The notes beneath the pieces are model-generated. The model saw nothing but the letters and a program-made list of their open reading frames with translations, was not told where the DNA came from and searched no databases. A stretch of 33,545 bases of DNA from Rhodoferax sp. (GTDB taxonomy: Bacteria > Pseudomonadota > Gammaproteobacteria > Burkholderiales > Burkholderiaceae_C). The stretch lies in assembly GCA_013791765.1 (NCBI GenBank), contig VMTC01000111.1:1-33545 (forward strand). The letters are read 5' to 3'. Positions 1-33,545 of this stretch are shown one piece after another. Each line of letters starts with the position of its first letter. Position 1 is the first letter of the stretch. The translations under genes were made by a program, and so were the position numbers.

Positions 1-1
1 C

Positions 2-1654
2 CTGGGCACGCTGCTGCTCAAGGCGCCGCCGCATGTGGTACGGGCAAACCGCGCAGGGGCGAGTCAGCCGGGCTTTGAGCCTGTACACGACCCTTACGAT
101 ACGCCGTTCTACAACGCCTTTCGGCGTACCGTGAATGCCTGTGTGCAGCACCGCTGGCTCACGCTGGGCGTGACGCTGCTGGTGTTCGTGCTCGGCGTGC
201 TGGGCATGGGCCAAGTGCAGCAGCAGTTCTTTCCCGATTCGAGCCGGCCTGAAATCATCGTCGATATCTGGTCGCCCGAAGGCAGCTCCTTTGCCGCCAA
301 CGAGGCCGTCACCAAACGGGTTGAAGCGCGCCTGCTGGCCGAGCCGGGTGTGGCGTCGGTCACGCAGTGGGTTGGCTCGGGCGTGCCGCGCTTCTACCTG
401 CCGCTCGATCAGGTGTTTGCGCAGACCAATGTGTCGCAGTTCATCGTCGTGCCTGCCGACCTGAAGCTGCGTGAGTCGCTGCGGGTCAAGTTGCCAGCGT
501 TGCTGGCGAGCGAGTTCCCCGAGGTGCGCGGGCGGGTCAAGCTCTTGCCCAACGGCCCCCCGGTGCCGTACCCGGTGCAGTTTCGCGTCGTCGGGCTCGA
601 TCCGCTGCTGCTGCGCGAGCGTGCCGACGAGGTCAGTGCCGTGCTGCGCGCCAACCCCAACACGCGTGGCGTCAACGACAACTGGAACGAGTCTGTCAAG
701 ACGATCCGGCTGGAGGTGGACCAGACCAAGGCGCGTGCGCTGGGCGTGAGCAGCCAGTCGATTGCGCAGGCGTCCCGCGCCATCTTTAGCGGCGCCACGG
801 TCGGCCAGTTCCGCGACGGCGACAAGTTGATCGATATCGTGCTGCGCCAACCGCTGGCTGAGCGCAACGCCATCTCTGACATTGCCAACGCCTATGTGCC
901 CACCGCTGCTGGCAAGTGGATTCCCATGACTCAGATTGCCAAGCCGGTGTTTGCCTGGGAGCCGGGCGTGATGTGGCGCGAAAACCGCGACTACGCCATC
1001 ACCGTGCAGGGTGACATCGTGGAAGGCCTGCAAGGCGCCACCGTCACGGCGCAATTGCTGCCGGCACTGAAAGAACTGCAGGCGCATTGGGCGCAGGCGG
1101 GCCATGCCGGCTACCGCATCGAGGTCGCCGGCGCGGTCGAAGAAAGCAGCAAGGGCTCAGCTTCTATCGTGGTGGGCATTCCCATCATGTTGTTCATCAC
1201 TTTTACGCTCTTGATGCTGCAACTGCACAGCTTCAGCCGCGCCATGCTGGTGTTCCTGACCGGTCCGCTCGGCATTGCGGGGGTGGCGGCGGCGTTGCTG
1301 CTGCTGAACCGACCCTTTGGCTTTGTCGCGCTGCTGGGGGTGATCGCGCTGATGGGCATGATTCAGCGCAATTCGGTCATCCTGATTGACCAGATCGAGC
1401 AGGACCGCGCCCGCGGTGTGCCCGCCTGGGAGGCGATTGTGGAGTCGGCGGTGCGCCGCCTGCGTCCGATTGTGCTGACCGCCGCGGCCGCCGTGCTGGC
1501 CATGATTCCACTGTCGCGCTCGGTGTTCTGGGGGCCGATGGCGGTGGCGATCATGGGTGGCTTGGTGGTGGCCACTGTGTTGACCCTGCTGGCGCTGCCT
1601 GCCATGTACGCGGCCTGGTTCCGGGTCAAGCGGGAGGCCAACGCGGCAAGTTAG
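2..1654 (+). CDS. RND-family efflux transporter permease, C-terminal half (5' end cut by window edge)
   Basis: The reading frame is open from base 2, so the gene starts upstream of the window; the GTG at 35 is an internal codon. About 550 residues remain. They comprise one hydrophobic helix (HRWLTLGVTLLVFVLGVLG, equivalent to TM7 of AcrB), a large periplasmic porter/docking region, and a block of five or more C-terminal membrane helices ending in ALPAMYAAWF. The GMIQRNSVILIDQIEQDRARG stretch and the RRLRPIVLTAAAAVLAMIPL stretch are the conserved second-half RND motifs. Family members are inner-membrane, proton-driven pumps working with a periplasmic adaptor and an outer-membrane channel. The substrate cannot be read from this fragment, and the proton-relay TM4 lies outside the window. 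The stop TAG is at 1652-1654, 59 bp before the tRNA-Leu. Confidence 0.9.
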   Translation: MGTLLLKAPPHVVRANRAGASQPGFEPVHDPYDTPFYNAFRRTVNACVQHRWLTLGVTLLVFVLGVLGMGQVQQQFFPDSSRPEIIVDIWSPEGSSFAANEAVTKRVEARLLAEPGVASVTQWVGSGVPRFYLPLDQVFAQTNVSQFIVVPADLKLRESLRVKLPALLASEFPEVRGRVKLLPNGPPVPYPVQFRVVGLDPLLLRERADEVSAVLRANPNTRGVNDNWNESVKTIRLEVDQTKARALGVSSQSIAQASRAIFSGATVGQFRDGDKLIDIVLRQPLAERNAISDIANAYVPTAAGKWIPMTQIAKPVFAWEPGVMWRENRDYAITVQGDIVEGLQGATVTAQLLPALKELQAHWAQAGHAGYRIEVAGAVEESSKGSASIVVGIPIMLFITFTLLMLQLHSFSRAMLVFLTGPLGIAGVAAALLLLNRPFGFVALLGVIALMGMIQRNSVILIDQIEQDRARGVPAWEAIVESAVRRLRPIVLTAAAAVLAMIPLSRSVFWGPMAVAIMGGLVVATVLTLLALPAMYAAWFRVKREANAAS

Positions 1655-1713
1655 AATTCCAAGTTGACCGATTTCCCGGGGCTGGTCTTGCAGAGCGGCC
1701 TCTTTGTTTTTTC

Positions 1714-1800
1714 GCGCGGGTGGCGAAATTGGTAGACGCACCAGGTTTAGGTCCTGACGTCCGCAAGGATGTGGGGGTTCGAGTCCCCCCCCGCGCACCA
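1714..1800 (+). tRNA. tRNA-Leu (anticodon UAG)
   Basis: An 87-nt tRNA with a long class II variable arm. Acceptor strands GCGCGGG (1714-1720) and CCCGCGC (1790-1796) pair perfectly. The discriminator is A and CCA is encoded (1798-1800). The anticodon TAG lies at 1748-1750 in the loop TTTAGGT. The T arm GGGGGTTCGAGTCCCCC is intact. It lies between the RND pump and tig on the same strand. Confidence 0.97.
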
Positions 1801-1879
1801 CTTGAGATTTGCGGGACAGTCCGGCGCTGCATAGCGACCCGGTCTGCCCCCTCATTGTTTGATATTTAGGAGAATTAGC

Positions 1880-3190
1880 ATGGCTGTGAACGTTGAAACG
1901 CTGGAAAAGCTGGAACGAAAAATGACGCTGACCTTACCCGTCGGCGTCGTCGAGTCTGAAGTGCAGACGCGTCTGAAAAAGCTCGCACGTACCATCAAGA
2001 TGGACGGCTTCCGTCCGGGCAAGGTGCCCATGAACGTGGTGACACAGCGCTACGGCTACTCGGTGCACTATGAAGTCATGAATGACAAAGTGGGTGAGGC
2101 CTTCTTCAACGCCGCCAATGAAGCCAAGCTGCGCGTGGCTGGCCAGCCCCGCATCTCTGAAGCGCCAGCGTCACCGGAAGGCGAAATGGCCTTTGATGCT
2201 GTGTTTGAGGTCTACCCCGAAGTCAAGATTGCTGATCTGAGCACGGCTGAAGTTGAAAAGCTCAGCGCTGAAGTGACCGACAGCGCCATTGACAAGACGA
2301 TTGACATCCTGCGCAAGCAGCGCCGCACCTTTTCCCAGCGCCCGCAAGATGCGGCCGCGCAGGAAGGCGACCGCGTGACGGTTGATTTTGAAGGCAAGAT
2401 TGACGGTGAAGTGTTTGCCGGGGGCAAGGCGGAAGATTTTCAGTTCATCGTGGGTGACGGCCAGATGCTCAAAGAGTTTGAAGAGGCCACCCGGGGCATG
2501 AAGTCAGGCGAAAGCAAAACTTTTCAGTTGGCTTTCCCGGCTGATTACCACGGCAAGGACGTGGCAGGCAAGACCGCTGACTTCATGGTGACACTCAAGA
2601 AGATTGAAGCCGCCCATTTGCCGGAAGTGAACGAGGCGCTGGCCAAGTCCCTGGGCATTGAAGACGCGAGCGTCGAAGGTTTGCGCACGGACATCCAGAA
2701 GAACCTGGCGCGTGAGGTCAAGGCCCGCTTGCTGGCCCGCAACAAACAAGCCGTTATGGAAGCGCTGGTGAGCAAGGCTGAGCTGGACCTGCCCAACGCC
2801 AGCGTGCAGGCAGAAGTTGAGCGCTTGAAGGAAGGTGCCCGTGCGGACCTCAAACAACGCGGCATCAAGGATGCGGACAAGGCGCCGCTGCCTGATGACA
2901 TCTTCCGTCCTCAAGCCGAGCGCCGCGTCCGCCTGGGCCTGGTGGTTGCCGAGCTGGTGCGCTCCAACAGTTTGCAGGCCACGACGGAGCAGATCAAGGC
3001 GCATATTGAAGAGTTGGCTGCCAGCTACGAAAAGCCAGCCGACGTGATGCGCTGGTACTACAGCGACAACAACCGCTTGGGTGAGGTTGAGGCGATCGTG
3101 ATTGAAAACAATGTGACCAATTTTGTGCTGTCCCAGGCCAAAATCAGCGACAAGGCGGTGTCATTTGACGAACTGATGGCGCAAAACTGA
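1880..3190 (+). CDS. tig: Trigger factor (ribosome-associated chaperone and peptidyl-prolyl isomerase)
   Basis: 436 residues, close to E. coli trigger factor (432). I chose the ATG at 1880 because AGGAGA lies at 1868-1873; the in-frame codon at 1859 adds only seven unsupported residues. Residues 1-~115 form the ribosome-binding domain, with the signature GFRPGKVP at 43-50 that contacts ribosomal protein L23. An FKBP-like domain follows at about 160-240 (GDRVTVDFEGKIDGEVF), and the rest is the helical substrate cradle. It binds nascent chains at the exit tunnel. It is the first gene of the conserved tig-clpP-clpX-lon cluster. A terminator-like hairpin after the stop suggests clpP can be expressed separately. 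Confidence 0.98.
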   Translation: MAVNVETLEKLERKMTLTLPVGVVESEVQTRLKKLARTIKMDGFRPGKVPMNVVTQRYGYSVHYEVMNDKVGEAFFNAANEAKLRVAGQPRISEAPASPEGEMAFDAVFEVYPEVKIADLSTAEVEKLSAEVTDSAIDKTIDILRKQRRTFSQRPQDAAAQEGDRVTVDFEGKIDGEVFAGGKAEDFQFIVGDGQMLKEFEEATRGMKSGESKTFQLAFPADYHGKDVAGKTADFMVTLKKIEAAHLPEVNEALAKSLGIEDASVEGLRTDIQKNLAREVKARLLARNKQAVMEALVSKAELDLPNASVQAEVERLKEGARADLKQRGIKDADKAPLPDDIFRPQAERRVRLGLVVAELVRSNSLQATTEQIKAHIEELAASYEKPADVMRWYYSDNNRLGEVEAIVIENNVTNFVLSQAKISDKAVSFDELMAQN

Positions 3191-3215
3191 CAAGGGGCCA
3201 CTGCTGAGCGGCGCG

Positions 3216-3266
3216 ATGGGGCTTGGGCCGGGCTTGTAGTCTGGCCTGCAGGCCCCATTTCTTTTG
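3216..3266 (+). terminator. Probable intrinsic terminator after tig
   Basis: ATGGGGC (3216-3222) pairs with GCCCCAT (3252-3258), enclosing GC-rich sequence that can fold further. A T-rich run (TTTCTTTT) follows. It sits 25 bp after the tig stop and before clpP. The loop region is long, so termination may be partial. Confidence 0.5.
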
Positions 3267-3311
3267 TGGCAAATATTTTTCGCTACAGTACAGTTAATTT
3301 TTGGAGTCAAG

Positions 3312-3941
3312 ATGAGTCTGCCGAACATGATGATGGGGTCAATGGAAACGCAAGCTCTGGGCATGGTGCCCATGGTGATCGAGCAATCAGGTCGAGGTGA
3401 GCGCTCTTACGATATTTACTCACGTCTGCTCAAGGAGCGAGTGATATTCTTGGTCGGCCCGGTGAACGACTATGTGGCCAACTTGGTTGTGGCGCAACTG
3501 TTGTTTTTGGAGAGTGATAACCCGGACAAGGACATTTCCTTTTACATTAATTCGCCAGGTGGTTCGGTCAGCGCCGGCATGGCGATTTTTGACACCATGA
3601 ACTTCGTTAAGCCCGATATATCTACCCTGTGTGTCGGTATGGCGGCCAGCATGGGGGCTTTTTTACTGGCGGCTGGCGCCAAAGGGAAGCGTTTTTCGTT
3701 GCCTAACTCCAAGGTCATGATCCACCAGCCTTCGGGTGGTAGCCAGGGGCAGGCGACCGAGATTGAAATTCAGGCGCGCGAGATTTTGAAGACGCGTGAA
3801 CAATTGAATAAAATTTTGGCTGACCGCACCGGTCAACCGCTGGAGCGCATTGAGCGTGATACCGAGCGCGACTATTACATGTCGGCGGATGAGTGCAAAG
3901 CATATGGCCTGATTGACCAGGTCATCTCGAAAAGGGCGTAG
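3312..3941 (+). CDS. clpP: ATP-dependent Clp protease proteolytic subunit
   Basis: 209 residues, against 207 in E. coli. The ATG at 3312 is chosen because the protein then begins [10 protein letters not shown] and reaches the conserved VPMVIEQ at the expected distance; a GGAG lies at 3303-3306. The codon at 3264 would add 16 unsupported residues. The catalytic triad is complete by alignment to E. coli: Ser113 (in AASMGAFLL), His138 (in MIHQPSGG) and Asp187 (in ERDTERD). The short N-terminal propeptide is typical. ClpP assembles as a double heptamer in the cytoplasm and degrades substrates unfolded by ClpX, encoded 5 bp downstream. Upstream T/A-rich sequence (3264-3294) may hold a promoter, but no convincing -35/-10 pair is seen. 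Confidence 0.98.
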
Positions 3942-3946
3942 TTCTC

Positions 3947-5212
3947 ATGGCTGAAAAAAAAGGCTCCTCCAGCGAAAAAACGCTTTATTGTTCCTTTTGC
4001 GGTAAAAGTCAGCATGAGGTCAAGAAGCTGATCGCGGGCCCGTCGGTCTTTGTTTGCGACGAGTGCATTGACCTGTGCAATGAGATCATTCGTGATGAAC
4101 TTCCACCCAGCACCGAAGCGCGCAGTGGTGGTGATGAGCTGCCAACGCCGCTGGAGATCAAGAATAATCTTGACAATTACGTGATTGGCCAGGAACCCGC
4201 CAAACGCACCTTGGCAGTGGCGGTTTACAACCACTACAAGCGTTTGCGGCACCAGGAAAAAGCCAAAAAAGACGAGGTTGAATTGGCCAAAAGCAATATC
4301 TTGTTGATCGGACCGACCGGTTCCGGCAAGACGCTGTTGGCGCAAACGCTGGCTCGCATGCTTGATGTGCCTTTTGTCATGGCCGATGCCACCACGTTGA
4401 CCGAAGCCGGTTATGTGGGTGAGGACGTTGAAAACATTGTGCTCAAGCTCTTGCAGAGCTGCAACTATGAAGTCGAGCGCGCCCAGCGGGGTATTGTCTA
4501 CATTGACGAAATCGACAAGATTTCCCGCAAGTCAGACAATCCTTCCATTACCCGCGATGTGTCGGGGGAAGGCGTGCAGCAAGCGCTGCTCAAGTTGATC
4601 GAAGGCACCATGGCCAGCGTGCCACCGCAAGGCGGGCGCAAACACCCGAATCAGGATTTTGTGCAGGTCGACACCACCAACATCCTGTTCATTTGCGGCG
4701 GCGCATTTTCTGGCCTTGAAAAAGTGATCGACAACCGCACGCAATCGTCGGGCATGGGCTTTGGGGCGACTGTCAAAAGCAAGGAGCAACGCAGCTTGAC
4801 CGAGGTCTTCAAGGAGGTCGAACCCGAGGATTTGATCAAGTTTGGCTTGATTCCTGAACTCGTGGGGCGCATGCCCGTGGTGGCAACGCTGGCTGAGCTC
4901 AGTGAAGATGCCTTGGTCCAAATCTTGACCGAACCCAAGAACGCTTTGGTCAAGCAGTACAGCAAGCTGTTGGCAATGGAAGGCGTTGATCTCGAGATTC
5001 GCCCGTCTGCGTTGAAAGCCATCGCCAAGAAGGCACTGGCCCGCAAGACTGGGGCGCGCGGTCTGCGTTCGATTTTGGAGCAATCATTGATCGACACCAT
5101 GTTCGATTTGCCCAATACATCCAACGTTGACAAGGTCGTCGTAGATGAGTCGACCATTGACGACAACAAGCCGCCTTTGTTGGTCTACCGCGAACTCGCT
5201 AAGAAGGCTTGA
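3947..5212 (+). CDS. clpX: ClpX, ATPase/unfoldase subunit of ClpXP
   Basis: 421 residues. The N-terminal zinc-binding domain has Cys15, Cys18, Cys37 and Cys40. The AAA+ module carries Walker A GPTGSGKT at 122-129, Walker B IVYIDEID at 183-190 and the pore loop GYVG at 155-158. Sensor and C-terminal small-domain sequence (TGARGLRSI) follow. ClpX recognises tagged or damaged proteins, unfolds them with ATP and threads them into ClpP. The start is 5 bp after the clpP stop with no strong ribosome site of its own, so translational coupling to clpP is likely. Confidence 0.98.
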
Positions 5213-5276
5213 TTTGGCTGGTGTTTGCGCGCGTTTACTTAATCTTGAGATTCGCGCAGCCAGTCAATAATCAGGC

Positions 5277-5293
5277 TCAGGTTGAAAACCTGA
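5277..5293 (+). other. Small hairpin in the clpX-lon spacer
   Basis: TCAGGTT and AACCTGA form a 7-bp stem around a GAA loop, followed by only four T residues (ACTTTTG). It could be a weak attenuator or an RNA-stability element between clpX and lon. A TTGAGA at 5245-5250 with an AT-rich stretch near 5266-5273 might be a promoter for lon, but the match is weak. Confidence 0.3.
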
Positions 5294-5334
5294 ACTTTTG
5301 ATTCATATTTAACAGGTAACGAGAAGGACTTTTC

Positions 5335-7779
5335 ATGTCTGGTCATACCCAATTGCCTGCAACCCCCTTGGATTTGCCATTGCTGCCGTTGCGCGATGTG
5401 GTGGTTTTCCCCCACATGGTGATTCCGCTTTTTGTGGGCCGACCCAAGAGCATCAAGGCGCTGGAAGCGGCCATGGAGGCTGAGCGCCGCATTATGCTGG
5501 TGGCCCAAAAAACAGCGGCCAAGGACGATCCGCTAGTCAGCGACATGTTTGATGTCGGCTGTGTCTCCACCATTTTGCAGATGCTCAAACTGCCCGACGG
5601 CACCGTGAAGGTGTTGGTCGAAGGCCAGCAGCGCGCGCGTGTCAACAAAATTGAAGACGGCGAGTTGCATTTCTCAGCCAATGTCACGCCGATTGAAGTC
5701 CCGCTAGAACCCGAGACCAAGTCACGCGGGAAAGCCAGTGAGATCGAGGCCTTGCGCCGTGCGGTGATGCAGCAGTTTGACCAGTACGTCAAGCTCAACA
5801 AAAAGATTCCTCCCGAGATACTGACCTCTATCTCTAGCATTGATGACGCTGGTCGCTTGGCCGATACCATCGCCGCACACTTGCCGCTCAAGCTCGACAG
5901 CAAGCAGGCTGTCTTAGGTCTTTCGGGCGTGAAAGAGCGCCTGGAGAACCTGTTCGAGCAGATCGAGCGTGAAGTCGACATCTTGAACGTTGACAAAAAA
6001 ATCCGGGGCCGCGTCAAGCGCCAGATGGAGAAGAATCAGCGCGACTTTTACCTTAATGAACAAGTCAAAGCGATACAGAAAGAACTGGGCGAGGGTGAAG
6101 ACGGCGCTGATATCGACGAGATTGAGAAGAAAATCAAATCGGCCAAAATGCCGAAAGAAGCGCTTAAAAAAGCCGAAGCTGAGCTCAAGAAGCTGAAATT
6201 GATGTCGCCCATGTCGGCAGAAGCGGCGGTGGTACGCAATTACATTGATGTTTTGACCGGCTTGCCGTGGGCGAGCAAGACCAAGATCAAACATGACCTT
6301 GGCAATGCAGAAAAAGTGCTGGATGAAGACCATTACGGCTTGGATAAGGTGAAAGACCGCATCGTTGAATATTTGGCGGTGCAGCAACGGGTTGAAAAGG
6401 TCAAGGCGCCGATCTTGTGCCTGGTCGGACCGCCTGGCGTTGGCAAGACGTCGTTGGGGCAATCCATCGCGAAGGCGACCGGGCGCAAGTATGTGCGAGT
6501 GGCCTTGGGCGGCATGCGTGACGAGGCAGAAATTCGCGGCCACCGCCGCACCTACATTGGTGCCATGCCGGGTAAAGTGCTGCAGAGTCTGACGAAAGTC
6601 GGCACGCGCAACCCGTTGTTCCTGCTCGACGAGATTGACAAACTGGGAACCGACTTTCGCGGTGACCCCTCAAGCGCCTTGCTGGAAGTGTTGGACCCGG
6701 AGCAAAACCACAAGTTTGGTGACCATTACGTCGAGGTTGACTTTGATTTGAGCGACGTCATGTTTGTGGCAACCTCCAATTCCATGAATATCCCGTCGGC
6801 CTTGCTCGACCGCATGGAAGTGATTCGCCTGTCGGGGTACACCGAAGACGAAAAGACAAACATCGCGCTTAAATACCTGTTGCCCAAGCAACTCAAGAAC
6901 AACGGCGTCAAGGAAGAAGAGTTGCTGGTTGGCGAAGATGCCGTGCGTGACATTGTTCGCTACTACACCCGTGAGGCGGGTGTGCGTTCCCTGGAGCGTG
7001 AGCTCTCAAAGATCTGCCGTAAGGTGGTGAAGGGTTTGCTTCTCAAGAAGATGACGCCAAAGGTGATCGTAACTGCCGACAACCTCAATGATTTTCTGGG
7101 CGTTCGCAAGTACGACTATGGTCGCGCTGAGCAAAAGAATCAGGTCGGTCAGGTGGTGGGCTTGGCTTGGACCGAGGTGGGTGGTGATTTGTTGACGATC
7201 GAGGCCGCCATGATGCCGGGTAAGGGTGTCATTACGCGCACCGGCTCATTGGGCGACGTTATGAAGGAATCGGTCGAGGCGGCGCGCACGGTGGTACGTA
7301 GCCGTTCTCGTCGATTGGGCATCAAGGATGAGTTTTTCGAAAAGAGAGACATCCACATCCACGTGCCAGATGGTGCCACGCCCAAGGATGGCCCGAGCGC
7401 GGGCGCGGCGATGACGACCGCCTTTGTGTCGGCCATGACGGGCATCCCAGTGCGTGGTGATGTGGCCATGACGGGTGAGATTACTTTGCGTGGGGAAGTC
7501 ACTGCCATTGGCGGTTTGAAAGAGAAATTGCTGGCCGCATTACGGGGAGGTATCAAGACGGTGCTGATCCCCGAGGAGAACGCCAAAGACTTGCAGGATA
7601 TTCCCGAGAACGTCAAAAACGGCCTTGAAATTGTGCCTGTGCGCTGGATTGACAAAGTGCTGGAATTGGCCCTGGAGAGAATGCCTACGCCCCTGCCGGA
7701 CGACGACCTGGTGGTGGCAGCCGTCGCTGCACAAGTCGTAGCGCCTGCGCCAGACACGGGCGCATCGATCAAACATTGA
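5335..7779 (+). CDS. lon: Lon ATP-dependent serine protease
   Basis: 814 residues; E. coli Lon has 784. The ATG at 5335 is preceded by GAGAAGG (5321-5327). Residues ~15-210 are the substrate-binding LON-N domain (LPLRDVVVFPHM), followed by a coiled-coil-rich linker. The AAA+ module has Walker A GPPGVGKT at 365-372 and Walker B FLLDEID near 429-435. The protease domain has catalytic Ser688 (PKDGPSAGAAM) and Lys731 (GGLKEK), 43 residues apart as in E. coli. The last ~30 residues are Ala/Val/Pro-rich beyond the usual end. Lon degrades misfolded and short-lived regulatory proteins in the cytoplasm. The 122-bp gap from clpX suggests independent, perhaps heat-inducible, expression, but I cannot identify a sigma-32 site with confidence. 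Confidence 0.98.
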   Translation: MSGHTQLPATPLDLPLLPLRDVVVFPHMVIPLFVGRPKSIKALEAAMEAERRIMLVAQKTAAKDDPLVSDMFDVGCVSTILQMLKLPDGTVKVLVEGQQRARVNKIEDGELHFSANVTPIEVPLEPETKSRGKASEIEALRRAVMQQFDQYVKLNKKIPPEILTSISSIDDAGRLADTIAAHLPLKLDSKQAVLGLSGVKERLENLFEQIEREVDILNVDKKIRGRVKRQMEKNQRDFYLNEQVKAIQKELGEGEDGADIDEIEKKIKSAKMPKEALKKAEAELKKLKLMSPMSAEAAVVRNYIDVLTGLPWASKTKIKHDLGNAEKVLDEDHYGLDKVKDRIVEYLAVQQRVEKVKAPILCLVGPPGVGKTSLGQSIAKATGRKYVRVALGGMRDEAEIRGHRRTYIGAMPGKVLQSLTKVGTRNPLFLLDEIDKLGTDFRGDPSSALLEVLDPEQNHKFGDHYVEVDFDLSDVMFVATSNSMNIPSALLDRMEVIRLSGYTEDEKTNIALKYLLPKQLKNNGVKEEELLVGEDAVRDIVRYYTREAGVRSLERELSKICRKVVKGLLLKKMTPKVIVTADNLNDFLGVRKYDYGRAEQKNQVGQVVGLAWTEVGGDLLTIEAAMMPGKGVITRTGSLGDVMKESVEAARTVVRSRSRRLGIKDEFFEKRDIHIHVPDGATPKDGPSAGAAMTTAFVSAMTGIPVRGDVAMTGEITLRGEVTAIGGLKEKLLAALRGGIKTVLIPEENAKDLQDIPENVKNGLEIVPVRWIDKVLELALERMPTPLPDDDLVVAAVAAQVVAPAPDTGASIKH

Positions 7780-7803
7780 TTTTTGAGTAAAAAATCTCTT
7801 GTT

Positions 7804-7833
7804 TTTAAAAGCAACGAAAAATTACGCTATAAT
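7804..7833 (+). promoter_or_regulatory. Promoter of the Gly-Cys-Leu tRNA cluster
   Basis: A perfect -10 TATAAT lies at 7828-7833. TTTAAA at 7804-7809, 18 bp upstream, is a fair -35. Transcription would start around 7840, just before the tRNA-Gly 5' end at 7848. Confidence 0.6.
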
Positions 7834-7847
7834 TCGAGGCTTGAAAC

Positions 7848-7923
7848 GCGGGAATAGCTCAGTTGGTAGAGCGCAACCTTGCCAAGGTTGAGGTCGAGAG
7901 TTCGAGTCTCTTTTCCCGCTCCA
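7848..7923 (+). tRNA. tRNA-Gly (anticodon GCC)
   Basis: 76 nt. Acceptor strands GCGGGAA and TTCCCGC pair fully, with discriminator T and encoded CCA (7921-7923). The anticodon stem CAACC/GGTTG encloses loop TTGCCAA, with GCC at 7881-7883. First tRNA of a three-gene cluster. Confidence 0.97.
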
Positions 7924-7932
7924 AATTGCAAC

Positions 7933-7962
7933 AAAAAGGGGAAGCTAATGCTTCCCTTTTTT
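7933..7962 (+). terminator. Terminator-shaped hairpin between tRNA-Gly and tRNA-Cys
   Basis: A 13-bp stem (7933-7945 with 7950-7962, one G-U pair) has a TAAT loop. The GGGAAGC/GCTTCCC core is flanked by A5 on the left and T6 on the right. It has the shape of a bidirectional intrinsic terminator, yet lies inside the tRNA cluster, only 9 bp after tRNA-Gly and 13 bp before tRNA-Cys. It may attenuate or be a processing site; no second promoter fits in the gap after it. Confidence 0.6.
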
Positions 7963-7975
7963 GTAAGGAAAATTT

Positions 7976-8049
7976 GGCGCGATAGCAAATCGGTTATGCA
8001 ACGGATTGCAAATCCGTCTAGCCCAGTTCGACTCTGGGTCGCGCCTCCA
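7976..8049 (+). tRNA. tRNA-Cys (anticodon GCA)
   Basis: 74 nt. Acceptor GGCGCGA pairs with TCGCGCC, followed by discriminator T and encoded CCA (8047-8049). The anticodon stem ACGGA/TCCGT encloses TTGCAAA, with GCA at 8008-8010. Second gene of the cluster. Confidence 0.97.
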
Positions 8050-8061
8050 CTTCCAGCCCAT

Positions 8062-8151
8062 GCCCGAGTGGTGAAATCGGTAGACACACCAGACTTAAAA
8101 TCTGTTGCTTCCGCAAGGGGCGTGCCGGTTCGATTCCGGCCTCGGGCACCA
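8062..8151 (+). tRNA. tRNA-Leu (anticodon UAA)
   Basis: 90-nt class II tRNA. Acceptor GCCCGAG pairs with CTCGGGC, followed by discriminator A and encoded CCA (8149-8151). Loop CTTAAAA gives anticodon TAA at 8096-8098, and a long variable arm follows. It lies 12 bp after tRNA-Cys, so the two are probably co-transcribed. Confidence 0.97.
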
Positions 8152-8226
8152 CCACACCATAATCCCAAAGCTGCTTTTCCCGAAAGAAAGCGGGTTGAGT
8201 GCGTCGACTGGACATGTTAAAGATCC

Positions 8227-8282
8227 ACCGTACCTGCAGTCGCACGTACGGTTGCTCCTTGCAGAGACGGATTGGCTCCGTC
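8227..8282. other. Two tandem hairpins between tRNA-Leu and rpoD
   Basis: Hairpin 1 (8227-8252): ACCGTAC/GTACGGT, then a C-C mismatch and TGC/GCA around an AGTC loop. Hairpin 2 (8266-8282): GACGGA/TCCGTC around TTGGC. They occupy the convergent gap after the tRNA cluster (+) and the rpoD stop (-). Neither has a U-run in either direction, so they are not classical intrinsic terminators. They may protect the rpoD 3' end or act as Rho-linked structures. Confidence 0.45.
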
Positions 8283-8296
8283 ACTTGTTTGGTGCG

Positions 8297-10648
8297 TTAA
8301 AGGTTGTCGGTAAAGCTGCGCAGCTTGTCTGAGCGGGACGGGTGCTTGAGCTTGCGCAGCGCCTTGGCTTCAATCTGGCGGATGCGTTCACGGGTCACGT
8401 CGAATTGCTTGCCGACCTCTTCGAGCGTGTGATCACTGGTCATCTCAATACCAAAGCGCATGCGCAGCACCTTGGCCTCGCGCGGAGTCAGACTGTCAAG
8501 AATGTCCTTCACGACGTCACGCAGCCCGGCTTGCATGGCTGCTTCCATTGGCGCCGTATTGGCCGCATCTTCAATGAAGTCGCCCAGATGAGAATCGTCA
8601 TCGTCCCCGATGGGTGTTTCCATCGAGATCGGCTCCTTGGCGATCTTCATGATTTTTCGGATCTTGTCTTCCGGGATTTCCATGCGCTCGGCCAGCACGC
8701 TGGCATCAGGCTCAAAGCCGAATTCCTGCAGATGCTGGCGGCTGATGCGGTTCATCTTGTTGATGGTTTCGATCATGTGCACGGGGATACGGATAGTGCG
8801 GGCCTGATCAGCGATCGAACGCGTGATGGCCTGTCGGATCCACCACGTAGCGTAGGTCGAAAACTTGTAGCCGCGACGGTATTCAAATTTGTCGACCGCC
8901 TTCATCAGGCCGATATTGCCTTCCTGGATCAAGTCCAGAAACTGCAGGCCGCGGTTGGTGTACTTCTTGGCGATGGAGATCACCAGTCGCAAGTTGGCCT
9001 CGATCATTTCCTTCTTGGCCGCGCGCGATGAGTACTCGCCCTCATTCATCCGCTTGTTGATGTCCTTGAGTTGGTCCAGCGGCACCACGACCTTGGCTTG
9101 CAGGTCGGTCAGTTTCTGCTGCAAGTCCTGCACTGGCGGAATATTGCGGCCCATGATGGCACCCCAATGCTTGCCGGAGGCCGCCTGCTTTTCGATCCAT
9201 TTCAAATTCAACAGTTGGCTTGGAACCTTGTTGCCATGCTTGTCTCGCCCGCTGAAATCGGCGATGAAGTTCTCTTGCGGGTAGCCACACTTGTCAACGA
9301 TGATTCGGCGCAGTTCGCGTTCCTTCTTGCGCACGTCGTCGACCTGAGAGCGGACCAGATCACATAGCTTTTCAATGGTTTTGGCGGTAAAGCGGATCGA
9401 CATCAGCTCTTCCGACAAAGCTTTCTGTGTTTTTACATAACTGGGCGTGCCGTAGCCCTCTTTGCCGTAAATCGTGTGGATCTTCTCGAACAGCTCACGC
9501 AGTCTGTCAAAGCGGCTAAGCGCTTCGTTTTTGAGTTCTTCCAGCTTCTTGGTCAATGCCTTGGAGCCACCCTTGCCGTCGTCATCATCCTCCGCATCGA
9601 ATTCGTCAAAATCTTCCTCGGCCACATAGTCATCGGCTTCATTCGGGTTGGAAAAGCCGTCCACGATGGTGGTGATAACGACTTTGCCTTCACGGATGTC
9701 TTCACTCAGGCGCAAAATCTCGGCAATGGTGGCGGGGGATGCCGAAATCGCCTCCATCATGGCCATCAGGCCGCCCTCGATGCGCTTGGCAATTTCGATT
9801 TCACCTTCGCGCGTGAGCAACTCTACCGTGCCCATTTCGCGCATGTACATGCGCACCGGGTCCGTGGTGCGACCAAACTCGCTGTCCACAGTGGACAAAG
9901 CCGCTTCGGCTTCTTCTTCCGCTTCTTCTTCGGTAGCGGCAGTCGATACGTTGTTGTTGAGCAGCAGAGTCTCGGCGTCTGGTGTTTGCTCGTAGACCGC
10001 CACGCCCATGTCGTTGAGCATGGAGATCACGACTTCCAGCGTTTCGGCATCAACCAGTTTGTCGGGCAGGTGGTCAGAAATCTCGCCATGCGTCAAATAG
10101 CCGCGTGTCTTGCCGAGTTTGATCAGTGCCTTCAGGCGTTGGCGGCGCTTGGCCATGTCTTCTTCGGACAGCACCGTTTCGTCCAGACCGAACTCTTTCA
10201 TCAGCGCGCGTTCTTTGGCTTTGCTGATTTTCATACGCAAAGGCTTCACCTTCTCGCCGGTGACAACCGGTTCCCCGACCAGATCGGCTTCTATGTCGGC
10301 CATGTCCACATCGTCCGCGCCATCCGACTCGGTCGCATTCTTGGCCTTGCGCCCACGCTTTGCCGCGGGTTTTAGCGCAGCATCGGATTGATCTGCGGCG
10401 GCTTTGGGTGGTCGGCCTGGCTTCTTCTTGACAACAACTTCTGCTGCAACCAAGGCGGTAGCAGTCTTCTTCAACTCAACTGAAGGAGCTTTGGCAGGGG
10501 ACTTGGATGCGATCACTAATTTGTCTTTCTTGTCAGGTTTCTGGAGGATGGATTTAGGCGCTACTGCAGCCACTGCCTTTGCAGGCTTGGCGTTGCCTAG
10601 CGGCTTTGCAGCGGACTGGACAGGTTTCTTGGTGTTTTGAGCGGGCAT
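8297..10648 (-). CDS. rpoD: RNA polymerase primary sigma factor (sigma-70)
   Basis: 783 residues, about 170 longer than E. coli RpoD. I chose the ATG at 10648 (MPAQNTKKP) because GAGG lies 6 nt upstream (10655-10658); the upstream in-frame codon has no such site. The first ~110 residues are low-complexity Lys/Ala/Pro, followed by region 1.1 (~135-225). An acidic Glu-rich stretch lies near 240-250, and region 1.2 starts near 263 ([21 protein letters not shown]). A long non-conserved insert follows, then region 2 (~545-620, with [13 protein letters not shown]), region 3, and the region 4.2 helix-turn-helix at ~742-783 ([27 protein letters not shown]). It directs RNA polymerase to -10/-35 promoters of housekeeping genes. 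dnaG, a frequent upstream neighbour in proteobacteria, is absent; crcB is there instead. Confidence 0.98.
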
Positions 10649-10865
10649 CTTGAACCTCGGAATTTCAAAAAGAAAAGACACAAATGGACAGGCGCCGCTA
10701 CTGGCTGGCGCAGTTTGATGGAGAAGAGAAAATATTCAAAAGCAAGATGTGAGGGCGAACATTTGGTGTGCAGTCCTTGCGGTAAGGTGGCCGGTCGTGA
10801 TCGTTGTCATCGGTTGGCTGGACCCGGAGGTGCTGCTGTCGCTCTTGCGGAAAATCGAGAATTGG

Positions 10866-10899
10866 ATTATACCGCAAGTAGCTTAGAAGCCGACTTCAA
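10866..10899 (-). promoter_or_regulatory. Probable rpoD promoter
   Basis: On the minus strand a perfect TATAAT -10 lies at 10871-10866. No good -35 is found at 17 bp (GTCGGC, 10894-10889); TTGAAG (10899-10894) is 22 bp away. A start here would give rpoD a leader of roughly 210 nt. Apart from this, 10649-10990 (342 bp, no gene) shows only AT-rich flanks. Confidence 0.45.
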
Positions 10900-10990
10900 G
10901 CTTCGGTGCGTCTCTTCTATGTCGGCGCTGATTTGATCAGTCTTGTTTGAGTCTTTTGGAGACTTCAATCTTCAAATATTTTAAACAAAA

Positions 10991-11395
10991 CTAGCCTCTA
11001 GCCCCCGTGTATAAAGCGTGAGCAGCTATAAAAATAGTTGCAGTCTTGATGCCTGCAAGAGTCAGCAGCAGTGAGCCAAACAAGTGCAGTGCTGCCGTGC
11101 CCAAGCCGAGCACGTAACGCTGTTGACCGAGCATGCCGACCACTTCAGCCGAGAAGCTGGAAAACGTGGTCAACGCACCCAAAAAGCCGGTGACCAGCGC
11201 CAGGCGCCACACCGGGTCCAAATTTGGCAGTGCCTGAAATACGGCCACGCAAATGCCTATCAGATAGCCGCCAATCAGGTTGGCCGCCAGTGTTCCCAGT
11301 GGCAGCGCCGCACCCGGGTTGAGCCACAGGCCCAGACGCCAACGGGCCAGGGCACCCAGGCTGGCGCCGACGCAAATTGCGAAAACAGAGATCAT
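10991..11395 (-). CDS. crcB: Fluoride channel CrcB/Fluc, with repeat-derived C-terminus
   Basis: 134 residues from the ATG at 11395, which puts the conserved ARW at the same distance as in E. coli CrcB; ATGs at 11404 and 11407 are alternatives, and none has a clear ribosome site. Four membrane helices are visible. Family motifs are LGTLAANLIGGYLIG, DPVWRLALVTGFLGALTTFSSFSAEVV (the fluoride-coordinating TFSxF region) and HLFGSLLLTLAGI. Fluc proteins are dual-topology dimers that passively export fluoride. The last ~15 residues (TIFIAAHALYTGARG) are encoded by a copy of a dispersed palindromic repeat (10992-11037), and the stop codon lies at its edge. That tail replaces the usual short C-terminus and contains ATA, TTA and AGA codons. 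I saw no fluoride riboswitch upstream. Confidence 0.93.
   Translation of the reverse strand: MISVFAICVGASLGALARWRLGLWLNPGAALPLGTLAANLIGGYLIGICVAVFQALPNLDPVWRLALVTGFLGALTTFSSFSAEVVGMLGQQRYVLGLGTAALHLFGSLLLTLAGIKTATIFIAAHALYTGARG
10992..11037 (-). repeat. Dispersed palindromic repeat, copy A (within the crcB 3' end)
   Basis: On the plus strand it contains CTAGCCC (10998-11004), 19 bp, then AGCTAT (11024-11029). The outer arms AGCTGCT and AGAGGCT (minus strand) pair imperfectly. The same spacing is found in copies at 18559, 22487 and 29871. Here it is translated as the end of CrcB. Confidence 0.75.
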
Positions 11396-11580
11396 GATGC
11401 ACATCATAGAACGGTTGCATCGCCTGGATGGAGAAAAGTACTTGGCCGGTTCCCCCCATTTGGGGGATGGACGCTGACAGCCCGGGTAGTCAAAATGGAG
11501 CTGATCAGACCGATGTACCCCGGTCTTAGGGTTAGCTCAATTATTTGAGTTGTCGCACGCTCTGATGTTCGGAGGCCATC

Positions 11581-12444
11581 ATGTCCAGGCTTGGGTCGCA
11601 TCCAGACCGTGTCAATCAACTAGAGCGCTGGTGCCTGATGCTCTGTGTTGGGCTGTCGCTGGGTCTGGGCGTCTTCGTCTTGATCAATGTTGTACCGGCC
11701 GAACCGTCGATGGCCACCCTGTGGACGGTCTGCGCGCTGGTGTTGATCGGAATTCCGTTGGCGTTATGGCGCCAGTTGAAAGTGGCACGGTTGCAGCGAG
11801 ATCAGGCGCTGGCGCTGGCCGGTGCCGGTGTATGGCCAAGCAGTGGGAAACTGTATCAGCCGGAGTCCGGCCTGAGCGAATGCGCGGCGCGCAGGGTGCA
11901 AGTGCTGCAGGCCGAGATTGCAGAGCTGAGCAGTAGAGAGCGCGCGCTAAAGGTGCAGGCCCAGCATGATGGTTTGACGGGTCTGGCCAACCGCTATTTG
12001 CTCAAGGATCGCTTTGAATTCGCTGTGGAGCGTGCCAAGCGAAGCGGCAAGTCCTTTGCCCTGCTCATGGTCGATCTGAACGGCTTCAAGGCCATCAACG
12101 ATCAGCATGGGCACGCCGCTGGCGATGAAGTTCTGGTTGTCATTGCACAGCGTCTGTTAGGGTCGGTACGCGCGTCCGACACTGTGGCCCGCCTTGGCGG
12201 CGACGAGTTCGTGCTGCTGGTCGATTCCATCGAACACCCTCACGAGATTCTGCACATTGGCGAAAAACTGTACGACCGATTGACTGCCCCGATCACCTTG
12301 AGCATTGGTGTAGTTGAGAAGCTGGGCGCGAGCATCGGGCTGGCCCTGTACCCGGATGAAGGTCTTGGACTGGACGATCTGCTGCAGCTTGCCGATCAGG
12401 CCATGTACGAGTGCAAATCGACTGGCCTGATGAGTCTTCACTGA
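11581..12444 (+). CDS. Membrane-anchored diguanylate cyclase (GGDEF domain)
   Basis: 287 residues. The start at 11581 is firm: GGAGG lies at 11571-11575. Two membrane helices (about 19-39 and 46-63) leave almost no periplasmic sensor. A cytoplasmic segment with coiled-coil character (about 104-126) leads to a full GGDEF domain at ~127-287. The active-site motif GGDEF is intact at 206-210. The inhibitory I-site RxxD (RASD, 197-200) lies exactly five residues before it, so the enzyme should make c-di-GMP from two GTP and be product-inhibited. It is a lone gene, divergent from crcB. The 173-bp gap holds small inverted repeats (T-CCCCC/GGGGG-A at 11451-11467; AGACCG/CGGTCT at 11507-11526) and no clear promoter. 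No EAL domain is present, and its target pathway is unknown. Confidence 0.93.
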   Translation: MSRLGSHPDRVNQLERWCLMLCVGLSLGLGVFVLINVVPAEPSMATLWTVCALVLIGIPLALWRQLKVARLQRDQALALAGAGVWPSSGKLYQPESGLSECAARRVQVLQAEIAELSSRERALKVQAQHDGLTGLANRYLLKDRFEFAVERAKRSGKSFALLMVDLNGFKAINDQHGHAAGDEVLVVIAQRLLGSVRASDTVARLGGDEFVLLVDSIEHPHEILHIGEKLYDRLTAPITLSIGVVEKLGASIGLALYPDEGLGLDDLLQLADQAMYECKSTGLMSLH

Positions 12445-12488
12445 GCAAGGATGGGCAGACTGGGCTGCAGCCTCAAACGGCGCTTGGC

Positions 12489-13508
12489 TCAGGTCTGCTG
12501 GGCCATCCACTGCACGTAGCTCGACACCCCGGTCTGCACATCGGCGAAGGCGTGGTCGCAGCCGGTGGCCCGCAAGGCGCTCAGGTCGGCCTGGGCGTAG
12601 CTTTGGTAGTTGCCCCGCAGGGCGTCGGGAAACGGGATGTACTCAATCAAGCCTGCCTCGCTCATGGCATCCAGACTCAGCGCAGCTTCGTTGCGCAGGC
12701 CTCGCAGCGTGTTGACCACTGAACTGGCCACGTCATTGAAGGATTGCGCCCGGCCTGTGCCCAGGTTAAAAATTCCCGATACGCCGGGGTGATCAAAGAA
12801 CCACAGGTTCACCGCCACCACGTCGTCAATAAAAACGAAATCGCGCATCTGCGCGCCCGCGGCATAGGCGCCACAGTCAGCAAACAGCTTGACTCTGCCC
12901 TCATTGCGGAATTGGTGGAATTGGTGATAGGCGGCGCTGGCCATGCGGCCCTTGTGCTGCTCGTGCGGCCCGTAGACATTGAAGTAACGAAACCCCACCA
13001 CCTGACCGGTCTTTCCCACCACTGAACGCCGAAAATCGATGCCGCAGTCCCGGCGCATGCGCTGGTCGAACAGCAACTTGGAGTAGCCATAAACATTGAG
13101 AGGATGCTCAAAGGCAGGGTCTTCCCGGAACGTGTTCGAGTCGCCGTAGGTGGCGGCGCTGGACGCGTAGAGCAGGCGCGCTCCGCGCTTCTGGCAGGCA
13201 TGGAACAGGTCAAGCGAGGTCGTGTAGTTGTTGTCCATCATGTACTTGCCATTGCTCTCCATGGCGTCGCTGCAGGCGCCCTCATGAAAAACGGCCTCGA
13301 TCTGGCCATAGGCACCGCTGGCGAACAGCTCGTAGAACGCACTTGCATCGACGTAGTCACAAATCCTGAGGTGGGCCAGGTTGCGAAACTTGTCGCCTTG
13401 CGTCAGGTCATCGACGGCAAGGATGTCGTCAAGGCCGCGGGCGTTGAGCCCCTGAATGATGTTGCTGCCAATAAACCCGGCAGCACCAGTGACGACGATT
13501 CGGGTCAT
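12489..13508 (-). CDS. hldD: ADP-L-glycero-D-manno-heptose 6-epimerase
   Basis: 339 residues. The ATG at 13508 starts [14 protein letters not shown], matching family N-termini; the codon at 13526 adds six unlikely residues. It is a short-chain dehydrogenase-type fold: NADP-binding GAAGFIG at 8-14, the YASSAATYG stretch at 114-122, and the catalytic YxxxK as Tyr140/Lys144 ([11 protein letters not shown]). C-terminal substrate motifs include [17 protein letters not shown]. It makes ADP-L-glycero-D-manno-heptose for the LPS inner core. The ATG overlaps the TGA of the upstream 31-codon ORF (ATGA), implying translational coupling. That ORF appears to be what is left of the heptose kinase gene acting earlier in the same pathway. 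Confidence 0.97.
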
Positions 13509-13600
13509 ACAAAAAGTTCCCCACAAGAAACCATGGTGGTAGAAAATTCACCGAGCACCATTGCGTTGGCCGTTGCGAGCTTTTCGCGAGAAATATTCAT
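13505..13600 (-). pseudogene. Probable in-frame deletion remnant of hldE/rfaE1 (heptose-7-phosphate kinase)
   Basis: A 31-codon ORF fills the lapB-hldD gap. Its first part, [16 protein letters not shown], resembles the start of HldE/RfaE1 kinases (in related bacteria roughly VSREQLAAARVLVVGD). Its last part, [11 protein letters not shown], resembles the end of the kinase domain (E. coli HldE has GTSTVSPIEL). The ~300 central residues, including all PfkB-type substrate and ATP motifs, are missing. The frame is kept, and its TGA still overlaps the hldD ATG. A GGA lies just before the start, 17 bp after the lapB stop. Both matches are short and from memory, so the identity is inferred. It could instead be a small leader ORF coupled to hldD. 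Confidence 0.55.
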
Positions 13601-13617
13601 CGATTCCAATCGTCTGC

Positions 13618-14775
13618 CTATAACTCTTCGACCCGGCGGGCCGGATAACTGTCCCAGGCTTGGCAGCCGGGACATTGCCAGAAATGTTGTGTGGCCTCAA
13701 AGCCGCAAGCGGCACAGCGGTAGCGAACCAATGGCTTGATGGCCTGGTTCAGCGCGCGCTGGACCAGAGGATGAAACTGTTCGTGTTCAAGCTTTTCGCC
13801 GGCAATCCATTTGGTCGCGGCGACCAGCGAAGGTTCACGCTGTAAATGCTGCACATACCAGTCACGTGCGGTGGCTGTGGGCCCGTTGTGGTCTGCCTCC
13901 AGCGCGACGATGGCATCGAGCACGTCGAGCGAAGGCGAATCGACGTAATGGCTTTTGAGCAAGGCCAGCGCTTCGGGTGCGCGCGCGCAAGCGATGGCGT
14001 ACTTGCTCAGTGGTGCGGCCATCAGGGGAACAGCCGCAGGCGAAGATTGCAACGATTTTTGAAGCAACACAAAGGCTTCTTCTGGGTGGCCCTGACGCGC
14101 CAGCAACTGCGCCAGATCAAGACGCGGCCGTGCTGCCTCTGGCGCTGTGCTCAGTGCCTGTTGCAGCAAAGATTGCGCTTGTTCGGTCTCCTGGGTGCTG
14201 ATGGATTCGATCGCCTGCTCACACAGGTAATGTGCCAGGCGGCCCTGGAAACTGCCCTGGTTGGCGTGTTCAAGCTTCTGGGCGATCTGGGCGGCATGCC
14301 ACCAGTCGCGGCTGCGTTCATAGTTGGCCAGCAGCGCCAGGCGTGCCTGCGCCTCAAACGGTGTTCCTTCGAGCTTGAGCAAAGCCTCTTCAGAGCGGTC
14401 GAGCAGGCCCGCCTTCAGATAGTCCAGCGCCAGCGCATGCTGGGCGCGCTGGCGATCAAGCAGGTTCAAATCACCGCGAGAGAGCAGGTGTTCATGGACC
14501 CGAACCGCACGTTCATATTCGCCCCGGCGCCGAAACAGGTTGCCCAGCGCAAAGTGCAATTCCGAGGTGTCAGGGTCGCTTTGGACCGCTTCAATAAAAG
14601 CGTCAATGGCCTGGTCCTGTTGCTCATTGAGCAAAAAATTCAAGCCCTTGAAGTAAGCCTTGGGGGCCTGACGGCTTTCGATGCGGAGTTGGCGCAGGTC
14701 CAGGCGCGAGGCGACCCAACCCAGCACAAAGGCCAGCGGCAGCCCCAGCAATATCCAGCTCAGGTCAAAGTCCAT
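13618..14775 (-). CDS. lapB: LPS assembly protein LapB (YciM), TPR protein with rubredoxin-type metal site
   Basis: 385 residues. An N-terminal membrane anchor (about 6-23, WILLGLPLAFVLGWVAS) is followed by a cytoplasmic tetratricopeptide superhelix (about 35-330; e.g. SELHFALGNLFRRRGEYERAV). A C-terminal rubredoxin-like domain carries Cys354, Cys357, Cys368 and Cys371. In enterics LapB works with FtsH to control LpxC turnover and so LPS amount. All four metal ligands and the anchor are present, so it should be functional. The start overlaps the lapA stop by 11 bp and lacks a ribosome site, pointing to coupling. The neighbours lapA and hldD fit an LPS role. Confidence 0.95.
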   Translation of the reverse strand: MDFDLSWILLGLPLAFVLGWVASRLDLRQLRIESRQAPKAYFKGLNFLLNEQQDQAIDAFIEAVQSDPDTSELHFALGNLFRRRGEYERAVRVHEHLLSRGDLNLLDRQRAQHALALDYLKAGLLDRSEEALLKLEGTPFEAQARLALLANYERSRDWWHAAQIAQKLEHANQGSFQGRLAHYLCEQAIESISTQETEQAQSLLQQALSTAPEAARPRLDLAQLLARQGHPEEAFVLLQKSLQSSPAAVPLMAAPLSKYAIACARAPEALALLKSHYVDSPSLDVLDAIVALEADHNGPTATARDWYVQHLQREPSLVAATKWIAGEKLEHEQFHPLVQRALNQAIKPLVRYRCAACGFEATQHFWQCPGCQAWDSYPARRVEEL

Positions 14776-15073
14776 GGGGAATCGCAGGGGGAGTGCCGGT
14801 CGACGGATCGGCCACCGCCGTGGGTTGGCCCGCTGCCTGCGCCTGGCCGGCGCTGCGACGATGTTGCCACCAGCGCGGCACCATGCCCAGGACGCCTACA
14901 GCGACGCCAGCTGCAAAAGCCGTTAACACCACCAGCACTTGTGGCGCGCGCCACTGGGTGCCAAAGAAGAAATGCACGGTGGTGTCCTGCTGATTGTTCA
15001 GCGCGAAAGCAAACAGCGTAAAAAAAATGGCTGCTTTAAGTATCCACTTAAGCAACCACAGGAGTTGTTTCAT
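14765..15073 (-). CDS. lapA: LapA-family inner-membrane protein (DUF1049)
   Basis: 102 residues from the ATG at 15073, preceded by GGGAGA (15078-15083). The open frame runs further upstream but overlaps ihfB and has no support. Two membrane helices (about 5-25 and 45-66) flank a short loop with the family pattern NNQQDTTVHFFFGTQWRAPQVLVVL. A Pro/Ala/Thr-rich cytoplasmic tail follows. LapA pairs with LapB in LPS assembly in E. coli, and its own activity is poorly defined. It lies 31 bp after ihfB and overlaps lapB. Confidence 0.92.
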   Translation of the reverse strand: MKQLLWLLKWILKAAIFFTLFAFALNNQQDTTVHFFFGTQWRAPQVLVVLTAFAAGVAVGVLGMVPRWWQHRRSAGQAQAAGQPTAVADPSTGTPPAIPHGL

Positions 15074-15104
15074 CTTGTCTCCCGAGTGACGGGTCGATTC
15101 TAAG

Positions 15105-15416
15105 TCAGGCCTTGGGCTGGGCCGCCGTCTGCGCCGTGCGTTGATCCACCGATTCGCGCAAGGCTTTGCCGGGTTTGAAGTGGAGCACGCGCTTTTCCGG
15201 AATGGCGACGCTGTCGCCGTTGCGGGGGTTGCGTCCAATGCGCGGTGGCCGGTGGTTGATGGCAAAGCTGCCAAAACCCCGAATCTCGATGCGGTGTCCG
15301 CGCACCAGTGCTTCATTCATGGCGTCAAGAATGGCTTTTACGGCAAATTCGGCGTCGCGGCGGGTGAGTTGAACAAAGCGGGCGGCCAGTTCTTCAATCA
15401 GGTCAGAGCGGGTCAT
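15105..15416 (-). CDS. ihfB: Integration host factor beta subunit
   Basis: 103 residues of the HU/IHF fold. The start [14 protein letters not shown] matches IHF-beta, and the DNA-binding arm sequence [26 protein letters not shown] contains the minor-groove-intercalating Pro region. Residues after about 92 are a short polar tail. With IhfA, encoded elsewhere, it bends DNA sharply at promoters, origins and recombination sites. The rpsA-ihfB order is as in E. coli. The start has only a weak GAGAA ribosome site. Confidence 0.97.
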
Positions 15417-15454
15417 TATTAGAAGTTCTCATCCCTAAAGTCTGCCAGAACGAC

Positions 15455-15488
15455 ACTGCCCCGACAGCCGGGTGGCTGTCGGAGCAGT
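15455..15488 (-). terminator. Long hairpin in the rpsA-ihfB spacer
   Basis: ACTGC (15455-15459) pairs with GCAGT (15484-15488), and CCGACAGCC (15461-15469) with GGCTGTCGG (15474-15482). There is one C-A mismatch and a GGGT loop, for 14 bp in all. No U-run follows on the minus strand. It may be a partial terminator or a processing/stability element lowering ihfB expression relative to rpsA. It is strong enough to be real structure. Confidence 0.55.
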
Positions 15489-15517
15489 TTCGGTGCGGCA
15501 GTTCTTTCTGCTGGCTT

Positions 15518-17200
15518 TTAGTTGTTGTTGTCCAGCTTGGCGCGCAGCAAAGCGCCCAGGCTGGTCGTGCCAGCGTTTTCGCGGGCCGAGGACTGGCTCA
15601 AAGTGGCCATGGCTTCGTTTTGGTCAGCCGCATCCTTGGCCTTGATCGACAACTGGATGTTGCGGGTCTTGCGATCCACATTGACCACCACAGCTGTGAC
15701 TTCGTCGCCTTCTTTGAGCACGTTGCGCGCATCTTCCACGCGGTCGCGGGAGATCTCAGAGGCGCGCAGGTAGCCGATGATGTCGTCGCCGAGATCAATT
15801 TCAGCGCCCTTGGCATCCACGGTTTTGACCTTGCCGGTGACCACTTGACCCTTGTCGTTGATGGTCGCGAAGGTGGTGAATGGGTCAGAATCGAGCTGCT
15901 TGATGCCCAGCGAGATGCGCTCGCGGTCCACGTCCACGGCCAGCACCAGGGCTTCGACTTCCTGGCCCTTTTTGTATTCGCGCACAGCGGCTTCGCCGGT
16001 TTCGTTCCAGGACAGGTCAGACAGGTGCACCAGACCGTCGATGCCAGCGGCCAGGCCGACAAACACGCCGAAGTCGGTGATCGATTTGATCGGGCCCTTG
16101 ACGCGATCGCCGCGCTTGGTGTTTTGCGCAAACTCTTGCCAAGGGTTGGCCTTGCACTGCTTCATGCCCAGGGAGATGCGGCGCTTGTCTTCGTCGATCT
16201 CGAGCACCATGACTTCGACTTCGTCACCCAGGGCAACGATCTTGGCAGGGGCAATATTCTTGTTGGTCCAGTCCATCTCAGAGACGTGCACCAGGCCTTC
16301 GATGCCGGGCTCGAGTTCCACAAACGCGCCGTAGTCGGCGATGTTGGTGATCTTGCCGAACATGCGGGTGCCTTGCGGGTAACGGCGGTTTACGCCCATC
16401 CAAGGGTCGTCGCCCAACTGCTTGAGACCCAGTGACACGCGATTCTTTTCGGTGTCGAACTTGAGAATCTTGGCGGTGATTTCCTGACCGGCTGTCACCA
16501 CTTCGCTCGGGTGACGCACACGGCGCCAGGCCATGTCGGTGATGTGCAGCAGGCCGTCGATGCCGCCCAGATCCACAAACGCACCGTATTCGGTGATGTT
16601 CTTGACCACGCCTTGCACAATGGCGCCTTCTTTCAGGGTATTCATCAGCTTGGCGCGTTCTTCGCCCATGCTGGCTTCGACCACGGCACGGCGTGACAGC
16701 ACGACGTTGTTGCGCTTGCGGTCCAGCTTGATGACCTTGAATTCCAGGGTCTTGTTCTCGTACGGAGACAGGTCTTTGGTCGGACGGGTGTCAACCAGTG
16801 AGCCCGGCAGGAAGGCGCGAATGCCATTGACCAACACGGTCAGGCCACCCTTGACTTTACCGCTGGTGGTGCCGGTGACAAATTCGCCGGTCTCCAGGGC
16901 CTTTTCCAGGCTCATCCACGAAGCGAGGCGCTTGGCGGTGTCGCGCGACAAGATGGTGTCGCCGTAGCCGTTTTCGATGGAGCCAATGGCCACTGACACG
17001 AAGTCGCCAACCTGGACTTCGATTTCGCCCTTGTCGTTCTTGAACTCTTCAAGCGGCACGTAGGCTTCAGACTTAAGACCTGCGTTGACGACCACAAAGC
17101 TGTGCTCGATACGAACCACTTCAGCAGTGATCACTTCGCCTGGGCGCATTTCGGTGCGTGTCAAGGACTCTTCAAATAGGGCGGCAAAAGATTCGGACAT
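15518..17200 (-). CDS. rpsA: 30S ribosomal protein S1
   Basis: 560 residues, against 557 in E. coli. The N-terminal 30S-binding region [13 protein letters not shown] is followed by six S1 (OB-fold) repeats, recognisable by recurring [17 protein letters not shown] and [10 protein letters not shown]-type cores. The last ~40 residues are a flexible tail. S1 brings mRNAs, especially those with weak ribosome sites, to the 30S subunit. The start at 17200 has no Shine-Dalgarno sequence. E. coli rpsA is likewise poor in one and is autoregulated by S1 through a structured leader. The leader here holds a 15-bp direct repeat and a hairpin, candidates for the same control. Confidence 0.98.
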
Positions 17201-17218
17201 GTTTTGATGCGGCGTTGA

Positions 17219-17257
17219 CCGCAGGTTAATTTGCGGTTTTATCCGCGGGTTAGTTTG
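17219..17257 (-). repeat. 15-bp direct repeat in the rpsA leader
   Basis: CCGCAGGTTAATTTG (17219-17233) and CCGCGGGTTAGTTTG (17243-17257) differ at two positions and are spaced 24 bp start to start, about 20 bp upstream of the rpsA ATG. Near the cmk end, GCAAAATC/GATTTTGC (17313-17333, loop CAGTA) forms an 8-bp hairpin. GCCCCACC (17262-17269) can pair with the GGTGGGG run near 17300. They may be operator half-sites or elements of leader RNA. Confidence 0.45.
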
Positions 17258-17344
17258 TTGAGCCCCACCAGCAATGCGCTTGAGCAGCGCGAGAAGGCGG
17301 GTGGGGGCCGACGCAAAATCCAGTAGATTTTGCTCATGCGCCTC

Positions 17345-19354
17345 TCAGATTGCTCTGAAAGGCTGTTTGCTCTGCCACCAATCCAACATCAGATCGACCG
17401 ATTCTTCAACCGTTAAATCCGAGTTATCAAGCAGCTGGGCATCTTGTGCTGGCCTAAGAGGTGCGACGCTGCGGGAGGTGTCCCGTGCATCGCGCGCTTC
17501 CAGGTCCGCGCGAAGAGCCAGGAGTGTAGCCGAAATACCCTTTGAAATCAATTGTTTATAACGCCGCTGTGCTCTTTTGTCGGCGCTGGCGGTCAAATAC
17601 ACCTTGAGGGCGGCGTCAGGGAAGATGACCGTGCCCATGTCGCGCCCGTCGGCAACCAGGCCAGGCAACTGGCGAAAACTGTGTTGCAGCTCGATCAAGG
17701 CCTGGCGTATCTGGGGCAGAACGGACACTTTGGAGGCATTCATGCCGGCCTCTTCGGTGCGAATGGCCTCGCTGACTTCAAGACCGTTCAGAAAGATTTG
17801 ATCCTGGCTGAACCGGATGGCCAGGCCTGGAATCAGGTTGGCGATGGCTGCTTCATTGGCGGGCTCCAGCGCCAGGCCGGCCTGCAGCGCAGCCAGCGCC
17901 GTGATCCGGTAGAGCGAGCCCGAATCGAGCAAATGGTAGCCCAGCATCTTGGCCACGGCGCCTGCCAGGGTGCCTTTGCCGGACGCGGTCGGGCCATCGA
18001 CACAAATCACGGGAATGGCGTTGGGCGCGGTCTGCGCGAGCGCAAACAGCGCTTCAAAAAAGTCGGGAAAAGTCTTGGCCACGCACTTCGGGTCAATGAT
18101 GCGCACCGGCAGGCCGGCCGGATTGAAGGCTGCGAGTGAAAAACACATCGCCATGCGGTGGTCGTCGTAGGTGCGGATGCTTGCGGCTTGCCAGTCAGCG
18201 GGCGTGGCCGGCGGCGTCACGCGAATGAAGTCCGCGCCCTCGTCGACGCTGGCGCCGAGCTTGCGCAACTCGCTCGCCATGGCCGCAATGCGGTCGGTTT
18301 CCTTGACGCGCCAGCTCGCAATGTTGCGCAGCGTGGTCGTGCCTTGCGCGTACAAGGCCATCACGGCGAGCGTCATGGCGGCGTCCGGGATGTGGTTGCA
18401 GTCCAGGTCGATGGCTCTGAGCGGCCAGCTACCGCATGACACTTGCAGCCAGTTCGGGCCGCTGTGCACCTCCGCGCCCATCATCTGCGCGGCTTCGATG
18501 AAGCGAATGTCACCCTGGATGGAGTCCACGCCAACTCCTTCAATCCTCAAGTCTTTCTGGCCTCTAGCCACCGTCGCTATTGCGCCAGCAGCTATGAAAT
18601 AGCTAGCAGATGAGGCGTCGGCCTCCACGTGCAAAGTGCCGGGCGACTGGAATCGGCTGCCCGCAGGAATGGTGAAGCGCTGCCAGCCATCGCGGACCAC
18701 CCGCACGTTGAAGCGCGCCAGCAAGTTGAGCGTGATTTCAATGTAGGGGCGCGAAATCAGCTCGCCCACTACCTCGATGACGATGTCCTGGGTTGCCGCC
18801 GCCAACGGCAGTGCCATCAGCAAGGCCGTGAGAAACTGGCTCGATACATTGCCGCGCACGCGAATTGGCGCGTCCAGCCTCAAACTCGGTTGGCCAATGT
18901 GCAGCGGCGGAAAACCCTCAGTGCCCAGGTAGTCAATGTGGCAGCCGATCTGGAGCAGGGCGTCGACCAGGTCGCCAATCGGGCGTTCGTGCATGCGCGG
19001 TACACCGCGCAGTTCAAAGTCGCCGCCCAGAATGGCCAGCGCGGCGGTGAGCGGACGAATCGCCGTGCCGGCATTGCCCATGAACAACTTGGCTTCTTTT
19101 CGAATGAGCTGGCCGCCCAGACCGTCAATCTCGACGCTGCTGCCCGATGGCCGAACGCCACAGCCCAGCGCGCGCAAGGCGCCGAGCATGACGCGGGTGT
19201 CGTCCGAGTCGAGCAGATCATGCAGAGTGGTCGTTCCCGCGCTCAGGGCCGCCAGCAGCAATACGCGGTTGGAGATGCTCTTGGAGCCGGGTAACACAAC
19301 CGTGCCGCTCACCCCGGTGAGCGGCGGAATATCCAGAAATGCGGTGGCAAACAT
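17345..19354 (-). CDS. aroA-cmk: Bifunctional EPSP synthase (AroA) / cytidylate kinase (Cmk) fusion
   Basis: 669 residues in one frame. The ATG at 19354 is chosen because it shares its A with the tyrA stop (TAATG); the upstream codon at 19381 lies inside tyrA. Residues 1-~435 are 3-phosphoshikimate 1-carboxyvinyltransferase: [10 protein letters not shown] at 21-30, [10 protein letters not shown] at 93-102, KETDRI at 351-356, DDHRMAM at 397-403. About 12 residues later the CMP kinase begins, with P-loop GPTASGKG at 454-461, DSGSLYR at 477-483 and [13 protein letters not shown] near 569-581. The first domain makes EPSP for chorismate; the second phosphorylates CMP/dCMP. Similar fusions are, to my memory, known in Comamonadaceae. 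Odd: residues ~252-266 are encoded by a dispersed repeat copy and include about five extra residues compared with E. coli AroA, outside the recognised catalytic motifs. Confidence 0.95.
18559..18603 (-). repeat. Dispersed palindromic repeat, copy C (inside the aroA coding region)
   Basis: CTAGCCA (18564-18570), 19 bp, then AGCTAT (18590-18595) on the plus strand: same spacing as the other copies. On the minus strand it is read in frame as [13 protein letters not shown], with two ATA codons and one AGA. It coincides with a roughly five-residue insertion relative to E. coli AroA. Confidence 0.6.
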
Positions 19355-20226
19355 TATTTTTGCTGTTGAGACATGCGCCAATGGGCGCGGGTCAAGCTGG
19401 CTTGTTCAATCAGGCCTTCAAGCGCGTCGCCATTGCCGCTTGAGATCATGAGTTCGAGGGCTTGCAGGTTGCGCTGGAAGATTTTGGTTTGTGCCAACAG
19501 TTCTTCCCGGTTGGAGATCATGATGTCGCGCCACACCTTCGCATCACTCGCAGCGATGCGCGTGAAGTCGCGAAAGCCGGGGCCGGCCAATGACAGGTAG
19601 TCTTTGCCTTGTGGCTGGCCCGAGATCGCGTTCATCAGGGCAAAGGAAATCAGATGCGGCAAATGGCTGACCGCAGCAAAGGCGGCATCATGCGACTCGG
19701 GTGACATCTGGACCACGCGGCAGCCCAACGCTGACCAGACGTCAACCGCTTTTTGCAGTTGGACGGTCAGGGTGCGCTCAATCGGGGTGAGGATCACCTG
19801 GCGACCGCTGTACAGATCCGCATCAGCGTGCTCCACGCCCGAGACCTCTTTGCCGGCAATCGGGTGGGCCGGTACAAACGAGCCGATTTGTTCGCGCAGG
19901 GCGCGCCGGCCCGCATCGATCACGTCGCGCTTGGTCGACCCCACGTCCATGATCAGCATCTGCGGCGTGACCAGGTGCTTGATCGATTTAAAGGTGGCCT
20001 CGCTGGCTGCCACCGGCACCGCGATCAGCACAATGTCGGCGCCTGACACCGCCAGTAAAGCCGATGGCGCCTCGACATCAATCACGCCCATCTTGTAGGC
20101 CAGTTCCGTGGTGGAGGGTGACTTGCTGTAGCCCACAACCCGCTTGACCAGTCCGGCCCGTTTGAGCGCCAGCGCAAAGGACCCGCCCATCAAACCGCAG
20201 CCAATCAAGCCTAGTTGTTCAAACAT
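19354..20226 (-). CDS. tyrA: Prephenate dehydrogenase
   Basis: 290 residues, monofunctional. The N-terminal Rossmann fold has GxGxxG as GCGLMG (9-14), and the central region contains [18 protein letters not shown], which carries the catalytic His. The C-terminal helical dimerisation domain includes [23 protein letters not shown]. It oxidises prephenate to 4-hydroxyphenylpyruvate for tyrosine. The ATG follows the pheA stop directly (TGA then ATG) and its TAA overlaps the aroA start, so three aromatic-pathway genes are tightly coupled. There is no ACT domain, so feedback by tyrosine is not obvious from sequence. It could accept arogenate instead (cyclohexadienyl dehydrogenase), which sequence alone does not settle. 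Confidence 0.95.
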
Positions 20227-21309
20227 TCATTCACCTACAGGGTATGTGCCCAGCACTTTGCAAAAGGCACAAAGACTTTGCAGCTCTTCAAGCGCCGCCG
20301 CCACATGCGGCTGCGAAGGGTGGCCTTGCAGGTCGATGTAAAAATAGTATTCCCACTGCCCGGAGCGCGCCGGGCGCGACTCAAAGCGTGTCATGGAGAC
20401 GCCGTGCTTCTTGAGCGGCACCAGCAGGTCGTGCACGGCACCGGGCTTGTTGGGCACCGACACGATCAGGCTGACGCAGTCATTGCCCGTAGCCAGCGGC
20501 GCCGCCAGCGTCTGCGGCAGGCAGACCACGGCAAAGCGGGTGCGATTGAAGGCGTCGTCCTGGATCGCCCGCGAGGCCACATGCAGACCAAATTCACTGC
20601 CAGCGCGCTCACTGGCAATCGCGGCCCAGGCCGGGTTGGTAGCTGCGAGCCGGGCACCCTCGGCATTGCTGGCGGCAGCGCGGCGCTCGGCATGGGGTAA
20701 ATGCGTGCTCAGCCAGTCCTGGCATTGGGCCAGCGCCTGCGGATGCGCATACACCACTTCGATGTCGGCGAGCGTGGGCTTGAGCCGAAGCAGGTTGTGG
20801 CGCACCAGAAAACTGGTCTCGCCGATGATGTGCAGCGGCGAGTTCAGCAGCAAATCGAGCGAGCGCGAGATCACGCCCTCGGACGAGTTCTCGATCGGAA
20901 CCACCCCAAACTCGGCACTGCCCGCTGCCGTGGCGCGGAACACTTCATCGATGCTGGCGCACAGCACACGCTCGATGCTGGCGCCGAAGAACTGCAGCGC
21001 GGCCTGTTCGCTGAAAGTACCGGCCGGGCCGAGGTAGGCCACCCGCTGCGCGGCTTCTAGCGCGCGGCAGGCTGACATGATTTCACGCCAGATCACGGCC
21101 AGGCTGGTGTTCTTGAGCGGGCCGGGATTGGCCGCTTGCAGGCCGCTGATGACCTGGGTCTCGCGTTCGGGGCGAAACACGGCGGAGCCATCGATGCGTT
21201 TGATTTCTCCCACTTCATGGGCCAGCGATGCGCGCCGGTTCAGCAGCGCCAGCAGTTCCAGATCAAGCGAGTCGATCTGCTCGCGCAGTTCAGGGAGGGT
21301 TTTCGCCAT
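20227..21309 (-). CDS. pheA: Bifunctional chorismate mutase / prephenate dehydratase (P-protein)
   Basis: 360 residues with three domains. An AroQ-type chorismate mutase (about 1-88) starts ELREQIDSLDLELLALLNRRASLAHEVG. Prephenate dehydratase (about 90-270) has YLGPAGTFSEQAA, VVPIENSSEGVI and the catalytic NRTRFAVV motif. A C-terminal ACT domain (about 280-355) carries the ESRP phenylalanine-binding motif (MTRFESRPARSG). It converts chorismate via prephenate to phenylpyruvate and should be feedback-inhibited by phenylalanine. It lies 45 bp after serC and abuts tyrA. Confidence 0.97.
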   Translation of the reverse strand: MAKTLPELREQIDSLDLELLALLNRRASLAHEVGEIKRIDGSAVFRPERETQVISGLQAANPGPLKNTSLAVIWREIMSACRALEAAQRVAYLGPAGTFSEQAALQFFGASIERVLCASIDEVFRATAAGSAEFGVVPIENSSEGVISRSLDLLLNSPLHIIGETSFLVRHNLLRLKPTLADIEVVYAHPQALAQCQDWLSTHLPHAERRAAASNAEGARLAATNPAWAAIASERAGSEFGLHVASRAIQDDAFNRTRFAVVCLPQTLAAPLATGNDCVSLIVSVPNKPGAVHDLLVPLKKHGVSMTRFESRPARSGQWEYYFYIDLQGHPSQPHVAAALEELQSLCAFCKVLGTYPVGE

Positions 21310-21354
21310 GGTGATGACTTGAATGTTGCAGACGGGGTTGGGACGAGCGGCTTG

Positions 21355-22467
21355 TCAGCTGCGGCGTTTTTCAAATTCGTGCAGGTAGTTCACCAGCGCC
21401 TGCACGCCCTCAATCGGCATCGCGTTGTAAATGCTGGCGCGCATGCCGCCGACCGACTTGTGGCCCTTGAGCTGCAACAGGCCATGCGCGCGTGCGCCGG
21501 CCAAAAAAGCGTCATTGAGGCTTTCATCGCGCAAGAAAAAGGGCACATTCATGCGTGAGCGGCAGCTAGACGCCACTTTGTTGAAGTAGAGCTGTGAGTG
21601 GTCAATCGCGTTGTATAGCAGCGTCGCCTTGGCTTGGTTGCGCGCCTCCATGACGGGGATGCCGCCCTGGCGCTTGAGCCACTGGAACACAAGGCCCGCG
21701 ATGTAAATCGCGTAAGTGGGCGGGGTGTTGAACATCGACTGGTTGTCCGCCACGGTCTTGTAGTTGAAGGCGCTGGGGCACACCGACATGGCATGACCGA
21801 GCAGGTCTTCGCGCACCACCACCAAGGTCAAGCCGGCGGGTCCGAGGTTTTTTTGTGCACCGGCAAAGGCCAGGCCGACGTGCGACCAATTGACCGGGCG
21901 CGAGGCGACATGGGAGGAGCAGTCGACCACCAGCGGGGCCTCACTGCCCAGCGAGCGCAAGTCGGGCAGCGTGTGGTACTCGACGCCGTCAATGGTCTCG
22001 TTGCTGCAGATATGCACGTAGCTGGCGCCGGGGGTGAGTTGCCAGCTGGCCGGATCCGGCAGCGAGGTGCGGCCATCTGTCTCATTGCTGGCGGCGATGT
22101 TGACGCTGCAGTATTTGCGGGCTTCCTGCTGCGACTTCTGGCTCCAACTGCCTGTGACGACAAAATCGGCACTACCAGTGGCGTCGGCGGACAACCGACG
22201 GGATGACAGGTTGAGCGGAACAATCGCGTTTTCGGCCAGGCCGCCACCCTGCATGAACAGAATCTTGAAGTTGTCTGGCACAGCCAGCAGTTCGCGCAGA
22301 TCCAACTGTGCCTGCTCGTAAATGGAGATGAACTCCTTGCCGCGATGGCTCATTTCCATCACGCTCATGCCGCTGCCGTGCCAGTCGACCATTTCAGCCG
22401 CCGCCTCGGTCAATACTTCTTGCGGCATGGCCGCAGGTCCGGCGGAAAAGTTATAGGGTCGGTTCAT
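21355..22467 (-). CDS. serC: Phosphoserine aminotransferase
   Basis: 370 residues; E. coli SerC has 362. The ATG at 22467 gives [15 protein letters not shown], the standard N-terminus; the preceding TTG is not needed. The PLP lysine is Lys206 in [16 protein letters not shown]. Other family blocks are [21 protein letters not shown] and [19 protein letters not shown]. It transaminates 3-phosphohydroxypyruvate to phosphoserine and also serves pyridoxine synthesis. It has no visible Shine-Dalgarno site. The 67-bp gap from gyrA is largely taken up by a dispersed repeat copy (22487-22534). First biosynthetic gene of the serC-pheA-tyrA-aroA::cmk series. Confidence 0.97.
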
Positions 22468-22486
22468 CAATAAATTAAGGTAAATC

Positions 22487-22534
22487 GGGCGCTAGCCCGC
22501 GTCCAATAATCATATGAAGCTATTGAATTAATAG
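22487..22534 (-). repeat. Dispersed palindromic repeat, copy B (gyrA-serC spacer)
   Basis: CTAGCCC (22492-22498), 19 bp, then AGCTAT (22518-22523), followed by an AT-rich TGAATTAATAG tail that abuts the gyrA stop codon (TAA, 22537-22535). The internal 19 bp are more diverged than in the other copies, so this is a decayed member. Confidence 0.6.
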
Positions 22535-25180
22535 TTATTCGTCGGCGCTGCCGGTGTCATTCGGCTCTTCGCCTGCGGCCTCATCGGCCAGGGGAATTGC
22601 GTCGTTTTCGACAATCCGCTGCAGCCCGCTCAATTTGGATCCTTCATCGAGCGCGATCAGTGTCACGCCTTGGGTCGCGCGGCCCAGTTCGCGAATTTCC
22701 GAGACCCGGGTGCGCACCAGCACGCCCTTGTCGGTGATCAGCATGATCTCGTCGTCGGCATGCACCAGCGTGGCGGCCACTACTTTGCCATTGCGTTCGG
22801 ACTGGGTGATGGCAATCATGCCCTTGGTCCCGCGACCATGGCGGGTGTACTCGGTGATGCTGGTGCGCTTGCCGTAACCGTTTTGGGTCGCGGTCAACAC
22901 GCTTTGCAGCTCGTCTTCAGCCACCAGCATGGCAATCACGCTCTGGCCGTCTTCGAGATTCATGCCCTTGACGCCGCGCGATTGACGGCCGTGCGCAGTG
23001 ACTTCGTCTTCGTTGAAGCGCACCGCCTTGCCACCGTCGCTGAACAACATCACGTCGTGTTGACCGTCGGTGACGGCGGCCCCGATCAGATAATCACCTT
23101 CGTCCAGGTTGATCGCAATGATGCCGACTTTGCGCGGGTTTGAAAAATCAATAAGCGGGGTCTTTTTGACCGTGCCCATGGAGGTGGCCATGAAGATAAA
23201 ATGGTCGGCCGGAAAGCTGCGCTTGTCGCCGGTCAAAGGAAGAACCACACTGATTTTTTCGCCCTCTTGGAGCGGGAACATGTTGACGATGGGTCGCCCG
23301 CGTGAACCGCGTGAACCCTGCGGCACTTCCCACACCTTGAGCCAGTAGAGACGGCCGCGGTTGCTGAAGCACAGGATGTAATCGTGCGTGTTGGCAATGA
23401 AGAGCTGGTCGACCCAGTCGTCTTCTTTCGTGGCGGTGGCTTGCTTGCCGCGCCCGCCGCGCTTTTGAGCCCGGTACTCACTGAGCGGCTGGCTCTTGAT
23501 ATAGCCGCTATGGGACAGTGTCACCACCATGTCGGTGGGCGTGATCAGGTCTTCCGTGCTCAGGTCAAAGGAGCTGTATTCCACCAGGCTGCGCCGGGCG
23601 CCCACCTTCGTTTGACCGAACTCGGTCTTGATGGCGCTGAGTTCTTCAGAGATGATGACCGTCACGCGCTCAGGTTTGGCCAGAATGTCGAGCAAGTCCT
23701 CGATCTCGCCCATGACCTCTTTGTATTCGGCGACGATCTTGTCTTGTTCCAGCCCGGTCAGGCGTTGCAGACGCATTTGCAGGATCTCCTGCGCTTGGGT
23801 GTCGGACAGGCGGTACAGACCGTCGTTGCCCATGCCATATATCTTCTCCAAGCCGTCCGGGCGGTAGTTGTCGGCGTTGATCACGCCACCGTCGAGTCGG
23901 GTGCGGGTCAGCATTTCACGCACCAGTTTGCTGTCCCAGGGCTTGGACATCAGTTCGACCTTGGCCACCGGGGGCGTCGGGGCGTTGCGGATGATGGCAA
24001 TAAACTCGTCGATATTGGCCAGTGCAACGGCCAGGCCTTCGAGCACATGGCCGCGCTCGCGCGCCTTGCGCAGATTGAACACCGTGCGTCGGGTGACGAC
24101 CTCGCGGCGGTGCTGCAAGAACACTTGGAGCAGGTCTTTGAGGTTGCACAACTTGGGCTGGCCGTCGATCAGCGCCACCATGTTCATGCCAAAGGTGTCC
24201 TGCAGCTGCGTTTGCTTGTACAGGTTGTTGAGCACCACCTCGGGCACTTCGCCGCGCTTGAGTTCAATCACCAGCCGCATGCCGGACTTGTCCGATTCGT
24301 CCTGGATGTGGCTGATGCCCTCGATTTTCTTCTCGTGCACCAGTTCGGCCATGCGCTCTTGCAGCGTCTTCTTGTTGACCTGGTAGGGCAACTCGTCGAC
24401 GATGATCGACTGGCGCTGGCCTTTGTCGATGTCTTCGAAGTGGACCTTGGCGCGCATCACCACCCGACCACGGCCGGTGCGGTAGCCATCCTTGACCCCG
24501 TTGATGCCGTAAATGATGCCCGCCGTGGGGAAGTCAGGGGCGGGCACAATTTCCATCAATTCATCAATCGAAGCCTCCGGGTTGCGCAGCAGGTGCAGGC
24601 AGGCATCGACCACTTCGTTGAGGTTATGGGGCGGGATGTTGGTGGCCATACCCACGGCAATGCCGGACGACCCATTCACCAGCAAATTGGGGAAGCGGGC
24701 AGGCATGACCAACGGTTCGTGTTCGCTGCCATCGTAGTTAGGGCCGAAATCGACCGTTTCCTTGTCAAGATCCGCGAGCAACTCGTGCGCGATCTTTGAC
24801 ATGCGGATCTCGGTGTAACGCATGGCCGCCGCGTTGTCACCATCGACCGAGCCGAAATTGCCCTGGCCGTCCACCAACATATGACGCAGAGAGAAGTCCT
24901 GCGCCATACGCACAATGGTCTCATAAACCGCGCTGTCGCCGTGTGGGTGATACTTGCCGATGACGTCGCCGACGATACGGGCTGATTTTTTGTAGGGCTT
25001 GTTCCAGTCGTTGTTTAACTCATGCATGGCAAACAGCACGCGCCGATGCACCGGTTTCAGACCGTCCCGCGCATCGGGCAGTGCGCGGCCCACAATCACG
25101 CTCATGGCGTAATCTAGGTAACTGCGCCGCATTTCCTCTTCAAGGCTGACGGGCAGGGTTTCTTTGGCGAATTGGGTCAT
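22535..25180 (-). CDS. gyrA: DNA gyrase subunit A
   Basis: 881 residues; E. coli has 875. The breakage-reunion domain has the active Tyr122 ([10 protein letters not shown]) at the same number as in E. coli. The quinolone-determining region [19 protein letters not shown] carries Ser83 and Glu87 (Asp in E. coli). Coiled-coil gate sequence follows, then the C-terminal beta-pinwheel with the GyrA box ([10 protein letters not shown]). An acidic tail ([11 protein letters not shown]) ends the protein. With GyrB it introduces negative supercoils using ATP. It is divergent from ompA across a 260-bp gap. Its stop abuts repeat copy B, after which serC begins, so some read-through into serC is likely. 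The ribosome site is weak. Confidence 0.98.
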
Positions 25181-25440
25181 GGGGCGCTCATGGCTAGGGC
25201 AGGATCAAAGGCAGTCTGCCATTCTAATGGGCGTCTGGCGGGCTCGGCCTGTGGCTTTGCGGCAACAACGGCATGCATTTATGTGCTCTTCTTGCAGGAT
25301 GCCATGCCAAAGGCCCTTTTGGCTGTCTAGCCCAAAACCCGCTGTGGCACAATACATTCAACGTTTCAGGTGATTGGCATCTGAAGCGTCTTTAAATTTT
25401 CGCAGCGCTGCTGCGGCTTTTTTCCCCAGAAGGAGAACAC

Positions 25441-26085
25441 ATGAAGAAATTGAATAAAGTGGCAATGTTGGTTGCTGCCGCAGCGTTTGTAACTATTGCT
25501 GGCGCCCAAACTAAAACTATTGACAACTGGCAGAGCGCTAGCGGCGATATCTGGAAGAATTCCACCGGTCTGTGCTGGCGTGATGCTAACTGGACCCCCG
25601 CTACTGCAGCCGTTGGTTGCGATGGCGCTATCGTCGCCCAGGCTGCGCCTGCACCCGCACCGGTAGCTGCCCCTGCCCCTGCCCCTGCAGTGGTCGCACC
25701 CGCTCCCGCACCGGCACCTCAGCCAGTTGCAGCCACCAAAGTGACTTACGCTGCTGATGCATTCTTTGACTTCGACAAGTCGGTTCTGAAGCCTGAAGGC
25801 AAGGCCAAGCTGGACGACCTGGTTGGTAAAGTCAAAGACATCAATCTGGAAGTCATCATTGCTGTGGGTCACACCGACTCTATCGGCACCGATGCTTATA
25901 ACCAGAAGCTGTCAGTTCGTCGCTCGGAAGCTGTGAAGGCTTATTTGGTGTCCAAGGGCATCGAACAAAACCGTGTGTACACAGAAGGCAAGGGCGAACT
26001 GCAACCCGTTGCTGACAACAAGACCAGCGAAGGTCGCGCCAAGAACCGTCGCGTTGAAATTGAAGTGGTCGGTACCCGCAAGTAA
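25441..26085 (+). CDS. OmpA-family outer-membrane/peptidoglycan-binding protein
   Basis: 214 residues. AGGAG at 25431-25435 supports the ATG at 25441. A signal peptide (about 1-22, cleaved after IAGA) is followed by a short segment with NSTGLCWRDANWTPATA. An Ala-Pro-rich linker (about 68-97) then leads to an OmpA C-terminal domain (about 100-214). The latter has FFDFDKSVLKPEG, VGHTDSIGTDAYNQKLSVRRSEAV and the terminal AKNRRVEIEV. These are the peptidoglycan-binding features that tether the outer membrane. The 8-stranded beta-barrel of classical OmpA is absent. The linker is encoded by tandem CTGCCC units around 25667-25690. A UUCG hairpin and a strong terminator follow. High expression is plausible but not shown. 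Confidence 0.93.
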   Translation: MKKLNKVAMLVAAAAFVTIAGAQTKTIDNWQSASGDIWKNSTGLCWRDANWTPATAAVGCDGAIVAQAAPAPAPVAAPAPAPAVVAPAPAPAPQPVAATKVTYAADAFFDFDKSVLKPEGKAKLDDLVGKVKDINLEVIIAVGHTDSIGTDAYNQKLSVRRSEAVKAYLVSKGIEQNRVYTEGKGELQPVADNKTSEGRAKNRRVEIEVVGTRK

Positions 26086-26101
26086 TTCATACAGGCAGCC
26101 A

Positions 26102-26123
26102 TCATCAGCCTTCGGGCTGATGA
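26102..26123 (+). other. UUCG-tetraloop hairpin after the OmpA-like gene
   Basis: TCATCAGCC (26102-26110) pairs with GGCTGATGA (26115-26123) around a TTCG loop: a 9-bp, very stable RNA hairpin directly before the terminator. It probably protects the 3' end of the transcript. Confidence 0.75.
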
Positions 26124-26129
26124 AAAAAG

Positions 26130-26152
26130 CCCCGCAACAGCGGGGTTTTTTT
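26130..26152 (+). terminator. Intrinsic terminator of the OmpA-like gene
   Basis: CCCCGC (26130-26135) pairs with GCGGGG (26140-26145) around AACA, followed by seven T (26146-26152) and preceded by A6. It is a textbook Rho-independent terminator, and symmetrical enough to work on both strands. Confidence 0.9.
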
Positions 26153-26176
26153 ATGGGTGCGCGCAACAATCGTTCA

Positions 26177-26926
26177 ATGATTTACCTGCACAGACTGCTT
26201 CCATTGGCACTGTCGCCCATTGCACTGATTATGTTGTTGATGGCGTGGTCCGCCTACAGGCGTTCGCGCATTGCAGCTTCGCTGGCCATCGCGTTACTTT
26301 ATGCAGCCAGCGTCCCTGTGCTGTCAGACCCCTTGTTCCGCGCAGTAGAACAGCAGCAATTGCGATTGATGCCTGAAGCAGTCGCGCCAGCGCAGGCTGT
26401 GGTGGTGTTGAGCGGCATGATGCTCAACATTTCCGGTCAGCAAACGGTCGTTCCCGAATGGGGGGAAGCGGCCGACCGTTTCTTTGCAGCCTTGGAACTG
26501 TACGCTGCTGGCAAGGCGCCCCGACTGGTGTTCACCGGTGGGCTACTGCCTTGGCAGGGAGATCAAGAGCCTGAGGGGCAAGTGCTGCGGCGCATGGCCT
26601 TGCGCTTTGGCGTGCCGGGCGACGCCATGGTGGTCAGCGGACCGGCACAGAACACCGAACAGGAGTGCGCCGCAGTGAGGCGGTTGCTGGAGCCGGGTGT
26701 GCAGCGAATCGTGCTGGTGACTTCGGCTTTTCATATGTCTCGCGCAAAGCGCTTGTTCGAACAGGCGGGCTTTGTCGTGACGCCCTATCCCGTGGACTTC
26801 CGAGTGGAGGTGCGCGCAATCACACCCATGGACTACCTTCCCGATGCGCGCGCACTTTGGAGGACGGACCTGGCCGTGCGTGAGTTGTTGGGGCGTGGCT
26901 ACTACGCTCTCAAGGCGCTGTTTTGA
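26177..26926 (+). CDS. YdcF/ElyC/SanA-like membrane protein (DUF218)
   Basis: 249 residues from the ATG at 26177; an earlier ATG at 26153 lies on the terminator's edge and is less likely. Two N-terminal membrane helices (about 8-24 and 29-47) precede a DUF218 domain. That domain has AVVVLSG near 75-81, an acidic/Glu stretch (PEWGEAADRFFAALELY), GPAQNTEQECAAV and VTSAFHMSRAKRLFEQAGF. The architecture fits E. coli ElyC, which affects envelope and undecaprenyl-phosphate metabolism; the biochemical activity of the family is not settled. There is no obvious ribosome site. It stands alone between two terminators. Confidence 0.85.
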   Translation: MIYLHRLLPLALSPIALIMLLMAWSAYRRSRIAASLAIALLYAASVPVLSDPLFRAVEQQQLRLMPEAVAPAQAVVVLSGMMLNISGQQTVVPEWGEAADRFFAALELYAAGKAPRLVFTGGLLPWQGDQEPEGQVLRRMALRFGVPGDAMVVSGPAQNTEQECAAVRRLLEPGVQRIVLVTSAFHMSRAKRLFEQAGFVVTPYPVDFRVEVRAITPMDYLPDARALWRTDLAVRELLGRGYYALKALF

Positions 26927-27009
26927 GACGGTATGTGGCTTACTTGCCTGATACACGATCGCATGGCGGCGCCGATTCTGGATGCCAGCAAAAATGGACG
27001 TTCACAATA

Positions 27010-27044
27010 AAAAAGCCTGCTAACAATAAAGTAGCAGGCTTTTT
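27010..27044. terminator. Bidirectional intrinsic terminator
   Basis: AAAAAGCCTGCTA (27010-27022) pairs perfectly with TAGCAGGCTTTTT (27032-27044) around a 9-nt loop. With A-runs and T-runs on opposite sides it can end both the ElyC-like gene (+) and the tRNA (-), which ends 22 bp away. Confidence 0.9.
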
Positions 27045-27065
27045 AATGCCCATAAGGGCTCTGAC

Positions 27066-27142
27066 TGGTGGCGCTTCACGGATTCGAACCGCGGACCTGT
27101 GGATTATGATTCCATCGCTCTAACCGACTGAGCTAAAGCGCC
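27066..27142 (-). tRNA. tRNA-Met, elongator (anticodon CAU)
   Basis: 77 nt on the minus strand. Acceptor GGCGCTT pairs with AAGCGCC, followed by discriminator A and encoded CCA (27068-27066). Loop ATCATAA gives anticodon CAT at 27108-27106. It lacks the 1-72 mismatch and GGG/CCC anticodon-stem pairs of initiator tRNA. CAU could also mark tRNA-Ile2 (lysidine-modified); the stems look more like elongator Met, but this is not decisive. Confidence 0.88.
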
Positions 27143-27193
27143 GAAGCCCTGCATTATAGCCAGAAGCGCGACCCTAAGCCCCTCGTTCAGTAT

Positions 27194-27973
27194 TTATTCG
27201 TGTGAGAAGTTCGCCTTGCGCTTGTTTACAAAGGCGTCCATGCCTTCTTTCTGGTCGGCGGTGGCAAACAGCGCGTGGAACAGGCGGCGCTCAAAAATGA
27301 TGCCATCGCTCAGCGTGCCTTCAAACGCTCGGTTGACCGACTCCTTGGCGGCCATGGTGGCAATTTGCGAATAGTCAGCAATCATCAGGGCCGCACCCAA
27401 TGCCTCTTCCATCAGCTTGTCCAGCGGTACCACGCGGCTGACCAGGCCAGCGCGCTCGGCCTCATTGGCGTCCATCATGCGGCCGGTGAGCACCAGGTCC
27501 ATCGCCTTGGCCTTGCCGAGTGCGCGTGGCAGCCGCTGCGTGCCCCCGGCGCCGGGAATGATGCCAAGCTTGATCTCGGGCTGACCGAAGCGCGCATTGT
27601 CTGCCGCGATGATGAAGTCGCACATCATGGCCAACTCGCAACCGCCGCCCAATGCAAAACCGCTGACGGCCGCAATGACCGGCTTGCGCACACTGCGAAT
27701 CTGCTCCCAGTTGCGCGTGATGAAGTCGCCTTTGTACGCCTCAGCAAAGCTTAAGTGCGCCATGGCGCCAATGTCGGCGCCGGCGGCAAAGGCTTTTTCA
27801 CTGCCGGTGATGATCATGCAGGCGATCGCGGGGTCGTTGTCAAAGGCTTTGAGCGCCGCACCCAGTTCGGTCATCAACTGGTCGTTCAGTGCATTGAGCT
27901 GCTTGGGTCGGTTCAAAGTCAGGATGCCAATCTTGTCGGCCTCGGTGCGAATGGTGATCAACTCGTAGTTCAT
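27194..27973 (-). CDS. Enoyl-CoA hydratase/isomerase family protein
   Basis: 259 residues. The ATG at 27973 has AAGGA at 27984-27980; an upstream in-frame codon is inside the spacer and overlaps the M61 gene. The crotonase fold has [10 protein letters not shown] near 21-30 and the oxyanion-hole segments [11 protein letters not shown] (61-71) and [11 protein letters not shown]. Both catalytic glutamates of true hydratases are present: Glu113 (GGGCELAM) and Glu133 ([16 protein letters not shown]). It should add water to 2-enoyl-CoA in fatty-acid or phenylacetate-type degradation. The sequence does not tell which (PaaF/FadB1-like). It lies 49 bp after the M61 peptidase, probably co-transcribed. 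Confidence 0.93.
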
Positions 27974-28022
27974 GGTGTTCCTTCGGATGAGGGTGAAAAA
28001 ATGGGGTGGTTCGCTGAAGGTC

Positions 28023-29849
28023 TCAAGACCCATTGAGCCATTGGCCGATCAGTTGATTGTCGCGCGCCGCCAGGCGCCAGGTGGTGATCGATTTGGGCAG
28101 TATCAGGGGGAGTTTCAGCAAGCGCTTGTCACGCGCGACCAGTGCGCAAATTTTGCTGGCGTTGGCGGCGTAGAGCATCAGATCATCAAGCTTGTTGATG
28201 CGCCAGGCGCTGGCTGACTTGGCCGAACCCACTTCAAGGCCCAACCATTCATCCCCAGCCGCCATACCCGCTTGTTCTGCCGCGCCGCCACGCAGCACGG
28301 TCTTGATTTGCACGCCGACTGTCTCCGTCGCGCGCAAACCCAAGCGCTGCGCGAGTTGGGCCGGCTCTTCCAGCACCTTGACACCTTGCGCGGCGAGCAG
28401 GGGCCGCAGCGGCAGGTCCGTGGTGCCGTGCACCCATTGGGTGATCTCAAGAGCAAACGAGCGCCCACCCAAGGCTTCCAGCACCGCCAGCAGATCCGCC
28501 TCAGTCATCGGACCGCCCTGGCAGCGCAGCCATAAGGCGCGCATCACAAGATCCAAAGAGGTCTCGCCTTCCTGGCGAAGCGTCAGGTCCAGACACAGTG
28601 CCACCAGCGAGCCCTTGGTGTAGTAGCTCACTGTCGCGTTGGGGGTGTTTTCGTCTTGACGGTAGTACTTGACCCAGGCGTCCATGCTCGCTTGTGCCAC
28701 GCTTTGCACGCCGCGCCCAGGCGTTTGCAGCACCTGGTTGATGGTTTGGGTAAGCAATTTCAGGTAAGTGGCGTCGTCAATCAGGTTGGCGCGGCGCAAA
28801 AGCAAATCGTCGTAATAGCTGGTGAAGCCTTCAAAAAACCAGAGCAACTGCGTGTAGTTCTCACGGCCATAGTCATAGCTGGTGAACTCGGTTGGGTGCA
28901 AGCGCTTGACGTTCCAGGTGTGGAAGTACTCGTGGCTGATCAGACCCAACAACGTGCGGTAGCCTTCGGATGGTTGCTCCGGCACTGCGCTGGCGCTGGG
29001 TGCGCGCGTCGTGTTGCCCATGCGTGGCAAGTCCTGGCGTTTACAGATCAGCGCGGTTGAATTGCGGTGCTCCAGCCCGCCATAACCGTCATCCACGGCG
29101 TTGAGCATGAAGCAATAGCTTTGATGCGGTGGTTTGGCCGGGGCGCGCTTGCTGGACCGGGCGCCATGCCAGAATTCGATTTCTGCTTCGCAAATACGCT
29201 GCGTGTCGGCCAGCAGCCGCTCACCATCAAAACCGGGGGGCGCGCCCGCCACGACGAACCGGTGCGGTACGCCGCCGGCGACGAAGGCGCCATACCAGAA
29301 TGGCCCCATCACTACTGGGCAGTCCACCAGTTCGTCGTAACCACTGGCAATATAAGTGCCAAAACCACGGCGTGTGGTTTTACCGGGGTTCAGGCCGGTG
29401 GCCAGTTGCCAGTCGGGCCGGTCCGGGTGTGCCAAGAGCGTCAGCTCGTGCGGCAAGGCCTCTTGTCCCTCAACCCTCAGACACAGGCTGGTGCCATTAA
29501 AAAAACCGCGTGCACCGTCCAGCCAGGCCGTGCGCACCGAGTTGTCCAGCGCGTAAATCTCATACTGCAAGACCAGCGGCTGGTTCGTCAGGCATGTGGC
29601 CTGCCAGCTGCATTTGTCGAGTTGAGTCAAGGTCACGGCCTGACCGTCCTGATGCGCCTGCAAATTCTGCAAATTCTTGGCAAATTCACGCACCAGGTAG
29701 CTTCCCGGAATCCAGACCGGTAGGCTGACGCGTTGCAGGGCGCTTGGGCGCGCAATGGTCAGCGTGACTGCAAACAGATGGGCGTTCAGACTCTGCAGGT
29801 CGACCCGGTAGTGCACGGCGGCAGTGGCATTGGCGGCTCGGCGGGTCAT
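28023..29849 (-). CDS. M61-family metallopeptidase with C-terminal PDZ domain
   Basis: 608 residues, no signal peptide, so probably cytoplasmic. The N-terminal beta-sandwich (about 10-190) contains [12 protein letters not shown]. The conserved GGLEHRNS block lies at 257-264. The zinc site HEYFH is at 306-310, with Glu340 ([10 protein letters not shown]) as the likely third ligand. A PDZ domain lies near 490-570 ([27 protein letters not shown]). Family members are described as glycyl aminopeptidases; the physiological substrate is unknown. A perfect 12-bp palindrome (29850-29861) sits directly upstream of the ATG, and the ribosome site is weak. The gene follows dsbC after a 117-bp gap holding repeat copy D. 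Confidence 0.93.
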
Positions 29850-29861
29850 GAGAATATTCTC
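29850..29861. promoter_or_regulatory. 12-bp perfect palindrome adjoining the M61 start codon
   Basis: GAGAATATTCTC is its own reverse complement and touches the ATG at 29849. It could be an operator or, as RNA, a small hairpin masking the start. A single 12-bp palindrome may also be chance. Confidence 0.3.
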
Positions 29862-29870
29862 GGTTAAATG

Positions 29871-29914
29871 AGCCGCTAGCCCTTATCAAATAAGCGCAAG
29901 CAGCTATAAATTAA
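29871..29914 (-). repeat. Dispersed palindromic repeat, copy D (dsbC-M61 spacer), best preserved
   Basis: CTAGCCC (29876-29882), 19 bp, then AGCTAT (29902-29907). On the minus strand AGCTGCT pairs with AGCGGCT (outer arm, one G-U) and GC-G-CTTAT with ATAAG-G-GC (inner arm, one mismatch) around TTG. The result is a nearly continuous ~15-bp imperfect hairpin. This copy best shows the ancestral fold. Confidence 0.75.
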
Positions 29915-29933
29915 GAAGTGGCGTGAAACGATT

Positions 29934-29959
29934 CATCGGACCCGCAAAGCGTCCCGATG
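29934..29959. other. Inverted repeat downstream of dsbC
   Basis: CATCGG (29934-29939) pairs with CCGATG (29954-29959), extendable by AC/GT with one bulged C. No U-run follows on the minus strand, so it would be at best a weak terminator of dsbC. Confidence 0.35.
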
Positions 29960-29966
29960 CCTGACT

Positions 29967-30680
29967 TCAATTTTTGGCCGTGGCCAGGCGCTTTTCAACA
30001 TCCGCCGCACTAATAGCGCCGGGCACCCGCGAGCCATCGGCAAAGATCAGGGTCGGAGTGCCGGTGATTTTGTGCTTGCGTCCGAGCTCGACGTTGCGCT
30101 CAATGGCGCCGCTGTCACAACTGGCCGCTTTGGGCGACTGGTCGCGCACCATCCAATCCTGCCAGGCTTTGACCTTGTCTTTGGCGCACCAGATGTTCTT
30201 TGACTTTTCAGTCGAGTCGGGGCTGAGAATGGGGTACAAGAACATGTGGATCGTCACGTTGTCGACACTTTGCAGATCGCGCTCGAAACGTTTGCAGTAG
30301 CCACAGTTCGGGTCTTCAAACACCGCCAATTTGCGCTTCCCGTTGCCACGCACGATGGTGAAGGCGTCCTTCAACGGCAACGCGTTGAAATTGATGGCGG
30401 TCAGCTTGTCAACGCGTTCTTCGGTCAGGTTGCGGCGTTGCTTGGTATCAATCAGATTGCCCTGTACCAGATAGTTGCCCTCGGCATCGGTGTAATAGAT
30501 TTCCGTGCCGTTGACTCGGATTTCATACAAGCCAGACATCGGGCTCTTGCTGACTTCATCAATCTTGGCTAATTGCGGAATCCGCTCTCCCAGGTTTTTG
30601 CGAATCGTGGCCTCTTGCGCGTTAGCGCCCACAGCCAGCAACAGCGTCGCACAGAGCAGTGCGGATCGAGCTAATTTCAT
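29967..30680 (-). CDS. dsbC: Thiol:disulfide interchange protein DsbC
   Basis: 237 residues from the ATG at 30680, which begins a clean signal peptide (MKLARSALLCATLLLAVGANA). ATGs at 30698 and 30710 are possible but give a longer polar start. The N-terminal dimerisation domain (about 23-80) is followed by a thioredoxin-fold catalytic domain with CGYC at 126-129 (FEDPNCGYCKRF), the cis-Pro motif GTPTLIF, and the second structural cysteine pair (NIWCAKD and AASCDSG). It isomerises wrong disulfides in the periplasm and is kept reduced by DsbD, which is not in this window. It lies downstream of the UbiH-like gene, 33 bp from its stop with this start, on the same strand. Confidence 0.95.
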   Translation of the reverse strand: MKLARSALLCATLLLAVGANAQEATIRKNLGERIPQLAKIDEVSKSPMSGLYEIRVNGTEIYYTDAEGNYLVQGNLIDTKQRRNLTEERVDKLTAINFNALPLKDAFTIVRGNGKRKLAVFEDPNCGYCKRFERDLQSVDNVTIHMFLYPILSPDSTEKSKNIWCAKDKVKAWQDWMVRDQSPKAASCDSGAIERNVELGRKHKITGTPTLIFADGSRVPGAISAADVEKRLATAKN

Positions 30681-30713
30681 CTTGAGTTGTCCATTCATAC
30701 GTTCATTCATACA

Positions 30714-31841
30714 TCAAAATCCCATGGCCTGACGCGCTACCCATTGTTTGACCAGGCCGCTGCGCTCAAAGCCATTCATGCCCCAGTTGCGCGCCGCCTG
30801 CCAGGCCGCGTTGCTCTGGGAAAAAAGCTGTTGCAGACTGTCCATGGTGGCCCCCATGGCCAGCACCTCAGCCTTGCGCGCGCGCTCGTAGCGGCGTAGC
30901 AGCTTTTCGTCGCCCACGCTGCGCCAGTATTCGCGTTCATGCAACGTCTTCGTCAGGGCGGCCACGTCGGACAAGCCCAGATTCAACCCTTGCCCGGCCA
31001 ATGGATGGACATTGTGGGCGGCGTCGCCGGCCAGTGCCCACGCTTTACCCTCGTGGCTGCCGACCCAGCGCTCGGCGCGCGCCGACTGCAGCGGCCAGGC
31101 GCAGCGCTCACTAGTCAAAGTCAGCTGCCCCAGGCAGCCCTGACTGGCGACCTGCAGTTGCTGACAAAAATCAAACGGGCTTGCCGTCAACAGTGACTCC
31201 ACCCGGCCGTCAAGGACAGACCAGACGATGGCCACAGAGTTCCCCTGCGGACCGTCCAGCGGCAAAAAGGCCAGAATTTCCCCTTTTGAAAACCACTGAC
31301 GTGCTGCTTGAGCGTGCGGCAATTCGCAAGTCAGGCGCGCGGCAATCGCGGTCTGCGGGTAGCGATTGATCTCAAATTCGATGCCGAACTCGGCGCGCGT
31401 TCGGCTGGCCTTGCCTTCACAGATCACCGTCAGGCTTGCGGCTTGGGGCGCCTGCAGCAACTCGATCTGCGGCTGAAAGCGCACTGCCGCCGCCAACTGC
31501 GCCTCCAGTACGGGCACATCCACAATCCAGGTCAAACCCGGCACCTTGAGCTCCTGCGCCGAAAAATTGACTTCGCCGCCGTCATCGCCCAGGACCCGCA
31601 TGGCCAGCACTTCGGTCGCGTGCTGGGCATCGGGCCAGCAGCGCAGGGATTCCAGCACTGCCCGGGATTTGGCGTTCAAAGCGTAGGCGCGCACGTCCGG
31701 GGCAGCGCTCGCAACGCCGGGGTTCGCCGGTGAGGGCGTTGATACCAGACCCACGTGCAGCCGTTCGCGCGCCAACAACAGTGCCAATGTGCGACCCACA
31801 ATGCCGTCGCCACGAATGCAAATATCAAAGGGTTGTGTCAT
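30714..31841 (-). CDS. UbiH/UbiF-family FAD-dependent hydroxylase
   Basis: 375 residues from the ATG at 31841 (MTQPFDICIRGDG); the longer open frame upstream overlaps the permease gene. The dinucleotide-binding motif is GDGIVG (11-16), a variant of GxGxxG. The second FAD motif is GDAAHNVHPLAGQGLNLG, typical of the UbiH/UbiF/VisC/Coq6 family. These enzymes hydroxylate the quinone ring during ubiquinone synthesis; which position cannot be read here. No ribosome site is visible. TACAAT at 31854-31849 lies only 7 nt before the ATG, so a leaderless transcript is conceivable, though no -35 matches. It lies 31 bp after the permease gene. Confidence 0.9.
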   Translation of the reverse strand: MTQPFDICIRGDGIVGRTLALLLARERLHVGLVSTPSPANPGVASAAPDVRAYALNAKSRAVLESLRCWPDAQHATEVLAMRVLGDDGGEVNFSAQELKVPGLTWIVDVPVLEAQLAAAVRFQPQIELLQAPQAASLTVICEGKASRTRAEFGIEFEINRYPQTAIAARLTCELPHAQAARQWFSKGEILAFLPLDGPQGNSVAIVWSVLDGRVESLLTASPFDFCQQLQVASQGCLGQLTLTSERCAWPLQSARAERWVGSHEGKAWALAGDAAHNVHPLAGQGLNLGLSDVAALTKTLHEREYWRSVGDEKLLRRYERARKAEVLAMGATMDSLQQLFSQSNAAWQAARNWGMNGFERSGLVKQWVARQAMGF

Positions 31842-31872
31842 AGGCTGGATTGTAGAAGGCCAGGCTATACCC

Positions 31873-33075
31873 TCATTCGGAGCGCAGTGCCTCGACCGGG
31901 TCCAGGCGCGCTGCGCTGCGTGCCGGCAATACGCCCGCGAGCAGACCGATGGCGATGGCGACGCCTTCAGCCAGCAGCACAAAGCTCAGTGGCGTGTGCA
32001 CCGGCAAGCCGGGCGCCGCGAGGTGAATCAACTGCGCCAGACCGATCCCAAGAACCAGGCCGATCACGCCGCCCAGCGCCGACAAGGTCACCGCTTCGCC
32101 CAGGAACAGCCCCAAAATCGTGCGCCGCGGTGCCCCCAAGGCCACCAGCAGGCCGATCTCGCCGGTGCGCTCACTCACCGCAATGGTCATGATCGTGACG
32201 ATGCCGACACCGCCCACCAGCAGTGAAATGCCGCCCAGCGCACCTACAGCCATGGTCAGAATGTCCAGAATATTGGACAGTGTGCGCAGCATGTCCTCTT
32301 GCGTGGTGATGGTGAAGTCCTCGCGCCCATGACGGGCTGTGATCGTGCTTTTGACGGCTTTGATGATGGTTGAGGCCGGGATACCTTCTTCATAGGCCAG
32401 GTCTATCTTCATCAAGCCGTCGCGGTTGTAGAGTTCCAGCGCGCGTGCGGTCGGGATGTAGGCGGCATCATCCAGATCGACACCCAGAAACTGGCCTTTG
32501 GCCTCGAGCACGCCAATGACGCGAAACTGCAGGTTGCCCACGCGCACCCGGGCGCCCAGCGGGTTGGCGCTGCCAAAAAGTTCGGACTTGAGCTTGGCGC
32601 CCAGCACCACAAAAGCGCGGGCATTTTTCAGCGTTTCATCGGGCAGAAACTGACCAGTGCGCACCTTGATGCTGTAGACCTTGAGCATGTCAGCACCCAC
32701 GCCATTGACGGTGGTGCGGCGCAGCCGCCCATTGCCACTGACCTCGCTATTGCCCCAGACCATGGCCGTCATGCCCGTGACATGGGGTAGTTGCGCCAGG
32801 GCGCGGGCATCGTCCAGCGTGAGTGGGCGCACCGAGGTTGGGACGCCGGTGGGCGCTGGGCCCGAGGTCTTGACCTTGCCGGGCGAGATGCTGGCGATGT
32901 TGGTGCCAAACTGAGTGAACTCCGCCAGCACGAAGCGGTGGATGCCTTCCCCGATCGAGGTTAGCAAGATCACCGATGCAATGCCAACGGCGATGCCCAG
33001 CAGCGTCAGAAAACTGCGCAGGCGCTGGGCCGTCACGGCACCCAGGGCGAGGCGAACGGCGTCGGGCAGCAGCAT
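31873..33075 (-). CDS. MacB/FtsX-family ABC transporter permease
   Basis: 400 residues from the ATG at 33075 (MLLPDAVRLALGAV). Architecture: one membrane helix (about 20-42, LTLLGIAVGIASVILL), a ~230-residue periplasmic MacB-type core domain (NGVGADMLKVYSIKVRTGQF; GANPLGARVRVGN-like segment), and three C-terminal helices with the FtsX signature VGGVGIVTIMTIAVSERTGEIGLLVALGAP. It ends ARLDPVEALRSE. Such permeases transmit ATP hydrolysis to periplasmic export or lipoprotein handling without a classical pore. It follows a second, related permease by 13 bp. The ATPase and adaptor genes are expected upstream, beyond the window. Confidence 0.92.
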   Translation of the reverse strand: MLLPDAVRLALGAVTAQRLRSFLTLLGIAVGIASVILLTSIGEGIHRFVLAEFTQFGTNIASISPGKVKTSGPAPTGVPTSVRPLTLDDARALAQLPHVTGMTAMVWGNSEVSGNGRLRRTTVNGVGADMLKVYSIKVRTGQFLPDETLKNARAFVVLGAKLKSELFGSANPLGARVRVGNLQFRVIGVLEAKGQFLGVDLDDAAYIPTARALELYNRDGLMKIDLAYEEGIPASTIIKAVKSTITARHGREDFTITTQEDMLRTLSNILDILTMAVGALGGISLLVGGVGIVTIMTIAVSERTGEIGLLVALGAPRRTILGLFLGEAVTLSALGGVIGLVLGIGLAQLIHLAAPGLPVHTPLSFVLLAEGVAIAIGLLAGVLPARSAARLDPVEALRSE

Positions 33076-33088
33076 GGGCTTTGACCGC

Positions 33089-33545
33089 TTAGCGCTTGGA
33101 CAGCGCCTGTACCGGGTCCATCCGGGCGGCGTGGCGTGCGGGGAGAACGCCAAACAAAATGCCGGTGACCAGCGCGGTGCCCAGCCCGGCCAGTACCGCC
33201 CAATCCGGTGGATAGGCCGGGAAGGTCGGGTAGAGCTGGCGAATCACCGCAGCGCCGACCTGGCCCAGCGCGTAGCCGACCAGCGCGCCGGTCAGGGAGA
33301 GCATGGTCGCCTCGGTCAAAAACACCTGGCGGATGGCGCCGCTGGTGGCGCCGAGCGCCTTGAGAAGTCCGATCTCGGCGGTGCGTTGGGTTACCGACAC
33401 CAGCATCACGTTCATCACCAGAATCCCGGCCACCGCCAGGCTGATCGCTGCAATGCCGGCCACGCCCAGCGTCAATGCGCCCAGCAGGCGGTCAAAGGTG
33501 GCCAGCACCGCGTCCTGCGTGATCACGGTGACGTCCTGTTCGCCC
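33089..33545 (-). CDS. MacB/FtsX-family ABC permease, C-terminal fragment (5' end cut by window edge)
   Basis: The frame is open to the window end, so the GTG at 33526 is not the start. The ~151 remaining residues hold the last three membrane helices, with the FtsX signature AGILVMNVMLVSVTQRTAEIGLLKALGAT. The C-terminus ARMDPVQALSKR parallels ARLDPVEALRSE of the next gene. The two permeases are paralogues arranged in tandem, suggesting a heteromeric exporter rather than the MacB homodimer. The stop TAA is 13 bp before the next ATG. Confidence 0.92.
   Translation of the reverse strand, partial: GEQDVTVITQDAVLATFDRLLGALTLGVAGIAAISLAVAGILVMNVMLVSVTQRTAEIGLLKALGATSGAIRQVFLTEATMLSLTGALVGYALGQVGAAVIRQLYPTFPAYPPDWAVLAGLGTALVTGILFGVLPARHAARMDPVQALSKR

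Follow-up and report, generated by a model that had tools for sequence, protein, structure and literature searches.

The window analyzed here is a stretch of 33,545 nucleotides from the genome of a Rhodoferax sp. (G000; 4.17 Mb in 136 contigs, 100% complete, 0.89% contamination). Between lapB and hldD, both confirmed by NCBIfam matches above their cut-offs, it carries a reading frame of only 31 codons at the position where relatives have rfaE1 (Table 1). Elsewhere in the window, one 678-residue open reading frame at 17345-19381 (-) would, from its translation, resemble aroA fused to a cytidylate kinase (cmk) domain.

Table 1. Features of the lapB-hldD interval, in window coordinates
Feature	Position	Strand	Basis or remark
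lapB, LPS assembly regulator, intact	13618..14775	(-)	NF008755, 495.5 bits against a cut-off of 430
ATA where the original rfaE1 start codon stood	13619..13621	(-)	Alignment with relatives
31-codon in-frame rfaE1 remnant (heptose-7-phosphate kinase)	13505..13600	(-)	Stop overlaps the hldD start
N-terminal rfaE1 remnant MNISREKLATANAMVLG	13549..13600	(-)	Gap-free codon-by-codon match to L064 and others
Leftover of the LVVGD/LVVGK direct repeat, at the deletion junction	13548..13561	(-)	
C-terminal rfaE1 remnant	13505..13547	(-)	5 departures from the consensus FGTATVSYEELF; 0 to 3 in 78 intact copies
GGGGA, possible hldD ribosome-binding site inside the remnant	13518..13522	(-)	Sequence; putative function
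hldD, ADP-glyceromanno-heptose 6-epimerase, full-length open frame of 339 codons	12489..13508	(-)	TIGR02197, 400.4 bits against 274.6

On sequence grounds, the 31-codon frame is a dead rfaE1 remnant in which the two ends of the gene have been joined in frame. The first-pass annotation had already proposed such a remnant coupled to hldD, and the comparison with relatives bears it out, as both ends of their intact RfaE1 align to the short frame without gaps (e.g., ..SISREKLSQASVLVVGD.. and ..VVGKFGTATVSYEELFV* in G032), and locus and reading frame agree as well. The peptide alone found no family in NCBIfam and did not reach the 345-bit cut-off of the RfaE1 model TIGR02198. Nevertheless, because both ends, the length, the frame, and the lapB-hldD position all agree, the resemblance is not due to chance. 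Between the VVG motif and the stop, 13 relatives have 296 codons, whereas the window has 18 (a 14th relative, L065, is without the N-terminal part). The large internal loss described earlier is therefore real, while its size, put at about 300 residues, is exactly 278 codons (834 bp). The reported ATGA overlap with hldD is also found, in the sequence GTATGA. At the other end, 11 of the 13 relatives with an N-terminus that were compared have an rfaE1 start codon overlapping the stop of lapB (..TATGAC..); the window has ATA at this position (..TTATAGGC..), and the ATG of the remnant is a later codon. Compared with RfaE1/HldA (TIGR02198), the remnant shares the position between lapB and hldD, both sequence ends, and the reading frame, but it lacks 278 of about 310 codons, the entire catalytic core among them, and its start codon has been lost. 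The codons that contain GGGGA in the remnant read GAGGAG in relatives.

The position of the junction points to how the deletion may have arisen. RfaE1 carries LVVGD shortly after its start and LVVGK shortly before its end, and the junction falls at these copies. Their spacing is 834 bp in all 76 intact loci measured, the exact length that was lost. The closest locus whose upstream region is complete is the sister locus L064; among the direct repeats listed for its gene, the one that connects these two sites comes first and is the longest (21 nt, 76%, spacing 834). This repeat was listed in L064 and in none of the other three loci examined for direct repeats, and an exact in-register run of at least 10 bases between the LVVG copies occurs in 12 of 76 loci; in other relatives, the repeat does not stand out. 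The middle 834 bp of rfaE1 was likely lost by slippage or recombination between the LVVG-encoding repeats, and since both copies encode the same motif, a deletion between them is in frame by nature. A protein that repeats one short motif near both ends thus offers a simple reason for a clean in-frame gene deletion.

The remnant has no counterpart among the relatives searched. An RfaE1 match is present at 78 of the 80 hldD loci in named genomes. A short frame replacing the kinase, which the first-pass annotation had considered might be conserved in relatives, was found at none of the 80, the two loci without a match being uninformative (L098, where the contig begins inside hldD) or rearranged (L097, where hldD has other neighbors). 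L097 was considered as a second case and dropped because its hldD sits in a different neighborhood and is silent on the lapB-hldD locus. The genome searches covered 60 genomes including G000, 35 of them from the same genus, and HldD was scored as present with a match of E below 1e-90 and the kinase with a match over its cut-off. Both were found in 50 of the 60 genomes, the kinase only in two (G042 and G051), an HldD fragment in G027, and neither in six (G009, G020, G035, G036, G044, and G050), several of which are incomplete. Within the genus, 31 of 35 genomes have rfaE1 above cut-off. A full HldD without a kinase above cut-off was found in G000 alone, and an epimerase without its kinase is therefore an unusual state among these 60 genomes.

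The same searches returned other incomplete sets of these genes. G009, a genome of the same genus that is 74% complete, is without rfaE1 above cut-off, a strong HldD match, rfaE2, and GT9; this may be a second, complete loss of the pathway or merely an incomplete genome. Three near-complete genomes of the same order (G036, G044, and G050) have neither rfaE1 above cut-off nor a strong HldD match, and there may have been several separate heptose losses within the order. G042 and G051, also of this order, show the reverse of G000, with kinase and rfaE2 present and weak HldD matches only.

The retained part of the kinase has drifted. A comparison with L064 and L065 shows amino-acid changes in 6 of the 13 codons that follow the junction and silent changes in 2; the six include the final codon, which is variable in relatives too. 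On the same lineage, amino-acid changes affect 14 of 338 hldD codons (Fisher p 2e-5 against 6 of 13), whereas the corresponding synonymous counts of 2/13 and 28/338 give p 0.31. We read the stub as an old, drifting remnant. The drift of its C-terminus, together with the lost start codon, argues for this age and against an assembly collapse. A very recent deletion, which had been among the first suggestions, is disfavored by the six changed codons among the 13 retained.

Another early suggestion, that a kinase is encoded elsewhere in the genome, is not supported. The best TIGR02198 match in G000 scores 44.5 bits against the cut-off of 345, and the three weak matches to this model, all at other places, score best against ribokinase- and KDG-kinase-type families; the weak PfkB-type matches fit other kinase families better. 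Furthermore, the draft genome of G000 has no match to rfaE2 (TIGR02199) or to the GT9 heptosyltransferases (PF01075). Each of these two families was found in 34 of the 35 same-genus genomes, with one to five matches per genome for PF01075, and G009 is the one genome of the genus without both. The search of G000 for rfaE1, rfaE2, gmhA, gmhB, and heptosyltransferases recovered only a GmhA-type isomerase (NF010546, 330 bits, cut-off 276) and GmhB (NF006506, 226 bits, cut-off 178). WaaA, the Kdo transferase, is also kept, with 69% identity to the WaaA of G032; its best family is KdtA at 463 bits, under that model's cut-off of 524. The gene waaA is essential. The gene content of the draft genome is that expected of heptose deficiency, with kinase, adenylyltransferase, and GT9 absent and WaaA present.

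At four of the sites where the missing genes would be expected, flanks are assembled in G000. In G032 the order is phosphomannomutase (PMM), waaC, and waaA. In G000, a 6-codon in-frame stub, TTG-AAG-CTG-TTG-ATC-TTT-TGA, lies directly after PMM and before waaA; it consists of the five opening codons of a waaC-like start, a sixth codon, and a stop that overlaps a TTG start of waaA. A full-length waaC precedes waaA in all 15 relatives examined, which were chosen among those with PF01075; in 12 of them the waaC stop overlaps the start of waaA, and in the other 3 it lies 10 bases ahead. The starts and ends of waaC were compared in these 15 relatives, none of which was close enough to name an ancestral repeat at the junction. 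At the waaF site, the zinc-finger gene beside ilvE is present and waaF is missing; the counterpart of the gene that flanks waaF on its opposite side in G032 is on that same contig, at a distance of about 29 kb. The rfaE2 site has its HD-GYP neighbor but no rfaE2. No scar or recognizable stub was seen at the waaF and rfaE2 sites of G000. Beside the place of the missing waaF (L219:7300-7440) there are two copies of a short palindrome-like repeat (GGGACAGACC..ACGCGAAGCGAA..CAGCTCTGTCCCCAAC), which presumably resembles a dispersed REP-type element. The sequence ends left around the rfaE1 and waaC deletions would be those that let hldD and waaA still be translated, and translational coupling may have shaped which deletion survived. 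An altered LPS core, as the first-pass annotation had envisaged, is supported by the absence of rfaE2 and of any GT9 heptosyltransferase and by the waaC stub.

In contrast to the kinase, the epimerase gene is full length, and the substitutions on its branch indicate that it is still constrained, under a weakened purifying selection. HldD aligns to PDB 4ej0 over residues 4-337, and its ASSA and NVYGYSK segments are identical to those of 4ej0 and of relatives; we take the Ser of ASSA and the YxxxK to be the catalytic residues. By three-point arithmetic, the G000 branch of hldD since the split from L065 has a dN of about 0.037 and a dS of about 0.22 (ratio 0.16), compared with 0.019 and 0.18 (ratio 0.10) on the L065 branch. 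Parsimony over 338 codons assigns 14 amino-acid-changing codons to G000, 3 to L065, and 11 to L064, with 28, 26, and 57 silent codons, respectively. If hldD had been neutral since the death of the kinase, the neutral period could cover only about 14% of the G000 branch, on the assumption of three changing per silent change in neutral codons. The remnant would then be expected to carry 0.46 changed codons, and 6 are seen (P 8e-6); without the triple change GGC to TCT, 5 changed codons give P 1e-4. As this drift is far above the expectation for a neutral hldD, hldD outlived the kinase under selection. At conserved positions, HldD departs at 9 of 192 in G000 and at 1 of 192 in the sister L064, although some distant relatives reach 8 such departures too, while LapB departs at 1 of 190 in both. 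A firm claim that hldD alone has accelerated was dropped, since only these conserved-site departures speak for it. The outgroup-assigned amino-acid changes speak against it (20 vs 9 for hldD, p 0.06; 13 vs 7 for lapB, p 0.26), as do the tree branches, whose G000:L064 ratios are similar for the two proteins (0.105:0.050 for HldD and 0.085:0.045 for LapB).

The explanation that we hold with good confidence is that the short frame is what remains of rfaE1, that LPS core synthesis in this lineage has lost its ADP-heptose branch, and that hldD survives in a weakened state. The cell would now make Kdo-lipid A with a core free of heptose, where Kdo may carry a different sugar instead, and the outer membrane is probably built without heptose. 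G000 thereby seems to be a heptose loss caught partway, with two in-frame stubs, missing transferases, and a leftover epimerase. A dead pathway has to be weighed against the persistence of the GmhA-type isomerase and GmhB and the continuing constraint on hldD. The same observations would be explained if the pathway still worked, with the kinase, adenylyltransferase, and heptosyltransferases replaced by unrecognized families or by an LPS island that was left unassembled or unbinned. Since G000 is in 136 contigs, such an island could be missing from the assembly. However, no fewer than four gene types (rfaE1, rfaE2, waaC, and all GT9) are absent at the same time with flanks assembled at four of the sites, the completeness is 100 and the contamination 0.89, and all PfkB-type matches are weak and score best against other kinases, which together make a still-working pathway unlikely. 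A collapse of the middle of an intact rfaE1 between its repeats during assembly, to which the short repeats at the junction would lend themselves, is extremely improbable, given that the retained C-terminus departs at 5 of 12 residues where the 78 intact copies depart at 0 to 3, that the original start codon is gone, and that waaC, waaF, and rfaE2 are missing at other places.

Two further readings concern what the surviving genes might do. The short frame could be a conserved leader or spacer peptide, for instance one that carries ribosomes into hldD, as its open frame, its stop overlapping the hldD start, and the GGGGA ahead of hldD would allow; its absence from every other one of the 80 loci and its drifted sequence make this quite improbable. 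A more serious, though still doubtful, possibility is that HldD serves a second function, either by acting on a different nucleotide sugar or in a non-catalytic role, and is kept by selection for a function outside ADP-heptose synthesis. The kinase would then have died first, with the stub drifting like neutral DNA while the epimerase changed at about one-sixth of the synonymous rate. The excess of stub drift over that allowed by a neutral hldD, the full-length open frame with its YGYSK motif, and the standing of G000 as the sole genome of 60 with a full HldD and no kinase above cut-off are in its favor. Conversely, the clock is set by 13 codons only, the departures at 9 of 192 conserved positions look like decay, and no second job is apparent in the titles and abstract openings of the heptose-gene literature searched. 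If HldD does have such a role, the stub would be a built-in clock that exposes it. Under the favored loss of the ADP-heptose branch, the cell should have stopped making the known substrate of HldD, and the gene is a survivor.

Mutants of E. coli that have lost inner-core heptose are deep-rough and sick; there are nonetheless whole lineages that live without heptose. Laboratory deletions of hldE, rfaD, and waaC in E. coli are antibiotic-sensitive (PMC9454879), and a Shigella mutant has lost the epimerase, the reverse of the G000 case (PMC9600226). The deep-rough laboratory mutants (hldE, rfaD, or waaC; PMC9454879 and PMC9600226) have lost the same genes as here, but in G000 the loss is natural, involves several genes together, and took the kinase while the epimerase gene was kept. 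Heptose-free LPS cores have been reported for Moraxellaceae, Rhizobiaceae, and Colwellia (PMC4515632). The outcome expected for G000 is the same as for these naturally heptose-deficient cores, namely, Kdo-lipid A with another sugar replacing heptose; in contrast to them, G000 is placed here from genes alone, its scars are visible, and nearly all of its genus keeps the pathway. The titles and abstract openings of the literature searched contain no description of an rfaE1 stub, an orphan hldD, or a Rhodoferax without heptose.

Heptose-free cores are thus already known in other families, and G000 is a new variant caught partway. The locus opens a test of the order in which a conserved envelope pathway is dismantled, of what replaces heptose on Kdo, and of whether HldD does anything else.
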